A stretch of 64,000 nucleotides of DNA from SAR202 cluster bacterium (GTDB lineage: Bacteria > Chloroflexota > Dehalococcoidia > Lucifugimonadales > GCA-2712585), in assembly GCA_016872285.1 (NCBI GenBank), contig VGZZ01000005.1, positions 1 to 64,000 on the forward strand, given 5' to 3'. The number at the start of each line of letters is the position of its first letter. Positions within the stretch are counted from its first letter, which is position 1. The notes below the pieces were generated by a model, which saw only the letters and a program-made list of their open reading frames with translations, made no database searches and had not been told where the DNA came from. Below are positions 1-64,000 of this stretch, in pieces. Position numbers and translations under genes: made by a program.

Positions 1-28
1 CAAATACGTCCATTTAATGCTCGGCATG

Positions 29-3000
29 TTACATCGCGCCGGTCTTAGCCGCTCCATTCCCAGAGTTCGCTTCGGCCGCTTCCACGGCTAACTTGCCCGG
101 CCCCAAAAGCGTTTCCAACCTCTGCTCCAGTTCCGCGCAATGACCGACGCTGATAGGCATATCGACTCTTACCACCCGGCCGCCTGTGCGTATCCGCAGG
201 TGTACATGGTCGTTGCCTGGATATTCCAGAAGGGCTTGCAGCAAGTCCTGGAGAAGATAAGCGTCCTCTCCCTGGTTTTCGGACTCATCGAGAGTAATCA
301 GGATTGTATTAGTGGGAGCCAAGGGCGTCGGGGTCTCCTTATGGGCGCCGTTGGTCTTGACGCCGTTGGTTTTATTGCCGTTCGTTCTCGATCCGTTGCC
401 GTTCTGCCTAGGGCCGTTTCTTTTTGACTCGATGGCTGACGAAGCGTCGTCGATGCTCGACTCGGATTCCTGGCCGGTATACTCCCTCGCGTCGTCGCAG
501 TAGATTGAGATATCCTCGCCGCGCACCACCACCTTGCCGGTGCAGAGCAGCAGGCGTCCCTCCTGCCACACCCCTCTAGTCCGCTCTAAGGCCTGAGGCC
601 ATGCCAGCACCTCCAGCTCACCTCCCAGAAGCTCCAGCGTCGCGCTGAGGAAGGGGCGCTGGTCCTTGGTCATGCGCTGCTGTGTGGAGGATAGCTGGCC
701 CAGCACCGTCACCTGCTGTCCCTCCATCTCCACGTCCAGCTGGTCACGAGAGGCTATAGCCTTGCTGGGAATGCCTTTAGCCAGGGCTTTAAGAGGATTG
801 GAAGAGATGGGTATCCCCAGCAGCTCCTTCTCCCACGCCACCTTCTCCTCCATCAAGGCGTCTTCACCAGTAGGCCTGACCACCACCATAGCCACGTCGT
901 CAGTCGCGGCCACACCCTGGAAGAGGCTTGTCTGGCCGGTCTGCCGCATCCTGGCCTCCCGCTGCGACTGGGCCAGTATCGTTTCCATGACATTGAGAAC
1001 AGCGCCGCGTTTGCCCAGACAGTCCAGCGCGCCGGCCTTAATAAGGCTTTCCAGGCCGCGCTTGTTCAGTCCCCTGGGGTCGGAGCGCCGCGCGAAGTCC
1101 TCCAGCGACTTGAAGGGGCCGCCCTCTTCGCGAGCCTTCACTATAGGCGTCACCGCGCTTTCGCCCAGGTTCTTTATCGCCGACAGCCCGTACCGGATGC
1201 TTTCCTTGCCATCGACATCCTTGTCCAGGGCAAACTCCACGTCGCTGCGATTCACGTCCGGCGGCAGGATGGGAATCCCCATCCTAAGGCACTCGTTGAT
1301 GGCGTTGTTCATCTTCTCCGGCTGGTCCCGCCGCGCGTTAAGCACCGAGGCCATGTACTCAAAGCGGTAGTTAGCCTTAAAGTACCCGGTCCAGTAAGAG
1401 ATGAGGGCATAGCTAACGCTGTGCGCCTTATTGAAGGCGTATCCGGCAAAAGGCTCAATGAGGCTGAAAACCTCCTCGGACAACCCTTTGGAGAACCCCT
1501 TCTTGACCGCGCCCTCCAGGAAACGTTCCCGCTCCTTGCGCATAAGCTCAGGAATCTTCTTGCCCATGGCCTTGCGCACGATATCGGCGCTGCCCAGGCT
1601 GTAATCCGCGAAGGTCTGAAGTATCTTCAGCACCTGGTCCTGGAAGACAATAATGCCGTAGCTATCCTTTAATATTTCGTCCAGGCTGGGGTGAGGGGAG
1701 CGGACAGGAATGCGCCCGTGCTTGGCGTCGATGAACCGAGGTATCTGCTCCATAGGGCCGGGGCGATAGAGGGCTATCATCGCGGCCACGTCATTAATCG
1801 CCGTCGGTTTCAGCTCCTTAATATTGCGCTGCATCCCCGCGCTTTCAAGCTGGAACACTTCGTTGGTATGGCCCGATGACAAGAGATCAAAGGTCTTCTT
1901 GTCGTCCAGCGGTATCTTCTGCAAGTCCAGGCTGAGACCCCGGGTCTTCTGCAGCATCTTTACGGTGCGGTCTAGGATGGTAAGGTTTGTGAGGCCCAGG
2001 AAGTCCATCTTCAGCAGCCCCAGCTTCGCGATAGGCTCCATGGCGAACTGAGTCATCGATACCTGGCCCGCTTCGCCACGCACTGGCTGCTGCAGCGGTA
2101 TGTACTCCGTCAGCGGCTCGTCTGATATTACGACGCCAGCGGCGTGTGTGCTGACGTGGTGGGGAATCCCTTCCAGCCCCTGGGCGTCGTCCAGGAGGTT
2201 CTTTATCTCTGGGTCGCCGTTGTACATATCCTTCATTTCAGGAACGCCTTCCAGGGCGTCCCTGAGCGTGCGCACTTTGAAGGGGACGAGCCGCGCTATG
2301 CGGTCGGTATCGGCGTAGCCCAGCCCTCGCGCCCGGCCCACGTCGCGAATCGCCGCCTTGGGCCCCAGTGTCCCGAAGGTGATGATTTGCGCCACCCTAT
2401 CTTTGCCGTACCGCTGCATCACGTAGTTCAGGACCTCGTCGCGCCGGTCGTCCTGGAAGTCCATGTCGATGTCCGGCATCTCTTTGCGTTCTATGTTCAG
2501 GAAGCGCTCAAAGACCAGCCCGTACTTCAGCGGGTCGGCTTCAGTCACTCCCATGCAGTAGAGCGCCAGGCTGGCGGCGGCGCTGCCACGCACGCCCAGG
2601 AGGATACGGTTCTGCCGCGTGAACGACACTATCTCCCACACTACCAGGAAATAGTTAGCGAACCGTGTTTGCCTGATGACATCCAGTTCATACCTCAGGC
2701 GTGATTTCTGCTCCTCGGTGGGGTTCCCATAAAGACGCTTTAGCCCCTCCCAGCAAAGCTTTTCAAGGAACTGGTCTGCGGTAAAGCCTTCCGGGACAGG
2801 GTATCTAGGCAAATGAAGCTCGCCAAAGACCAGCTTGGTGTTGCACATCTCGGCGATTCGCTGGGTGTTGGTGATCGCCTCAGGCAAGTCCTTGAAAAGC
2901 TCCGCCATCTCTTGCGGACTTTTGATATAGAAGGACTCATCCTCCATCTTCAGCCGTTTGGGATTATGAATAGTATCATTAGTAGAGATGCAAATACGAA

Positions 3001-3649
3001 TGTCCTGGAGGTGGGCATGGCCCTTCACGGTATAGTGGCTGTCGTTGGTGGCCACCAGCGGGATGCCCAGGGACTTGCTAAGCTCCAACAGTCCCTTGTT
3101 TATCGCCGGAAGCTCCGGGATACCCGAGTGCTCCTGCATCTCCAGGAAGAAGCGTCCAGGGAAGACCTCGTTGCACCACTTGGCCCGGGCAGCGGCCTTG
3201 TCCATACGGCCCTCGGTTATGAACCGCGGTATCTGGGCGTTGGGACAGCCCGATAGCACGATTAGTCCCTCCGAGTGCTGCGCGAAGACCTCGTCATCGA
3301 TGCGTGGCCGGTAGTAGAACCCTTCCAGGTGCGCCTTGGTGACAAGCTGCATCAGGTTTTTATAGCCCCGGTTGTCCATTGCCAGGACGGTAAGGTGGTA
3401 GGGGCTTTTCTCCGACGGGTCCTTTATATGCCGGCTCTCCTTGGCCTCGTAGATCTCGCAGCCCAGGATGGGCTTCACCCCTGCCTCCATCGCCGACTGG
3501 TAGAAGTCCACCACCCCGTATAATGAGCCGTGGTCGGTGATAGCCAGGGATCCCATGCCCAGCTCCTTGGCCCGATGGACCATCTCATGGATCCGGCTGA
3601 TGCCGTCCAGGAGGCTGTATTCGGAGTGAACGTGAAGATGAGTAAACAT
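29..3649 (-). CDS. dnaE: DNA polymerase III subunit alpha
   Basis: Replicative polymerase catalytic subunit of about 1206 residues, the usual DnaE length. The N-terminal PHP domain starts at once (HLHVHSEYSLLDG). The palm carries the catalytic PDIDMDFQDDRRDE motif, followed by helix-hairpin-helix and OB-fold regions. Near the C-terminus lies an unusual asparagine/glycine linker of about 36 residues (TNG repeats) before a last conserved block of about 90 residues. The reading frame is open to an ATG at 3688, but a TTGACC-N17-TATGTT promoter-like pair overlaps that extension, and homologues begin at MFTHLHVH, so 3649 is the preferred start. It is transcribed away from the epimerase gene. Confidence 0.97.
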   Translation of the reverse strand: MFTHLHVHSEYSLLDGISRIHEMVHRAKELGMGSLAITDHGSLYGVVDFYQSAMEAGVKPILGCEIYEAKESRHIKDPSEKSPYHLTVLAMDNRGYKNLMQLVTKAHLEGFYYRPRIDDEVFAQHSEGLIVLSGCPNAQIPRFITEGRMDKAAARAKWCNEVFPGRFFLEMQEHSGIPELPAINKGLLELSKSLGIPLVATNDSHYTVKGHAHLQDIRICISTNDTIHNPKRLKMEDESFYIKSPQEMAELFKDLPEAITNTQRIAEMCNTKLVFGELHLPRYPVPEGFTADQFLEKLCWEGLKRLYGNPTEEQKSRLRYELDVIRQTRFANYFLVVWEIVSFTRQNRILLGVRGSAAASLALYCMGVTEADPLKYGLVFERFLNIERKEMPDIDMDFQDDRRDEVLNYVMQRYGKDRVAQIITFGTLGPKAAIRDVGRARGLGYADTDRIARLVPFKVRTLRDALEGVPEMKDMYNGDPEIKNLLDDAQGLEGIPHHVSTHAAGVVISDEPLTEYIPLQQPVRGEAGQVSMTQFAMEPIAKLGLLKMDFLGLTNLTILDRTVKMLQKTRGLSLDLQKIPLDDKKTFDLLSSGHTNEVFQLESAGMQRNIKELKPTAINDVAAMIALYRPGPMEQIPRFIDAKHGRIPVRSPHPSLDEILKDSYGIIVFQDQVLKILQTFADYSLGSADIVRKAMGKKIPELMRKERERFLEGAVKKGFSKGLSEEVFSLIEPFAGYAFNKAHSVSYALISYWTGYFKANYRFEYMASVLNARRDQPEKMNNAINECLRMGIPILPPDVNRSDVEFALDKDVDGKESIRYGLSAIKNLGESAVTPIVKAREEGGPFKSLEDFARRSDPRGLNKRGLESLIKAGALDCLGKRGAVLNVMETILAQSQREARMRQTGQTSLFQGVAATDDVAMVVVRPTGEDALMEEKVAWEKELLGIPISSNPLKALAKGIPSKAIASRDQLDVEMEGQQVTVLGQLSSTQQRMTKDQRPFLSATLELLGGELEVLAWPQALERTRGVWQEGRLLLCTGKVVVRGEDISIYCDDAREYTGQESESSIDDASSAIESKRNGPRQNGNGSRTNGNKTNGVKTNGAHKETPTPLAPTNTILITLDESENQGEDAYLLQDLLQALLEYPGNDHVHLRIRTGGRVVRVDMPISVGHCAELEQRLETLLGPGKLAVEAAEANSGNGAAKTGAM

Positions 3650-3670
3650 GGTTGGCTTTAGGGCCGCATA

Positions 3671-3699
3671 AACATAGTATATAGCCATATGGTGGTCAA
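3671..3699 (-). promoter_or_regulatory. Candidate sigma70-type promoter of dnaE
   Basis: On the minus strand TTGACC (3699-3694) is separated by 17 bp from TATGTT (3676-3671). The predicted transcript would begin about 15 nt upstream of the ATG at 3649. The -10 match is only four of six. Confidence 0.4.
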
Positions 3700-3767
3700 G
3701 GCGGCAAGGGGCAGAATTACAACAAAGCGATGCAACAAATTAATAGGCTAATACAAGGGGTTGTAGC

Positions 3768-4715
3768 ATGTTTGTACTAGTCACTGGCGCTACTGGCTTT
3801 GTCGGCAGACATGTTGTCAAGGAGTTGTTGGCCCGGGGACATGCCGTTCGTGCTCTAGTCCACCGAAAGCCCGCCAACGGCGTGTTGCCGGCACCCGTGG
3901 AGGCAGCCCAAGGCAGCGTTTCTAACAAGAAGTCCTTGCAGCCCGCCGCTCAGGGCTGCGACGCCGTCATCCACCTTGTGGCCGTCATCAGGAAGCGCGG
4001 CCCCAACCCCTTCGATAGGATTAACGTTGAAGGAACGCGAAACGTAGTCCAAGCCGCCAAGTCCGCCGGCGCCAAGCGTTTCATCCACGTCAGCGCCCTG
4101 GGCGCCCAGAACAACGAAAGGTATCCGTACCTGTTGAGCAAGTGGAGGAGTGAAGAGGCTGTTAAAAGCGCCGGCCTCCCTTACGTTATTTACAGGTTCT
4201 CCATTATGTTCGGCGAAGGCGATGAGTTCACCAACTCCCTGGCGGGGCTGGTGAAGGCCTTTCCGATAGTGCCTGTCGTCGGGTCCGGCAAAAACAAGTT
4301 CCAGCCTATACACGTGGAGGACGTGGCCCGGTGCATTGTCCTCTCCTTAGAGAGACCCGAACTGAACGGGGATACCCTGGAGTTAGGCGGCCCTCAATAC
4401 CTGACCTACGACGACATCATCGACGTTATCGCCCGGACCCTCGGAAAGCGTCCTCCAAAACTCCACATCCCAGTGGCAGTAATGAAACCTATGGCCGCCC
4501 TAATGGACATCGCGACTCCCAGGTCTCCGGTCACCACTGACCAGCTAGACCTGTTGGCCGTTCCCAACTACGCTGAGATAGGATCGGTGGAGAAGGCCTC
4601 CGGCTTCAGCCCGAGGCCCATGGAAGGAAATTTGGACTACGTGAAGAAAATAAAAGCTTCCGATGGTCTTCGCATCGCCCTGGGCTTCATGCCAAAGCAC
4701 ATCCGCGACCACTAA
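3768..4715 (+). CDS. NAD(P)-dependent epimerase/NDUFA9-like SDR protein
   Basis: Extended-SDR fold protein of 315 residues. The N-terminal GATGFVG at residues 7-13 is the dinucleotide-binding glycine motif, and Y121-LLS-K125 fits the SDR active-site YxxxK. The pattern resembles the complex I NDUFA9-like group, which binds NAD(P)H but often has a structural or quinone-related role, so a precise substrate cannot be named. An AAGGGG ribosome site lies about 9 nt before the ATG. It is divergent from dnaE and stands alone. Confidence 0.85.
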   Translation: MFVLVTGATGFVGRHVVKELLARGHAVRALVHRKPANGVLPAPVEAAQGSVSNKKSLQPAAQGCDAVIHLVAVIRKRGPNPFDRINVEGTRNVVQAAKSAGAKRFIHVSALGAQNNERYPYLLSKWRSEEAVKSAGLPYVIYRFSIMFGEGDEFTNSLAGLVKAFPIVPVVGSGKNKFQPIHVEDVARCIVLSLERPELNGDTLELGGPQYLTYDDIIDVIARTLGKRPPKLHIPVAVMKPMAALMDIATPRSPVTTDQLDLLAVPNYAEIGSVEKASGFSPRPMEGNLDYVKKIKASDGLRIALGFMPKHIRDH

Positions 4716-4786
4716 AACCTAACTTCGTTGACACCTCTTGGGTGGCGGCATAGACTGGCCCTTAGTAACCCAACGGAGGCGATGGA

Positions 4787-6001
4787 ATGGCCTGGAACGG
4801 CTGGAAGGTTATCGACATGGACTCGCACATTCAGGAGCAGCCCGCTCGAATGTATAACGGCTATGTGGACAAAGAGTACGAGGAGGACTTCCAGCGCCTC
4901 AAGAAGGCCATCGAGGCCAATATCCAGTCCGGCGGCAAGGGCGCCGTGGCCGCCAGCCGATACGCCATCCTGGCGCCCGTAGTCTCCGACGGCACCCTGG
5001 GCATGATGGACAGTTTCGGTATGGCCCCCCGCGAGTTTATTCTCCAGCCCAAGAAAGGCACCCGCACCAACTTTGGCCGCCCCGAACGCGGCGACCTCCC
5101 CATGATCCGGCCCGAGGTCAACTGGGACGTGAAGGCGCGAATCGAGGACATGGACGCCTCCTATGTGGACGTCGATGTCCTGTACCCTACCCACGTATCC
5201 AGCTACTGCGCCCTCAACGACGTGGGCTTCGAGAACGCCCTCTACCGCGCATACCATAGATGGGTCAGCGACTTCTGCTCCCAGGCCCCTGCCCGGCTCA
5301 AGTGGACGCTGGTGGCCAACATGCGTGACTCCCGATCAGCTGTGCAGGAGATTAAGTACTGGGCCAAAAAGGACATAAATCTGGTAGGTGTCTATTTCTC
5401 ACCCCAGGGCCCCAACGACATGCTCCTGGACGACAAAAGCCTCCACCCCATCTACGCCGCCGCTCAGGAGGAGGAGCTTCCCATCCTGGTCCACGGCGGC
5501 ACCGCCCGGCCTCCCTACGCCCCCGGCACCTTCGACCTCCGCGGCGCCTGGTTCCTGCAGCACTCCCTGGGCAACCCCTGGGCGGGCATGGCCTCCATGG
5601 GCGCGCTCATCGGCGGCGGCATCTTCGAGAAGTTCCCATCGCTCCGGGCGGCGGTGGTCGAGACGGCGGCAGGCTGGCTCCCCGGCATCCTTGACCGATA
5701 CGACAGCCACTACGCCCTGTCGCCGGCCCACGTGCCCTACTTGAAGCACACGCCCAGCCAGGTGGTCAAGGAAAGCGGCCGCTATTTCCACGGCATCGAC
5801 ACCTGGGAAAAGACCCTCGAATGGCTTGTCGGCGAGCTGGGCGAGGACGTCCTCGTCTTCGCCACCGACTGGCCCCACGGCGACACCGCCTGGCCCGAGG
5901 CTGTCCAGCAGGTGGTCGAATGGAAAGGCCTCAGCGACAGCGCCAAGCGCAAAATTCTAGGCGAGAACGCCCTGAAGCTCTGCCCCAGGCTGCAAGGGTA
6001 A
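4787..6001 (+). CDS. Amidohydrolase family 2 metal-dependent hydrolase/decarboxylase
   Basis: TIM-barrel amidohydrolase-2 family protein of 404 residues. The start of the barrel carries the metal-binding DMDSHI (D-x-H), a later HGGTARPP segment supplies a conserved His, and FATDWPHGD near the C-terminus holds the terminal metal Asp region. Relatives include ACMS and gamma-resorcylate decarboxylases and many uncharacterised hydrolases, so the substrate is unknown. GGAGG at 4775-4779 is 7 nt before this ATG. A second ATG at 4782 is too close to it. No obvious operon partner. Confidence 0.88.
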   Translation: MAWNGWKVIDMDSHIQEQPARMYNGYVDKEYEEDFQRLKKAIEANIQSGGKGAVAASRYAILAPVVSDGTLGMMDSFGMAPREFILQPKKGTRTNFGRPERGDLPMIRPEVNWDVKARIEDMDASYVDVDVLYPTHVSSYCALNDVGFENALYRAYHRWVSDFCSQAPARLKWTLVANMRDSRSAVQEIKYWAKKDINLVGVYFSPQGPNDMLLDDKSLHPIYAAAQEEELPILVHGGTARPPYAPGTFDLRGAWFLQHSLGNPWAGMASMGALIGGGIFEKFPSLRAAVVETAAGWLPGILDRYDSHYALSPAHVPYLKHTPSQVVKESGRYFHGIDTWEKTLEWLVGELGEDVLVFATDWPHGDTAWPEAVQQVVEWKGLSDSAKRKILGENALKLCPRLQG

Positions 6002-6069
6002 CCCCCTTACGGCTCTACTTACTTGCAGTGTTAGAACCCGCAGAGTGGTAAGGTGCTAGATCCCGTCTG

Positions 6070-6145
6070 GTCCTCTCCCTCCTTGAGGCCTGTCCCGAGT
6101 ATCCCCCGAGGGAGGGAGAGTTAGAGAGGGGGGTCGGGGTGGAGA
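6070..6145. repeat. Dispersed palindromic repeat, family R1
   Basis: A CTCTCCCTCC arm and GGGAGGGAGAG arm enclose a segment reading TGAGGCCTGTCCCGAGTATC, then a tail resembling TTAGAGAGGGGGGTCGGGG. The inner segment and tail recur near 62529-62600. The tail recurs at 31060, 40195 and 45548. It fills the gap between two convergent genes. Confidence 0.75.
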
Positions 6146-6243
6146 GGAGCGGGAGTCTTCATTCGCCACGTCCATAATTATTAGTCCCCTTACGATTGAA
6201 TGAATGCCGCCTCGACCTTTCAGCGGGGCGGCATTTTTGTTTC

Positions 6244-6849
6244 TTATGCCTGGGTGGCGGGCTGCTTGGCGCCGCCCAGGGCCGCCACAAACTCTTCAGT
6301 GTTTACCACGCTGGCTATGCGCGGCAGGAGGTGCTTAAGGGCGGCCTCGTTGACCACAGGGTCGCGGTCGGCGCAGCCGTCGGCCAGGACCACAATATCC
6401 AGGTCCATATCCACCGCGTCGCGGGCCGTGGACTCGACGACCCCCACAGAGCTAACGCCAGTCAGGACTACGGTAGTAATCCCCCTCCCGTAAAGCACCT
6501 GCTGCAGATCGCTGCCGGTGAAGGCGCTCATTCGCTTCTTCGTGACTATAACGTCCCCCTGCTGCGGCGCCACCTCCTTGCATATCTGCGCCTCCGGCGA
6601 GCCGATTTTCATTCGCCCCGCCTCCTTGACCGCCTTGAACCATCCAGTCTTGCCAATCTCAGGGTGGCCCTCCCTAAAGCCAACGACCACGTGTATAACC
6701 GGCACCCCAGCGGCCCGGGCCGCGGCCATGCCGCGCTGCAGGACTGGCATGAGACGCTGCCGCTCTGTCGTAGGCAGCGCGCCGACGATCCCCTCCTGGC
6801 AGTCCATCACCAGGAGTGCGGAGGAGCCTTTATTTATAGAGAGGGCCAT
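6244..6849 (-). CDS. Isochorismatase-like (cysteine hydrolase superfamily) protein lacking the usual Cys
   Basis: Isochorismatase-fold protein of 201 residues. D16 (LLVMDCQEG) and K105 (VTKKRMSAF) match two of the conserved catalytic positions. The third, normally Cys in a GVxTxxCVxxTARDA-like loop, is Val137 (GVSSVGVVESTARDA). True isochorismate hydrolases such as PhzD also do without the Cys, so it may be an ether-type hydrolase or binding protein and not an amidase. Start chosen at the ATG at 6849 because AAGGTGAT precedes it and homology begins there, although the frame is open to 7020. Confidence 0.85.
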   Translation of the reverse strand: MALSINKGSSALLVMDCQEGIVGALPTTERQRLMPVLQRGMAAARAAGVPVIHVVVGFREGHPEIGKTGWFKAVKEAGRMKIGSPEAQICKEVAPQQGDVIVTKKRMSAFTGSDLQQVLYGRGITTVVLTGVSSVGVVESTARDAVDMDLDIVVLADGCADRDPVVNEAALKHLLPRIASVVNTEEFVAALGGAKQPATQA

Positions 6850-7024
6850 GGTTATCACCTTCGATAAGAGTTCAGAGAGCGGAGCGCAGGGAGTATCCCC
6901 ACTGTCGGCATTCGGTGTCAAGAAGATGCCGGCGATGATGCCATGAAATATCGCGCCGTCCTGAACAGCCCTGCCCAAAAACAACCGTGTTAATTTAGGC
7001 GGCTTCCATGGCCCCGACAAGCCA

Positions 7025-7050
7025 AAGGCCCCCCGAAATCGGGGGGCCTT
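7025..7050 (-). terminator. Intrinsic terminator of the SBP lipoprotein gene
   Basis: Perfect inverted repeat AAGGCCCCCC / GGGGGGCCTT around GAAATC, lying 25 bp past the stop codon of the minus-strand binding-protein gene. In that direction it is followed by a short T run. Confidence 0.75.
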
Positions 7051-7074
7051 AATCCGCGTGCGCTGAAACCCAGG

Positions 7075-8856
7075 CTACTTGAACATAGCCTTGGTGTACT
7101 CGTGATGCCGGGTCGGGCCAAAGTGCAAGTGATTGGCCAGGTATTCCTGCACCACACTGGGGTCGTAGGGGACCTCCGGCAGAATGTACGCCATTGGCAC
7201 GATTAAGTGCTGGTCGTACATGTAGTCGCCAATCTTGATCATCTGGCCCTGGATCTCGTTGGGCTGAAGCCGGGCCTTGAGGTCCAGGAACATGTCGTCC
7301 AGCACGGGCACCTCCCAAGAAGACGAGCCGCTTCCCCCTGCCACGTTGCTCATGGGGAAGGTCCAGCCCAGGTAATTCCGGTAGGGATAGGTGGAATACC
7401 GGATAAAGAAGATGCTCTTGTTGTATCCCCGGTTCCGCTGCTTGGTCAGCACGTCGCCGGACGGAATAGTCTCAATCTTTGCCGTCATACCTATGCTCTT
7501 CCAGTACTGGGCCACGGCCTCTGACACCTCAATCATCTCCGGCACGCCTGAAAACTTCGCGGTGGTCAGCGTGAACTCGAACCCGTTGGGATATCCGGCC
7601 TGGGCCAGGAGCTGCTTCGCCTGATTGGGGTCGTACGGGTAAGGCGCCCACTCCTTCTTATGGTAGTCAAAAAGCGGCGACATGTTATGGATGCTGAAAA
7701 GGACGGCGGCCTTGCCCCAGAACTTGTCTACAAGCTCCTGCCGGTTAATCGCCAGGTTAGCCGCTTTGCGCACTTCCAGCTTCCGGAAGGGATCGTCGGC
7801 GCTGTAGCCCGGCGCCACAGGCTCAGTTTGCCCTTGCTTGCTGCCCGCCCTTATAGGCATAGGCTTGTCGTAGTAGAGACCGCTGAAGAAAGCGTAGGCG
7901 AAGAAGCCGGGCGTTGTGCTGGTCGCAATCTTGTAACCCTGGCCCTTAGCCTCTTTCAGCAGCGACTTGGGCACGTCCGCGATGTGGACTTCCTTGGCCA
8001 GCAGCTGCGCCAGCCGGGTCGCATCCTCCGGCACGTAGAAGAACTGAAGCTCCTGGAAGTCAGCGGTCTTTCTCCAATGGTTCTCGACCCGCTTGTGAAG
8101 AATATGCTGGTTAACCTTTATCTCCACAAACTGGAAAGGCCCCGTTCCTACCGGGTTATCCAGATACTTCTCCAGCCCTCCCACCTTGTCTTGATAGTCC
8201 TGGCTTATGATTCCCGCCACCCACTGTTCGCTGAGCCAGAACGGAAGGAAAACGTCCAGCTTAGCCGCCTTCCAGACCAGCTCATTGGGGCTGACTATCT
8301 GAAAGTTTTCATCCTTCAGGCCCATGTCCTTGAATATCTGGTAGCTGGCTAACGAATCGTCGCGGCCAACGGAGCGGAAGGTGGCAATGTAGTCCTTAGC
8401 GGTGACTTCCACCCCCTTGAAGTCGCCCACTGTATGAAACGGGATACCCTTCTTTATCTTGAAAGTCCAGGTCTTCCCGTCGGCGGACATAGCCCAGCTC
8501 TCGCCTACCTGCTCGTTGTTTAGCTCTTCGGTGAAACGGTTCATCCCTATAGGATGCTCATACATACCCTTAAACGGACCCGTGCCGCTTTGGGCTACTT
8601 TCCACATCATGTTAGTCTGCTGAAGCGGCGGGACTATCCCAACCTTAAGCCTCGGCGAGACCGGCACCTTGGGGGCGGCGGTGGGCGTTGGAGTAGCCGC
8701 CGGCGCCGACGTTGCGGTGGCCGTGGCCTGCGGCTGGCTCGTGACGCCTCGGGTAGGCGTATTGTCCTCTCCGCAAGCCGCAATGAACAGCATTAACCCC
8801 AGCAGCAATGTCAGCGGGAGCATGAACTTCAAAACTAATCGAATATTCGTAACCAA
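7075..8856 (-). CDS. ABC transporter substrate-binding lipoprotein, peptide/nickel type (SBP family 5)
   Basis: Extracytoplasmic solute-binding protein of 593 residues. The signal sequence ends in lipobox FIAAC (Cys28), followed by a Thr/Ala/Pro-rich linker (about residues 35-65) and a family-5 domain typical of DppA/OppA-type oligopeptide binders. Ligand unknown, and no permease or ATPase gene lies beside it, so it is an orphan or shares transport subunits. The start is a TTG at 8856. GAGAGGAGGA sits 8 nt upstream, whereas the internal ATG at 8823 would remove the positively charged signal start. Confidence 0.92.
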   Translation of the reverse strand: MVTNIRLVLKFMLPLTLLLGLMLFIAACGEDNTPTRGVTSQPQATATATSAPAATPTPTAAPKVPVSPRLKVGIVPPLQQTNMMWKVAQSGTGPFKGMYEHPIGMNRFTEELNNEQVGESWAMSADGKTWTFKIKKGIPFHTVGDFKGVEVTAKDYIATFRSVGRDDSLASYQIFKDMGLKDENFQIVSPNELVWKAAKLDVFLPFWLSEQWVAGIISQDYQDKVGGLEKYLDNPVGTGPFQFVEIKVNQHILHKRVENHWRKTADFQELQFFYVPEDATRLAQLLAKEVHIADVPKSLLKEAKGQGYKIATSTTPGFFAYAFFSGLYYDKPMPIRAGSKQGQTEPVAPGYSADDPFRKLEVRKAANLAINRQELVDKFWGKAAVLFSIHNMSPLFDYHKKEWAPYPYDPNQAKQLLAQAGYPNGFEFTLTTAKFSGVPEMIEVSEAVAQYWKSIGMTAKIETIPSGDVLTKQRNRGYNKSIFFIRYSTYPYRNYLGWTFPMSNVAGGSGSSSWEVPVLDDMFLDLKARLQPNEIQGQMIKIGDYMYDQHLIVPMAYILPEVPYDPSVVQEYLANHLHFGPTRHHEYTKAMFK

Positions 8857-8913
8857 GGACTGGTCCTCCTCTCAATATTTATGAACTCAAAACGTGGAGT
8901 CAGGCTCTGCTAA

Positions 8914-8943
8914 TCTATACATAGCGGAAAATTTTGGCGGCAA
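8914..8943 (-). promoter_or_regulatory. Weak candidate promoter for the SBP gene
   Basis: Minus-strand TTGCCG (8943-8938), 18 bp spacer, TATAGA (8919-8914). It sits in the AT-rich gap 8881-9219, in which nothing else was recognised. Confidence 0.3.
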
Positions 8944-9219
8944 TAACTCGTAAAAGACTAAAGCAGTGTCTTCTAGTTGCTAACCGCTGTATCCGCCAGA
9001 ACCTAGCATTATATCAGCATAAAGTCAATATATACTTTTCGAATTCTATATCATCAATCCATCCGCATAATCGATATCTAAATATCAGCGATTGCTGTCC
9101 ATACTCATAATTTAATTCCCAAAATCTTTCCTCGCGCTGCTCCGCTCTCAGCCTAAGATCGCTTTCTATGTCCATGTTCATGGAACCTGCTACCCCATTC
9201 GGACTATTCGCGATGATAA

Positions 9220-9248
9220 TTGACCCGTTTTCGTACTGTGCATATACT
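9220..9248 (+). promoter_or_regulatory. Sigma70-type promoter of the universal stress gene
   Basis: TTGACC (9220-9225), 17 bp spacer, TATACT (9243-9248). A transcript starting near 9255 would carry the AAGGAGG site at 9266-9272 just before the GTG start. Both boxes are five of six matches. Confidence 0.65.
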
Positions 9249-9278
9249 CAAATTTGAAGCTCCTCAAGGAGGACACGC

Positions 9279-10190
9279 GTGTATTCCCACATCGTCGTGC
9301 CCGTGGATGGTTCCAATCTCTCGGAAAGCGCCCTGCCCTGGGCGTACGCCTTAGCCAAAGCCTTCGAAAGCAGAATTATCCTAGTAGAGGCCCTTGCCCC
9401 CGGCGAAGCCACCGCCGGCCACTGGAAGGAGACTGAAGCTAAGACACGCGGGGCCATGGCAGAGGCGCGCCGTAAGGAGCAAGCCTACCTTACTATGTTG
9501 GAGCAGCGTCTCCACGGCGTTCAGACCGCCCATTCCCTCAAATCAGGCCGTCCCGAAAGAGTCATTGTGGCCGAAGCCAAACGCCACGGCGATTCCACCC
9601 TCATCGCCATGTCAACCCATGGGCGCACCGGTATTGGCCGATGGCTCGTAGGCAGCGTCACCACAAAAGTTATCCACGGCGCGCCTTCCTCTATGCTGAT
9701 CGTACGGCCTGAGCAACAGGACAATCACAAGCAGTTGGAAGCCAGGTTAAGGCATGTCATCCTGCCGCTGGACGGCTCCCCCCTGTCCGAGGCCGCCACA
9801 CCCACCGCCTTAGAACTGGCAGTTAAGCTCAATTTGCCCATAACTCTAGTACGCGTAGTGCCCACAGCCCAATTTACCGCCGCTGGCGGCTGGGCCGGCA
9901 CTTACGCCGGGGGCTATGCGCAAGTCCTGGAAGCTGTCGAGTCGGAAACCAAAGAATACCTGGCTGCCAAAGTATCGGACCTGAAAGGCCGTGGAATCTC
10001 ACAGGTGGATTCCAAGATGTTCTTGGGCGACCCGGCCGGCCACATAGTGGACCTGGGACGAGAGAGTGAGGGCAATCTTATCGTTATGTCTAGCAGAGGC
10101 CGCACAGGCCTGGGCCGCGCGGTCCTCGGCAGCGTCGCTGATAGGGTGGTCTCCAGCTCCGGAGCGCCCGTCCTCCTCGTCAAAACCTAG
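9279..10190 (+). CDS. Universal stress protein with two UspA domains
   Basis: 303 residues made of two UspA domains in tandem (about 1-145 and 155-303). Each begins with a VPVDGS or LPLDGS strand and ends with the ATP-binding G-2x-G-9x-G-S signature, THGRTGIGRWLVGS and SRGRTGLGRAVLGS. This suggests ATP binding and a role in stress persistence; no partner gene is adjacent. The GTG start at 9279 follows AAGGAGG by 6 nt, and a good promoter lies just upstream, so the gene is probably monocistronic. Confidence 0.93.
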   Translation: MYSHIVVPVDGSNLSESALPWAYALAKAFESRIILVEALAPGEATAGHWKETEAKTRGAMAEARRKEQAYLTMLEQRLHGVQTAHSLKSGRPERVIVAEAKRHGDSTLIAMSTHGRTGIGRWLVGSVTTKVIHGAPSSMLIVRPEQQDNHKQLEARLRHVILPLDGSPLSEAATPTALELAVKLNLPITLVRVVPTAQFTAAGGWAGTYAGGYAQVLEAVESETKEYLAAKVSDLKGRGISQVDSKMFLGDPAGHIVDLGRESEGNLIVMSSRGRTGLGRAVLGSVADRVVSSSGAPVLLVKT

Positions 10191-10254
10191 CCCGCCGCCT
10201 CACCTCCAACCTCCATTTATCCGAGACCCCATCGTGAATCAGCGGTTGCCGTCT

Positions 10255-10971
10255 TTAAGGGCCCTTCCGGCGAAAAAGCGAGAAGAAGCGGTCCTGGTAA
10301 TGCTGGAAAAGGCCCCATCGGTCCAGCTCTCTTTTCAGAATTGCGGGATCCGCGCCCCTCTCAGTGTCTCTAAAAAGCTCTTCAATGCGCTGGATCGCCG
10401 CTCTTGGCGCTTCCATCTCCCCCGCGGGATCAAACAACCGGCGCGACTGCAGCTCTTCAACATTCCCCGCCACAGACGCCGCCGTGTATTCGTAAATGAA
10501 CTTTAGCAGCGACACATCCCATAGCTCGTCAACGCCCAGCATCACCACAGAAAGGTTGTTGCTTTCGTCCTTCAGCCTGCTGCTCACCCGCTGGGCCACC
10601 TCAACGGCCGCTCCTTCCACTATCTCCATCTCGCCCGGCTCGTTCTTGTAGTGGTAAAGCAGCCCAGGCGCATTGGCGCCATGACGGAGAGCCAGGGAGT
10701 TGAAATACGCCTTGGCGTCATCTCCAAAACCATCAAGCTGGGCCATATACGCTGGCGTGACAACCTGAGGCCGCTCCGCGGTCACAACCCCTTGCCTGAT
10801 AACCGCCTCCGACGGCCCGGGGGCTACCTCTTTGTAAACCGGTTCGGTGACAATAAAATACTGCAATCTCGTGACGCCAAAAGTGTGCAAGTATTGATGA
10901 GGCGCCTTCACTACCTGTGTCCTTGAGACGGCGTCTATCAAACGACGGTATTGACCGTCCAGGTCCTCCAT
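10255..10971 (-). CDS. Conserved hypothetical protein
   Basis: Not recognised. A soluble, mixed-charge protein of 238 residues when started at MEDLDGQYRRL. The central part is beta-rich, and the C-terminal third is helical (AAIQRIEELFRDTERGAD). No signal peptide or membrane segment. The ATG at 10971 lies one base past the stop of the upstream helical gene, so translation is probably coupled and the two products may act together. An open extension reaches 11046 but overlaps the upstream gene. Confidence 0.7.
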   Translation of the reverse strand: MEDLDGQYRRLIDAVSRTQVVKAPHQYLHTFGVTRLQYFIVTEPVYKEVAPGPSEAVIRQGVVTAERPQVVTPAYMAQLDGFGDDAKAYFNSLALRHGANAPGLLYHYKNEPGEMEIVEGAAVEVAQRVSSRLKDESNNLSVVMLGVDELWDVSLLKFIYEYTAASVAGNVEELQSRRLFDPAGEMEAPRAAIQRIEELFRDTERGADPAILKRELDRWGLFQHYQDRFFSLFRRKGP

Positions 10972-10972
10972 G

Positions 10973-11566
10973 TCAGACCATCTCAACGAGATGCTTCTTG
11001 TTCTCTTCCAGATGCTGCTCGTACTGACGGTCAATCTGGCTGGCAATCCGCATCCACTGCTGTTGAAACTCCGGCAGGGTCTCCACCTGTATCTGGACCT
11101 GCCCTTGCTGCGTTCCCCGCTGGCGGCTCAGCGCCTCCATGACCTGTTGCTCCATCTGCATCTTCAACTGCTGTCTGGTCTGCTCCCTCTGAGGCACCGC
11201 GAACTGCCAGTACTGGTCGGAAACATACTTGGCGCGGGATAACAGTTCCTTGGCTTTGGGCTTCTCCTTAAGAAGCCTCTCCAGGCCCTCAATCATTTTA
11301 GTGTTCGCCAGATAAGTTGCCTGGGTCCTGGGCAGCTGCAGATTCGAGATTAAAACGTTAGCCATTCCTCTAACTAGATAAGGCCGGTGCTCCGGCGGCG
11401 CGCCGGCGATTTTCGAGAACGGGGCGCTCTCCCCCTTTATGAACTCCCCCGCCAGCTTCTGGCCTTCGGGCAGCAGCTTCCACTCCAGTCGCTGCCTATC
11501 GTTGGGCTTCTCAAGCTGCTCAATCTTCTCCATGGCTCTTTCGTATGCGGATTTAATGCGGTCCAT
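10973..11566 (-). CDS. Hypothetical helical protein
   Basis: Not recognised. About 197 residues from MDRIKSAYERAMEKIEQLEK. Strongly helical and Gln/Arg/Glu-rich with likely coiled coil at the N-terminus and in the last 60 residues (QQLKMQMEQQVMEALS). The frame is open to 11704, so a longer form is possible; a start at MSGKFRK near 11656 is the main alternative. First gene of a two-gene unit, divergent from the rhodanese gene. Confidence 0.6.
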   Translation of the reverse strand: MDRIKSAYERAMEKIEQLEKPNDRQRLEWKLLPEGQKLAGEFIKGESAPFSKIAGAPPEHRPYLVRGMANVLISNLQLPRTQATYLANTKMIEGLERLLKEKPKAKELLSRAKYVSDQYWQFAVPQREQTRQQLKMQMEQQVMEALSRQRGTQQGQVQIQVETLPEFQQQWMRIASQIDRQYEQHLEENKKHLVEMV

Positions 11567-11722
11567 ATTCTTTCTTATAAACTCCCATCGCGGTACGTAC
11601 AGTATAGCAAGATGTCCAAAAGGCATGAAACGCCCTTTGCGGAACTTACCACTCATGCAGATGTTGACCCGACGACGCCTTTGTGCTATCTCTCTGCTAT
11701 ACACAAGCGCATCGGAGGCCCT

Positions 11723-12094
11723 ATGTCGGAAAGCATTGGAAAGAAACTAATAGAATCTGCTCAGAACGCCGTGCCCTCTATCTCCACGGACGAGGTCCAA
11801 AAGAAGTTGCAGCGCCGGGAAAAGATCGTCGTTCTGGATGTCAGAGAACCGGACGAATGGGCCAACGGCCACATAAAGGAGGCCACTCTCCTTGCCCGTG
11901 GGCGCATCGAGGGCAGGATTGAGGAGATGATCCCAGACAAGAACACTCTCATAGTCACCCATTGAGGGGGCACAGGCCGCGCTGCCCTGGCAGGGCAGAC
12001 CCTTAAGAATATGGGATACAAGAACGTGTGCTACATGAATCCCGGCTTCAGCGGCTGGAAGGAGGAGGGCAAGCCCATCGTTAAACCGTCCTAA
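11723..12094 (+). CDS. Predicted selenocysteine-containing rhodanese-like sulfurtransferase
   Basis: Single-domain rhodanese, 123 codons if TGA at 11963-11965 is read through. Before it come the CH2A-type LDVREPDEWANGHI and TLIVTH; after it, in the same frame, GGTGRAALAGQTLKNMGY and GFSGWKEEGKPI complete the domain to TAA at 12094. The TGA is codon 81, exactly where the family has its persulfide-forming Cys (HC-x-x-G-x-R type loop). A 7-bp hairpin with GGC loop lies 23 nt downstream, as expected for a bacterial SECIS. GGAGG at 11714-11718 precedes the ATG. A one-base loss-of-function mutation (TGC/TGT to TGA) is the alternative. No sel genes are in the window. Confidence 0.78.
11982..11998 (+). 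promoter_or_regulatory. SECIS-like hairpin
   Basis: Perfect stem CTGCCCT/AGGGCAG with apical loop GGC, beginning 16 nt and reaching its loop 23 nt after the in-frame TGA at 11963-11965. Bacterial SECIS elements are read by SelB at about this distance and start their loop with GG or GU. Confidence 0.65.
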
Positions 12095-12121
12095 ATCCCC
12101 ACTGCCCCCGTCATTTCGCCC

Positions 12122-12152
12122 TTGAACCCCCTATTGCTTTCGGGGGTATACT
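12122..12152 (+). promoter_or_regulatory. Candidate promoter of the response regulator
   Basis: TTGAAC (12122-12127), 19 bp spacer, TATACT (12147-12152). The start codon at 12162 would be at or next to the transcription start, so the message may be leaderless. The spacer is long. Confidence 0.4.
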
Positions 12153-12161
12153 AGAAAAACC

Positions 12162-12856
12162 ATGGCGACTATTTTACTGGTGGATGACGAAAAGTCGGTG
12201 CTGGACATGCTTAGCGCATGTTGCGAGGAGGCTGGCCACCAGCCCCTCCCCGCCTTAAGCGCCCTGGAAGCCCTGCGGCTCCTTTTCAAGTACCAGCCCG
12301 GTCTGGTTATTACCGATATCCGAATGCCCGGCATGACGGGTTTCGACCTGGTGAAACGCATCCGCGAGGTCACTGATATACCTGTCATCCTTCTTAGCGC
12401 CATGGGCGGCGAAGATGAGAAGGTCATAGGTCTGAAGCTGGGCGCGGACGACTATTTGGTAAAACCTATCGGCATCAAGGAGCTGTCCGCGCGAATTGAG
12501 GCGGCCCTCCGGCGCGCTAAAACCCCCGTCACAGCGCCCAGGGAGTCTACTCGGACGGCACCATTTCAATCAACCTGGACCGGCAAGAAGCCTATCTCAA
12601 GGATAAGAAGCTTGACCTCACGCCAAAAGAGCTAAAGCTCCTTATCTTCCTGACACAAAAGGCTGGGAAAGTAGTATCCGTTCCGGAAATACTACGGTCG
12701 GTTTGGGGGTCCCTAGGATACTCGGAAGAAAGCGTGAAATGGCACATCGCCAGTCTCAGACGCAAAATAGAGAATGAGCCCCATAACCCCAAGCTTATCC
12801 TAACCGTGTGGGGGTCCGGCTATAGATACGAGCGTCAGCTAGCAGAAGCAGCCTGA
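12162..12856 (+). pseudogene. OmpR-family response regulator, frameshifted between domains
   Basis: Frame 1 (12162-12635) encodes a full receiver: acidic VDDE at 7-10, phospho-acceptor D52 (ITDIRMPG) and K101 (YLVKPIG). The winged-helix DNA-binding domain (LTPKELKLLIFLTQ, then SVKWHIASLRRKIE and GYRYE) continues in another frame from about 12521 to TGA at 12856. A single missing base between 12521 and about 12560, perhaps in the C5 run near 12523, would restore one protein of about 231 residues. No classic slippery heptamer is visible, so assembly error or recent mutation is likelier than programmed shifting. It faces the histidine kinase tail to tail, 8 bp apart. Confidence 0.8.
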
Positions 12857-12863
12857 ACCAGGC

Positions 12864-14348
12864 CTACCCTACTCCGGCGGTAAGTTTCTCAACCATCGAC
12901 TGCCTGCTCAACGGGAACTTTATAACCACCTCCGTGCCCTCCCCCTCCGCGCTCTTGACCTCAATGCTCCCGTTATGCTCGGTTACTATACGATGGCAGA
13001 CGTACAGTCCTAGGCCTGTCCCCTTGCCCACTTCCTTTGTCGTAAAGAACGGCTCAAACAATCGGTGTTGCACGCTCTCCGGTATCCCCCTGCCATTGTC
13101 TTGGACCGACACGCCGGCAAACCCGTCCTCAGCCCAGCACTTAACCGTAATCTGACAGCCTGACCCGGAAGCGTCTTTAGCATTCATCAAAAGATTGACA
13201 AAGACCTGCTCAATCTTATCCGGCCAGCCCTGGATATACTGCGTATCAGAATAATCCTTCTGAATCTCTACGCCCTTATTCGCGATGTCCCTGCCCACCA
13301 GGTCCAGGGCCACGTCCATAGCCTCCGACAGCTTTACCTGCCTGGGCGTGACCGACGGCCTGGAATACGCCAGAAGCTCCTGCACAATCTTCGCCGCCCT
13401 CTGGGCCATCTCGTGAATCGCCTCTATATACTCGCGTACCCTCATGCTGGCCAGGTGCTTCTCCGGCGCCCTCAGCAGCAGCTCCGCCCTCCCCAATATC
13501 GCGAACAGTGGGTTGTTTATCTCGTGCGCCACACCCGCCGCTAGGGTGCCTACCGACGCCATCTTGGCGGACTGGATTAGCTGTGCCTGCGTGGTCTTCA
13601 GCTCGTCCATCTGCTTCTTCAGTCGGGACGCCAGCTCAATGTTTTCCCGCGCCTCTTTAACACTCCGGGTCAGAGCAATATAGGCCAAAGCCATAGGAAT
13701 GACCATAAGCAGCATGGACCACCAGGCCTCATGCCAGAGCACTAACGCCAGGAATCCTAGGGGCAAGATAGCCGCTTCTTGTACGTTGTCCAGAATCCAG
13801 GCCCGCCTCCACATGGACCAAAAAGCGGCGCCTTTTTGTATGGAAAGCATCCCAATCATCGCGGCGACGTTGACAGCGTGTAATGCCATTCCCGCCAGCA
13901 CTGAGGCTCCCAGCACCCCGGCGCTCAAAAGGGCGCCGTCCTTGCTCCCGCCTAGGCTTTGGAACACCATCCCTGAGAGGCTCACCGACAGGACTACCAC
14001 GGCGGCGTTGAAAGTCGCCACTTCTTTCCGTCGTCGCAGCCACAGGTCTGCCGATATGGACCCTGCCGCCGTGGCTACCGCCGCCTGAAGCGGCGACAAC
14101 AGCAGCACCCCCAAAAACAGCGGCGCGATAGCCAGCGACGCATCCGCCTGAGGCGATACCTTCAAAGCGTAGACCAGGGCTATCCCCACCAGCACGGCCG
14201 TCAGTCCCATAACCGCTGCCTCCTCCCCTCCCCACTCCCCCGGCCACAAACCCTGGCCTAGAGCCATGACCGCGAGCCCTGCGATCAAAACGGCGCCTAT
14301 ATACCAGCGGTATTTCATTTCTTTACGCCATGCCCTCATCAAAGTCAA
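12864..14348 (-). CDS. Membrane sensor histidine kinase
   Basis: 494 residues. About six to eight hydrophobic segments fill residues 15-225, followed by a coiled linker, a HisKA domain with H275 in VAHEINNP, and a HATPase domain with N box NLLMNAKDAS, DNGRGIPE and GTGLGLYVCHRI. It autophosphorylates on His and most likely pairs with the convergent response regulator. No extracellular sensor domain is evident, so the membrane block itself probably senses. Signal unknown. Confidence 0.9.
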   Translation of the reverse strand: MTLMRAWRKEMKYRWYIGAVLIAGLAVMALGQGLWPGEWGGEEAAVMGLTAVLVGIALVYALKVSPQADASLAIAPLFLGVLLLSPLQAAVATAAGSISADLWLRRRKEVATFNAAVVVLSVSLSGMVFQSLGGSKDGALLSAGVLGASVLAGMALHAVNVAAMIGMLSIQKGAAFWSMWRRAWILDNVQEAAILPLGFLALVLWHEAWWSMLLMVIPMALAYIALTRSVKEARENIELASRLKKQMDELKTTQAQLIQSAKMASVGTLAAGVAHEINNPLFAILGRAELLLRAPEKHLASMRVREYIEAIHEMAQRAAKIVQELLAYSRPSVTPRQVKLSEAMDVALDLVGRDIANKGVEIQKDYSDTQYIQGWPDKIEQVFVNLLMNAKDASGSGCQITVKCWAEDGFAGVSVQDNGRGIPESVQHRLFEPFFTTKEVGKGTGLGLYVCHRIVTEHNGSIEVKSAEGEGTEVVIKFPLSRQSMVEKLTAGVG

Positions 14349-14380
14349 GCCAAATTAACCGTAATTAGTCCTAATAGCTG

Positions 14381-14878
14381 CTATTTGAGCATCAATCTCC
14401 CACTGACCTCCGTGTTGGAATCACCCCTGGCTATCTGCTTGAATTTGTCGCCGTCCACTGATGCCATAATCTTGGTCGCATGGGTCGTGGCTGAATGCGT
14501 AATAACTGTTACCTCCACATGAGTCACCTTCGATTTGCCGCGCTTCGGTCCGTTTGTAACGGTGGTTACCGAGCCGACGACGCCGCACCCCAGGTCATCG
14601 GATGACTCCTTCACTGAAACGGCCGATACACCCTCAGGCAATGTGACGTTGACTGTTATGCCTGTCAGGTCGCAGCCGTTTTCTGTTGGCACGTCCACTC
14701 TTATCGCAACGATATGGCCGTTGCTAAGCTCTATGACCGGGTCCACGCCGCTCCAGCTCATCCACGCGGAGCCGGTGGACGGCAAAGCCCATAAGACCGC
14801 CGCCATCATAAGGGCGGCAGCCAGAAGGAGGATCTTCTTGCGAGTTCCCATGATATTCAGCACTCTTGAGTTAACCAT
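14381..14878 (-). CDS. Secreted hypothetical protein
   Basis: 165 residues, not recognised. Signal peptide about residues 11-37 (KKILLLAAALMMAAVLW then STGSA), followed by a beta-rich mature part with two Cys (NGCDLTG and DLGCGVV) that could form a disulfide. AGGGGGT lies 5-6 nt before the ATG at 14878; the internal ATG at 14851 has no good site. It lies 32 bp upstream of the kinase gene on the same strand and could be cotranscribed as a sensor partner. Confidence 0.65.
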   Translation of the reverse strand: MVNSRVLNIMGTRKKILLLAAALMMAAVLWALPSTGSAWMSWSGVDPVIELSNGHIVAIRVDVPTENGCDLTGITVNVTLPEGVSAVSVKESSDDLGCGVVGSVTTVTNGPKRGKSKVTHVEVTVITHSATTHATKIMASVDGDKFKQIARGDSNTEVSGRLMLK

Positions 14879-15200
14879 TCTGACCCCCTGTCGCTAGGGT
14901 AATTGTGCCGGTTAGTGACTTCCTATGGTTTCAGTCATTTCAGTTTGGCAATCGCGGGCAAGTATAAGCCATCAAAAGTGTGAAAATGGTGAGATATACT
15001 GCTAAGTTTCGTTATTATTCTTTCATTGATTTCTAAAATTCTTTTAAGATTTTCCTCCTTCTCCTAATTCGTTTAGGCACGCTTCCCCGGTATTCCTTCA
15101 TTAGCCCTTCGCGTTACTATTCAAGTAGTCTAGGTCTCATACCTTAGCGATATCGAAATGATTCGTTGGAATTCTGCATGAATCCTGGCCGTCAAAACAA
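14879..15200. other. AT-rich intergenic region
   Basis: About 320 bp without any supported gene. It is much richer in A+T than its neighbours. A promoter for the secreted-protein gene should lie here, but no convincing pair of boxes was found. Confidence 0.4.
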
Positions 15201-15236
15201 AGAGCAGCCGCCCCGAAGAGTCGGGGCGGCTGCTCT
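15201..15236 (-). terminator. Strong intrinsic terminator of the cyclophilin gene
   Basis: Perfect 16-bp inverted repeat (AGAGCAGCCGCCCCGA with its complement) around the loop AGAG, about 20 bp past the stop codon, followed in the minus direction by TTGTTTTGAC. Confidence 0.88.
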
Positions 15237-15254
15237 GCTCGGCCTCTTATAGTT

Positions 15255-15938
15255 CTAAGATTCTGTGATGGTTACAGTCTTTATGAAGACCTGCTCCAGC
15301 GGTTTTGAACGCTCCTGTCCTGTGTCATTGAGGCCTACAGGCACGTTGGCAATGGCGTCCACCGTGTCCAGTCCCTCCTTGACTATGCCAAAGATGTTAT
15401 AGCTCTTCGGCAGCCCCGCGTTTTGATGCATTATGAAAAACTGGCTTCCATTAGTATTCCGGCCAGAATTAGCCATGGCGATAATGCCGCGCGAGTAGTC
15501 CCGCGTCACCGGCTCGTCTTGGAAGCGATATCCCGGCCCCCCGAAGCCAGTCCCCAGAGGGTCCCCGCTCTGCACCATAAACCCCTTGATCACCCTGTGG
15601 AACACCACGTCGTTATAAAAGCCCTCCCGTGCCAAAAAAACGAAGTTGTTCACCGTTACCGGCGCCTCTTTCGCGAAAAGCTCCAGGGTTATCTTCCCCT
15701 TATTGGTGTCCACCACCGCCTCGTACTTCTTGTTCGCGTCGATGGTCATGGCGGGCGCCGCATTATACGTTTTCTTCACTGTTCCTCCGTTTTGGGGTTG
15801 ATTTGTAGGACTGGCCGCGGATGAAGGCGCTGTCGCTGTCGCGCCGCCGTCATCGCCGCACGCGCTCAATAAGGCCACGCCCACCGCAGCCGCCACTAGC
15901 CAGAGTTTCATTCGGTATGCCGTTCTAACTAGCTCCAA
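15255..15938 (-). CDS. Cyclophilin-type peptidyl-prolyl cis-trans isomerase lipoprotein
   Basis: 227 residues. Signal peptide with lipobox LLSAC (Cys27), a Ser/Ala/Pro/Gln linker, then a cyclophilin domain from about residue 70. The active-site block FHRVIKGFMVQSGDP contains catalytic Arg115, and GSQFFI follows. It is predicted to sit on the outer face of the membrane and assist folding of exported proteins. The start is a TTG at 15938, preceded by AGGAG at 7 nt. The ATG at 15911 has no ribosome site and would shorten the signal. Confidence 0.93.
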   Translation of the reverse strand: MELVRTAYRMKLWLVAAAVGVALLSACGDDGGATATAPSSAASPTNQPQNGGTVKKTYNAAPAMTIDANKKYEAVVDTNKGKITLELFAKEAPVTVNNFVFLAREGFYNDVVFHRVIKGFMVQSGDPLGTGFGGPGYRFQDEPVTRDYSRGIIAMANSGRNTNGSQFFIMHQNAGLPKSYNIFGIVKEGLDTVDAIANVPVGLNDTGQERSKPLEQVFIKTVTITES

Positions 15939-16010
15939 CGTCTCACTCCTATATATCGGATTCCAAGCATAAGCCCGATACTGGATACTAACACAAGGCC
16001 CATCGCTCCA

Positions 16011-17021
16011 CTAGGCTGGCTTTTGAGCTTCAATCAATACCGAAGCCCCGTCCAGCCGTCTCCTGCGAATTTTCACGAAGCCCACCTCTTCCAGCCATTC
16101 TCTAAACACGCTGTACGGCCTCGTCCCCCCCTGCGGCATCACCACCAGAGCGAACAGGTTGAACAGCGAGCTGAACGTCGGCGATACCCCGTCCTCCTCC
16201 AGCACGTAGTCCACCACCAGCAGCTCCCCGCCGGGCGTTAATGCGTCGAAGCTCTTTTTCAAGAGACTCTGACACTGCTCGTCCCCAAAGTTATGAAAGA
16301 TATTGCTGAATAAATGAACGTCCGCTTCCTCCGGCAGCGGTTCGGTGAAAAAATCGCTGCCCTTGGCCGTTACTCGATGCGAAAGTCCCGCTTTTTCTAT
16401 GTTCTGCCTTGCCGCCTCGCACACCCCAGGGCGGTCTAATATCGTGATCTTTAAGTCTGGGTTCGCCGCCGCCAGCGCCAACGCCATCGCCCCTGACCCG
16501 CCCCCTACATCCAGCAGATGCCTTCTGACACGCAGACTGCGCCTAGATGCCAGCGCCCTCGCCGCCGGCGCCCTGAGGTGGTGGGTCGCGACGGCCAGGA
16601 GCCGGCCCTCCTCTCGCGATATGGGCACATGCCTGCCTGACTCATCTACGCTCCACAACGCTTTCCCCGTCCTCACCGCCTCTTCAAATCTCAAGAAAGG
16701 GCTGTAAAATATCCTATTCATGGCGACAAAGAAATCCCCTAGATACTCCCGCTTTCCCTCCACCAGGAAACCCTCCACCTCATCCGCCACCTTATAGCGC
16801 GGCCCCTCCTTTTCTAGGAGCTTCAATGAAGTCATCGCGTCCATCAATATCCGCGCCCCTCTTTGGGATAGTCCCGCCGATTCCGAAAGCTTTTCCACTG
16901 TATCTTTTCCCTGGTTCACCAGAGTGAACAGTCTCAAGCTGCACGCCGTCAAAAACGCCTTGGACTGCCAGTAACTTAGCCCCAGGTCTAAAAGTCGCTG
17001 ACGATGTTGTGACGGTCTCAA
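16011..17021 (-). CDS. SAM-dependent O-methyltransferase (family 2-like)
   Basis: 336 residues. An N-terminal winged-helix dimerisation domain (about 10-85) is followed by a Rossmann methyltransferase domain with motif I LLDVGGGSGAMAL at about 169-181. IFHNFGDE fits the region carrying the catalytic His in acetylserotonin and hydroxyindole O-methyltransferases. Acceptor substrate unknown. It lies 11 bp downstream of the SDR gene, so they probably act on one small molecule. Confidence 0.9.
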   Translation of the reverse strand: MRPSQHRQRLLDLGLSYWQSKAFLTACSLRLFTLVNQGKDTVEKLSESAGLSQRGARILMDAMTSLKLLEKEGPRYKVADEVEGFLVEGKREYLGDFFVAMNRIFYSPFLRFEEAVRTGKALWSVDESGRHVPISREEGRLLAVATHHLRAPAARALASRRSLRVRRHLLDVGGGSGAMALALAAANPDLKITILDRPGVCEAARQNIEKAGLSHRVTAKGSDFFTEPLPEEADVHLFSNIFHNFGDEQCQSLLKKSFDALTPGGELLVVDYVLEEDGVSPTFSSLFNLFALVVMPQGGTRPYSVFREWLEEVGFVKIRRRRLDGASVLIEAQKPA

Positions 17022-17032
17022 TACAGGCTTCT

Positions 17033-17800
17033 CTACTGTGCCGTCCGGCCGCCGTCTATCACTATCTCCGCGCCCGTCACGTAGGATGACTCGTCCGATG
17101 CTAGATACACCGCCAGGTGGGCTATGTCCTCGGGTGTGCCCAGCCGTCCAAGCGGCGCCTGAGCCAGCCGCGACGCCATCCTGGCCGGGTCCGCCAGGTA
17201 GTCCCTATTCATCGGCGTCAGCACGTCTCCGGGGTGCACAGAATTTACCCGTATGTTTTGCCCCGAGTACCGCAGCGCCATAGCCTTGGTCAGCGCCCTC
17301 ATTGCCCCCTTGGACGCCCGGTAGTCCACCGACGCCCCGCCGCCGATCATCGCCGCCACCGACGATATGTTGATAATCGAACCGCTCCCACTCTTAGCCA
17401 TGGCGGGAGCGCAGTATTTTATACCCAGATACGCGCCCATCGCGTTCACATCCATCGTCCGCTGCCAGTCCTCCAGGGTCGTCTCCTCTACAGTTGATCG
17501 AGAACCAATTCCCGCATTGTTCACCAGGATATCCAGCCTTCCAAACGTCGCCACCACCAGTGACACCACCCGCTCCCAGTCCCCTTCAACCGACACGTCC
17601 ATCCGGTCGAACACGACCTCTCCGCCTTGGCCTTTAATACTCTCTGCCGTCTCCCGTCCTTCCCTTTCCAGCACGTCCCCTATCAGCACCCTTGCCCCCT
17701 CCTTCGCAAACGCCCCGCAAATCGCCGCGCCAATCCCCCTGGCCCCGCCGGTCACCACCGCAGCCTTCCCTGCCAGCCGGTTCCCCCGCGACGCCTTCAC
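17033..17800 (-). CDS. Short-chain dehydrogenase/reductase
   Basis: Classical SDR of 255 residues with all hallmarks: TGGARGIG at 17-24, NNAG at 94-97, catalytic Ser in INISS (146-147), and Y160-RAS-K164. The acidic GD at 41-42 after strand 2 suggests NAD(H) preference. Substrate unknown. The start overlaps the stop of the small upstream gene by 4 nt and the methyltransferase follows at 11 bp, so the three are one operon. Confidence 0.93.
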   Translation of the reverse strand: MKASRGNRLAGKAAVVTGGARGIGAAICGAFAKEGARVLIGDVLEREGRETAESIKGQGGEVVFDRMDVSVEGDWERVVSLVVATFGRLDILVNNAGIGSRSTVEETTLEDWQRTMDVNAMGAYLGIKYCAPAMAKSGSGSIINISSVAAMIGGGASVDYRASKGAMRALTKAMALRYSGQNIRVNSVHPGDVLTPMNRDYLADPARMASRLAQAPLGRLGTPEDIAHLAVYLASDESSYVTGAEIVIDGGRTAQ

Positions 17801-18093
17801 ACCTCGGTAACCTCACCCTCATCGATGGCATCCACCAGCGCCGCGCCGACTCGCTTCAACAGGGCCTTCCTTCCCGTCTCCTCCTCCTCATCCCCCAGCT
17901 TAGACGCCACAGACTTGATATACATTACCCAGTCCAGCGGCATCCCCTGCGGCGCTTCGCGAGTCAGCACCTCCTGGGCTGTCGAAAGCAAGTCCTCCCG
18001 GCCCGACTCCGCCTCCTGCACCACGCCATCGATTATCCGCATGGCGGCTTGAGCAAGCGCGTCCGAGTAGGAGTCTGAAGACCTTCGGGACAT
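17797..18093 (-). CDS. Small helical hypothetical protein
   Basis: 98 residues, not recognised, acidic and predicted all-helical. A DEEEE cluster sits in the second half. No Cys and no signal. First gene of the SDR-methyltransferase operon, with ATGA-type overlap to the SDR gene, which supports real translation. Confidence 0.6.
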   Translation of the reverse strand: MSRRSSDSYSDALAQAAMRIIDGVVQEAESGREDLLSTAQEVLTREAPQGMPLDWVMYIKSVASKLGDEEEETGRKALLKRVGAALVDAIDEGEVTEV

Positions 18094-18150
18094 GGCTGTA
18101 TCCGTGATGTTCTCTTAGTAACCTGCAAGCCATTGTACAGGATGGCAAAA

Positions 18151-19107
18151 CTAAGGGCTTATTCCCTTCACAAAGGTCTTATATTGTTCAACGTCTTCGC
18201 CCTCTGGCATCGGCACGAAAATATGAGTGATACCTAGGGCCTGATATTCGATGAGCCTTTGCCGCACTTCCCTCTCGCTGCCCACTATCGCCACCTGCGC
18301 GGCCAGTCCGTCAGGAATAATGCGGCGTACCGCCTCATAATCTGCGGCTTCTCGAAACTCGCGAGTCCACCCGCCCATCGACAGCACCTTCGTGGCCCTG
18401 GTAACCCGCCGCAGTTCTTCCACAATCCTCGGAACGTCAAAATCTTTCGACACCATGGCGTTATCCAACCCGGGAAGGCTGTACATCACGCCCATCTGTT
18501 CCTTCATCCCCGCCAGCGCAAACCCCACCTCCTCCGTCACCTTGAAACCTGTCTGCACCGCGAAAATAAATCTTTCACTATCCAGCCCCACCTTAAGCCG
18601 CTCCGCCTTTACCAATGGAATCGTTTTGCGCAAAAACTCCACGCTGGGCCAGCTAAACACCAGCCCGTCGGCCACTCGCGCCGCCACCTCCACCATCCTA
18701 GGCCCCACTGCCGCTACATATATCGGTATGTGTTCCTGTACGCCCTCTACGTCCCGCCGCAGCTTGCGTACCTTGAAATAGCCTTCCCCGCTGGCCTCGT
18801 AAGGCTCCTGCCACCACTGCCGCAGCAAGCCAATGTTCTCCCTGACCACTTCCACCGCGTCGCCCACGTCCATGCCTAGCAGTTTCTCATACCACGGCGT
18901 CATGCTCCGGCCCAAGCCCAAAAACGCCCGCCCCTGGCTCAAACGGTCCAGGGTGGCAATGGACATAGCCTGTAGGTGCGGCGGCCTCAAGTACGGGCTG
19001 GTTACCCCCGGCCCCAGACGGATCCTATTCGTGCCGCCGGCCAGGTATCCCAGAATCCCAAAGGCGTCCCAATGAAAAAGCTCCTCCGACGCCCACGCCG
19101 ACTCCAC
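18151..19107 (-). CDS. LLM-class F420/flavin-dependent oxidoreductase, start codon unclear
   Basis: Luciferase-like TIM-barrel protein. From GTG at 19107 it has 318 residues (SAWASEELFHWDAFG, then RAFLGLGRSMTPWYEKLLG), resembling F420-dependent reductases. The normal first strand and helix (KFCIEIGHRPLRDGLP) are encoded in frame up to 19200, but no ATG, GTG or TTG occurs between the TAA at 19222 and 19107. The codon where a start is expected (19200-19198) is GTC, preceded by GGGGTGA at 4 nt. Either initiation is non-standard or the start codon was mutated or misread. The gene follows directly, in the same frame, behind the third unknown paralogue. Confidence 0.8.
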   Translation of the reverse strand: MESAWASEELFHWDAFGILGYLAGGTNRIRLGPGVTSPYLRPPHLQAMSIATLDRLSQGRAFLGLGRSMTPWYEKLLGMDVGDAVEVVRENIGLLRQWWQEPYEASGEGYFKVRKLRRDVEGVQEHIPIYVAAVGPRMVEVAARVADGLVFSWPSVEFLRKTIPLVKAERLKVGLDSERFIFAVQTGFKVTEEVGFALAGMKEQMGVMYSLPGLDNAMVSKDFDVPRIVEELRRVTRATKVLSMGGWTREFREAADYEAVRRIIPDGLAAQVAIVGSEREVRQRLIEYQALGITHIFVPMPEGEDVEQYKTFVKGISP

Positions 19108-19221
19108 ACCCGCCGCTTCCGCCTTCTTTACCAGCGACAGCAGGTCTTGCGGCAGACCGTCCCGAAGCGGACGGTGGCCTATCTCAATGCAAAACTTGAC
19201 GTGCTCACCCCAAAAGGATGT

Positions 19222-19815
19222 TTAGAGCTTGTGACCTTGCGGCACCAGCCAGGACTCGGAAAACGCCAGCGACGACTGCGCCTGGGTGTTGGGATGCTCG
19301 CTCACCAGGAACGTCCTGCCACTTACTGACTTGCCGTTGATGCTTAGCCGCGCCCCGCCGGTAGGTATCATGCAAGCGTAGACGCCAAAGGGCCGCGGCG
19401 GGTTGCTCCCAGGCGCCCTCGCGATGTTGTACGGCTCGCCGATGTCGTGCCACGTCATCTCGATGTCCTCATCCCGCGACGAGATGGTCTCCGTCCAGAA
19501 GGAGCGCACGTCGCCATAAGCGTCAAAGTCGGCCTGTATTACTTCCAGGCTCTCGTCGCCGAAGGGCTTGTGCTGCCAGTTGGCTATGTTCTTCTGGAAC
19601 CATCGCGCCATGTTCAGATTGTCCGAATATATCTTGGGTTTCTGCCCCGTCAGCTCGCTGACGATAAACAAGGCGTTGCCCGGCCCAGCCGGCGAGAATA
19701 TGACCTTCCACAGGCTTGTTCTGGCCGTCAATTCGCCATCCGGCTTGTGGGCCAGCCTGATGTACGGGTTCTCTCCCGTGAAAAGTATTTTGTTTGGATC
19801 GGCGCCAGGGGGCAT
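19222..19815 (-). CDS. Unknown protein, paralogue 1 of a tandem triplet
   Basis: 197 residues, unrecognised family. It shares with the next two genes a D-x-NK-x-L-x-TGENP opening, GPG-x2-LF-x2-SELT, YSDN-x-N-x2-RW, PFGDE, GD-x-R-x2-WTE, TW-x-D-x-GEP and a final LAFSE-x-WL. No signal peptide, Cys pair or membrane segment. The soluble, beta-rich, Trp-rich pattern suggests a ligand-binding or enzyme fold. It ends directly in front of the LLM oxidoreductase, suggesting shared substrates. Confidence 0.7.
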   Translation of the reverse strand: MPPGADPNKILFTGENPYIRLAHKPDGELTARTSLWKVIFSPAGPGNALFIVSELTGQKPKIYSDNLNMARWFQKNIANWQHKPFGDESLEVIQADFDAYGDVRSFWTETISSRDEDIEMTWHDIGEPYNIARAPGSNPPRPFGVYACMIPTGGARLSINGKSVSGRTFLVSEHPNTQAQSSLAFSESWLVPQGHKL

Positions 19816-19881
19816 GACTCACCTCCCGCAGAGATTGTCCAGGATTTTATATGACAAGCCCCTCAAACAAAAGGGTATCGT

Positions 19882-20457
19882 TTATCTGCTGACGAGCCAC
19901 GTCTCGGAAAACGCCAGCCCGCATGTGCTGCTAGCCCCTCCCATCAAGTCCTGTGGAAAGACACGGCCCTGGGCTTCCTTGCCGTTCAATGTCAGCCGCG
20001 CCGCCCTGGCAGGAATAATCGTCCCGTAGATCCCAAAGGCTGCCCCGGGCCTCCCGCCCGTCGGAACCACCGCGATGAACGGCTCCCCTAAATCGTGCCA
20101 CGTCAACCGTATTCGCTCCACGCTAGACACCACCTCCTCCGTCCAGAAGGCCCTCAAGTCCCCGCTGGACCTAAACCGCGCCTCCTCCACCGCCAGCTCC
20201 TCATCCCCAAAGGGCGTCTTTCGAGGCCCCTCCAGCGTCCGCTGCATCCATCTTGCTAGATTGATGTTGTCTGAATAGACTCTCGGACGACCCTCCGTAA
20301 GCTCGCTGAGGAGGAACAACACGTGTCCCGGCCCCGCCGTCGATAGCAATATCCGCCAGAAGCTGGCGTTAGTGGTAAACGGCTGACCCTGGGCCGGCCC
20401 CAGCCGCAGAAACGGGTTCTCCCCCGTCAAAAGCACTTTATTCGGGTCAACGCCCAT
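19882..20457 (-). CDS. Unknown protein, paralogue 2 of a tandem triplet
   Basis: 191 residues, same unrecognised family as its two neighbours, with conserved NK-x-LLTGENP, GPGHVLF, YSDNINLARWMQ, PFGDEEL, LTWHDLGEPF and LAFSETWL. Invariant Asp, Glu, Trp and His/Tyr positions in the TW[HY]DLGEP block are good active-site or ligand-site candidates. It sits about 65 bp from each neighbour, and all three face the same way. Confidence 0.7.
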   Translation of the reverse strand: MGVDPNKVLLTGENPFLRLGPAQGQPFTTNASFWRILLSTAGPGHVLFLLSELTEGRPRVYSDNINLARWMQRTLEGPRKTPFGDEELAVEEARFRSSGDLRAFWTEEVVSSVERIRLTWHDLGEPFIAVVPTGGRPGAAFGIYGTIIPARAARLTLNGKEAQGRVFPQDLMGGASSTCGLAFSETWLVSR

Positions 20458-20522
20458 CGGTCCACCTCGTTCCGTGGGGCCGCCAAAGCTATGATGACGG
20501 CCCCGCGCAATTGCTCAAGCGA

Positions 20523-21101
20523 CTACTTCCTTGGCCCCAGCCATGACTCCGAAAACGCCAGGCTGGCTGTGCTGCCGATGGCGCTCTCCCGCTTCAGCTC
20601 GTACGGCTTCCCCGACGCCTGCTCCCCATTGATGGTGAGCCGCGCCCCTCGCGCCGGTATAAGCACCGTGTACACCCCGTGAGGGCTGGTGGGCCGCTGC
20701 CCCACCGGCGTGTGCGATATGAAGGGCTCCCCCAGGTCGTACCATGTCATGTGTATCTCGCCCTCCGACGAGTATATGGACTCAGTCCAATAGGAGCGCA
20801 GGTCCCCGGACTTGTCGAACTCGGCATCCACCACAGGCACGTTCTGGTCTCCAAACGGCGCGTGCAGGTACTTCTCGATTTCGCCCTGAAGCCACCGCGT
20901 CATGTTGATGTTGTCGGAATAGACCTTGGTCTTGTTCCCCGTCAGCTCACTGGTGATGAACAGCACGTGCCCCGGGCCGCCGGGCGAAAACAGGATCCGC
21001 CAGTAGCTGCTTCGAGTCGTGAACTCCCCATCCTTTTTGGGGGACAGCCGTATGTAAGGGTTCTCGCCGGTTAGAAGAATCTTGTTGGTATCGACGGGCA
21101 T
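20523..21101 (-). CDS. Unknown protein, paralogue 3 of a tandem triplet
   Basis: 192 residues, same family (TNKILLTGENPYIRL, YSDNINMTRWLQ, TWYDLGEPF, LAFSESWL). By eye it is nearest to paralogue 1. It is the first gene transcribed of the set paralogue 3, 2, 1 and LLM oxidoreductase, and is divergent from the acyl-CoA synthetase gene. Function unknown. Confidence 0.7.
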   Translation of the reverse strand: MPVDTNKILLTGENPYIRLSPKKDGEFTTRSSYWRILFSPGGPGHVLFITSELTGNKTKVYSDNINMTRWLQGEIEKYLHAPFGDQNVPVVDAEFDKSGDLRSYWTESIYSSEGEIHMTWYDLGEPFISHTPVGQRPTSPHGVYTVLIPARGARLTINGEQASGKPYELKRESAIGSTASLAFSESWLGPRK

Positions 21102-21246
21102 AACTACCTCCCCAGTTTTGTTGACGGCGCCATTGTAACAGCGACGTTATGTAATGACTACCCTGGGCCGACGCCCTGGCGCAAGCCGTCCTGGATGGCT
21201 AATATTAGTTCGCTTCATTCATCCTCCGGAGGCATACCACCGAATC

Positions 21247-23358
21247 ATGGCCCAGGCCCCTTCCGCCAAGCTTCAGTCCATCGACCGCATGCTCAACCCT
21301 CGAAGCGTGGCCGTCGTCGGCGCCACCGAACGCCCCCAGTACGGCGGGCGGTTCCTTCGTTCCGTCCTCGCCAGCCAGGACAAGCTGAGAGTCTATCCCA
21401 TCAACCCTCGATATCAAGATGTCCTGGGCATGAAGTGCTATCCTCGCCTCACCGACCTCCCCGAGACCCCCGACCTCGTCGGCGTCATCGTCCCCGCCGA
21501 AGCCGTCATGCCCGTCCTGGAGGACTGCGCCAAAATCAAGGTCCCCTCAGCCATAGTCATCTCCGCCGGCTTCTCTGAGCGCGGCGACACCGCCCACCAG
21601 CAGCAGCAGGCCAAACTCAAAGAGTTCGCCGCCCAGTCCGGCGTTCGAGTGTGCGGCCCCAACTGCCTCGGCGTCGCCAACATCAGGACCGGCGTCTGGG
21701 CCAGCTCCTCCGCCCCTTACACCGACCTTAAGCCCGGCCCCATCGCCCTGGTCTCCCACAGCGGCGCCACCGCCTTCGGCCCTCTTATGACTCGCGCCGC
21801 CGACATGGGCGTCGGCTACTCCCACATCATCTCCACCGGCAACGAGGCCGACCTGGAGTCCTCCGACTTCATCGACTATCTCCTCGACGACCCCGATGTG
21901 AAAGTCATCGCCTGCTTCATCGAAGGTTTTAAAGATGGGCGCAAGTTTATCGCCGCCGCCAAAAAAGCCCTGGACGTGGGCAAGGCCATCGTCCTGCTCA
22001 AAGTAGGCCGCTCTGAGACCGGCGCCAAGGCCGCCATGTCCCACACCGCCGCCCTCACCGGTTCCGACGCCGTCCATGACGCCGTTTTCAAACAGTACGG
22101 CGTCCTCCGCGTCGACGACTACGACGATTTAATCCAGGCTTCCAACCTCCTGGCCTACGCTCCCGCCCCGTCAAAAGTAGGCGTGGCCGTGGTCTCCCAC
22201 TCCGGCGGCGTCAGCTCCCTCATCGCCGACCACCTCGGCCTCAACGGCCTGTCCCTGCCTCCCCTGACCCGGACCGCCGAGGAAGGCATTAACAAGATTT
22301 TGAACGGCTTCGGCTGGGCCTCCAACCCCGCCGACATCACCGGCTACGCCAACCGCCCGGAACTCGACGCCATCATGCGCCTGCTGGAGCAAGAGCCCGA
22401 AGCGGGCGCAGTTGTCGTCGCTACCGCGGGCCGCGCCTCCCAGGCCCAGCAGGTCATCAAGCTCCGCGACGAGTCCTCCAAGCCCATCATCTTCATGACC
22501 ACCGGCGGCGAGGAGACGGAAGAGGGCCTCGCCCAGCTCCGCCAGGCCCACATTCCCCTCTTCGACTCGCCCCGCCGCATGGCCGGCGCCATGGGCGGTT
22601 TCTTCACCTACCATAGGCGCCGCAAGCTTTGGCGGCAGGCCAAGGCAGCAGTCAAATCCTCCAAGGGCGTTGTTGCCCCGGACTTTAAATCCGGCCCCCA
22701 TTTCCTCACTGAACACGCATCCAAAACACTTCTCGCACATTGGGGCGTGCCATCCACCCGTGAAATTCGAGCCTCCAATGCCGATGAAGCCGTTAACGCC
22801 GCCAAAACCCTCGGCTATCCCGTCGCGCTAAAGCTGGAATCTGAACACATCCTGCATAAGACCGAGGCTGGCGTCGTCCGCCTCGGCCTCCAAAACGCCA
22901 ACCAGGTTAAACAGGCCTACGCGGAAATCGTCGCCTATGGAATAAAATTCGCCCCCAATTCCAAAGGCTCGCCCGTCTTGGTGCAAGAGATGGTGAACGG
23001 AGGCGTGGAAGTCATCGTCGGCCTCTCCCAGGACTCCCACTTCGGCCCCGTCCTCCTCGTAGGCCTTGGCGGCATCTTCGTGGAAGTCTTCAAAGACACC
23101 GCCATGCGCGTCTGCCCCATCACCGAAAACGACGCGCGGGAGATGCTCGAAGAAATCCGCGGCGCCAAGCTGCTGAAAGGCTTCCGAGGCAAGCCCCCCG
23201 CCGACATCGACGCCCTAATCAAAGTAATGCTGGCCCTCTCCCATCTCTCCCAAGACCTAGCCGCCCGCCGCCCCGAACTCGACATCAACCCACTGGTGGT
23301 CCTCCCCAAAGGCCAAGGCGTGAAGGCCGTCGACGCCCGCATTAATCTCCACGAGTGA
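21247..23358 (+). CDS. ADP-forming acetate/acyl-CoA synthetase (fused alpha-beta)
   Basis: About 703 residues from MAQAPSAKLQS. Order: CoA-binding Rossmann domain (SVAVVGATERPQYGG), two succinyl-CoA-ligase-like domains with the probable phospho-His in SHTAALTGSD, and a C-terminal ATP-grasp domain (GYPVALKLESEHILHKTEAG). It interconverts an acyl-CoA with the free acid while making ATP; which acid is unknown. The frame extends upstream to 21154, but homology starts at 21247. The convergent CitE-like genes next door also belong to acyl-CoA chemistry. Confidence 0.9.
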   Translation: MAQAPSAKLQSIDRMLNPRSVAVVGATERPQYGGRFLRSVLASQDKLRVYPINPRYQDVLGMKCYPRLTDLPETPDLVGVIVPAEAVMPVLEDCAKIKVPSAIVISAGFSERGDTAHQQQQAKLKEFAAQSGVRVCGPNCLGVANIRTGVWASSSAPYTDLKPGPIALVSHSGATAFGPLMTRAADMGVGYSHIISTGNEADLESSDFIDYLLDDPDVKVIACFIEGFKDGRKFIAAAKKALDVGKAIVLLKVGRSETGAKAAMSHTAALTGSDAVHDAVFKQYGVLRVDDYDDLIQASNLLAYAPAPSKVGVAVVSHSGGVSSLIADHLGLNGLSLPPLTRTAEEGINKILNGFGWASNPADITGYANRPELDAIMRLLEQEPEAGAVVVATAGRASQAQQVIKLRDESSKPIIFMTTGGEETEEGLAQLRQAHIPLFDSPRRMAGAMGGFFTYHRRRKLWRQAKAAVKSSKGVVAPDFKSGPHFLTEHASKTLLAHWGVPSTREIRASNADEAVNAAKTLGYPVALKLESEHILHKTEAGVVRLGLQNANQVKQAYAEIVAYGIKFAPNSKGSPVLVQEMVNGGVEVIVGLSQDSHFGPVLLVGLGGIFVEVFKDTAMRVCPITENDAREMLEEIRGAKLLKGFRGKPPADIDALIKVMLALSHLSQDLAARRPELDINPLVVLPKGQGVKAVDARINLHE

Positions 23359-23365
23359 CCGACCC

Positions 23366-24292
23366 CTACTCCTTCCCCGCCTTCTCCATCGCCCGTCGCT
23401 TCTCCTCATCCCGCGCCCGGCACCGCGACGCTCGCTCCAGCACCGCCTTGGCCCACTCGTCCACCGGCACGTCGATCATACGCTTTCCCAGCGGCACCGC
23501 TGCCGTCCCCCTGGCCACTCCCTCGGCGAACACCTCTCGCACCTTCTTGTAATACTCCACCTGCTCCGCCGTCGGCGAGAAGGCCCTGTTAAACGGCCCT
23601 ATCCATTCTCGATTGCTGAACAACGCGCCTTTGAATCCCAGGTCTTTAGCGTTGGTTCCCAACCTAAACAAGTCCTCAGATGAACACTTCGGTCGCAGTG
23701 TGCCGAGGGGGTGCGGCACATCCAGCGGCTGCACCTTAGCTGCCGTCGCCTCTACCACTACCCTGCCCCTGGCATACTCAAACGGGTCCAAGCCCTCTTG
23801 TAACTTAATATCCAGGTCCTTCGCCAGAGCGATCTCGTCCAGTGACACCTGCGTAACCCTTGGAGACGCTTTAATAACCTCGCGTACATTCCACACGCCC
23901 AGGGCCGTCTCCAGTACCGGTACTATTTGCAAGCTGCCCTTAGATATTCCCCTGCGAGTCTCGTAATCCTCCAGCCGTTTATCCAACGCCACCACCTGCT
24001 CCCCTGTCTCCGCTCCCCCGAAAACCACCCCCGACAGCCCCGGCCACACACCAGCCCCCAGTTGCCGTTCCGTCGCCTTGGAATCCACCACTACGAAGAC
24101 TTCAGAGCCCCCGTATGAAGCGAAGCCCGTGCTTATCCTCACCCATTTCCTGGATTGCCCATTTAGGGCCTCGGCAGGCATCCCCCGTAAGTCCAGGGCC
24201 ACAGCGTCGGCCCCCAGCTTCCAGAGGTCGTCCATACCCTTCAGCGTCTTCAGGGAGACCATCAAAATTGTTCGACGCACCAGGCTAAGCAC
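23366..24292 (-). CDS. HpcH/HpaI aldolase (CitE-like) family protein, divergent
   Basis: 308 residues of the CitE/CoA-ester lyase fold. It keeps VRIS (substrate Arg region), WPGLSGVV and the metal Glu in VLETALG, but the DLEDSV block of family members reads DLRGMP, so activity is uncertain. Last gene of a tandem trio on the minus strand; its stop lies 8 bp from the synthetase stop. Confidence 0.8.
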   Translation of the reverse strand: MLSLVRRTILMVSLKTLKGMDDLWKLGADAVALDLRGMPAEALNGQSRKWVRISTGFASYGGSEVFVVVDSKATERQLGAGVWPGLSGVVFGGAETGEQVVALDKRLEDYETRRGISKGSLQIVPVLETALGVWNVREVIKASPRVTQVSLDEIALAKDLDIKLQEGLDPFEYARGRVVVEATAAKVQPLDVPHPLGTLRPKCSSEDLFRLGTNAKDLGFKGALFSNREWIGPFNRAFSPTAEQVEYYKKVREVFAEGVARGTAAVPLGKRMIDVPVDEWAKAVLERASRCRARDEEKRRAMEKAGKE

Positions 24293-24310
24293 TCGCGCCT
24301 CCCTGGTCCT

Positions 24311-25222
24311 TCATCGACTTCGCCTTCCGACGGTCCTTTCCGCGCAAGCCTCGGCAAACTCCAACAGCGCCTTCGCCCGCCTGGCTTCGTACCTATCAAT
24401 CACTCGTCCCTCCAACTCGGCCCAGGCCCGTCCCTCCGCCTCCAGCGTCTTGTATAACTCCATGACCCGCCGTGCCTCGGACACCTCCTCCGCCGTCGGC
24501 GTGTGCCCTCGGTTCTGTGGCTCCACCACGTTTGGATGCAGTCCCCCGCCGATGTAAAAGCCTAGCTTCCGGCTGGCCTCGGCAATCTTGAAAGTATAAT
24601 CGGCGTCGCTCACGCTGCCTGAAACATCTGGAATAAAAATAGCGGCGTGTATATCCATCTCCTTCACCATGCCCGCCAGCTCCAGCTCCCCCTTGCCGTA
24701 CATGAACTGCTCAAACCCCACGAACATCTCCACGCCCAGGTCTCGCGACATGTCGTACCCCGCGCCGCCCCCAAAGTCATTAATCCGAGGGCTCGCCGCC
24801 GCGATTTCATGGGCGTTCGACACCCCCAGCGCCGTCTCGATATTCGCGCCAATCTCTATATAACCCGGCGCAATGCCCCGCTCCTTCTCCAGACGTGAAA
24901 TTATTGAATCCACAAATCGAATCTCCTCCGCCGTCTCCGTCTTTGGATAGTTGACCCGCCTCAGCCCGGGCCATACCGCGGCTCCTAGGTCCTCCTCCAC
25001 CATATCGTGGTTTATCCGCACCCAGACTTCAGCCCCGCCCTTGGCGGCTACCGGTATCGCCGTCTTCACCAGACTTCGAGCGTAGGCCTTCTGCTGCGGC
25101 GGCACCGAGTCCTCTAAATCCAAAACAAGGAAGTCGCATCCCCGCGTCCAAGCCTTCTCCAGAAAACGAGGGTTATTGATTGGGAAAATTAGCCCAGAAC
25201 GCCGCACCAGTCTTTCAGCCAT
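24311..25222 (-). CDS. HpcH/HpaI aldolase/CitE-like CoA ester lyase
   Basis: 303 residues and the best-preserved member of the trio: DLEDSVPP near the N-terminus, VRIN with the substrate Arg, metal Glu in NIETALG, and the metal Asp region in GAGYDMSRDLG. Family enzymes cleave or form malyl-, citramalyl- or citryl-CoA using Mg2+. The exact substrate is not deducible. It overlaps the upstream paralogue by 8 nt. Confidence 0.87.
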   Translation of the reverse strand: MAERLVRRSGLIFPINNPRFLEKAWTRGCDFLVLDLEDSVPPQQKAYARSLVKTAIPVAAKGGAEVWVRINHDMVEEDLGAAVWPGLRRVNYPKTETAEEIRFVDSIISRLEKERGIAPGYIEIGANIETALGVSNAHEIAAASPRINDFGGGAGYDMSRDLGVEMFVGFEQFMYGKGELELAGMVKEMDIHAAIFIPDVSGSVSDADYTFKIAEASRKLGFYIGGGLHPNVVEPQNRGHTPTAEEVSEARRVMELYKTLEAEGRAWAELEGRVIDRYEARRAKALLEFAEACAERTVGRRSR

Positions 25223-25934
25223 GACTGAACCCTCGATTTACCGGCTCCACCTGATGGCCTTCAACGCAGAACGCCCCCTTGAACCCCAGCGCCTTTCCTC
25301 TCAGCGACGCCTCGTATGTATCCTCCGCCCCCGCCCGCAGCCCCCGCGCCGTCGAACGCCACCACGCCCCTAAAGGGACCACCCCTGCCGCGCGCGCGAT
25401 GATAATCAGCCTCTCCATAAAATAAGGTAAGAGATGCAATTCGCCGGACGGCTCCGGCCTCAAGTCCATCTCTAGGTCCGCCCTACCTAAGGTCACACCC
25501 CACACCCTTGGACTCGCTTTTACTATCTCCATGGCCTTGTGGTTCCCCAAAGCCGTCTCCAGCGACGCCACAACCCCCAGGCTCTTCGGCGCTAGGCCCC
25601 TCTCATCCTCCAAACGCCCCAGCGCCTCATCGCAGGCCGCCACCTCCTCCGCCGACTCTACCCTAGATAGCACCACCCCTGAAAGGCCCGGCCAGGCCAC
25701 CGCGCCAAGCTCCTCCCTTAGCCTGGACTTGTGCGCCATAGCGAAAACTTCGCTGTGTACTGAGGCATGTCCAATAGCGCGGAGGGCCTGCTGCCGCGCC
25801 CGTCCCCTTTGGGCGTCCGGCGTAAGCTCCACCAAGTCCACCACCATAACGTCCGGCATGGACTCCGCGGCCTTAAAAAACTCTTCGATATTGTGTGGCG
25901 GCGCCAGAAGCCACGATCGGCGTTTAGAAATCAT
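25215..25934 (-). CDS. CitE-like family protein, short and divergent
   Basis: 239 residues, about 60 shorter than its neighbours. SLETALG and WPGLSGVVLS place it in the family, but DLEDSV is replaced by DLVELTP and the usual VR-x-N segment by EVFAMAHKS, so the substrate Arg is lost. First gene of the trio. A non-catalytic partner subunit, as in some CitE-like complexes, is one possibility. Confidence 0.75.
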   Translation of the reverse strand: MISKRRSWLLAPPHNIEEFFKAAESMPDVMVVDLVELTPDAQRGRARQQALRAIGHASVHSEVFAMAHKSRLREELGAVAWPGLSGVVLSRVESAEEVAACDEALGRLEDERGLAPKSLGVVASLETALGNHKAMEIVKASPRVWGVTLGRADLEMDLRPEPSGELHLLPYFMERLIIIARAAGVVPLGAWWRSTARGLRAGAEDTYEASLRGKALGFKGAFCVEGHQVEPVNRGFSHG

Positions 25935-26207
25935 TCGTCTGTGCCGGAGAAAAGTTGCCAGCTAGCATATCTAAGGCCGCTGCGCCGCGCAACGGGCGAC
26001 GGCTCGTCATGTCCGTTGCCATATTTGAGCGTCTTAATAATTTCTTCCCCCTTCATATGTACTCTGTACAATAAGAATCAAAGGGGCGTGGGTCAGAGGG
26101 AAGTCATCCAACCATCTTCTCATCCAAAAACGTAACAAGTCCGGGCGGGAACTATTTTCATCGAAAAGACATCATATATATTATCGGCGTCCCGCCAAAA
26201 ATTAGTC

Positions 26208-26236
26208 TTGCGTCAGGTATCTTGCGCTTGCATAAT
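26208..26236 (+). promoter_or_regulatory. Candidate promoter of the MoxR operon
   Basis: TTGCGT (26208-26213), 17 bp spacer, CATAAT (26231-26236), giving a leader of about 50 nt before the GTG at 26291. The rest of the gap 25935-26207 shows nothing recognisable. Confidence 0.5.
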
Positions 26237-26290
26237 GCGTTAAGTTAAGCTGATGCCGCCCATCCATCTAAGCTTCCAGCGAGGGCCACA

Positions 26291-27286
26291 GTGGAAAACT
26301 TCACACTGAATGATGCGCGTGAAATAGCCAGCCGTCTTACGGCCAACGTTGAGAAAGTTATCGTCGGCAAAAATAAAATCGTGAAGTCCGGCGTCATGGC
26401 CCTCCTGTGCAGGGGTCACGTACTTATCGAGGGCGTCCCCGGCGTCGGAAAGACCATGCTGGCCCGCAGCATCGCCGTATCCATCGGCGGCACCTTCAAG
26501 CGCATCCAGTGCACCTCAGACCTCCTCCCCAGCGACGTCACCGGCACCTACGTCTTCGACCAGCGCGACCGCGAATTTCACTTCCGCCCCGGCCCCATCA
26601 TGGCCAACCTGGTGGTGGTCGATGAGATAAACCGCGCCTCCCCGCGTACCCAGTCAGCTTTCTTGGAGTCTATGGAGGAGCGCCAGGTGACCGTGGACGG
26701 CACCACCCATCCGCTACCAAACCCCTTCTTTATTCTCGCCACCCGCAACCCCATTGAGCATGGCGGCACCTTCCCGCTGCCGGAGACCGAATTGGACAGG
26801 TTTATCATGCGCGTGCGCCTTAGCTATCCCACCGTCGGCGACGAAGCTGCCATTGTTGAAAATCAGATGCTGGCCCACCCCATTACCACTTTGGGAAAGG
26901 TGGTAGACCTGGACGAGATAGTTAAAGCGCAGGAAGCCGTCCGGCGCGTCTACATGGACCGTCTAGTTACAGACTACGCCGTGGCCATCGTCAGCGCCAC
27001 CAGGCAGCACCCCCTTATCCACCTCGGCGCTTCACCCAGGGCCACCCTTTCCCTTGTAGCCTTGGCCCAGGCCAACGCCCTGGTGGAAGGCAGGGACTTT
27101 GTGCTGCCCGACGATATCAAGGCCGTAGCCGCCGAGGCCCTTAGCCATCGCGTCATCCTCAACGCGGAAGGGCGCGCCGGCGGCGGCGAAGACCAGGTTG
27201 TCGAAAACGTCCTAAGCACCGTCCCCGTAGAACGCACCGCCGCCGCCCAGCGCACCCCCTTCCCCACTGCCCGTGCTGCCAGCTAA
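26291..27286 (+). CDS. MoxR-family AAA+ ATPase
   Basis: 331 residues. Walker A GVPGVGKT (48-55), Walker B VVVDEIN with D111-E112, sensor-1 region LATRNP, and PLPETELDRF typical of MoxR. These ATPases act as chaperones or co-factor loaders for VWA and DUF58 proteins. The next gene encodes a DUF58 protein and the third a transglutaminase-like membrane protein, the classic MoxR-DUF58-TgpA cluster. Start is a GTG with GAGGG about 6 nt upstream. Confidence 0.94.
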   Translation: MENFTLNDAREIASRLTANVEKVIVGKNKIVKSGVMALLCRGHVLIEGVPGVGKTMLARSIAVSIGGTFKRIQCTSDLLPSDVTGTYVFDQRDREFHFRPGPIMANLVVVDEINRASPRTQSAFLESMEERQVTVDGTTHPLPNPFFILATRNPIEHGGTFPLPETELDRFIMRVRLSYPTVGDEAAIVENQMLAHPITTLGKVVDLDEIVKAQEAVRRVYMDRLVTDYAVAIVSATRQHPLIHLGASPRATLSLVALAQANALVEGRDFVLPDDIKAVAAEALSHRVILNAEGRAGGGEDQVVENVLSTVPVERTAAAQRTPFPTARAAS

Positions 27287-27311
27287 TGAGGGCCTATCAG
27301 GATAACTCCTA

Positions 27312-28508
27312 ATGAGAAGGCTCATAACTCTAGTCTTCTTCTTGTTGCTGGCCTTGGTCTTAGCCCTGGCCACCGGATACAGGCCCTTATACCTCGTCCT
27401 TTACACCCTGGTTTCCATATCAGCCCTGGCCTACCTCTGGGCGTGGATACAGACTCGCGGCCTTGAAGCCGCCGTCGAAAACCTCACCTCCAGGCCCCAC
27501 GTAGGTCAGCCTATCCTCCTCAAAGTAACCCTCCGCGACAGATGGGGACTCCCTCGAATCGCCCTGCGGGTGCAGCCGGACAACGTATCCCTTGAAACTC
27601 AGAACTCGGTTAACCTGCGACCAAGAGGCTCCTTCGAATTCAGCGTCAACGCCAGAAGCCATCATCGCGGCTACAATCCTATCGGCCGCGTCACTGTCAC
27701 CGCCAGCGACCCCTTAGGCATAGCCCACATCCAGCGGCGCCTCGGCTCCTCTCATGATGTCCTGGTCTATCCTGAAGTCATCCAACTGACGCCCGGCCTC
27801 TCCGTCGGCTCCGCCGCCCTGGGCCACATCGGCTATGTCACCACCCTTGCCAGCGCCAGCACCTCCGCCTCCAGGGTCCGCGAGTACCACCCGGGCGACA
27901 GCCTGAGCCATATCCACTGGCCCACCACGGCGCGTCGCAACAGCCTCATGACCAAGGAGTTTGACAGCGGCGGCCACAGCGAAGTCTGGATCTTTGTGGA
28001 CCTCCAGGGGTCAAACCAGGCGGGGACCGCCCCGGAGAACACCGAGGAGTATTCCATCACCATCGCTGCCTCCATAGCCTACAGCCTCATTGACCAGGGC
28101 CAGTTAGTGGGACTGGCTTACCAGGGCGCCGTCTTCCAGCGCATAGCTCCCAAACGCACCGCCGAGCATCTATGGGACGTCCTGACCGCCCTCGCTGTCG
28201 CCAGGGCCCAGGGCAGCGCGCCCATCGCGGCCCTGGTAGAAAACAGCGTCCCCTTCCTCGCTCCGGGCAGCGTCGTCTTAGCCGTGGCGTCAGGCTCCGC
28301 CGCCCCCCTGGTCGCCCTGGGACATCGAATGGAGCGCACCGGCGCGTCGCTGGTGCCCGTCATGCTGGACCCCTCCAGCTTCGCTCAAGGCAAACAAAAC
28401 GGCGCTAAAGCCCCCTCCTCCAACGGCTCCGTCCCCGTCTTCAACATCCGGCAGGGCGACAATCTCGGTCCTTCTCTTTCTTCAGTCATGGACCGTCTTA
28501 TTTACTAG
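27312..28508 (+). CDS. DUF58 domain protein
   Basis: 398 residues. Two membrane helices near the N-terminus (about 5-22 and 28-46), a beta-rich middle, then the DUF58 signature REYHPGDSLSHIHWPTTAR and a VWA-like region (VWIFVDLQ). Membrane-bound partner of the MoxR ATPase, 25 bp downstream of it. Biological target unknown. Confidence 0.92.
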   Translation: MRRLITLVFFLLLALVLALATGYRPLYLVLYTLVSISALAYLWAWIQTRGLEAAVENLTSRPHVGQPILLKVTLRDRWGLPRIALRVQPDNVSLETQNSVNLRPRGSFEFSVNARSHHRGYNPIGRVTVTASDPLGIAHIQRRLGSSHDVLVYPEVIQLTPGLSVGSAALGHIGYVTTLASASTSASRVREYHPGDSLSHIHWPTTARRNSLMTKEFDSGGHSEVWIFVDLQGSNQAGTAPENTEEYSITIAASIAYSLIDQGQLVGLAYQGAVFQRIAPKRTAEHLWDVLTALAVARAQGSAPIAALVENSVPFLAPGSVVLAVASGSAAPLVALGHRMERTGASLVPVMLDPSSFAQGKQNGAKAPSSNGSVPVFNIRQGDNLGPSLSSVMDRLIY

Positions 28509-28523
28509 CGCGGGGAATAAGCA

Positions 28524-30986
28524 ATGGCCAGACAAAACCGTGCCGCTAAAAGCGGAGTGAAGAAAACCCCTCCCATCAGCTTGGTATCCACCATCTTGCA
28601 GACCTTGCTCAGCCTTGTCCTTATAGGCCTCCCTATGTACGTAGCCTTCTATCCGCTTCAGGAGGCCAAATGGGTTGCCGGCCTGCCGCCTCTGATTATC
28701 CCCATAGCCATATCTCTTACCTTCAGCCTCCTCCTCGCCTATCGAGGGGTTTCCTGGCGCTTTGCCCATCCCGCGGCCACCCTTTTATCGGGCGGTCTGG
28801 CCCTTGGCCTCGGCCTGCCAGCCCTAAGCGGCGGTGTGGATATGGGAATGGGGATGTTCCTCATATTCGTAGCCGCATGGCTCTCCCACGTCGCCGTCTG
28901 GCTGTCCCTCCGCGGCCCGGCCCCCGTCCTCATGGGTATGCCAGGCCTTCTGGTTGTCCTCATCACCCTGACTTTTCTACCCTCCGACTACTTCAAGTAC
29001 GTGCCCCTCTATCTCTTGTCCCTGGCCCCGGCCCTGGCCCACTTCCACGTGCGAAGATGGGTCACCCAGACCGGCGTCCTGGCCCGTGGCGCTCCCCTCC
29101 TAGCCGCCCTGGCCCTCGTCGGCGTCGCCGTGGGGTTCACCTGGTCGGCCCCTTCCCCGGAAGACCCCATTCGCCCTAACGCCACCAAAAAGTTCGAAGA
29201 CCAGTTCTACGGCTTCTGGGAAAACACCGCCAGCGTCTTTGACAAACTGCCTAATCGACGCCAGTGGCCCCAGTTCAACCTCCACCCAGACCTGCCCTTC
29301 AACTCTGTCACCGACCAGAGCGATGACATCATGATGCTGGTCAAATCGGACGACGCCTACAAATGGCGCTATCGTGTCTATGAGACCTACACCGGCGAAG
29401 GCTGGACCAGGGAGGAGGTGGCGGCCACAGACGCTACCACCGGCGTCGACTTAAAAGATGAGCTCCAGGGACTGTCGGATCGTAAAGAGGTAGAAATCCG
29501 TGTGCGGCTCCTCTCCACCAACACCCACATGGCTACCGTCGGCGTGCCTGTTGGAGCTGAGGGCACCGTCCTGGCTGAGGCGTCCCCGGACAGAAGTTTT
29601 GTTTTTAACCTCTCCGGCAGCCAGTCCACCTTCCTCCCCCCGGACCTGAGGACTTTTCGCAACGATCTCGCAAACAGGCGCGGCTCCGGCCGCACCTCCG
29701 CCGCCATAGAGCGTGCCGTCTCCGCCGTTGGCCTTGAGATCACGTCAGGCCTCTCTTCCTCCTCCAATCCCACATCTGTTACTGTGCAGCGCGCCCAGGA
29801 AGAGGTTGTCCCTTCCCTGGCCCTTCTCTTCTCCAGGCGCCAAGCCCCTCCCAGAAGCTACCTCACCCGGGGCTCCATATCCGTAGCCACCCCTGGAGAC
29901 CTCCGGCAAGCCTCCCGCAGCTACCCTGAGTGGGTGACAGACCGCTATCTGCAGCTTCCCACCGCCTATCCCCAGACTGTGCGGTCTCTAGCGACTACCC
30001 TGGCCGCCGGCCAGACGAATCCCTACGACATTGCCCTCAGCATCCAGGAGTTCCTCCACAATATACCCTACAGCCTGAACGTGGAAGCGCCGCCCAAGGG
30101 CAGGGATGCCGTCGAGTGGTTCCTCACCGAAAAGCATGTCGGCTTCTGCATGTATTACGCCTCCGCCATGACCACCATGCTCCGTTCCCTCGGCATCCCC
30201 GCTCGATTGGTCGTAGGCTTCGCCCCCGGCGATCTCGACCCTGACCGCGACGCCTACGTAGTCCGCGCCAAGCACTACCACGCCTGGCCGGAAGTCTACT
30301 TCCCAGAATACGGCTGGGTCGAATTCGAGCCTACTCCGCCCGGCGTTCAGAGCGGCCTTCAGGAGCTTGGCCTTGGCGACTTCGGTGTCGCCACTACTCC
30401 ACCCCCGCAAGTCCTGGAGGACGAATGCTTCCTCGCCGGTATAGACTGCGGTTTCGTGGACGACCCCTCACTCAACAACGGCAGCGATATTGAGTTGGAT
30501 AACATTGTTCCAAACAACCCAGTAGTAACGGATACCGAAGGCGGCGGAGGCTCCTTGCCTACACGGCCCTTCATGCTCGCCATTTTTTCCCTTGGCGCGC
30601 TGGCGGCTATCATCTTCGCCATTAACATGTACATGCGCCATCTAAGATTAAGGAACGGCGCCCCCGCCCTCAACTACATGCTCCTTGGACTCCTGGGAAG
30701 GCTGGCGGGAGTACCTCGCAGGCTCCAGCACACCCCCTCCGAATACGGGCTTATCATGGCCCGCGCCCTCCCTGCTTACGCGGGTTCCATAGAACGCGTG
30801 GTGAAGTCCTATGAATTGGTGCTTTTCAGCCGCGCCAAAACCCTGGACTCCGAGCAGGCGCTATCCCTCCAGCGCTCCTGGCGCACCCTTAGGTGGGGCC
30901 TTCTGGGCCTCATCCTGCGACGCCGCATCCTGCGATGGTTCCCCCCCTGGCGGCAGGCCGCCCGTCCGGCCCCCTCCCCCGCCTAG
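28524..30986 (+). CDS. TgpA-like transglutaminase-core membrane protein
   Basis: 820 residues. About six membrane segments (20-210), an extracytoplasmic domain, a transglutaminase core with C542 in KHVGFCMYYASAM and H586 in AKHYHAWPEVYFPEYGW, another membrane helix at about 680-705 and a cytoplasmic DUF4129-like tail. Predicted cysteine peptidase or transglutaminase acting on envelope proteins. EFEPTP stands where many relatives have an FDPTP-type sequence. Last gene of the MoxR operon. Confidence 0.93.
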   Translation: MARQNRAAKSGVKKTPPISLVSTILQTLLSLVLIGLPMYVAFYPLQEAKWVAGLPPLIIPIAISLTFSLLLAYRGVSWRFAHPAATLLSGGLALGLGLPALSGGVDMGMGMFLIFVAAWLSHVAVWLSLRGPAPVLMGMPGLLVVLITLTFLPSDYFKYVPLYLLSLAPALAHFHVRRWVTQTGVLARGAPLLAALALVGVAVGFTWSAPSPEDPIRPNATKKFEDQFYGFWENTASVFDKLPNRRQWPQFNLHPDLPFNSVTDQSDDIMMLVKSDDAYKWRYRVYETYTGEGWTREEVAATDATTGVDLKDELQGLSDRKEVEIRVRLLSTNTHMATVGVPVGAEGTVLAEASPDRSFVFNLSGSQSTFLPPDLRTFRNDLANRRGSGRTSAAIERAVSAVGLEITSGLSSSSNPTSVTVQRAQEEVVPSLALLFSRRQAPPRSYLTRGSISVATPGDLRQASRSYPEWVTDRYLQLPTAYPQTVRSLATTLAAGQTNPYDIALSIQEFLHNIPYSLNVEAPPKGRDAVEWFLTEKHVGFCMYYASAMTTMLRSLGIPARLVVGFAPGDLDPDRDAYVVRAKHYHAWPEVYFPEYGWVEFEPTPPGVQSGLQELGLGDFGVATTPPPQVLEDECFLAGIDCGFVDDPSLNNGSDIELDNIVPNNPVVTDTEGGGGSLPTRPFMLAIFSLGALAAIIFAINMYMRHLRLRNGAPALNYMLLGLLGRLAGVPRRLQHTPSEYGLIMARALPAYAGSIERVVKSYELVLFSRAKTLDSEQALSLQRSWRTLRWGLLGLILRRRILRWFPPWRQAARPAPSPA

Positions 30987-31035
30987 CTCAGCAAGCCGCC
31001 TTATTTGCTGAGGCTTCCCCTGATTCCCTTCCTAT

Positions 31036-31093
31036 CCTCTCCCCTGCTACGCGGGGGAGAGTTAGAGAGGGGGCAGGGGACGGGTAGAGAGGG
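31036..31093. repeat. Dispersed palindromic repeat, family R1
   Basis: CTCTCCCC/GGGGAGAG hairpin followed by AGTTAGAGAGGGGGCAGGGG. It lies just after the TgpA-like gene and could end its message, although there is no T run. Confidence 0.7.
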
Positions 31094-31137
31094 AAGGTAC
31101 CGCTTAACTCTTACTCACCTTATACACATAGAGGGCT

Positions 31138-31165
31138 TTGTTACCGCCCCCCTACTTGCTATACT
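31138..31165 (+). promoter_or_regulatory. Promoter of the Cys-rich mini-ORF
   Basis: TTGTTA (31138-31143), 16 bp spacer, TATACT (31160-31165). Predicted transcription start near 31172, 10 nt before the GGAGG site. Confidence 0.6.
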
Positions 31166-31192
31166 TGGCCTCTAAAATTTCGGAGGTGCCAT

Positions 31193-31252
31193 ATGTGCCA
31201 GAGCTGCGGCTGCACAACTGCCGAACCCAAGAAAAAAACCCAAGCCCGGTAA
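31193..31252 (+). CDS. 19-residue Cys-rich peptide (possible leader peptide)
   Basis: ATG-TGC-CAG-AGC-TGC-GGC-TGC opens a 19-codon frame, MCQSCGCTTAEPKKKTQAR, ending in TAA. It has a perfect GGAGG (31182-31186) 6 nt before the ATG, its own promoter, and a terminator 17 nt after the stop. Three Cys among the first seven residues suggest either metal binding (MCxxCGC-type tails occur in some metalloproteins) or cysteine codons sensed in an attenuator. The next gene is an LLM monooxygenase. Confidence 0.55.
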   Translation: MCQSCGCTTAEPKKKTQAR

Positions 31253-31268
31253 GTAGTTCCCGTCTCCA

Positions 31269-31303
31269 GGGGCTAGGGCCTCCACGCTCTAGCCCCCTTC
31301 TTC
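31269..31303 (+). terminator. Intrinsic terminator/attenuator before the LLM monooxygenase gene
   Basis: GGGGCTAGGGC pairs with GCTCTAGCCCC (11 bp, one G-T) around CTCCAC, followed by CTTCTTCT. It ends 7 bp before the ATG of the LLM gene. CCTCC at 31279-31283 is complementary to the upstream GGAGG. Confidence 0.7.
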
Positions 31304-31310
31304 TACCCAC

Positions 31311-32246
31311 ATGTCTAAACCAAAAGTCCGCATCGGCTTCGCTCCCGGCCAGTTCCCTGACAGCCCCCAGGGCCACGACACCGTGCGACAGCTGGCGCAT
31401 CTAGGCGACGAGGTCGGCTACGACTCCGTCTGGTTCAGCGACCGCGTCGTCGGTGGCCGCTTCCCTCTGGAACCCATCGTCGCCCTCTCTATGACCGCCG
31501 CCTACTCCCCAAAGCTCAAATTCGGCGCCAGCGTCCTCGCCCTCCCCCTCCGAAATCCCGTCCTCCTGGCCAAGGAGCTGGCCACCCTGGACTACCTATC
31601 CAAAGGCCGCCTCCTCCCCGCCGTCGGTCTCGGCCAGGACGACCCCGCCGAGTATCAGGCCTGCGGCGTGTCCAAAGAAGGTCGCGCCGAACGCACTGAC
31701 GAAGCCATCACAGTCATGCGCCGACTCTGGCAAGAGGACTCGGTCACCCACCACGGCCGCTTCTTCTCCTTCGATGACGTTTCTATCGTTCCAAAGCCCT
31801 TCCAAAAACCGGCGCCGCCCATCTGGATTGGCGGGCGCAGCAAGGCCGCCCAAAAACGCACGGGCCGCCTCGGCGACGGCTGGCTGGTCTCCCAGGCCAC
31901 GCCTCAGGAAATCGAGCAGGGCTGCCGCGTCATCTTTGCCGCCGCCGGCGAGCATGGCCGCGCCGTTGACGAAGGTCACATTGGCACTATGCTGGGCTTC
32001 TGCATCGCCGCCGACGACGCCCAGGCCGCGCTCATCGCCCAGCCCTACCTGGGCCGCCCCCGTGACGATATGCCCTTCCAACACTACACCGCCCTGGGCC
32101 CGCCCCGCCAAATCTCCTCCCTCATCAACGACTACATCGCCGCCGGCGCCACCAAGTTTGTTGCCAGACCTCTCTGCCCCGCCGACCAGGCTATGTCCCA
32201 ACTGAGGCTCTTCGGCCAGGAAATCCTCCCGCTTTTTCATAGGTAG
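31311..32246 (+). CDS. LLM-class flavin/F420-dependent oxidoreductase
   Basis: 311-residue luciferase-like protein: IGFAPGQFPDSP at strand 1, DSVWFSDRV, GRLLPAVGLGQDDPAEY, and PPIWIGGRSKAAQKR typical of the class. Family members include alkanesulfonate monooxygenase SsuD and F420-dependent reductases; the substrate here is not determinable. No ribosome site is visible before the ATG, and a terminator sits immediately upstream, so expression probably depends on read-through or on a leaderless start. Confidence 0.88.
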   Translation: MSKPKVRIGFAPGQFPDSPQGHDTVRQLAHLGDEVGYDSVWFSDRVVGGRFPLEPIVALSMTAAYSPKLKFGASVLALPLRNPVLLAKELATLDYLSKGRLLPAVGLGQDDPAEYQACGVSKEGRAERTDEAITVMRRLWQEDSVTHHGRFFSFDDVSIVPKPFQKPAPPIWIGGRSKAAQKRTGRLGDGWLVSQATPQEIEQGCRVIFAAAGEHGRAVDEGHIGTMLGFCIAADDAQAALIAQPYLGRPRDDMPFQHYTALGPPRQISSLINDYIAAGATKFVARPLCPADQAMSQLRLFGQEILPLFHR

Positions 32247-32371
32247 AGTCCAGACAAACCCGCCTTGAGTTAAAACCTTACCCTTCAGTGCGCGCGTGAC
32301 ACACATCAAGAGAAGTGTGAAGCCTCCCTTCTTCTGTACCATCTTCTTTTATATGCGCTTGTGTTTATCAG

Positions 32372-32660
32372 CCTGGCTTGTGAAAAACATAGACCTCTTG
32401 AACAGATAGGGTTTGGATGGTCTCCGCCTGGTTCTCCCTCTTCGGCCTGGAAGAACTCCGCTGCCTTTAAGCATATATCGCGGAGTCCGATACAATCGGA
32501 CCGTCCTGAGTCCGCCTCAGGCGGACCGAAGGAGGGGGTTGTGGTATTTCTTTTTTCTTTCCCTCTTCTCCCGTAGTCGGGAGAAGAGGGCTGCAAGCTC
32601 GCCGTGGCGAGACAAAGGGTGATGAGGTTCCCCCGATTGAGAACAAGGTCAGCTTTCTAC
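32372..32660. repeat. Dispersed composite repeat, family R3
   Basis: Contains GTCCGCC-TCA-GGCGGAC, then CCGAAGGAGGGGGTTGTGG, a pyrimidine tract, the hairpin CTTCTCCCGTAGTCGGGAGAAG and a tail with AAAGGGTGATGAGG. The same order recurs at 52195-52405. The rest of the gap 32247-32719 shows no gene. Confidence 0.75.
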
Positions 32661-32719
32661 GCAAAACCACTCGAGACAACTCCAACCTCCGCCGCTCTTA
32701 ACTTAAGCCTCATATCCTC

Positions 32720-32747
32720 TTGACACTCCAATTTAGTATGTGATAAT
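32720..32747 (+). promoter_or_regulatory. Strong promoter of the alternative complex III operon
   Basis: Consensus TTGACA (32720-32725), 16 bp spacer, GATAAT (32742-32747). The expected transcript starts near 32754, and AGGTGA at 32790-32795 serves the first ATG at 32806. This is the best -35 match seen in the window. Confidence 0.75.
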
Positions 32748-32805
32748 TTTCACCTGCACGTTCGGCGGATTCCTCAGACACTCCTGAACAGGTGACCTCT
32801 AACCA

Positions 32806-33105
32806 ATGATGCCGGACCCCTCTGCCATCAGCCAGTTCACCTGGCAAGAGATAGGCAAACTCCTCCATAATCTTTGGTATTTCTTTGCTCTGATTTTCGT
32901 CACCGCCTTGTTCCTGGTCACCTCCCTCGCCATAATTCCCTCCCTGGTCGCCTCCGGCCACCTGCCCCGCACCGCCAGCCTCTTCAGGTTCTCCATGGTT
33001 CTTACCGGCCTGGCCCTCCTCGGCTTAGCCATAACCTTGATGATCTACAGCGCGGAACTGGCTCGCGTAATCATGGAATCCTTCTACGACAGGTACTGGA
33101 TCTAA
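32806..33105 (+). CDS. Small membrane protein at the head of the complex III operon
   Basis: 99 residues with two clear membrane helices (about 25-48 and 62-82) and charged ends. Not recognised by sequence. Its TAA overlaps the ATG of the pentahaem cytochrome gene (TAATG), so it is translationally coupled to it. It may be an accessory subunit comparable to the small ActG/ActH-type subunits of other alternative complexes III, but this is inference from position only. Confidence 0.75.
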   Translation: MMPDPSAISQFTWQEIGKLLHNLWYFFALIFVTALFLVTSLAIIPSLVASGHLPRTASLFRFSMVLTGLALLGLAITLMIYSAELARVIMESFYDRYWI

Positions 33106-33725
33106 TGGGCGCCCTCATACCGCCCTTCATCCCTAAAAAACTCTTTTATTTGTCCCTGGCGTTAGGCGGCCTCCTTTCCATTGCTATCTCTGTCCTCGTC
33201 GGCGTCTTCGTTATAAAAGCCTGGTGGGGCACGCCTTTTGAAGTCTTCGGCTGGGCTGGCCCTCCCGAGCAGCCCATAGCCTTCCCCCACACCACCCACG
33301 TTAAAATCGACGGCATCAACTGCGCCTTCTGCCATCGCGGCGTTCTCAGCGGCGACGCCGCCACCCTCCCCGCCGTGGAGCAGTGCCTCTTCTGCCATCA
33401 GACCATCCAGGGCCAGAACGCCCCTCCCGAAATCGCGAAACTCATTAACTATTTCAATGAAGGCCAGCCCATCAACTGGGAGAAAGTCCACCGCCTTCCC
33501 GACCACGTCCAGTTCGCCCACGAACCCCACGTCCGCTTCCTCACTGAGACCCGCGGCCTTAACATAGAAGCCGCCTGCTCCACCTGCCACGGCAATGTCC
33601 GCGACATGGTGGAAGTGGAACAGGTCCGCCGCCTCAAGATGGGCGACTGCGTGGACTGCCATAGAAACAACCTGGACGCCACCGAGAACAAGGACATCAC
33701 AGACTGCACGGCCTGTCACTATTAA
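33105..33725 (+). CDS. actA: Alternative complex III pentahaem cytochrome c subunit ActA
   Basis: 206 residues. One N-terminal membrane anchor (about 13-40) and five CxxCH haem sites at 73-77, 94-98, 158-162, 182-186 and 201-205. The fold is of the class III/NapC-like multihaem type used by ActA to pass quinol-derived electrons outward. ATG chosen at 33105 because it overlaps the preceding stop and begins right before the anchor. Followed after 4 bp by the ActB1 gene. Confidence 0.93.
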   Translation: MGALIPPFIPKKLFYLSLALGGLLSIAISVLVGVFVIKAWWGTPFEVFGWAGPPEQPIAFPHTTHVKIDGINCAFCHRGVLSGDAATLPAVEQCLFCHQTIQGQNAPPEIAKLINYFNEGQPINWEKVHRLPDHVQFAHEPHVRFLTETRGLNIEAACSTCHGNVRDMVEVEQVRRLKMGDCVDCHRNNLDATENKDITDCTACHY

Positions 33726-33729
33726 AGCT

Positions 33730-36006
33730 ATGAAAGTATCTCGAAGAGATTTCTTGAAACTCGCTGGCCTCTCCACCGTCGGAGCCGTGGCCTGCAACAT
33801 ATTCCCTGACCGGGAGTTCCAAGAACAGAGTCCCCTGCGGATTCCCGAGGACATGGTCACTGGCGTGGATAACTGGTACGCCACCACCGCCCGGGGCGGC
33901 ATCGAGACCGAAGGCCTGGTGATACGCGTTATGGAAGGCCGCGCCAAAAAGGTGGAAGGCAACCCTCTCTTCCCCACCAACCAGGGCGCCCACAGTATGC
34001 GTTCCGAAGCCCTCCTCCAGGAGCTTTACCACCCTGACCGCATCCCCTCGCCTATGCGGCGTGTCGGCGCCCGAGGCTCCGGCCAGTGGGAGCCGATAAC
34101 CTGGGACGACGCCCTAAACACCCTCCGAGACCGCCTCAGCGGCGTCTCAAATCGTAATCAGATGCTCATGGTCACCAACTCCATGCGCGGCAGCATGGCT
34201 AACCTGGCCCAGTCCTTCGCTCAGGCCTACGGCGGCCGCTCCGCCGCCCTGGACCTCATGCACGAGACCGTGGCCGCCCAGGTCGTCCGCGACCTTTTCG
34301 GCCAGGACCGGATGCCCGTTTTCGATATCAGGAACTCGGAATACGTCCTCTCCTTTGGCGCAGACTTCCTTGCCACCTGGGGCTCGCCCATCCAGTTCTC
34401 CAAGGGCTACGGCCACTTCCGACAGGGCGAAGGCCGCTCCCGCGGTACCCTTGTCCACGTCGACCCCCGCTTCTCCCTCACCGCCGCCAACGCCGACCAG
34501 TGGGTCCCCATCCGGCCCGGTCATGAAGGCAGGCTCGCCCTCAGCATCGCCCACGTCATCATCTCGGAGGGCCTCGGCAGCGCCGCCGCCGTCAACGCCA
34601 TGACCGGCGGCAACCGCAACGTCCTGGAGGCCTACGCCCCGGAACGTATCTCCCACGAACTGAACATTCCTCTCATCCACGGCAAGTCCCCCGTGGACAT
34701 GATTAAAGAAATCGCCCACGACCTCGCCAGCCACGGCCCTCGAAGCATCGCCATCGGCGGCGGCTCCGCCGGCGCTCACACCAACGGCTATTTCAACCTC
34801 GCCGCCATTTACGCCCTCAACTTCCTCGTCGGCAGCGTAGGTCAGCAGGGCGGCGTTATCCTCAACCCTCCCGCGCCGACCCCTGAGTTCGGCGCATTCC
34901 TAAATCCCACCACGGTTCGGGACTGGCAGGGCATCCGAAACGACATCGCCGGCGGCGCCGTCAGGCTGGTCATGGTCCGCGGCGCTGACCCCGTCCACAG
35001 CCTCGCCGCCCTCGACTTCGCCGGCGCCATCAACCGCGACGATGTCTTCGTCGTCTCCTTTGCCACCGTCCCCAACGACACCTCCCACATGGCCGACCTT
35101 ATCCTCCCCGAGCGCGCCGCCCTGGAGGACTGGGGCAGCGACGTTCCCAACATCGGCCCTGGTTTCCAGGTCGTCGGCATTCAGCAGCCCGTGGTCAACC
35201 CCCTGCCCGAGTACGACCCCATGGGCTTCGGCGATGTTCTCCTCCGTATGGCCGCCGAGTTAGGCATCGCCAACAAGGCCCCTCTGAACCATGTCACCTT
35301 CGCCGATGTCCTCAAGGACCACGCCCGTGGCCTTCAAGCGCTGAATCGCGGCTCCGTCCGCAACGCCAGCTTCGACGCCTTCTGGAACCGCCTCCTCCAG
35401 CAAGGCGGATGGTGGGATGAAGGCTCTCGTGGCGCAGCCCCTCCCGCCGCTCCCAGACTCGCCGATATCGTCGCCATGGCCCGCGACGCCGTTATTAGCG
35501 GCCCCACCGGCGGCAACACCTTCAACCTCCTGGCCTTCCCCCACATCTCCCTTACCGACGGCCGCGGCGCCAACCTGCCCTGGCTTCAGTCCACCCCCGA
35601 CCCCATCACCTCCGTCGCCTGGACCACCTGGGTGGAGTTGAACACCGACACCGCTGACCTCCTAGATCTGAAGGAAGGCGATTATGTGAACATAGAAGGT
35701 CCCAACGGCAGGTCCTTCACCGCCCGCGTCTATCACCATCCCGCCGCGCCCAAGGATATGATCAGCGTGCCTATGGGCCAGGGCCACCGCAACGCCGGCC
35801 AGTACGCCGCCGGTCGAGGCGCCAACGTCCTGGAAATCCTCGGCCTGCCTGTCGAAGAACGCACCGGCGCCCTTGCCTGGTCTTCCACTCGCGTGCGGCT
35901 TACACCCGCCGGGCGCAATGACAGCATTCCCAAGTTTGAAGGCATCGTGCCCGCCTTCCAGCTCAGCGAGCATGAGGCCATCGTTAAGGTGACCAACGAG
36001 GGATAA
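33730..36006 (+). CDS. actB: Alternative complex III subunit ActB1, molybdopterin-oxidoreductase-like
   Basis: 758 residues from MKVSRRDFLKLAG. A twin-arginine signal (SRRDFLK) is followed by AVAC, a possible lipobox. The body is of the molybdopterin oxidoreductase fold (ITWDDALNTLRDRL, a C-terminal molydopterin-binding-like domain), but the N-terminal Cys cluster motif for an Fe-S centre is absent, as expected for ActB, which carries no molybdenum. In many bacteria this and the next gene are fused; here they are separate, 2 bp apart. Confidence 0.9.
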   Translation: MKVSRRDFLKLAGLSTVGAVACNIFPDREFQEQSPLRIPEDMVTGVDNWYATTARGGIETEGLVIRVMEGRAKKVEGNPLFPTNQGAHSMRSEALLQELYHPDRIPSPMRRVGARGSGQWEPITWDDALNTLRDRLSGVSNRNQMLMVTNSMRGSMANLAQSFAQAYGGRSAALDLMHETVAAQVVRDLFGQDRMPVFDIRNSEYVLSFGADFLATWGSPIQFSKGYGHFRQGEGRSRGTLVHVDPRFSLTAANADQWVPIRPGHEGRLALSIAHVIISEGLGSAAAVNAMTGGNRNVLEAYAPERISHELNIPLIHGKSPVDMIKEIAHDLASHGPRSIAIGGGSAGAHTNGYFNLAAIYALNFLVGSVGQQGGVILNPPAPTPEFGAFLNPTTVRDWQGIRNDIAGGAVRLVMVRGADPVHSLAALDFAGAINRDDVFVVSFATVPNDTSHMADLILPERAALEDWGSDVPNIGPGFQVVGIQQPVVNPLPEYDPMGFGDVLLRMAAELGIANKAPLNHVTFADVLKDHARGLQALNRGSVRNASFDAFWNRLLQQGGWWDEGSRGAAPPAAPRLADIVAMARDAVISGPTGGNTFNLLAFPHISLTDGRGANLPWLQSTPDPITSVAWTTWVELNTDTADLLDLKEGDYVNIEGPNGRSFTARVYHHPAAPKDMISVPMGQGHRNAGQYAAGRGANVLEILGLPVEERTGALAWSSTRVRLTPAGRNDSIPKFEGIVPAFQLSEHEAIVKVTNEG

Positions 36007-36008
36007 AT

Positions 36009-36764
36009 ATGGCAAGCCATCACAAATGGGGAATGGTTGTTGATATTGACCGCTGCACCGGCTGCCAGGCCTGTGTCATGGCATGCCAGGCCGAGAATAA
36101 CATCGCTGTCAATGAAGAAGTCCATTTCCTCTCCCGCCGCGCTCACCAGTGGATCCGTATAGACCGCTACTGGGACGGCGACACCAAGGAGAAAGGCGTC
36201 GTTACCTGGCCCGATGTGAAGGCCAGATTCATCCCTGTCCTCTGCCAGCACTGCGAAAATGCCCCCTGCGAACCTGTCTGCCCGGTCTATGCTACCTACC
36301 ACAATAACCAGGGCCTTAACGTCCAGGTGTACAACCGCTGCATTGGCACCCGTTACTGCGCCAACAACTGTCCCTATCAGGTCCGCTTCTTCAATTTCCG
36401 CGACCCCCTGTGGCCCAAGAGCCTCTGGAACCATCTGAACCCGGACGTGACCATCCGAAGCCGCGGCATCATGGAAAAGTGCACCTTCTGTATTCAGCGC
36501 ATCCGCCGCGCCGAGCGCGTTGTCGAAGGCCAGCGCGGCGAGCAGTTGGATGACGCCAAGCTCAAGGCCGGCAACTGGATGCCTGCTTGTGTCAACGCCT
36601 GTCCGACTGATACCCTCATCTTTGGCGATTTGAACGACCCCAACAGCCAGGTCTCCAGGAAGTCCCAGGACCCGCGGCACTACAAGCTCCTGGAAGAGCT
36701 CGGCACAGATCCTAACGTCGTCTACTTGAAGAAGGTTGACCCACAGCATGCACAGCACGCATAG
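36009..36764 (+). CDS. Alternative complex III iron-sulfur subunit (ActB2, ferredoxin part)
   Basis: 251 residues. DMSO-reductase beta-type Fe-S protein with four Cys groups: CTGCQACVMAC, CQHCENAPCEPVCP, CIGTRYCANNCP and CTFC...CVNACP. This is sufficient for three or four clusters forming the electron wire of ActB. No twin-arginine signal, so export would be by piggy-back on ActB1. It overlaps the start region of the next gene. Confidence 0.93.
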   Translation: MASHHKWGMVVDIDRCTGCQACVMACQAENNIAVNEEVHFLSRRAHQWIRIDRYWDGDTKEKGVVTWPDVKARFIPVLCQHCENAPCEPVCPVYATYHNNQGLNVQVYNRCIGTRYCANNCPYQVRFFNFRDPLWPKSLWNHLNPDVTIRSRGIMEKCTFCIQRIRRAERVVEGQRGEQLDDAKLKAGNWMPACVNACPTDTLIFGDLNDPNSQVSRKSQDPRHYKLLEELGTDPNVVYLKKVDPQHAQHA

Positions 36765-38175
36765 CCTCCCCATCGGCGACGACGTCCACACCAAGGACTA
36801 CAAGGTCCAGCTCTCCGTCCACGGCGAAGAGCTGGACTCCAAGACCATTATCGAGGATGTCAGCCGCGGCTTTTTCGCCTTCGGGGCCTTCTATAAGCTG
36901 GCCCTGCTCGCGCTGGCAGCCCTTTTCGCCGTCGGCATCGTTGTCTTTGTAATACGCGCCGCCGACGGCCTAGGCGACGCCAGCCGCCACCAATGGGACT
37001 ACCTCGCCGCCGTCTTCGCCTTCATCGTCAGCGCCGCCGGCTGCGCTCCCCTCATAGCAGTCGCCCTCCGCATGACCCGCAACCACTGGCGCCGCCCTAT
37101 TTCACGCATCGCCGAGCTCTACGCCGTCGTCGGCCTCCTCAGCCTTCTCATGTTCATCCCCCTCCTCCGGGTGCTTCCCCCCATTGATGGCCGCCGCACC
37201 CTCTGGTTCACCGATGAGTTCCCCGGCGCGCCTGTCTGGTGGAACTTCTTCGGCCTCCTGGGGTTGGTAATCGCAGGCTTAGCGCTCCTCTTCGTCTCCG
37301 CCCTGCCGGACTGGCTCCAGACCTCCCGCCGCGGCCAGGGCTTTCGCGCCGGCTTCGCCGGGGTTTTCGCCGGTCGGTGGACCGGCACCGAGGCCCAGTG
37401 GAAACTCCATCGCGCCGTCCTGGCGATTATGGGCGCCTTCTACTTCCTTCTCCTTATTTACATGCTCAGCATCATCAACACGGACTTCGTCATGTCCCTG
37501 GTGCCCGGCTGGAAAGACGCCATCATGCCCGCCCACCAGGCCCTCACCGGCATACAGAGCGCCCTGGCCCTGGTCCTCATCACAGCCTTTCTGGTCAGGA
37601 CCTTCGGCGGCTACAAAAAATACTTCCCCATGGAAGTCTTTTGGTCCTCCAGCAAAATTCTCATGGCCCTCTGCCTCCTATGGGCCTACTTCTGGTTCGC
37701 CGCCTTCATGACCTTCTGGTATGGCCGTATGCCCGTGGAGCAGACCATCCTCAAGACTTTCATGTTCGAAAGTTACTTTATACCTTTCCTAATCAACATC
37801 TTCTGCAGTTGGCTCATCCCCTTCTTCGGCCTCCTCATGTGGAACCCCGTGCGCAAAAGTGTATGGGGACCCACCCTCGCCTCCTGCTTTATCCTGGTCG
37901 GCGCCTTCTTCATGATGGTCCGTCTCTACGTCCCCGCCTTCAACATTGAAGATGTCACGGCCTTTAGCCTGGAGACCGTGCCAGCCGCTGTTACCCCCAA
38001 CGCCGGCGATATCTTCATCATTATCGGAGCCCTTTCAGGCGCCGTCTTTCTCTATATGCTTGCCGCCAAGTTCATCCCCATCATTTCCATCTGGGAAATG
38101 AAGGAGGGGCTTCTGTATCAGCGCGTCCGCACCCTCTTCCGGTCCCGGTTCTTGATGGTAGGCAAGCCTGATTAA
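36748..38175 (+). CDS. NrfD/PsrC-like membrane subunit of alternative complex III (ActF-like)
   Basis: About 475 residues with roughly ten membrane helices. An NrfD-family integral protein related to the quinol-binding ActC/ActF subunits. The N-terminal 40 residues are hydrophilic. ATG at 36748 preferred over the TTG at 36736, since AAGGTTGA lies about 8 nt before it. It stands before the ActC-like gene, unlike the usual order in which a second NrfD-like gene comes after ActE. Confidence 0.85.
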   Translation: MHSTHSLPIGDDVHTKDYKVQLSVHGEELDSKTIIEDVSRGFFAFGAFYKLALLALAALFAVGIVVFVIRAADGLGDASRHQWDYLAAVFAFIVSAAGCAPLIAVALRMTRNHWRRPISRIAELYAVVGLLSLLMFIPLLRVLPPIDGRRTLWFTDEFPGAPVWWNFFGLLGLVIAGLALLFVSALPDWLQTSRRGQGFRAGFAGVFAGRWTGTEAQWKLHRAVLAIMGAFYFLLLIYMLSIINTDFVMSLVPGWKDAIMPAHQALTGIQSALALVLITAFLVRTFGGYKKYFPMEVFWSSSKILMALCLLWAYFWFAAFMTFWYGRMPVEQTILKTFMFESYFIPFLINIFCSWLIPFFGLLMWNPVRKSVWGPTLASCFILVGAFFMMVRLYVPAFNIEDVTAFSLETVPAAVTPNAGDIFIIIGALSGAVFLYMLAAKFIPIISIWEMKEGLLYQRVRTLFRSRFLMVGKPD

Positions 38176-38195
38176 TCCAAGGCAGTAACAACCCC

Positions 38196-39572
38196 GTGCA
38201 AGAAGCAAAAGTTTTAAGCTACCGGCAAATCAATAAGGACCTGCTGGGGAACATCTTCAAGAGTTCCAACAGGTACTGGCTCATCGTCGGCTTCCTCACC
38301 ATCATCGTTCTGGGCGCCTTCGCCGCCGCCGGCTATATGATAAACCGGGGCCTCTGGGTCACCGGCCTCAATCGCCCCATCTTCTGGGGCTTCATGATCA
38401 CTAACTTCGTCTTTTGGATAGGCATCAGCCACGCCGGCGTCATGCTCTCCGCCATCCTCCGCCTCTCTAAGGCCGAATGGCGCCGCCCCGCCACCCGCGC
38501 CGCTGAGGTCCTCACCATCTTCTCCCTCATGACCGCCGTCACCATGCCCATCATCCACACCGGGCGCCCCTGGCGCACTCTCTACTGGGCCTTCCCCTTC
38601 GACTTCCAGCGCGGCATCTGGCCCGACGTCCGCTCCGCCCTGGTCTGGGACCCCTCCGCCATCAACACCTACCTCACCTCCAGCATCATGTTCGTCTTCG
38701 TCGCCCTCATCCCCGACCTGGCCGTCCTCCGCGACCGCAGCACCGGCCTCCGCCGCATGATTTATACCGTCCTCTCCATGGGCTGGCGAGGCTCTCCCCG
38801 GCAGTGGAAACTTCAGGCTATCGCCGGCATCCTCCTCTCCGCCCTCATCCTGCCCGTCTTCGTCTCGGTTCACAGCATCGTGTCCTTCGACTTCTCCATG
38901 ACTATCTCCGTTAAGGCCTGGCACTCCACCATTTTCGCTCCCTACTTCGTCATCGGCGCCGTCCTCTCCGGCGTCTCCGGCGTCGTCACCGTCATGATTT
39001 TTATACGATGGCTCTTCAACTGGGAGGACTACATCCGGCGCGAGCACATCGACGCCCTGGGCCGCCTCCTCATCGTCATCGCCCTGGCCTGGTTCTACTT
39101 CTTCGCCCTGGAGTTCATGTTCGGCATCTACGGCCAGGAGGGCGACGAGCTGGCCACCAGGCACATGCAGATGTTTGAGCCGCCCTGGTCCTGGCTCTTC
39201 CTGACCTTCATCATCACCGCCTTCTTCATACCCCTGGGCCTCTGGCTCTTTAGAGACGTTCGACGCAGCTTCTTGTGGATGACCATCACCACCCTCCTGG
39301 TGAACGTGGGCATGTGGCTGGAGCGGTTCCTTATCATAGTCCCAGGCCTTGCCAGAAAGCAGGGCTTCACTGGCACGTGGCACACCTATGCTCCCAGCGC
39401 CGTGGAGATAACCATCATCGTGGGCACCTTCGCCATGGTCCTCCTTCTATTCCTCCTCTTCGCCAAAGTGTTCCCGCTTATTCCCCTCTTCGACATAAAA
39501 GAGGGCCAGGTCCTTAAAGATGAAATCAAGATTGGCCGCAGGCGCGTGCCTGCCGTCATTCGAGAAGACTAA
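38196..39572 (+). CDS. actC: Alternative complex III NrfD-like membrane subunit ActC
   Basis: 458 residues, about ten membrane helices. The block NRPIFWGFMITNFVFWIGIS is characteristic of ActC. It probably holds the quinol site and may take part in proton translocation. Start is a GTG at 38196. The ActD and ActE genes follow in the canonical order. Confidence 0.92.
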   Translation: MQEAKVLSYRQINKDLLGNIFKSSNRYWLIVGFLTIIVLGAFAAAGYMINRGLWVTGLNRPIFWGFMITNFVFWIGISHAGVMLSAILRLSKAEWRRPATRAAEVLTIFSLMTAVTMPIIHTGRPWRTLYWAFPFDFQRGIWPDVRSALVWDPSAINTYLTSSIMFVFVALIPDLAVLRDRSTGLRRMIYTVLSMGWRGSPRQWKLQAIAGILLSALILPVFVSVHSIVSFDFSMTISVKAWHSTIFAPYFVIGAVLSGVSGVVTVMIFIRWLFNWEDYIRREHIDALGRLLIVIALAWFYFFALEFMFGIYGQEGDELATRHMQMFEPPWSWLFLTFIITAFFIPLGLWLFRDVRRSFLWMTITTLLVNVGMWLERFLIIVPGLARKQGFTGTWHTYAPSAVEITIIVGTFAMVLLLFLLFAKVFPLIPLFDIKEGQVLKDEIKIGRRRVPAVIRED

Positions 39573-39592
39573 CCCTTCTGTGAGGTGGTCTC

Positions 39593-40105
39593 GTGGCTAA
39601 AAAAGAATTGATGGGCCTCTTTACCGACGCCGGGTACGCCGCCGAAGCAGGCGACGCCCTGGAGCGCGCCGGCCTTACCAAAAATGACTACGATTTCCTC
39701 ACCGACACGCCATATCCTGAAGGCGCCCTCGGCGAGCGGCACATCAGCCACAAAATCTACGTCTTCCCCTTCATCGGCGCCATGCTCGGCCTCACCGTCG
39801 CTATCCTCATCACCGCCGGCACCCAGGTCTCCTACCCCCTCATCACCGGCGGCAAGCCCGTCCTCTCCGTCCCCGCTATGGCCATCATCTCCTACGAAGG
39901 CACCATGCTGGGCGCCATCCTTTTCACTGTCCTCGGCATCCTTTTCGAGTCCCGCCTCCCCTACTTCCGCAAGCGCCTTTACGACGACCGCATCACCGAA
40001 GGCTACATTGGTCTGGTGGTGGAGGTCGACGACTCCAAAGTAAGCGACGTCGAACGGGCCTTGACCCAGGCCGGCGCCGTCGAAATCAAGCGGGCCGCCG
40101 CCTAA
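39593..40105 (+). CDS. actD: Alternative complex III subunit ActD (DUF3341)
   Basis: 170 residues. Soluble N- and C-terminal parts flank two membrane helices (about 57-80 and 95-120), as in DUF3341/ActD proteins. GTG start with GAGGTGG about 6 nt upstream. Its TAA overlaps the ATG of the next frame (TAATG), the same coupling seen before actA. Confidence 0.9.
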   Translation: MAKKELMGLFTDAGYAAEAGDALERAGLTKNDYDFLTDTPYPEGALGERHISHKIYVFPFIGAMLGLTVAILITAGTQVSYPLITGGKPVLSVPAMAIISYEGTMLGAILFTVLGILFESRLPYFRKRLYDDRITEGYIGLVVEVDDSKVSDVERALTQAGAVEIKRAAA

Positions 40106-40785
40106 TGCTCAATCCGATGAGAAAAGCTACCGCTATTAGGACCGGGTTAGCACCACGGCTGGCTACCCTCAGGTTCCTTCCCCTCTTGAGGGGGGAGGTT
40201 AGGATGGGGGGTCGGGGTCTTAGTGCGGGGTTCCCTCTCAAGAGTCGACTGGTATTCCTCGCTTTGGCAGGCCTCCTCGTCGCCCTGCTGGGCGCGGCCT
40301 GCGGTCGCGGCTCCTACCCCATCGACTTCTTCTACGAGATGCATTACCAGCGTTCCTACCACCAGCAGGAGCCGCCGCGCCTTTTGCCCCCTGACGGCGC
40401 TGTACCCACTACTGGCCGTGAGGTGCTGCTTACCCCTCAGGCCCTGGACTCCATTACCAACCCCATACCCGGCCAGGGCATCGAGCACGGCGCGCTTCTA
40501 TACGCCATCAACTGCTCCCAATGCCACGGCGCTACCGGCCTCGGCGACGGCCAGGTCCTCGTAACTATGATGGCGAAATATGGCTACGTCCCCAAACTGA
40601 GCCCCAATCTAGTGGCTGTAAGAGCCCTTCCTGACAGCTTCCTCTACGGCATCATCAGCAACCGCGACCTCATCCTCACCGACCCAAATCAGCCCAAGGT
40701 CATGCCCCGGTTCCAGCAGCTCCTCACGCCTGAGGAGCGCTGGATGATCATTAACTACCTGCGCGAGGGTCTGACCGGCCAGTAG
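40105..40785 (+). CDS. actE: Alternative complex III monohaem cytochrome c ActE (lipoprotein)
   Basis: 226 residues as drawn. CSQCHG is the single c-type haem site, and a lipobox LGAAC follows a membrane segment (FLALAGLLVALL). The first 33 residues are unusual: 40177-40222 is a copy of dispersed repeat R1, so the N-terminus before MGGRGLSAG (ATG 40204) comes from repeat sequence. Translation may begin at 40105, coupled to actD, or at 40204. ActE hands electrons from the complex to a terminal oxidase, none of which is in the window. Confidence 0.88.
   Translation: MLNPMRKATAIRTGLAPRLATLRFLPLLRGEVRMGGRGLSAGFPLKSRLVFLALAGLLVALLGAACGRGSYPIDFFYEMHYQRSYHQQEPPRLLPPDGAVPTTGREVLLTPQALDSITNPIPGQGIEHGALLYAINCSQCHGATGLGDGQVLVTMMAKYGYVPKLSPNLVAVRALPDSFLYGIISNRDLILTDPNQPKVMPRFQQLLTPEERWMIINYLREGLTGQ
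40177..40222. repeat. R1 repeat copy inside the actE coding region
   Basis: CCCCTC/GAGGGG hairpin followed by AGGTTAGGATGGGGGGTCGG, closely matching the tail of copies at 6120-6145 and 62572-62596. Confidence 0.65.
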
Positions 40786-40842
40786 CGCCCATAACGGAGC
40801 GGTGCCTGGTAAAATGGTGGCACCTTCCTTGGAACAAATATT

Positions 40843-41389
40843 TTGGAACTAGATCGGATTAGGCCCATCATCGGTTTTTGGCTAGCCCTTATAGTTTCCC
40901 TTATCCTTATCCTCTCAGCCTGCGGCGACGCCCAACCAAAGACCCTGGAACAGCAGGCTGTGGAAATCGACAAGTCCCTCATGTGCCCCGTCTGTCCTGC
41001 CGAGACCATCGACCAGTCCCAGGTCCCCCTGGCCGCGGACATGCGCGCCTTCGTCCGCGAAAAACTGGCGGAGGGCTGGACCAAGCAGCAGATCCTCGAC
41101 TACTTCTCCTCCGAGGAGCGCTACGGCCCTTCCGTTCTCGCCGCGCCCCCCAGGTCCGGCGCTCACCTCCTCGTCTGGGTCGTGCCGCCCATTGGCGTGG
41201 CCGCCGCCGCGCTAATCCTCTTCTTCATCCTCCGCTCCATGCGCTCCGGTCCCTCTACTCTACCTCCCCAACCCGCCGACGACCCATCCCTCACCCCCTA
41301 CCTCGCCCAGGTCGACGCCGCTTTAAACCCTGCACCTGAGAATCCTTCCGAAGAAACCCCTTCCAACCCTCCGAGGACTGCGCCAGACC

Positions 41390-41397
<8 letters not shown>
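40843..41397 (+). CDS. ccmH: Cytochrome c maturation protein CcmH/CycL-like
   Basis: 184 residues. Lipoprotein-like signal with ILSAC (Cys27), the redox motif LMCPVC (C48, C51; family form LRCPVC), a helical domain, a membrane helix at about 107-128 and a Pro-rich tail. It reduces apocytochrome CxxCH thiols for haem attachment, matching the haem proteins just upstream. TTG start, as no in-frame ATG precedes the signal. It overlaps ccmF by 8 nt. Confidence 0.9.
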
Positions 41398-43402
<2,005 letters not shown>

Positions 43403-43491
43403 TCAGCTACTTCCAGGAGCCAATAATTCCCTTCCCCTTAAGTCGCCTGTTGCTAACCGAGAACTGAGGCCGGAAGATGAGAAGCGTTTTT

Positions 43492-43586
43492 GTCATTCTG
43501 AGCGAAGCCTCCCCAACCTTAGTTTCTATTCAATTAGGGAAGCTCGATTTATCGGCTTGTACTCAGGCGTAGTCGAAGAATCTGTT
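43492..43586. repeat. Family R4 hairpin repeat, copy A (interrupted)
   Basis: GTCATTCTGAGCGAAGCCT and GTACTCAGGCGTAGTCGAAG flank about 47 bp of unrelated sequence. The flanks are identical to the contiguous copy at 45301, so this copy carries an insertion in the hairpin. Confidence 0.7.
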
Positions 43587-43686
43587 ATGACCTCGACAAC
43601 GCCACGTATATCACTGGCACGCCTCGCCTTCTCTTCTCCTACAAAATCATCCCCAACACTCTCAAGAACGGGCTCAACCCCCTGAC

Positions 43687-44052
43687 ATGGCCGCCATCAT
43701 CGGTATCCTTATAGCCCTCCTCTGCCTGGTAGTCCTCGCCATCCCCTTCCTCAAAGCCCGCTACCACAACACCTTGTTGCGCGACAGCGGCGATTCAGAC
43801 CGCGACGCCGAAATCCGCGCCGTCTTCAGCGAAATGGAACGCCTCAAGCTAGACCGCGACGTCGGCTATTTAACCGACCAGGAGTACACGGAACGCCTCC
43901 ACCCCCTCCGCCTCGCCGCCGCCGACCTCCTGCGAAAGCGCCAGCAGCCCGACGCTGCGCCCGGCCAGTCCCAGCCCATCCCTCATGACCTCGACCAGCG
44001 CATCGAGGACGCCATAACCAGCCTGCGTCTGAAAAGCAAAGCCGAGTCATGA
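43687..44052 (+). CDS. CcmI-like small membrane protein
   Basis: 121 residues. One N-terminal helix (about 3-22), then a charged helical region with a DRDVGYLTDQEYTERLHPLR pattern seen in CcmI N-terminal domains, and a Pro/Gln-rich tail. No TPR part, so shorter than proteobacterial CcmI. Its TGA overlaps the next ATG by 4 nt. Context supports a cytochrome c maturation role. Confidence 0.7.
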   Translation: MAAIIGILIALLCLVVLAIPFLKARYHNTLLRDSGDSDRDAEIRAVFSEMERLKLDRDVGYLTDQEYTERLHPLRLAAADLLRKRQQPDAAPGQSQPIPHDLDQRIEDAITSLRLKSKAES

Positions 44053-45245
44053 AATCTCTCCATCTGGTTCTCGTTCTAGCCGTCCTCGCCACCCTGGCGC
44101 TCCTGACCCCCAGTCCCGCAACCCACGCCCAGGAGCACACTGCCATCCAGGCCCAAGTCGCCAACGGCACCGCCGGCGCCACGCCCCCCGACGGCCTGCA
44201 AGTCACCCTCCACATCTTCGACACCGCCGGCGGCGTTCAGACCCTCCGCTCCACTACCAACCCCCAGGGCCTGTCGGCCTTCGATAACGTCCCTATCGAG
44301 GCAGGGAAAGTTTACGCCCTCTCCACCGAATACCTTGGCGTCACCTACAGCCATCGCTTCGACCCCTCCCAGGGCAACCTCAACCCAACTCTGCAAGTCT
44401 TCGAGACCACCCGCGACCTCTCGTCCATTACCTTCGACAGCTACCTCTGGTATCTCCGTAACATCGACGGTGCCAAACGAGAGATTAACGCCATCGAAAT
44501 CGTCTCCTTCACTAACCGACTTAACCGCACCTTCGTCCCCAATATCAGCCAGCCCAGCGCCATGAATTTGCTGCGGTTCTCCTTTCCCCCCCACGCCCAG
44601 GCCCTCCAGGTGGACTCAGACCTGCCCCAGGGCAATGTCATTAACGTCGGCACCGGCTTCGGACTTAACTCCCCCATCCCGCCTGGCGAGTACCAAATCG
44701 CCTTCGCCTACCAGCTCCCCTACGAGGGCGAAGGCTTTAGCGTGTCCAAAAATCTCCTCCAGGGCGCCTCCGCCTTCCGAGTCCTTCTCCCCCAGGGCGC
44801 AGGCGTCGTCTCCAGCCCCGGCCTCCAGGAAACCCAGCGCGCCGTCATCGGCGATGCCATCTATCGAGTCTGGGAGGCCCGTGACTTAGGCTCGCGTTCG
44901 ACTCTTTCCATCGACTTCTCCGGCCTCCCTCAGCCCTCCCTCTGGCAGCGAATCCAGCAAGGCTTCACTGAAGGCTCCTACGCCTATATCGCCATCCCAT
45001 CCTTCCTCGGCCTCGGCATCCTCGCCCTCCTCGCCTACGCCCTCCTCCGCCAACAACCCCAACCCGCTATCGCAGACTCCCGTCAACTCTTGCAAGAAAT
45101 CGCCCATCTCGATGACCTCTACGACTCCCAGGCCCTAGAAGAGGCCCAATACCGCCGCCGCCGCGCCCATCTCAAACACCGCCTAGCCAGCCTTATGCAA
45201 AGCCAGGAATCCGGCATCCATGGAACTACGCCAGGTAATGGATAG
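44049..45245 (+). CDS. Secreted, C-terminally anchored protein of the ccm locus
   Basis: 398 residues. Signal peptide (about 1-28, ending THAQ), two beta-sandwich-like regions, one membrane helix at about 316-338, and a short cytoplasmic tail with a CcmI-like LLQEIAHLDDLYD...YRRRRAHLKHRL helix. Not a named family known to me. Overlap with the CcmI-like gene ties it to cytochrome maturation or carboxypeptidase-like periplasmic functions. Confidence 0.7.
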   Translation: MKSLHLVLVLAVLATLALLTPSPATHAQEHTAIQAQVANGTAGATPPDGLQVTLHIFDTAGGVQTLRSTTNPQGLSAFDNVPIEAGKVYALSTEYLGVTYSHRFDPSQGNLNPTLQVFETTRDLSSITFDSYLWYLRNIDGAKREINAIEIVSFTNRLNRTFVPNISQPSAMNLLRFSFPPHAQALQVDSDLPQGNVINVGTGFGLNSPIPPGEYQIAFAYQLPYEGEGFSVSKNLLQGASAFRVLLPQGAGVVSSPGLQETQRAVIGDAIYRVWEARDLGSRSTLSIDFSGLPQPSLWQRIQQGFTEGSYAYIAIPSFLGLGILALLAYALLRQQPQPAIADSRQLLQEIAHLDDLYDSQALEEAQYRRRRAHLKHRLASLMQSQESGIHGTTPGNG

Positions 45246-45300
45246 TTTGCAGAGTTCACTACTCATCCAGCGCTTGTCGATGCCTAAAACGAAAACGAAT

Positions 45301-45347
45301 TGTCATTCTGAGCGAAGCCTGTACTCAGGCGTAGTCGAAGAATCTGT
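45301..45347. repeat. Family R4 hairpin repeat, copy B
   Basis: GTCATTCTGAGCGAAGCCTG, loop TACT, then CAGGC and TCGAAGAATCTG. Inner stem GCCTG/CAGGC, outer ATTCT/AGAAT. Confidence 0.75.
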
Positions 45348-45403
45348 GCCCACTACCTGCTTCGCTTCACTAATTACGCTATGGGCCTCTTCTCTTCTTT
45401 CCT

Positions 45404-45575
45404 CTCCCTTGATGGGAGAGGATAAAGGTCGAAGACTCGCCGTGGAGAGTGAGGGTGAAACCCTAGCACTACGATACGTCCGTCAGGCTCTGCCACACCT
45501 CCCTTTGAACCCTTCCCTCTGGTTCTCTCGCCCCTTGGGGGGAGAGCTAGAGAGGGGGTCGGGGTAGGGTAGGGG
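45404..45575. repeat. R2 and R1 repeats side by side
   Basis: R2 (45404-45510): CTCTCCC/GGGAGAG hairpin, then GAGGGTGAAACCCTAGCACTAC and a tail ending GGCTCTGCCACACC. R1 (45523-45575): CTCTCGCCCC/GGGGAGAG with AGAGAGGGGGTCGGGG. With copy B of R4 just upstream, three families fill the gap 45246-45585. Confidence 0.7.
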
Positions 45576-45585
45576 TGCCCAAGCC

Positions 45586-46161
45586 ATGACGCACCGCCAG
45601 TGGGTCATCCTCTGGGTCTCCCTACCCCTCATCGCCCTCTTCGGCATCCTCGGCTGGGCGCTAGCCCGCAGCGGCGCCAACCCCGGCGGCCTCGGCGTCA
45701 ACTCCCAGTTCGGCGAAGTCGCCGTCGCCAGCCAGCCCGCCCCCAACCTCTCCATGACCACCATCGACGGCTCCACCATCGACCTCTCCGCCCTCCGGGG
45801 CAAAGTCGTCATGCTCGACTTCTGGTCCTCCTGGTGCCCGCCCTGCCGCGCCGAAGCCCCCGCCCTCTCCCAGGTCTACGAAGAATACCAGGGCCGCCCC
45901 GTCGAGTTCGTCGGCATCGCCATCTGGGACAAAGACCAAGCCATCCGTCGGTTTGTAAACGACTTCAATGTCCTATATCCCAACGCCATCGACCCTCGAG
46001 GCCGCGCCGCCATCCTCTACGGCGTCCGTGGCATCCCCGAAAAATTCTTCATCGATGCCCAGGGCAACGTAGTCAAAAAACTAGTCGGCCCCATCAACCC
46101 GGACACCCTCCGCCGCACCCTGGATGAGCTACTAGCCACAACCGCCGCCTCCAGTCTTTAG
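45586..46161 (+). CDS. ResA/TlpA-like thioredoxin-fold protein
   Basis: 191 residues. N-terminal membrane anchor (about 7-27), thioredoxin domain with CPPC at C84-C87 (FWSSWCPPCRAE) and cis-Pro region GVRGIPEKFFID. The extracytoplasmic thiol reductase probably keeps CxxCH motifs or CcmH reduced. It lies in the ccm locus, separated from it by repeats. ATG at 45586. Confidence 0.9.
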   Translation: MTHRQWVILWVSLPLIALFGILGWALARSGANPGGLGVNSQFGEVAVASQPAPNLSMTTIDGSTIDLSALRGKVVMLDFWSSWCPPCRAEAPALSQVYEEYQGRPVEFVGIAIWDKDQAIRRFVNDFNVLYPNAIDPRGRAAILYGVRGIPEKFFIDAQGNVVKKLVGPINPDTLRRTLDELLATTAASSL

Positions 46162-46246
46162 AAGATCAGAGTACGGTGTATACTATCCACACCTTCGGTA
46201 CCCTTCCTGTTTAGCGGGCAAGGTCTAGATGGGGAGAGCCTTCCCC

Positions 46247-46346
46247 TCCGATTTCCTCTCCCTTGATGGGAGAGGATTTAAGGTGAGGGTGAAACCCTAG
46301 CTCCACGCTCCGTCCGCCAGGCTCAACCGTACCTCCCTAGCTTTGT
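46247..46346. repeat. Dispersed repeat, family R2
   Basis: CTCTCCCTTGATGGGAGAG hairpin, AGGTGAGGGTGAAACCCTAG, and CTCCGTCCGCCAGGCTC tail, near-identical to 45404-45510 and 62385-62472. The remaining gap sequence 46162-46466 shows no gene. Confidence 0.75.
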
Positions 46347-46466
46347 CCATCTCATTCTTTCTGACCTTGAGAACTTGTCCTGAGCAGGTGAAGGAAAGAG
46401 GATTAAGCCTACATCAAGGGTCGTTGAAGGGAAGGATTCATTCCAATACCTCCCCGGAGGCGTCCC

Positions 46467-47600
46467 ATGAGGCGCTTCTTTAAAACCTTGGGCCTCGTCA
46501 TACTGCTAATCCTCCTCGCCCTCTCCGTCTTCCTCGGCGCCACCCGACAAGGCCGCGCCACCACCAAGTCCATCCTCTTCATTCCCCAGGTCTTCAACAT
46601 GCCCGTCCGGCCCCTGGAATGGTTCACTAACGAACCCATCGTCCAGCGCGTCACCTTCCCCATCCCCGACGGCATCGGCCAGGGCGACCTATACCGCCCT
46701 CCCGGCGACGGCCCCTATGGCGCCGCCCTCCTCTTCCTCGGCGTCGCCCCCGCCGGCCCTGACGACGCCCGCGTCCTCCGCCTCGGCAAAGCCCTGGCCC
46801 GCTCCAACATGGTCACGCTGTTCTACTGGTCGCCCTCTATGCGAGAGAAGCGCATGGAGCCTGACGACATCCATAACCTCGTCGCCGCCTTCCAGTACCT
46901 CCACAGCCTTCCCTTCGTCGATCCTGAGCGAGTCGGCATGGGCGGCTTCTGCGTCGGCGCCAGCTACGCCCTTATGGCCGCCTCCCAGCCCCAAATAAAT
47001 GAGAACGTATCCTTCGTCAACGCCTTCGGTCCTTACTTCAGTATGCCTGAATTGGTGCTAGCCATTGCCACCAGGAAGAAATTCTCCAACGGCCAGTATG
47101 TCGATTGGGAACCCGATAGGCTCACCCGGGAAGTCTTCATTACTCACATCACCAGGGACTTGCCCGATAACGAGGGGGCGATCTTGAGAGACACCTTTCA
47201 GCAAAACTCGCCTGAGACCATAAACCCGAACGCTCTGTCTCAAGAAGGACAGGCCGCTTACCAACTCCTTAACATCCCATCCATGGAACAAGCCGCTGAG
47301 GCAATCTCGCGGCTGCCTGATAAGACTCGCGAAAATTTGCTTCAGGTCTCGCCTTCCACATACCTCGGCGACCTCCAGGCCCGTGTCCTCATAATGCACG
47401 ACCGCGAGGACGATCTCGTCCCCGCCTACGAGTCCCAGCGTCTTTACGATGTCCTAAAAGCCAACAACAAAGACGTCACCCACACCGAGTACGGTATCTT
47501 CCGCCACGTCACCCCCGACCTAGCCGGCGGCCTCGACGCTATGGCAGAACTCTGGCGCTTCTCCCGCCACATGCATTCCATCATGATGCAGGCCACCTAG
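46467..47600 (+). CDS. Membrane-anchored dienelactone-hydrolase-like alpha/beta hydrolase
   Basis: 377 residues. N-terminal anchor helix (about 8-25), then an alpha/beta hydrolase domain. The nucleophile elbow GGFCVGAS has Cys162, the dienelactone hydrolase type, instead of Ser. The acid and base are likely in HDREDDLVP and FRHVTPD. Substrate unknown; it would act outside or at the membrane. Stands alone between repeat-rich gaps. Confidence 0.8.
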   Translation: MRRFFKTLGLVILLILLALSVFLGATRQGRATTKSILFIPQVFNMPVRPLEWFTNEPIVQRVTFPIPDGIGQGDLYRPPGDGPYGAALLFLGVAPAGPDDARVLRLGKALARSNMVTLFYWSPSMREKRMEPDDIHNLVAAFQYLHSLPFVDPERVGMGGFCVGASYALMAASQPQINENVSFVNAFGPYFSMPELVLAIATRKKFSNGQYVDWEPDRLTREVFITHITRDLPDNEGAILRDTFQQNSPETINPNALSQEGQAAYQLLNIPSMEQAAEAISRLPDKTRENLLQVSPSTYLGDLQARVLIMHDREDDLVPAYESQRLYDVLKANNKDVTHTEYGIFRHVTPDLAGGLDAMAELWRFSRHMHSIMMQAT

Positions 47601-47607
47601 CCGCTTT

Positions 47608-47656
47608 TGTCATTCTGAGACGCAGTTTGTATTTAGACGTAGTCAAGGGACCTATG
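47608..47656. repeat. Family R4 hairpin repeat, copy C (degenerate)
   Basis: GTCATTCTGAGACGCAGTTT, GTAT, then AGACGTAGTCAAGGGACCT. Recognisable but with a weakened stem. Confidence 0.5.
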
Positions 47657-47694
47657 CCCAAAGACGACCTTTCAACTACCTCCAACCTGGGCCA

Positions 47695-47815
47695 TCTCGT
47701 CAGGTTCTCCCTCTTCTCCTATTGAAAAGGAGAAGAGGGAGTTAGAGGGTGATGAGGTGATCCTACTTTCTCTTCCCCTTCCAGCAGGAAGGGGATAAAG
47801 GGGATGGTATCCCAC
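47695..47815. repeat. Dispersed repeat, family R3
   Basis: Hairpin CTTCTCCTATTGAAAAGGAGAAG, GTGATGAGG, then a second hairpin CCCCTTCCAGCAGGAAGGGG and a tail ending ATCCCACTTAAGA, as at 60830. Confidence 0.7.
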
Positions 47816-47915
47816 TTAAGACCGACGAATGTGCTGTCCATTAAACGTTTGACGGGATTACGATAAGAGGCTTGCGTCAAACTGAACTCCTTGCTCCGCG
47901 CACCATCGATAACTA

Positions 47916-48251
47916 TCACTTCAACCGCAGTCTTGAAACCTCAACCGTAGGCCTGTTCAGCATCCCGCACCGCATCCTGCACTCCTCCACCACGTCCCTC
48001 GGCGCCAGCTTCACCGCCATAAACACCAGTCCGCCGACGACCAACAGGTCGTCCAGCTGTCCTAACACTGGCACAAAGTCCGGCACCAAGTCGATAGGCG
48101 AGACTAGATACAGCGTCGCCATCCCCAGCAGCCCCCTTGAAATCAAGGGCGTCCTTGGATGCGCCGCCAGCTCCTTCAGGAATTGTGCTTCCCTTTTGAA
48201 TAGCTTGGTAAAAGCCGCCCACAACAACCGCCGCCTCAGTAACGCCAGCAT
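47916..48251 (-). CDS. DUF1232/YkvA-like membrane protein
   Basis: 111 residues. The DUF1232 core YLVSPIDLVPDFVPVLGQLDD is unmistakable, in a protein with one or two membrane helices. Function unknown. Its start overlaps the end of the thioredoxin reductase gene by 16 nt, so it is the second gene of that operon. Confidence 0.87.
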   Translation of the reverse strand: MLALLRRRLLWAAFTKLFKREAQFLKELAAHPRTPLISRGLLGMATLYLVSPIDLVPDFVPVLGQLDDLLVVGGLVFMAVKLAPRDVVEECRMRCGMLNRPTVEVSRLRLK

Positions 48252-49201
48252 CCCAACCCACCTCTAACCTTCGAGTTGCTTCTTTTTGTCTTCAAGTACC
48301 TGTACGCGCTGATGGCCGCTGTCGCCCCATCCCCCGCTGCGCTGGCTAGCTGCCCCGACGACCTCTGCCGGATATCCCCCGCCGCGAACACTCCCGGCAT
48401 CTCCGTCCCCATATCCAGCCCCACCCCAATATGCCCGGCCTTGTCCAGCTTCAGCGCCTTGCTTACAAATCGAGTGTTCGGCTCCAACCCCACATATACA
48501 AACAGCCCAGAAAGTTCCACCTGCCCGGCCTCGCCCGTCTGCCCGTCCTTCACCCTCACCCCGCTCAACATCTCATCCCCCAATAGCTCCTCCACCACAG
48601 TGTTCCATCGTACCTCAATCTTGGGGCTGCCCGCCACCCGCTCTTGCAGGACCCTCTGCGTCCGCATCTCCCCTCGACGATGGAACAGCACCACCTTCGA
48701 CGCGTAATTAGCCAGCGTCAGCGCCTCGTCCGCCGCCGAATCCCCGCCGCCGACCACTCCCACCACCTGGTCCTGGAACAGCGGCCCGTCGCATGTCGCG
48801 CAGTGCGACAGTCCCCGCCCTTGCATCTCCTCCTCCCGCGCCAGCCCCAGCCTCCGCAGCGACGACCCCGCCGCCACTATCACCGCCGCCGCCCGGTATT
48901 CGCCTTCCTCCGTTGCCAGCACCCTATCCTCCCCCTCCAGCCTCAAATCGACAACCTCATCCGTCAAAATCTCCGCCCCCGCGTTCATCGCCTGCTCCTG
49001 TATCAGCGGCGCCAGTTCCGCCCCCGATATACCCTGCGGAAACCCCGGAAAATTCTCGATTCGCTCCACATTTATAATCTGCGCCCCGGGCATCATGCGC
49101 TCAAGCACAGCCGTCCGCAGGCCGTAGCGCGCGGCGTACAGCCCCGCCGTCAGCCCCGCCACCCCTGCCCCGACTATTAGCAAATCATATTTCTTATCCA
49201 C
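48236..49201 (-). CDS. trxB: Thioredoxin reductase-like FAD/NAD(P)H disulfide reductase
   Basis: 321 residues. FAD site GAGVAGLTAG at 11-20, redox pair CATC (C134, C137) before DGP, NADPH site GVVGGGDSAADEAL, and C-terminal FAD motif GVFAAGDIR. Reduces thioredoxin with NADPH, possibly supplying the ResA-type path. GTG start at 49201 with GGAGG 4 nt upstream. The last 20 residues are Arg/Lys-rich and not conserved. Confidence 0.92.
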   Translation of the reverse strand: MDKKYDLLIVGAGVAGLTAGLYAARYGLRTAVLERMMPGAQIINVERIENFPGFPQGISGAELAPLIQEQAMNAGAEILTDEVVDLRLEGEDRVLATEEGEYRAAAVIVAAGSSLRRLGLAREEEMQGRGLSHCATCDGPLFQDQVVGVVGGGDSAADEALTLANYASKVVLFHRRGEMRTQRVLQERVAGSPKIEVRWNTVVEELLGDEMLSGVRVKDGQTGEAGQVELSGLFVYVGLEPNTRFVSKALKLDKAGHIGVGLDMGTEMPGVFAAGDIRQRSSGQLASAAGDGATAAISAYRYLKTKRSNSKVRGGLGCWRY

Positions 49202-49267
49202 GTATCCTCCACGTTTGGCTGGACGGCTCTGCTAAGGACACCCTAACTGAGCAAGCCTGGATTCTCC

Positions 49268-49385
49268 CCTTCTTCTTTCCTCTCCCCTTGTGGGAGAGGA
49301 TTATGGAACACCTTAATTCCCATGTAATCGTGACATCCCGATGCTAATCGGGAAGGTGAGGGGTAAAACCCTAGAAGCACAATGC
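49268..49385. repeat. Dispersed repeat, family R2 (interrupted)
   Basis: CTCTCCCCTTGTGGGAGAG hairpin, about 30 bp of other sequence, a small CATCCCGATGCTAATCGGGA hairpin, then GTGAGGGGTAAAACCCTAG. Confidence 0.65.
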
Positions 49386-49437
49386 AAGTATTATGGTCAC
49401 CTTCCACGCTGCGAATATCCCCTGCCCCTTGAAACAA

Positions 49438-49470
49438 TTCAGGCCGCAAGCGTGCAGCCTGCGGCCTGAA
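49438..49470 (-). terminator. Intrinsic terminator of the aminomutase gene
   Basis: Perfect 11-bp stem TTCAGGCCGCA/TGCGGCCTGAA with an 11-nt loop, about 20 bp past the stop, followed in the minus direction by ATTGTTTC (less uniform than a T run). Confidence 0.7.
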
Positions 49471-49491
49471 CAAACTCTCAATCAACGGAAC

Positions 49492-50826
49492 CTACACCAG
49501 GTTCTCCTTCCGCATGGCCGACAGCGTCTTCTCGAAGGCACCCACTGTCTTCTCCACGTCTTTCTTCGTATGCACCGCGCTGACGATGAACCCTCGTCCG
49601 CCCATAATGTCCACGCCATTGTTGATCATCGACTTCTTGAAATTGGGCAGCGCGCCGGCCTTGGCCCCATGGTGCAGCTTCTCGGATGACACCTTCCACA
49701 CCTCCTCCGGGTCGCTCTCGACGCCGAAGGCTATCAGCACCAGCGACGACACCCCGTGGGCCACGCCCGGCACCTCCATCTTCGAGAACACCTCGTTCAA
49801 GCCTTTGCGAAGCTCCGCCGCCGTGGCGTCAGCCCTGGCGTTTATCGGCTCCTTGGCCAGCATTTCCAGGGCCGTGTACCCCGCCACCGCAGACAGCGGG
49901 TTGGCGTTGAACGTCCCGTTATGCGCCACACGCCTCTTGTTGTCAAAGGCCGCGTCGCCTCGATGCTGAATCATGTCGATGATGTCGGCCTTGCCGCCCA
50001 CAGCGCCGCCCGGCAGTCCTCCCGCCACAATCTTGGCCATAGTCGTTAGGTCAGGTGTAATGCCATACTTCACCTGGGCCCCACCCTTAGACAGCCGGAA
50101 ACCCGTCACCACCTCGTCCAGTATCATCACCACGCCATGCTTCTGCGTAATCTCCCTGAGGCTCTTCAAATAATCCGGGTTCTTCAGCGGGTACTGGCCC
50201 ATGTGCGGTCCCGTCGGCTCGCTGATAACCCCGGCCACGTCCTTGTCCTTCGACAGCAGCCTGTCCAGCGCCTGCAAGTCCCCCGACGGCACCACCGCCA
50301 TCGATTCCCATGTGCTGGCCGGAATGCCGCCAGGACTCCCGTCGCCGCCGGCCATAGCGTAGTCGTGCCAGCCGTGGAAGTGGTCCTGGAACTTTACAAT
50401 CTTGTTCTTGCCCGTGTACGCCCGCGCCATACGCATCGCCATCAGGGTGGCCTCGGTGCCCGAGCTATGGAACCGTATCTTCTCCACCGACGGCATCAGC
50501 GCTTTGATTGCCTTGCCCCACCTCAGCTCATACTCCGTGTTCGCCCCCAGGTGCGTGCCCTTCGCCATCTGGTCCTGTACCACCTTTACGATAGCCTGAT
50601 GCGAGTGACCCAGGATCAGCGCCCCATGACCCGATACATAGTCGACGTACTCAAAGCCGTCCACGTCCCATTTGAGGCCGCCTCTGGCCTCGGTGATATA
50701 CAGCGGGAAGGGCGTCATATATCGCGTGTCGTGCGTGACGCCGTCCGGAAACGTCTCCGCTGACTGTTTGAACAGCGCCGCCGCCTTGGGGTGCTTCTTT
50801 ACATACTCTTCAACGATTGTAGGCAT
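49492..50826 (-). CDS. Glutamate-1-semialdehyde 2,1-aminomutase-like class III aminotransferase
   Basis: 444 residues. PLP fold type I: HSSGTEATLMAMR phosphate-binding loop, LDEVVTGFR with D237-E238, and Schiff-base K265 in TTMAKIVAGG. The pattern is of the HemL group, but several HemL relatives are secondary aminotransferases, so tetrapyrrole synthesis is probable and not certain. ATG at 50826 is preceded by AAAGGAGA; the upstream frame to 50847 is not conserved. Divergent from threonine synthase. Confidence 0.88.
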   Translation of the reverse strand: MPTIVEEYVKKHPKAAALFKQSAETFPDGVTHDTRYMTPFPLYITEARGGLKWDVDGFEYVDYVSGHGALILGHSHQAIVKVVQDQMAKGTHLGANTEYELRWGKAIKALMPSVEKIRFHSSGTEATLMAMRMARAYTGKNKIVKFQDHFHGWHDYAMAGGDGSPGGIPASTWESMAVVPSGDLQALDRLLSKDKDVAGVISEPTGPHMGQYPLKNPDYLKSLREITQKHGVVMILDEVVTGFRLSKGGAQVKYGITPDLTTMAKIVAGGLPGGAVGGKADIIDMIQHRGDAAFDNKRRVAHNGTFNANPLSAVAGYTALEMLAKEPINARADATAAELRKGLNEVFSKMEVPGVAHGVSSLVLIAFGVESDPEEVWKVSSEKLHHGAKAGALPNFKKSMINNGVDIMGGRGFIVSAVHTKKDVEKTVGAFEKTLSAMRKENLV

Positions 50827-50923
50827 TACTGTCTCCTTTTTGAGCAAGTCTAACTCAGTCCCGATTTACGCTTGGCGCCATGATACAATACCGCATGTAT
50901 CACTCTCAAGGAGCGCCTGGCTG

Positions 50924-52099
50924 ATGAAGAGCTACCTCACCCACCTGGAATGCACCGCCTGCGGCAAGACCCATCCCCACGCCCAGGCCATCCGCACCTG
51001 CCCCGACTGTGGCAAGGTCCTCTTCGCCCGCTACGACCTCCCCAAAGCCCGCCGCGAAATCACCCCCAAAGCCTTCCAGGGCCGAGGCAACAGCATGTGG
51101 CGTTTCTTCGAGCTTATGCCAGTCCTCAATGAGCGAAACGTCGTCTCCCTGGGCGAAGGCGGCACGCCCCTCCTCAAAGCCGAGCGCCTCGGCAAAAAGC
51201 TAGGCCTCAAGAACCTCTACCTCAAGGACGAAGGCCTCAACCCCACCGGCTCCTTTAAAGCGCGAGGCCTCTCCGCCGCCGTCTCCAAAGCCAAAGAGGT
51301 CGGCCAGATGCGCGTCACTATACCCACCGCCGGCAATGCCGGCGGCGCCCTGGCCGCTTACGCCGCCCGCGGTGGCCTCGAGTCCTATGTCTTCATGCCC
51401 AAGGACGCTCCCGACGCCAACAAGATCGAATGCCAGGTCCTCGGCTCCAACCTCAACCTCGTCGACGGCCTCATCAGCGACGCTGGCCGCATCTCGCAGG
51501 AAAAGGCTAAAAAAGAAGGCCTCTTCGACCTATCCACCCTTCGCGAGCCTTACCGCGCCGAAGGCAAAAAGACCATGGCCCTGGAGCTAGCCATCGACCT
51601 GGGCTGGAGGGCCCCCGACGCCATTATCTACCCCACCGGCGGCGGCACCGGAATCGTCGGCATGCATAAAGCCTTCAACGAGCTTCGCGAGCTAGGCTGG
51701 ATCGACTCGCCCCAGCCCAAGTTTGTCTCCATCCAGGCGGAAGGCTGCCAGCCCCTCGTCAAAGCCTACCGCGAGGGCGCCGACAAGGCCGAGCCCTACC
51801 CCAACGCTCACACCCTCGCCAGCGGCCTCCGCGTTCCCGGTGTCTTCGCCGACTACATAATCCTCAAAGTGTTACGCGAGACCGGCGGCACAGCCCTCCC
51901 GGTCCCTGACCGCGATATGGTCGCCGCCATGAAAGAGCTAGGCGCCGCCGAGGGCGTCTTCGCATGCCCTGAGGGCGCCGCCACCCTGGCCGGCCTCAAA
52001 CAACTCCTCAAGCAAAACTTCTTCAAAGGCGACGAGACCATCATCCTCATGAACACCGGCTCCGGCCTCAAATACCTGGACGTGCTAAACGCGCATTAG
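50924..52099 (+). CDS. thrC: Threonine synthase
   Basis: 391 residues. N-terminal zinc ribbon (C10, C13, C26, C29), PLP Lys112 in PTGSFKARG, phosphate loop TAGNAGGALAAY, and GGGTGIVG. Converts O-phosphohomoserine to threonine. AAGGAG at 50908-50913 lies 10 nt before the ATG. The open frame upstream to 50672 runs into the divergent gene and is not used. Confidence 0.94.
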   Translation: MKSYLTHLECTACGKTHPHAQAIRTCPDCGKVLFARYDLPKARREITPKAFQGRGNSMWRFFELMPVLNERNVVSLGEGGTPLLKAERLGKKLGLKNLYLKDEGLNPTGSFKARGLSAAVSKAKEVGQMRVTIPTAGNAGGALAAYAARGGLESYVFMPKDAPDANKIECQVLGSNLNLVDGLISDAGRISQEKAKKEGLFDLSTLREPYRAEGKKTMALELAIDLGWRAPDAIIYPTGGGTGIVGMHKAFNELRELGWIDSPQPKFVSIQAEGCQPLVKAYREGADKAEPYPNAHTLASGLRVPGVFADYIILKVLRETGGTALPVPDRDMVAAMKELGAAEGVFACPEGAATLAGLKQLLKQNFFKGDETIILMNTGSGLKYLDVLNAH

Positions 52100-52194
52100 A
52101 ATTAGTTTCGTCCCTAATGAGCCTGTTCGGCCTTCAGACTTTCATAGTTCGTACAGTTGCGTTCAGGTAAGACTAGTGGTTTGAAGCGAGCGTT

Positions 52195-52405
52195 ACCCAT
52201 TCTGGTTCTCCCCCTTCGGCCTGGAAGGCGCAGGGGGAGCTAGACGCTGTCCCGAGCCCGCCTCAGGCGGGCCGAAGGAGGGGGTTGTGGTGGTTTATTT
52301 TCTTTCCCTCTTCTCCCGTAGTTGGGAGAAGAGGGCTGTAAGCTCGCCGTGGCGAGATAAAGGGTGATGAGGGCCTCTCGGTTAAAGCCAAGGCTAGCTT
52401 TTCAG
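52195..52405. repeat. Dispersed composite repeat, family R3
   Basis: GCCCGCC-TCA-GGCGGGC, CCGAAGGAGGGGGTTGTGG, pyrimidine tract, CTTCTCCCGTAGTTGGGAGAAG, GCTCGCCGTGGCGAG and AAAGGGTGATGAGG. Same modules and order as 32372-32660, but the first stem has a C-G pair where that copy has T-A. The rest of the gap 52100-52506 shows nothing. Confidence 0.75.
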
Positions 52406-52576
52406 ACAAAGCTCATCAATGCAGGGAGCTCCAAGTTTGCCCTTTCGTACAGTGCCGCGCCCCCTTAACGGCTGATACCTGCCACATCTAACCACTGCTA
52501 AAGTTATGAAAACTACCCTCGGAGCAGTTGTGGCCCAGGTACCCGCCCGCGAAAATCTATTCCAGGCCTTCCTCCA

Positions 52577-53830
52577 ATGGGGCGCCAGAGGCCTCCCCAC
52601 CCGCCGCCTGCGGCCAGGTTCTACGCCGCGGCCCTGGTCTTTGTGATAAAAAAGCTCCTCCAACACGAACGGGCCAGCCATTCCCCCATCGCCTCCGACT
52701 TCCTCAACCGCTTGTTCCCGGACGCCAATCTTCATTTGCAGGGCGATTGGGATATAGAGAGTCCCATGGCTGACCACGCCGACGGTGAACCCGACATCAT
52801 TATCACCGCCCCCGGACTCCTCGCCTTCCTGAAGGTCACCGAGTCTAAGCGGGCAAACCCAAAACGGCTTGCTCCCCAAGTTCGCGCTCTCCACGCGTCG
52901 TTAGCCAATGAGGGAGCGCGGCAAGGCGTGCGCGCCACCCTTCTTCTCCTCACCCCCTTCGGCGGGCAGTCCCATAAGGCGTCTTCTACCTTTGAATCCT
53001 CCTGGCTTAGGGCCTCGCAGCTCCTAGGAGAAATCGACGAGTCGCTGCCAGCCGGCCCCTCCAGCATGGAAGACGCTCTACGTACCCGCGGCCTCATTCA
53101 AACCTTTCGACAGTTCCTGAAGGAGAACGGCCTCGCGGTCGAGAAGCTCCATCACGCCCCCACATCCAGCGACCTCCCAAGCGTTGTCAGCCTCCTGATG
53201 CAAGTTCGATGGGCGCTGGAAGCTCAAGGCTTGAGCGCCGGCAAGAACGAAGGCCATTCCCCCGCCAGCATCGGCGATTGGATGGGCTGGCAGCTTAAGT
53301 CCCGCCGCAAAGCTCCTCGATATTCCTGCGGCATCTACCTCAGCTTCCCCTCCGAAATCGTAGTCCGCTGCCACGGCGCGGCGGACTCCCACCTGCCCCA
53401 AATACCAGGCCGCGCTATCACTGGCGGCAACTGGCTCCCCCTGAAAGACGGCTTCGAGTACCGCACCCTCGACGGCGGCTATATCCTAGAGATCAGGAAG
53501 CCCCTCCCTAACCAGTTCCCCATCTCTACCGTCGAAAAACAGGTTGCCCGAGTCCAGGACATCATCAAGGCCGCTCTGGATATAGTCGAATTCAAAGACT
53601 CTTTGGAGGACTCCCCTAAAAGCCGTTTTCCATCGGGCTGCGTCAAGTCAACCCTGGACCAGAAAATTGGGAAGTCTCGCCCTTATTTCATCCCGCCCTC
53701 CACGCCCAAATTCGCTTCAAAAGGCCATCGGACCGCCAGCCAGCGGACGCTTCTCTTGCAAAAACAGGCAAAGCCTTCGCCCTACTCCTTCCTCGCCTCC
53801 GGATGCTACCTTTCCGCCCATTCCTCCTAA
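52577..53830 (+). CDS. Hypothetical protein, probable frameshift near the N-terminus
   Basis: 417 residues from the ATG at 52577; not recognised. The middle (GEPDIIITAPGLLAFLKV) loosely recalls PD-(D/E)xK nuclease cores, but the ExK is not evident. A separate ATG at 52507 opens another frame (MKTTLGAVVAQVPARENLFQ) that looks like the natural N-terminus and stops at about 52647. Natural-looking sequence resumes in the present frame at ARFYAAALVFVIKKLL. One indel in between would join them. The last 80 residues are Ser/Lys/Pro-rich. Confidence 0.6.
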   Translation: MGRQRPPHPPPAARFYAAALVFVIKKLLQHERASHSPIASDFLNRLFPDANLHLQGDWDIESPMADHADGEPDIIITAPGLLAFLKVTESKRANPKRLAPQVRALHASLANEGARQGVRATLLLLTPFGGQSHKASSTFESSWLRASQLLGEIDESLPAGPSSMEDALRTRGLIQTFRQFLKENGLAVEKLHHAPTSSDLPSVVSLLMQVRWALEAQGLSAGKNEGHSPASIGDWMGWQLKSRRKAPRYSCGIYLSFPSEIVVRCHGAADSHLPQIPGRAITGGNWLPLKDGFEYRTLDGGYILEIRKPLPNQFPISTVEKQVARVQDIIKAALDIVEFKDSLEDSPKSRFPSGCVKSTLDQKIGKSRPYFIPPSTPKFASKGHRTASQRTLLLQKQAKPSPYSFLASGCYLSAHSS

Positions 53831-53894
53831 CACCACTCTTCCCTGAACGTCTGTCGCCAGTTGAGGATTGTGGCTTATGAAAAGAAGTATTCTG

Positions 53895-53945
53895 TCATTC
53901 TGAACGAAGTCGGTGCTCCGACGCAGTCGAAGAATCAGTTATGAC
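53895..53945. repeat. Family R4 hairpin repeat, copy D
   Basis: GTCATTCTGAACGAA, stem GTCGG, loop TGCT, CCGAC, then TCGAAGAATCAG. The inner stem sequence differs from copy B (GCCTG/CAGGC) but stays fully complementary. The rest of the gap 53831-54125 shows nothing. Confidence 0.75.
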
Positions 53946-54125
53946 GGTAACTCCGCTAGCCTTATCAGTGACACACTCCACTTTCCTTGCCGTCCGCAAT
54001 TCCTGTCAACCATCCGCAATTAATGCCAACTATCCAAGGAACCTTATCTTCACTCGTACTTCTTCTTGCCCACTAACTCTCCCTGATGCTACCATGACCT
54101 CTGAACCTAAATGGGAAGGCGAGTC

Positions 54126-55025
54126 ATGGAAGTAGTCCTTAGCGCACCCCGGGGCTTCTGCGCCGGGGTAGTCCGCGCTATCGAAGTCGTTGAACTCTGC
54201 CTCGAGCGCTTTAACCCGCCCATTTATGTAAAGCACCAGATCGTCCACAACCCCTACGTCGTCGCCGCCCTCGAAAAGAAAGGCGCCATCACCGTCGAGG
54301 ACGTGGATGAAATCCCCCCCGGCTCCACCGTCGTCTTCTCCGCCCACGGCTCGCCGCCCGAAGACTTCCAGAAGGCCAAAGACCGGAGCCTTCGCGTCAT
54401 CGACGCCACCTGCCCCCTCGTTACGCGCGTTCACAACGAGGCCCTCAAGTACAGCCGAGAAGGCAAAAAGCTCGTCCTCGTTGGCCACCGCGGCCACGCC
54501 GAAGTCCGCGGCACCATGGGCCAGTCCCCCATGCTCCTCATCGACGACCGTCACGTCAACGACGTCCCATCTTGGAATCCCAACACGGAAATCGCTGTCC
54601 TCACCCAGACTACCCTCTCCGTGGACGATACCGCCAAAGCCATCGGCCGCATCAAGGAACGCTTCCCCAGCGCCATTATCCGCAACGACGTCTGTTACGC
54701 CACCACCAACCGCCAGGAGGCCGTCAAAAAGCTCGCCAAAGTTGTGGACCTGGTCCTGGTCATCGGCGCCGAGAACTCCTCCAACTGCAACCGCCTCCGT
54801 GAGGTGGCCGAAAGTTATGGCGTCCCCGCCTACCTCATCAACGGCGCCAACGAACTGAAAAACGAGTGGTTGGAGGGCGTCCAGCGCGTCGGCATCACCT
54901 CCGGCGCCTCCACCCCGGAAATCTTGGTGGAAGAGGTCATAGAAGCCCTCAAGCCCGAGGAAGTCTCCACCCTCAAAGGCGTCGATGAAGACGTAACCTT
55001 CGTCCTCCCCAAAGAACTCCGCTAA
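54126..55025 (+). CDS. ispH: 4-hydroxy-3-methylbut-2-enyl diphosphate reductase IspH
   Basis: 299 residues. The three Fe-S cluster Cys are present: C12 (RGFCAGV), C96 (DATCPLV) and C190 (NDVCYAT), along with the catalytic ATTNRQEA region and GAENSSNCNRL. Last step of the MEP isoprenoid pathway, giving IPP and DMAPP. ATG at 54126 is used, since homology starts there; AAGGCGAG lies 3-10 nt upstream. Confidence 0.97.
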   Translation: MEVVLSAPRGFCAGVVRAIEVVELCLERFNPPIYVKHQIVHNPYVVAALEKKGAITVEDVDEIPPGSTVVFSAHGSPPEDFQKAKDRSLRVIDATCPLVTRVHNEALKYSREGKKLVLVGHRGHAEVRGTMGQSPMLLIDDRHVNDVPSWNPNTEIAVLTQTTLSVDDTAKAIGRIKERFPSAIIRNDVCYATTNRQEAVKKLAKVVDLVLVIGAENSSNCNRLREVAESYGVPAYLINGANELKNEWLEGVQRVGITSGASTPEILVEEVIEALKPEEVSTLKGVDEDVTFVLPKELR

Positions 55026-55149
55026 CCGCCCGATGTCATTGAGCCTCGATATCTTGAGTGATTGCTCTGTCCAGAAAATTCCTTTCTCTCTCAAAATGCT
55101 TAGATCTTGTCGAGGTTTGAAGCATATAAAGAGGGCTGACCGGCACCAA

Positions 55150-55245
55150 GGAAATTCCTTCTCCCCTTGTGCCTGTCCCGAGTACCCCCGAGGGAGGAGA
55201 AGGCGTAGCATGAGGGGTGAATCCCTAGCACTACAAGACACTCAT
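55150..55245. repeat. Chimeric dispersed repeat (R2 with R1 insert)
   Basis: An R2 hairpin beginning CTTCTCCCCTTGTG is interrupted by GCCTGTCCCGAGTACCCCCG, the inner segment of R1, and then continues with GGGTGAATCCCTAGCACTAC. This shows the modules recombine. The rest of the gap 55026-55312 shows no gene. Confidence 0.65.
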
Positions 55246-55312
55246 CAGAGCCAACACTCCCTGTTCATCCCCAAACCAACATGTCGTTCCCGCAGACAGG
55301 CCATCTTATAAA

Positions 55313-55729
55313 ATGAAACCCTACAACCGTCCCCTCACCATCTGGGGCTTCCTCTGGAGCCTCCCCGTCACCGTCCTCGGCCTCCCCCTGGCCCTCCTCT
55401 CCTTCCCCTCCCTCGGCCTCCGCGGCGGCGTCCTCCTCTGCGTCGGCAACCGGGGCTTCGCCCACCTCTTCCTCGCCAAACGCGGCTACGCCGCTATAAC
55501 CCTTGGCCATATCCTCATCGCCATCCGGCCTCCGCCCAACCACCTTTGGCAGCACGAGCGCGAGCACACCCGCCAGGCCCAGCGCCTTGGCATCTTCTTC
55601 CTCCTCGCCTATCTCTTCTTCCTGGCCCGCCACGGCTACCGACAGAATCCCTTCGAAGTCGCTGCCCGCCAGGTCCAGGACCAGTTCCGCGCCGACAATC
55701 CCGCTATCGCCGACCAGCTAATCGGCTAA
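55313..55729 (+). CDS. Small membrane protein with HExxH motif
   Basis: 138 residues. Membrane segments at about 10-32 and 92-108; between them WQHEREHTRQAQRLG contains HEREH, a zinc-metallopeptidase-type HExxH close to the membrane. Relatives with EHE-x-VH-x-RQ-like motifs occur as uncharacterised membrane proteins. A third ligand is not obvious, so enzymatic activity is unproven. It is 35 bp upstream of queF. Confidence 0.65.
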   Translation: MKPYNRPLTIWGFLWSLPVTVLGLPLALLSFPSLGLRGGVLLCVGNRGFAHLFLAKRGYAAITLGHILIAIRPPPNHLWQHEREHTRQAQRLGIFFLLAYLFFLARHGYRQNPFEVAARQVQDQFRADNPAIADQLIG

Positions 55730-55764
55730 AATAGACCTTACTTACTCCGCATCGGAGGCTTCTA

Positions 55765-56193
55765 GTGGCGAAAATTCCTGAGCTAAAAGAGCAGTACCTG
55801 TCCCTGGACAGGGAGATCAAATGGAAAGGCGAGGAGGTTATCGACACCGGATGCCTACTAGCCTTCGAGTACGAATACCCCGACCAGCCGGCTGAAGTCA
55901 AAATCGACACCGACGAATTCACCGCCGTCTGCCCCTGGACCGGCCTCCCCGACTACGGCGTCCTCACCATCCACTACACGCCGTCGGACAAAGTCATCGA
56001 GCTCAAGTCCCTTAAGTACTATCTGTTCTCGTATCGAGACGTTGGCATCGTCCAGGAGCACGCCGCCAACCGCATCCTCAACGACCTCGTCGCCCTATGC
56101 CGCCCCCGCAGCATGAAAATAACCCTGGACTACAAAGTCCGAGGCGGCATCCACACCGTCGTCACCACCGAATACCCCACGGCCAACGCCTAA
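55765..56193 (+). CDS. queF: NADPH-dependent 7-cyano-7-deazaguanine (preQ0) reductase QueF
   Basis: 142 residues, the short unimodular type. Catalytic C56 and D63 in FTAVCPWTGLPDYG, and the QueF signature ELKSLKYYLFSYRDVGIVQE. Makes preQ1 for tRNA queuosine. GTG start with GGAGG 4 nt or so upstream of the spacer. Other queuosine genes are not in the window. Confidence 0.96.
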   Translation: MAKIPELKEQYLSLDREIKWKGEEVIDTGCLLAFEYEYPDQPAEVKIDTDEFTAVCPWTGLPDYGVLTIHYTPSDKVIELKSLKYYLFSYRDVGIVQEHAANRILNDLVALCRPRSMKITLDYKVRGGIHTVVTTEYPTANA

Positions 56194-56203
56194 ACGCATT
56201 CTT

Positions 56204-56257
56204 GTCATTCTGAGCTAAGTCCTTCTGTACTCGGAAGGACTTAGTCGAAGAATCTGT
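56204..56257. repeat. Family R4 hairpin repeat, copy E
   Basis: GTCATTCTGAGCT, stem AAGTCCTTC, loop TGTACTCG, GAAGGACTT, then AGTCGAAGAATCTG. The inner stem is longer than and different from the other copies but fully paired. Confidence 0.75.
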
Positions 56258-56347
56258 TCTCACATCAAACCTGGCCTCATCTTAGGCTGGATGAATCCAC
56301 TATTTTTGTAGGGGCGAGGTGACCTCGACCATCCCTGCAACGCCCAC

Positions 56348-56665
56348 CTACTTCTTCCTCCCCACCAAAACGTCCTCTCCGCTCACCCTCACTTCATATA
56401 CAGACAACGCCTCGTCAGCCGGCGGCGACTCCGGCTGCCCCGTCTTGATATTAAATATCGCCGCGTGTATCGGGCACTCCACCAGGTGGCCGTCAAAATA
56501 CCCCTCCGAAAGCAGCCCGCCCGCGTGTGTGCACTCCTCCCCGACAGCGTAAAACTCCCCGCCTAGGTTCACAATCATAACCCGTTCCGTCCCTATCTCC
56601 ACCACCTTCAGCTTCCCCGGCGGGATCTCAGCGGTCGTAGCTGCCTTTCTAAACTCCTCTGCCAT
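56348..56665 (-). CDS. Rieske-type [2Fe-2S] ferredoxin
   Basis: 105 residues. Both Rieske boxes are intact: C45-T-H47 (EECTHAGG) and C64-PI-H67 (VECPIHAAIF). A small soluble protein without signal or membrane anchor, like dioxygenase ferredoxins or NirD. Partner oxygenase not found nearby. ATG at 56665 chosen; a GTG two codons earlier is possible, and AGAGGTG lies just upstream. Confidence 0.92.
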   Translation of the reverse strand: MAEEFRKAATTAEIPPGKLKVVEIGTERVMIVNLGGEFYAVGEECTHAGGLLSEGYFDGHLVECPIHAAIFNIKTGQPESPPADEALSVYEVRVSGEDVLVGRKK

Positions 56666-56788
56666 GCGCACCTCTGCTGGAATAACTAGCTGCCCATTTT
56701 AAGACTAGCCCTAATCGACGGCCAGCCAGCCAGATTATAGCTGCTTTACGTAGCGCACAAAAGGCTGGCTTTCCTTCGCAGTTTATCC

Positions 56789-56817
56789 TTGACTTGCCCC
56801 TACCCCTTGGCTAGAAT
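56789..56817 (+). promoter_or_regulatory. Promoter for the 2-oxoacid dehydrogenase leader
   Basis: TTGACT (56789-56794), 17 bp spacer, TAGAAT (56812-56817). Predicted start near 56824 gives a leader of about 190 nt ahead of the E1alpha gene. Confidence 0.6.
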
Positions 56818-56823
56818 CGAATT

Positions 56824-56996
56824 ATGCTCTCATCCGCTAATCTGGGATAGCGTATCTCTTGCATCAACCAATTCATTACACAGCGCAATTCATGAGGATA
56901 ATTATTGAGGCTATCATAATTACCAAGGGCTTCGGCCCTGAGACACATACGCACGGAAAATTCCTGGGGGCACATCAAATGCCCCCAAGTGTTTTT
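56824..56996 (+). ncRNA. Structured leader RNA candidate upstream of the E1alpha gene
   Basis: Between promoter and terminator lie a TAATTAT/ATAATTA stem (56900-56930 region), the very stable hairpin AGGGC-TTCG-GCCCT at about 56928-56942, and the terminal TGGGGGCA/TGCCCCCA stem. No ORF of note. It may be a cis-regulatory leader (riboswitch or attenuator) or a small RNA. No known class such as a T-box was recognised. Confidence 0.4.
56965..56996 (+). terminator. Intrinsic terminator/attenuator before the E1alpha gene
   Basis: Perfect 8-bp stem TGGGGGCA/TGCCCCCA, loop CATCAAA, followed by AGTGTTTTT. It ends 21 bp before the ATG, on the coding strand of the operon. Confidence 0.75.
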
Positions 56997-57016
56997 CAGA
57001 CGACTGGGAGGTTAAC

Positions 57017-58051
57017 ATGGCCCAGCTAAAAGAACGACCAGCCACCAGCCACAGCGCATCACTGCCCCACCACGACTTGAGCGTCTCCGACTCCCAGATG
57101 CTCGAGCTCTACTCCAAGATGGTCCTGGCTCGTGGCTTGGACGAACGCCTCTGGGCCTTGAACCGCCAGGGCAAAGTCCCCCTCCTAGCCTCCTGCCAGG
57201 GCCTCGAGTCCGCCTCCGTCGGCAACGCCTTTGCCGCCCTCCAGGAAGGCGGATGCTTCTTCTTCTCTTATTACCGCGAGCTTCCCCTCCGCCTCATGCT
57301 GGGCCTCTCGCCTCTGGATATCATGGTGGCCCACTACGGCAAGGCCGCTGACGCTTTCAACGCCGGCCGTCAGTTCCTCTTCCAGGGCTACTCCCCCAAA
57401 CACCCCATCATCATCAACTCCAATGTTGTCGGCTCCAGCCTCTGCCATGCCACCGGCTACGCCCTGGGCTGCAAGACCCTGGGCGAGGACACAGTAGTCC
57501 TCGTCTCCTTCGGCGACGGCGGCTCCAGTGAGGGCGAGGCCCATGAGGCTATGAACTTCGCCGGCATCCATAAGCTTCCCATTGTCTTTATCTGCTACAA
57601 CAACAAGCTCGCCATATCCGTCCCCCAACGAAAGCAGATGGCCATCGACAACCTCGCCGACCGCGCCCCCGGCTACGGCTTCCCCGGCTACTCCATTGAC
57701 GGCATGGATATCCTGTCTGTCATAAAACACACCCGCGAGGCCATCCAGCGCGCCCGCTCCAAGGACGGCGGCCCCACCCTCCTCGAGTTCAAGGTCGAGC
57801 GTCTGAAACCTCACACCTCCGACGACGACGACCGCAAGTACCGCACCCCGGAAGAACTGGACCTCGTGCGCCGCCGTGACCCCCTACCCATCTTCCGCTC
57901 CTATCTCCTCGAACACGGAGTCATCACTGACGAGCAAGACCGGCTTATCCAGGCCCAGGTAAAAGAGAAGATTGACCAGGCCACCGAGGCGGCGGAGAAG
58001 GAGCCTTGGCCTGATCCCTCCACCCTCCTAAACCACGTTTATTCTCCCTAA
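57017..58051 (+). CDS. 2-oxoacid (branched-chain/pyruvate) dehydrogenase E1 alpha subunit
   Basis: 344 residues. The thiamine diphosphate motif runs from GDG at 166-168 (SFGDGGSSEGEAHEAMN) to NN at 195-196. It decarboxylates the 2-oxoacid with E1beta and transfers the acyl group to E2 lipoate. Sequence alone does not separate pyruvate from branched-chain substrates; the branched-chain form is favoured slightly by the SYYRELPLRL region. GGGAGGTT lies 4 nt upstream of the ATG. First gene of the E1-E2 cluster. Confidence 0.9.
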   Translation: MAQLKERPATSHSASLPHHDLSVSDSQMLELYSKMVLARGLDERLWALNRQGKVPLLASCQGLESASVGNAFAALQEGGCFFFSYYRELPLRLMLGLSPLDIMVAHYGKAADAFNAGRQFLFQGYSPKHPIIINSNVVGSSLCHATGYALGCKTLGEDTVVLVSFGDGGSSEGEAHEAMNFAGIHKLPIVFICYNNKLAISVPQRKQMAIDNLADRAPGYGFPGYSIDGMDILSVIKHTREAIQRARSKDGGPTLLEFKVERLKPHTSDDDDRKYRTPEELDLVRRRDPLPIFRSYLLEHGVITDEQDRLIQAQVKEKIDQATEAAEKEPWPDPSTLLNHVYSP

Positions 58052-58103
58052 GTGTCCTGCAGTAGCTCACACTTGAGGCGCAAAAATGTACTGCTCGGCT
58101 CCA

Positions 58104-58190
58104 AGGAAATTCCTTCTCCCCTTGTGGGAGAAGGCGCAGGTTGAAGACTCGCCGTGGCGAGATGAGGGTTGAAACCCTGTGGACACAATT
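58104..58190. repeat. Dispersed repeat, family R2, between E1alpha and E1beta genes
   Basis: CTTCTCCCCTTGTGGGAGAAG hairpin, GACTCGCCGTGGCGAG hairpin and GAGGGTTGAAACCCTG. It separates two genes that normally lie next to each other. Confidence 0.75.
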
Positions 58191-58267
58191 CGAGCATTAA
58201 TACCAACCATTCCCTACTCTCCGATTCAGTCTCAAAAAACTAGCGTAAGACTCTAAAGGGAGCTTCT

Positions 58268-59251
58268 ATGGCCGCAAAATCTGTCATCGAAGCCATCCGT
58301 GAAGCCATGCTGGAGGAGATGCGCGCCGACTCCCGCGTTATGGTCCTGGGCGAGGACGTCGGCAAGCGCGGCGGCGTCTTCCTCGCCACCCAGGGCTTCA
58401 TCGAAGAGTTCGGCGAAGCCCGCGTCATCGATACCCCCCTCGCCGAGGCCTCCATCGCCGGCATCTCCGTCGGCCTCGCCTTCAAGGGCCTCCGCCCCAT
58501 CGCAGAAATCCAATTCTCCGACTTCTGGTGGCCCGCCTGTAACCAGATCATCGGCGAGGCCTCCCGCGCCCACTACGGCAGCAACGGCGCCCTCAGCGTC
58601 CCCATGGTCGTCCGCATCCCCTACGGCGGCGGCGTCCTCGGCGGTCTCTACCACTCCCAGAGCATCGAAGGCTATCTCTACAACACCCCCGGCCTCAAGG
58701 TCATCACCCCTGCTACCCCCTACGACGCCAAGGGCCTCCTCAAAGCCTCTATTCGAGATAACAACCCTGTCATCTTCCTCGAGCACAAAAAGACCTACCG
58801 CGCCGTCCGTGGCGAAGTCCCCGACGGCGACTACATCATCCCCATCGGCGTCGCCGACGTTAAGCGGCAGGGTTCCGACATCAGCCTCTTCTCCTATGGC
58901 CTCACCATGCATTACAGCCTGGAAGCCGCCGCCCGGCTGGAAAAAGAGGGCGTCAGCGTGGAGGTCGTCGACCTCCGTACCCTGCGGCCCCTGGACAAGG
59001 ACACCATCCTCGCCTCCGCCAGGAAGACCGGCAAGGTCCTTATCGCCCACGAGGCCAACGTCATCGGCGGAGTCGGCGCTGAAGTCGCCGCCATCATCGC
59101 CGCCGACGCCTTCGAGTATCTCGACGCGCCTATCCATCGCATCGGCGGCCCCGACGCCCCGGGCATGGCCTTCGCTCCTACCCTCGAAAGCGCCTACATG
59201 CTCAACCCCGACAAGATTTCCGCCGCCCTCCGCGAGTTGGCGGCCTACTAG
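58268..59251 (+). CDS. 2-oxoacid dehydrogenase E1 beta subunit
   Basis: 327 residues, normal length. VMVLGEDVGKRGGVFLATQG at the N-terminus, the pyrimidine-domain AEIQFSDFWWPACNQI, and the C-terminal transketolase-like VSVEVVDLRTLRPLD. Forms the alpha2beta2 E1 with the upstream gene. GGGAG is 7 nt before the ATG. The E2 gene follows after 6 bp. Confidence 0.94.
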   Translation: MAAKSVIEAIREAMLEEMRADSRVMVLGEDVGKRGGVFLATQGFIEEFGEARVIDTPLAEASIAGISVGLAFKGLRPIAEIQFSDFWWPACNQIIGEASRAHYGSNGALSVPMVVRIPYGGGVLGGLYHSQSIEGYLYNTPGLKVITPATPYDAKGLLKASIRDNNPVIFLEHKKTYRAVRGEVPDGDYIIPIGVADVKRQGSDISLFSYGLTMHYSLEAAARLEKEGVSVEVVDLRTLRPLDKDTILASARKTGKVLIAHEANVIGGVGAEVAAIIAADAFEYLDAPIHRIGGPDAPGMAFAPTLESAYMLNPDKISAALRELAAY

Positions 59252-59257
59252 CAGGCT

Positions 59258-60583
59258 ATGGCTAAAATCCTCATCGAGCTTCCCCAGGTGGGCGAGTCCG
59301 TCGTCGAAGGCGTTATCGACAAGTGGCTGAAAAAGCCCGGCGATAAGGTCTCCAAGTTCGACCCCCTCGTTGAAGTCGTCACCGACAAGGTCAATATGGA
59401 GGTCCCTTCTCCCTACGACGGCGTCATCACCCGCATCCTCGCCCAGGAAGGCGCCACCATCCCCATGGGCGCCCCCATCGCCGAGCTTGAGACCTCTGAC
59501 CCTGCCGCCCTCCAGGCCCAGCCGTCCTCCCACAGCGCGCCCGCCACGGTTCCCACGGCGCCCTCTACCCCCAACACCATCGGCACGCTAGTCGAAGACA
59601 GCCTTGGCGTCGGCCCTACCGGCGGCGGCGCAGGCCCCAACGGCCAGCCCTCTGAGACCCCGGCTGGCGCCTCCGTCGCCACCGAAGAACGCTTCTACTC
59701 CCCCATCGTCATGAAACTTGCCAAAGAACACGCCATAGACCTCGCTCAGGTCAAGGGCACCGGCATGGCAGGCCGCGTGACCAAGAAAGACGTCCTCGAA
59801 TACGTTGAGTCCCGCCCCAAAGCCGGCGTCGCGGCCCCGGCCCGGACTCCCACACCAGCCCCCTCAACCCCCACCCGTCCCAGCGCCGACGAGGAAGAAG
59901 TCGCTGTCTCCCCCATCCGGCGCACCATCGCCCAGCACATGGCCCGCAGCGCCGCCGAAATCCCCCACGCATGGGCCATGATCGAAGCCGATGTTACAGA
60001 ACTCGTGAAGCGCCGTCAGGCTGTTCGAGAGGACTTCAAGCGCCGCGAAGGCGTGGACCTCACCGCCCTCCCCTTCGTCATCAAAGCCGTAGTCGAGTCC
60101 CTCAAAGAGCATCCCCTCCTTAACTCCACCTGGCGCGACGGCAAAATTATCCTCAAGAAGCGCATCAACATAGGCGTCGCCGCCGCCGCGCCCGAAGGCC
60201 TCGTCGTGCCCGTCATCCACGACGCCGACGCCATGAGCGTCGCCCGCCTCAACAAGGCCGTCCGCGACCTGGCCGACCGCGCCCGCCAGAACAAGCTGAC
60301 CCTCGCCGACGTTCAGGGCGGCACCTTCAGCGTCAACAACACCGGCGCCATCGGCACCATCATCAGCCGGCCCATCATCAACCACCCCCAGGCCGCTATC
60401 CTCACCACCGAGACCATCCAGAAACGTCCCGTCGTCATCAACGACGCCATCACCATCCGCTCCATGATGAACCTCTGCCTCTCCTTCGACCACCGCATCC
60501 TAGACGGCGCAGAGGTCGGCACCTTCCTCCAGTCCGTCAAACGCAAGCTGGAACGCATGGGCGCAGACACCCCCCTCCACTAA
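59258..60583 (+). CDS. Dihydrolipoamide acyltransferase E2
   Basis: 441 residues. One lipoyl domain with acceptor K44 in VVTDKVNMEVP, a Ala/Pro/Thr linker, a peripheral-subunit-binding domain (about 143-180, VKGTGMAGRVTKKDVLEYV), a second Pro-rich linker and the catalytic domain with H412-R-I-L-D-G. Core of the complex. The E3 gene is absent here, so it must be elsewhere. LipB downstream supplies the lipoyl group. Confidence 0.95.
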   Translation: MAKILIELPQVGESVVEGVIDKWLKKPGDKVSKFDPLVEVVTDKVNMEVPSPYDGVITRILAQEGATIPMGAPIAELETSDPAALQAQPSSHSAPATVPTAPSTPNTIGTLVEDSLGVGPTGGGAGPNGQPSETPAGASVATEERFYSPIVMKLAKEHAIDLAQVKGTGMAGRVTKKDVLEYVESRPKAGVAAPARTPTPAPSTPTRPSADEEEVAVSPIRRTIAQHMARSAAEIPHAWAMIEADVTELVKRRQAVREDFKRREGVDLTALPFVIKAVVESLKEHPLLNSTWRDGKIILKKRINIGVAAAAPEGLVVPVIHDADAMSVARLNKAVRDLADRARQNKLTLADVQGGTFSVNNTGAIGTIISRPIINHPQAAILTTETIQKRPVVINDAITIRSMMNLCLSFDHRILDGAEVGTFLQSVKRKLERMGADTPLH

Positions 60584-60635
60584 TCAGCGATCGCCGTCTA
60601 TCCCCTCTGTATGCCTGACTCATACTTGTGGATTG

Positions 60636-60855
60636 GCTTATGAAAAACGCGAACCTTTTGAACCGACGGGTTCGGGCTATCCCCTCAGGTTCTCCCTCTT
60701 CTCCTATTACAAAGGAGAAGAGGGAGTTAGACGCCGTCCTGAGCCTGGCCGAAGGAGGGGGTTGTGGTTCCTCTTTTTCTCTTCCCCTTCTTCCAGCAGG
60801 AAGAAGGGGCCAGGGGATGAAGGTATCCCGCTTAAGAACAAGGTTAGCTTCTCTT
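60636..60855. repeat. Dispersed composite repeat, family R3
   Basis: GGCTTATGAAAAACGCGAAC (also near 32372 and 53873 in variant form), CTTCTCCTATTACAAAGGAGAAG, a reduced GAGCCTGGCCGAAGGAGGGG, a second hairpin CCCCTTCTTCCAGCAGGAAG with its complement, and ATCCCGCTTAAGAACAAGGT. It fills the gap between E2 and lipB. Confidence 0.75.
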
Positions 60856-60868
60856 ACAAGGTACTGAT

Positions 60869-61561
60869 ATGGATCTCTGCCACGTCGCCCACCTCGGCCT
60901 AATCGAATACCACCATGCCTGGGACCTCCAAAAACACCTCGTAGACCAGGTCTCCCGCGCCCAGCGGCCCAACACCCTCCTCCTCCTCCAACACCCCCAC
61001 GTCTACACCCTTGGCCGACGAGGCCAGCGACAGGACATCCTCTTAGATGAAGCGCGCCTCCAAACCCTCGGCGTCCAGGTCGTCGAGTCCGACCGCGGCG
61101 GCCAGGTCACCTACCACGGCCCCGGCCAGCTCGTCGCCTACCCCATCGTCAACCTGCGAGACTGGGGCGGCCCCCTTAAATACGTCCGCACCCTTGAGCA
61201 GGTCATGATCAGCACCCTCGCCGACTACGGCCTCCAGGCCACCCTCATCCCAGGCCTCACCGGCGTCTGGGTCAAAGACGCCAAAATCGGCGCCATCGGC
61301 GTCAAAATCAGCCGGGGCGTCGCCCACCACGGCCTCGCCCTCAACGTCTCCCCCGACCTCTCCTACTTCCAGCACATTATCCCCTGCGGCATTACCGATA
61401 AAAGTGTTGCCTCCATGCAGGCCCTTCTAGGCAAACCCGTCTCCCTGGAAGACGTAGCCTACACCCTTCAGTTCCACTTCGGCCGCCTCATGTCCCTCCG
61501 CATGCTGGAAATCGACCCAATAAAAGAAGGACTTCAACCACAAAGCGCCAGCCGTTCATGA
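60869..61561 (+). CDS. lipB: Octanoyl-[acyl-carrier-protein]-protein N-octanoyltransferase LipB
   Basis: 230 residues. Catalytic pair C173 (HIIPCGITDK) and K139 (DAKIGAIGVK), and the signature GGQVTYHGPGQLVAYPI. Transfers octanoate from ACP to lipoyl domains, the first step in lipoylating the E2 encoded upstream. AAGG lies about 10 nt before the ATG. LipA is not in the window. The last 12 residues are not conserved. Confidence 0.96.
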   Translation: MDLCHVAHLGLIEYHHAWDLQKHLVDQVSRAQRPNTLLLLQHPHVYTLGRRGQRQDILLDEARLQTLGVQVVESDRGGQVTYHGPGQLVAYPIVNLRDWGGPLKYVRTLEQVMISTLADYGLQATLIPGLTGVWVKDAKIGAIGVKISRGVAHHGLALNVSPDLSYFQHIIPCGITDKSVASMQALLGKPVSLEDVAYTLQFHFGRLMSLRMLEIDPIKEGLQPQSASRS

Positions 61562-61607
61562 TGGCAGGAATAAGTAGTCAAATAGCGGCAGTACTACAAC
61601 AAGTGGT

Positions 61608-61775
61608 TTTTGGTCCCCCTGTCTGGTACCCCCTCTTCTCCTATTGCAAAGGAGAAGAGGGGGATAGGGGGTGATGAGGTGCTCTTATTTTTCTTTCCCT
61701 CTTCTCCCGTAGTCGGGAGAAGAGGGACTAAGGGTGATGAGGGCGCCTCGATTAAGAACGAGAATAGCTATTTAA
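61608..61775. repeat. Dispersed repeat, family R3
   Basis: Two hairpins, CTTCTCCTATTGCAAAGGAGAAG and CTTCTCCCGTAGTCGGGAGAAG, each followed by GTGATGAGG, and a tail GATTAAGAACGAGAATAGCT. No gene is seen in the gap 61562-61860. Confidence 0.75.
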
Positions 61776-61860
61776 AAATCTCGCTTAGACTCTACCCCTT
61801 CCTCACCACATACTCCACCCTAGTCTCCGGGGTCGCCACGGCGACCGATCCGTAAAGCGG

Positions 61861-62232
61861 TCAACGCCGCTGATACGTGTCCACTAAGTCCTTCGCCTGC
61901 GTCTTGTCCACCCCCACCAACTCAAACATCATGCGCACCCGGTCGTATATCGAATGCACCTCGTGTACCTTCTCCGTGTCGCGAGTCGCGTCCAGCGACA
62001 CCGACACCCCGGACAGCGGGTACTCCTTCTCCCTCGACAGCCGTTGCAGCATCAGCACCGCGCAGGCCGTCAGCCCAGAAAAGAACGCCTCCCCCGCCGT
62101 AATCGCCTCGTTGGGCCCGCCCACATAGTCCACGTCATCGACCACGAAATGGTTCGTCCGCGCGCTGGTCACACACCTCCCCTTTATCCCCGTGCTCGCC
62201 GAACTCACCGTAAGCGTATGAAAATTAGCCAT
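61861..62232 (-). CDS. OsmC-like peroxiredoxin-family protein
   Basis: 123 residues. OsmC/Ohr fold: GPNEAITAGEAFFSGLTACAVLML contains the conserved second Cys, and GVSVSLDATRDTEKVHEVHS follows. The other redox Cys of typical OsmC is not clearly placed; C20 in KGRCVTSAR is earlier than usual. Thiol peroxidase activity is therefore plausible but not assured. Isolated gene. Confidence 0.82.
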   Translation of the reverse strand: MANFHTLTVSSASTGIKGRCVTSARTNHFVVDDVDYVGGPNEAITAGEAFFSGLTACAVLMLQRLSREKEYPLSGVSVSLDATRDTEKVHEVHSIYDRVRMMFELVGVDKTQAKDLVDTYQRR

Positions 62233-62384
62233 AATACTCCATCCTTTACATTCGCATGAAGGTATTCTTGAAAGTCCTACAACAACACTTTCTACCTACC
62301 TAAAGCCCTTTCTGGTCCTCTCTTCACTTGAACGCCTGATGCCAGTGGAGAATTGTGGCTTAGCTAAGGACTGAGCGCCACCAA

Positions 62385-62600
62385 GAAAATTCCTTCCCCC
62401 TTGATGGGGGAAGGCGCAGGTTGAGGGTGAAGCCCTAGCACTACGCTCCGTCCGCCAGGCTCTGCCACACCTTACACTGGCCTCGCTCCTTCCTCTTCAC
62501 ATTTTGTACCAGAAAACTAGCGCCAGCCACCTTGAGGCCTGTCCCGAGTATCCCCCGAGGGAGGGAAAGGCTAGGTTAGGGGGGTCGGGGTCTTGGCGCT
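62385..62600. repeat. R2 repeat followed by R1 repeat
   Basis: R2 (62385-62472): CCCCCTTGATGGGGG hairpin, GAGGGTGAAGCCCTAGCACTAC and GGCTCTGCCACACC. R1 (62529-62600): TGAGGCCTGTCCCGAGTATC, CCCCCGAGGGAGGGA and TTAGGGGGGTCGGGGTCTTGG. No gene is seen in the gap 62233-62652. Confidence 0.75.
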
Positions 62601-62652
62601 GTGTGCGCTCACATCTCGGACAACCCTTAGGCAGTAAAGTCGTCCTCCGTAA

Positions 62653-63939
62653 CTATACTAACCGAGGAATCACCTCACCCAAAAAGTACCCCAGGCCCGC
62701 CGATATCGCGCCAATCGTCATAATCTCTAACCCCTGCAAAAGCGGCTTCCGCTGCACCAGCCGCCCCTTCGCCATCCCCAGTACAAATAACGAACCCAGC
62801 GCCAGCGCCACCGATATGCCGATGGCCCTCCATCCCTCCTCGAAGAAGTACGGCATAATCGGTATGATGGCGCCGATGATAAACGCCGCCCCCATGGTCA
62901 ACGCGTCCTTTAAAGGGTTCGACGCCAGATCCGGGTCGATGCCCAACTCCTTCTCCACCAGTGTCCTCAGCCATAGCTCCTTATCCGACGCGATATGCTC
63001 CGCCATTTCCCGCGCCTCGTGATAGTTCATGCCCTGCTGGTGGTACAGGAACACCAGCTCTGCCATCTCCTCCGCCGGGTTCTCCTCCAGCTCCTTGGCC
63101 TCTTTCTCAATCTCCGCCGTGAACACATCCCGCTCTGCCTTCGTCCCCAAATACGTCCCCGTCGCCATCGACACCATGCCCGCCAGCGCCCCCGCCAGCC
63201 CCGCGATGACCACCGTCGTCGTGTCGCTGGCGGCCACCGCCGCCCCCACTGCGGTTACCAGCGCCACCGTGCTCATCAGCCCGTCCTGCGCCCCGAACAC
63301 CACCTCCCGAATCCGCCCGAAAGCCGCCACCCGCCACCGCTCCCTCTCCACCTCCCGCACCGCCTCCGGAAACTCGGACTGGGCCTCGGCCACGTGAATG
63401 TCGTCGTGCTTCTTCTCCTGCGGCGCGACCGCTGTCGCGGTCTCGGTCTTGGGTATATCCAATTCAGCAACATCCGCGTCGGAAATATCAGGGAGCCGAG
63501 GCGGCGCCAGCCGTGCCTTATCCTCTTGCTTCCCGTTGAGCTTGCCCTCCATTACGCTAATGGCCTTCAGGAACGACTCTAAGTGGTGCCGCTCCCGGTC
63601 CATCGCCATCGTGAACGCTCGTGCCGCGTCCCGACGCCCCTCGTCCAGCGCGTCCCGTATCATTCGAGGGTACCGGCTGTTTATCTCCTTAGCCTCGCCC
63701 TGTGTTACCTCTTTCAGGTTCTCCAACGTGGAGCGCACCGCGCCGGCAGTCTTCAAATGATTGACGCCGTGGATGTTCTCCGCCCCCGCCGTCTCTTGAA
63801 AAATCTGCGCAATCTCCGGATGCCCCTCCTCCATGGCCTTGGCCGCGTAGGCGTTGTACTTCAGCATCGCCATGGCCTCGCCGATAATGGCGTTCCAGAG
63901 GTTCTTGTCCGTTCTCGACATCGTCTCTAATTCAGCCAT
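62653..63939 (-). CDS. Ferritin-like diiron domain fused to VIT1/CCC1-type metal transporter
   Basis: 428 residues. Residues 1-150 form a rubrerythrin-like four-helix domain with candidate metal ligands (E21 in IGEAMA, E54-x2-H57 in AENIHG, and ERHHLE). A charged linker leads to a VIT1-family domain from about 190: FGAQDGLMSTVALVTAV, then the metal-binding helix region (RDVFTAEIEKEAKELEENP) and about five membrane helices. Likely stores or exports Fe2+/Mn2+. ATG at 63939 is chosen because GAGGTGG sits 4 nt upstream. Confidence 0.92.
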   Translation of the reverse strand: MAELETMSRTDKNLWNAIIGEAMAMLKYNAYAAKAMEEGHPEIAQIFQETAGAENIHGVNHLKTAGAVRSTLENLKEVTQGEAKEINSRYPRMIRDALDEGRRDAARAFTMAMDRERHHLESFLKAISVMEGKLNGKQEDKARLAPPRLPDISDADVAELDIPKTETATAVAPQEKKHDDIHVAEAQSEFPEAVREVERERWRVAAFGRIREVVFGAQDGLMSTVALVTAVGAAVAASDTTTVVIAGLAGALAGMVSMATGTYLGTKAERDVFTAEIEKEAKELEENPAEEMAELVFLYHQQGMNYHEAREMAEHIASDKELWLRTLVEKELGIDPDLASNPLKDALTMGAAFIIGAIIPIMPYFFEEGWRAIGISVALALGSLFVLGMAKGRLVQRKPLLQGLEIMTIGAISAGLGYFLGEVIPRLV

Positions 63940-64000
63940 GCGCCACCTCAAAAACAATCACCATTGGATTCAATAAATACTTTACCACACCACGCTTCAT

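Follow-up and report, generated by a model that had tools for sequence, protein, structure and literature searches.

The window, which is the whole stretch of 64,000 nucleotides of the SAR202 cluster bacterium that was analyzed, contains at positions 11723 to 12094 of the plus strand an open reading frame for a single-domain rhodanese of 123 amino acid residues. It starts with the ATG at 11723, 4 nt downstream of a Shine-Dalgarno-like GGAGG on the same strand (11714 to 11718, read off the sequence), and ends with the TAA at 12092 to 12094. The frame is broken solely at codon 81, a TGA at 11963 to 11965, and is otherwise open. An earlier note on this DNA, made from the sequence alone, had stated this and also that reading past the TGA yields a complete domain, and both statements were borne out. 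In a profile search, the Pfam model Rhodanese (PF00581) matched residues 22 to 115 with 70.3 bits (cut-off, 22.2 bits), so that the match spans the TGA. Directly upstream of the TGA is the CAT codon of His80 (11960 to 11962), and the remainder of the active-site loop UGGTGR follows at 11966 to 11980. The resulting UX4R loop, U81-GGTG-R86, comprises six residues and is of the CX4R type with Sec in place of Cys. A six-residue loop is the length found in sulfurtransferases and not in Cdc25-type phosphatases. On the minus strand, at 10255 to 11704, two overlapping genes diverge from the rhodanese gene and encode products of 263 and 243 residues, the second with a sub-threshold match to DUF6657.

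An AlphaFold2 model based on the orthologue alignment had a mean pLDDT of 91.5 and predicted a strand at residues 76 to 80, followed by Sec81 and a helix at residues 84 to 96. The best matches in a Foldseek search against the PDB were rhodanese-domain proteins (6mxv, 3tp9, 2hhg, 1yt8, 1qxn, and GlpE, 1gmx), and in sequence alignments, Sec81 coincided with the active-site Cys in both 6mxv and 1qxn. Profile score and predicted fold together assign the protein to the rhodanese superfamily PF00581. The Francisella rhodanese-like protein 6mxv was the best PDB match in structure as well as in sequence (TMq, 0.89; 36 to 37% identity), but it possesses two rhodanese domains and a catalytic Cys. The polysulfide-sulfur transferase Sud of Wolinella succinogenes (1qxn; TM, 0.79) is a single rhodanese domain of similar length and contains RAALAGKTL behind its catalytic Cys, compared to RAALAGQTL in the Sec rhodanese; it differs by the Cys instead of Sec as the catalytic residue, by its origin from another phylum, and by an identity of 32% only.

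A protein search of 147 relatives resulted in nine close orthologues, including that of the window, with one TGA each, and four more came from a profile search that covered 250 genomes of the order, giving 13 in total. The pairwise amino acid identity of these 13 proteins was 48 to 91%. Stop codons at random positions, as in simple gene decay, did not occur; the TGA was located at the codon of U81 in all 13 orthologues from 13 genomes of the order. A Cys-bearing orthologue was not found in the 250 genomes, in which the scores fall from 193 to 103 bits. The Sec proteins from the 13 genomes grouped in the tree as one clade with a support of 99/98 and without a Cys member. Outside of this clade, 44 homologues from Poribacteria, Nitrospirota, Arsukibacterium, and the MoeB/MoeZ-type domains of other Chloroflexota had a Cys codon, TGC or TGT, at the aligned position. 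Alignment with Cys and Sec rhodaneses agrees with the claim that the TGA replaces the catalytic Cys, which is present at this position in the closest non-Sec homologues.

The motifs within the Sec clade were UGGT, UGGS (in three members), UMGT, or UMGA, followed by GR or AR, and Arg86 was invariant. Two residues upstream of Sec, Thr, Ala, Val, or Ile was present but never Cys. His80 and its CAT codon were shared by all 13 Sec orthologues, and the Cys homologues aligned with them mostly contained a Tyr there. A match in genome G469 with one TGA was ruled out as a Sec form, for its catalytic codon is TGT. One genome, G006, harbors a second selenorhodanese copy (L120; contig C237, 1216 to 1467, minus strand), which looks damaged: it retained the catalytic TGA and the hairpin with the loop GUC, and it displayed two more TGAs and poor similarity in its upstream part.

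A bacterial SECIS-type hairpin is located at 11982 to 11998 of the plus strand. It is composed of a perfect 7-bp stem, CUGCCCU/AGGGCAG, and the triloop GGC at 11989 to 11991. The earlier description of a perfect 7-bp hairpin with a GGC loop was correct, but its distance of 23 nt to the TGA is that of the apical loop; the stem itself starts 16 nt downstream of the TGA. When tested by the published bSECIS criteria (PMC13188914, Fig. 2) with a purpose-made scan, the hairpin with its 7 bp, GGC loop, and 23-nt distance agreed with the bacterial SECIS model. The local fold had a free energy of −22 to −28 kcal/mol and a z value of −2.45. No relevant RNA family appeared in an Rfam scan of positions 11500 to 12400. 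Within the window, 3.6% of the TGAs are followed by a hairpin with a score of at least 10, and that of the rhodanese gene scored 9.5. A hairpin after a TGA, taken alone, is weak evidence.

Comparison of the hairpin among the orthologues, in contrast, provides strong evidence. Its position and spacing did not differ in 13 of 13, and it was perfect in 12 of these; when the damaged copy L120 was included, all seven pairs were present in 13 of 14, with one stem mismatch in L161. GGC and GUC occurred as loops, and the bSECIS model permits either. Random synonymous recoding of nine genes kept seven pairs at that place in 0.1 to 1.0% of the trials per gene. Among the 44 Cys homologues, only L076 exhibited seven pairs at the place of the hairpin, within a GC-rich Ala/Arg stretch, and the others five at most. 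The pS value was 0.76 upstream of the UGA, 0.03 in the stem codons, and 0.74 downstream of the stem. Ala88 was encoded by GCC and Leu89 by CTG in 13 of 13 genes each, and Gly91 by GGG in 12 of 13, compared to an average synonymous diversity of 0.50 at the other codons. A TGA and a hairpin that recur at the same place in 13 of 13 genes, with the synonymous sites around them saturated, are beyond chance. The outer pair of L035 and L160 changed from C-G to G-C with both bases exchanged, and Ala became Gly and Gln became His. These two genes are sisters in the tree, so this compensatory change is counted as one evolutionary event. The flip of the pair altered two amino acids while the pairing was kept.

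A search for selA, selB, selD, and tRNA-Sec in the source metagenome-assembled genome (MAG; G000; 2.61 Mb, 95.6% complete), which belongs to the Chloroflexota as judged from its closest named matches, found all of them. The scores were 557 bits for selA (cut-off, 268), 365 bits for selB (cut-off, 242), 376 bits for selD (cut-off, 125), and 76 bits for tRNA-Sec (gathering threshold, 47), which was also identified by ARAGORN as tRNA-SeC with the anticodon tca. The selD gene itself contains an in-frame TGA in its CAGU motif. The four genes are situated on four contigs (selB on C25, selA on C8, selD on C33, and tRNA-Sec on C68); being on separate contigs, they give no evidence of a common operon. 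Within the order, 128 of 147 genomes had a selD score above the cut-off, and every full-length copy listed had one TGA, which indicates that the use of Sec is lineage-wide in this order. From the 13 carriers of the rhodanese gene, 11 possessed tRNA-Sec and 12 selB; the misses concerned G002 (78% complete) and G616 (85% complete), and these gaps are due to incomplete MAGs. The selD hairpins of the order shared the architecture of the rhodanese hairpin, mostly with 7 to 9 bp and a triloop that contains G and is located 27 or 33 nt downstream of the UGA. Of the 31 selD loci examined (L126 to L155 and L077), 30 showed an uninterrupted hairpin of 5 bp or more at a SECIS distance and with a G in its loop. 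This variety of selD hairpins would support a lineage-specific SECIS model.

The 48 predicted genes of the window ended with TAG in 23 cases, with TAA in 18, and with TGA in 7. TGA was the rarest stop codon at a G+C content of 59.6%, where it would be expected to be common. Among the neighbors, TAG was also common in L112 and L113, and L114 contained more TGA.

The gene at 11723 to 12094 is with high confidence a selenoprotein gene with the TGA read as Sec, and the decoding of codon 81 as Sec, considered by itself, is likewise very probable. The selenocysteine reading proposed in the earlier note is supported by the Sec machinery, the SECIS-type hairpin, and the TGA conserved in the orthologues. 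From what is established for bacteria, SelB would bind to the hairpin and bring Sec-tRNA-Sec with the anticodon UCA to the UGA. Decoding of this codon would then yield the full protein of 123 residues. A pN/pS value of 0.34 before the UGA, 0.33 after it, and 0.28 after the stem indicates that selection acts on the protein sequence encoded behind the UGA just as on that before it. Alternatively, the gene may be decaying or contain a sequencing error, so that the TGA would be a nonsense mutation and the hairpin a coincidence. Copies of this gene can decay, as evident from L120, but the same TGA in 13 genomes, the pN/pS of about 0.3 behind it, and the synonymously frozen stem codons leave next to no probability for this explanation; since both the TGA and the protein sequence following it are conserved, the nonsense reading is refuted. 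The low share of TGA among the stop codons of the window would be in line with a reassignment of this codon in the organism or with its general readthrough, as Trp, Gly, or Cys. TGA does terminate genes of the window, as had been claimed from the start, and SelA, SelB, and tRNA-Sec are present. Moreover, both in-frame TGAs that were examined, that of the rhodanese gene and that of selD, are at catalytic Cys/Sec positions, and none was met at a non-Cys position, all of which renders a different genetic code extremely improbable. Finally, an 80-residue polypeptide may be the main product, with the insertion of Sec acting as a selenium-responsive switch. SECIS-dependent decoding in bacteria competes with termination, which is compatible with such a regulatory truncation, but the 80-residue piece would end inside the predicted fold at the catalytic strand and without the active-site helix, and this possibility is very improbable.

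To our knowledge, rhodaneses with Sec were already suspected and have never been studied biochemically. Their appearance in selenoproteome surveys, as stated in the earlier note, was confirmed: they have been reported from the Sargasso Sea, from the GOS data, and in later surveys (PMC1088965, PMC2398784, PMC13188914), and an earlier review listed them as predicted only (PMC9312934). Rhodanese was not mentioned in the deep-Sep paper, and Chloroflexota were not discussed under that name in the selenoproteome papers searched. The forms 1 to 5 of rhodanese-like selenoproteins were tabulated with the motifs UxxS, UxxG, CxU, UxxG, and UxxxxU, respectively (PMC13188914). These catalogued forms share with the gene described here a rhodanese domain, an active-site Sec, prediction from genomes or metagenomes, and a bSECIS downstream of the UGA. 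The motif of the Sec clade does not fit any of the UxxG, CxU, or UxxxxU forms, and the three UGGS members would fit UxxS. From the NCBIfam scores given below and from a comparison by motif label with forms 1, 2, and 4 (WP_010941598, MBM9537886, and MCY3690685), the clade may represent a subfamily of this known kind that has not been catalogued.

In NCBIfam, the Sec clade did not reach any cut-off, with 90.5 bits versus 449 for MoeB/MoeZ as the best value. Homology to NF041203 (rhodanese_LYCAU, rhodanese-related [seleno]protein) was detectable with 50.1 bits, which is below the cut-off of 115; the motif is THU and not CAU, a Cys two residues before Sec is missing, and membership was rejected. 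NF045694 (TsoB, rhodanese/DsbD fusion-like selenoprotein) also contains a rhodanese domain with Sec, but the score was 37.7 versus 805 bits, and a single domain of 123 residues with one Sec does not agree with TsoB, which has two Sec. The MoeB/MoeZ-type rhodanese domains of other Chloroflexota, with the motif C-AGGVRS, were the closest Cys homologues in the phylum by profile with up to 121 bits. These proteins have about 400 residues and are, from their length and the NCBIfam match, probably fused to an adenylyltransferase. With its single rhodanese domain and a score far below 449 bits, the Sec protein is not a member of the adenylyltransferase-sulfurtransferases.

A second selenorhodanese family appeared among the weaker matches of the search of the order. 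It comprises seven genes (L179 to L185 from G637, G633, G626, G634, G632, G621, and G635) of family f41, mostly from genus g313, with one TGA each. The TGA occupied the aligned codon, and the hairpin behind it had a loop that starts with G and is located 25 to 26 nt downstream of the UGA. The motif was UGGG, UGLG, or UGIG, followed by Q, H, or S, and an Arg was missing at position 6 of the loop. The identity to the 13-member Sec clade of the same order was about 30 to 35%, and the seven proteins formed a separate clade (100/100) with the Cys member L186 from G617 nested inside. Since this clade is separate, Sec was probably fixed at least twice at the rhodanese active site in this order. With its UxxG motif, the family would agree with forms 2 and 4 as labeled in PMC13188914, again as a comparison of motif labels only, and it did not exceed any NCBIfam cut-off. 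Tandem multi-domain rhodaneses of about 530 to 560 residues were also seen in many genomes of the order (L036 to L056 and others, e.g., G034:C13 and G116:C2), and in a few of the tandem-rhodanese matches, TAG or TAA occurred within the matched region (G626:C60, G632:C55, G622:C22, and G620:C98).

Concerning the function, the predicted fold and the active-site loop argue to some degree for a sulfur (or selenium) transferase, which is the more probable assignment. The selenolate of Sec81, positioned at the N terminus of the helix within the six-residue UX4R loop, would attack a sulfane-sulfur donor, which may be polysulfide, thiosulfate, or a persulfide. The sulfur would then be carried as Sec-S(−) and handed over to an acceptor thiol. 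The gene context did not point to a pathway: in family f1, the rhodanese gene was kept beside the divergent gene pair, and the contexts in other families varied, so that synteny was dismissed as a clue to the function. The pair for the 263- and 243-residue products adjoined the rhodanese gene in all six carrier genomes of f1.

Instead, the protein may deliver selenium, with Sec81 or a perselenide passing it to selenophosphate synthetase and thereby feeding the pathway of its own synthesis. In G064 (L118; contig C320, reverse complement), the rhodanese gene at 4766 to 5146 is located 189 nt upstream of selD, which starts at 5336 on the same strand, and both genes contain an in-frame TGA. PMC10298544, citing Ogasawara 2001, describes that rhodanese can form a perselenide from selenite plus GSH and that a protein-bound selenopersulfide was proposed to feed SelD; all checked carriers are, moreover, Sec users. 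On the other hand, selD was adjacent in 1 of 13 carriers, and a rhodanese gene was not found at 30 further selD loci in the order. The protein is absent from most of the genomes that use Sec in this order, which means that it is not required for Sec synthesis, and a role in selenium delivery is rather unlikely. The more specific proposal of a Sec-only rhodanese subfamily of Chloroflexota that would carry selenium or sulfane sulfur to SelD and that originated independently of the second family is unlikely as a whole. The rhodanese scaffold might also serve a Sec-dependent peroxidase or reductase that acts on polysulfide, selenite, arsenate, or peroxides and has no transferase activity. This would be in agreement with the bacterial Sec proteins of known function, which are mostly redox enzymes (PMC2398784), and the invariant His80 beside Sec could tune the selenolate. 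A resolving Cys, as UxxC or CxxU, is missing around Sec81, and the UX4R loop of six residues is that of a sulfurtransferase; a redox enzyme is thus quite unlikely, and the transferase continues to be preferred.

To understand the biological meaning, it should be considered that no NCBIfam model covers these proteins at its cut-off, so that routine annotation is liable to truncate such genes at residue 80. What began as a guess from the raw sequence is now a well-supported selenoprotein gene. Its SECIS is located in the coding region and constrains the protein, as indicated by two amino acids that changed together while one RNA base pair was preserved. The 13 Sec orthologues and the natural Sec/Cys pair in the sister family make it testable what Sec adds to an enzyme that carries a persulfide.
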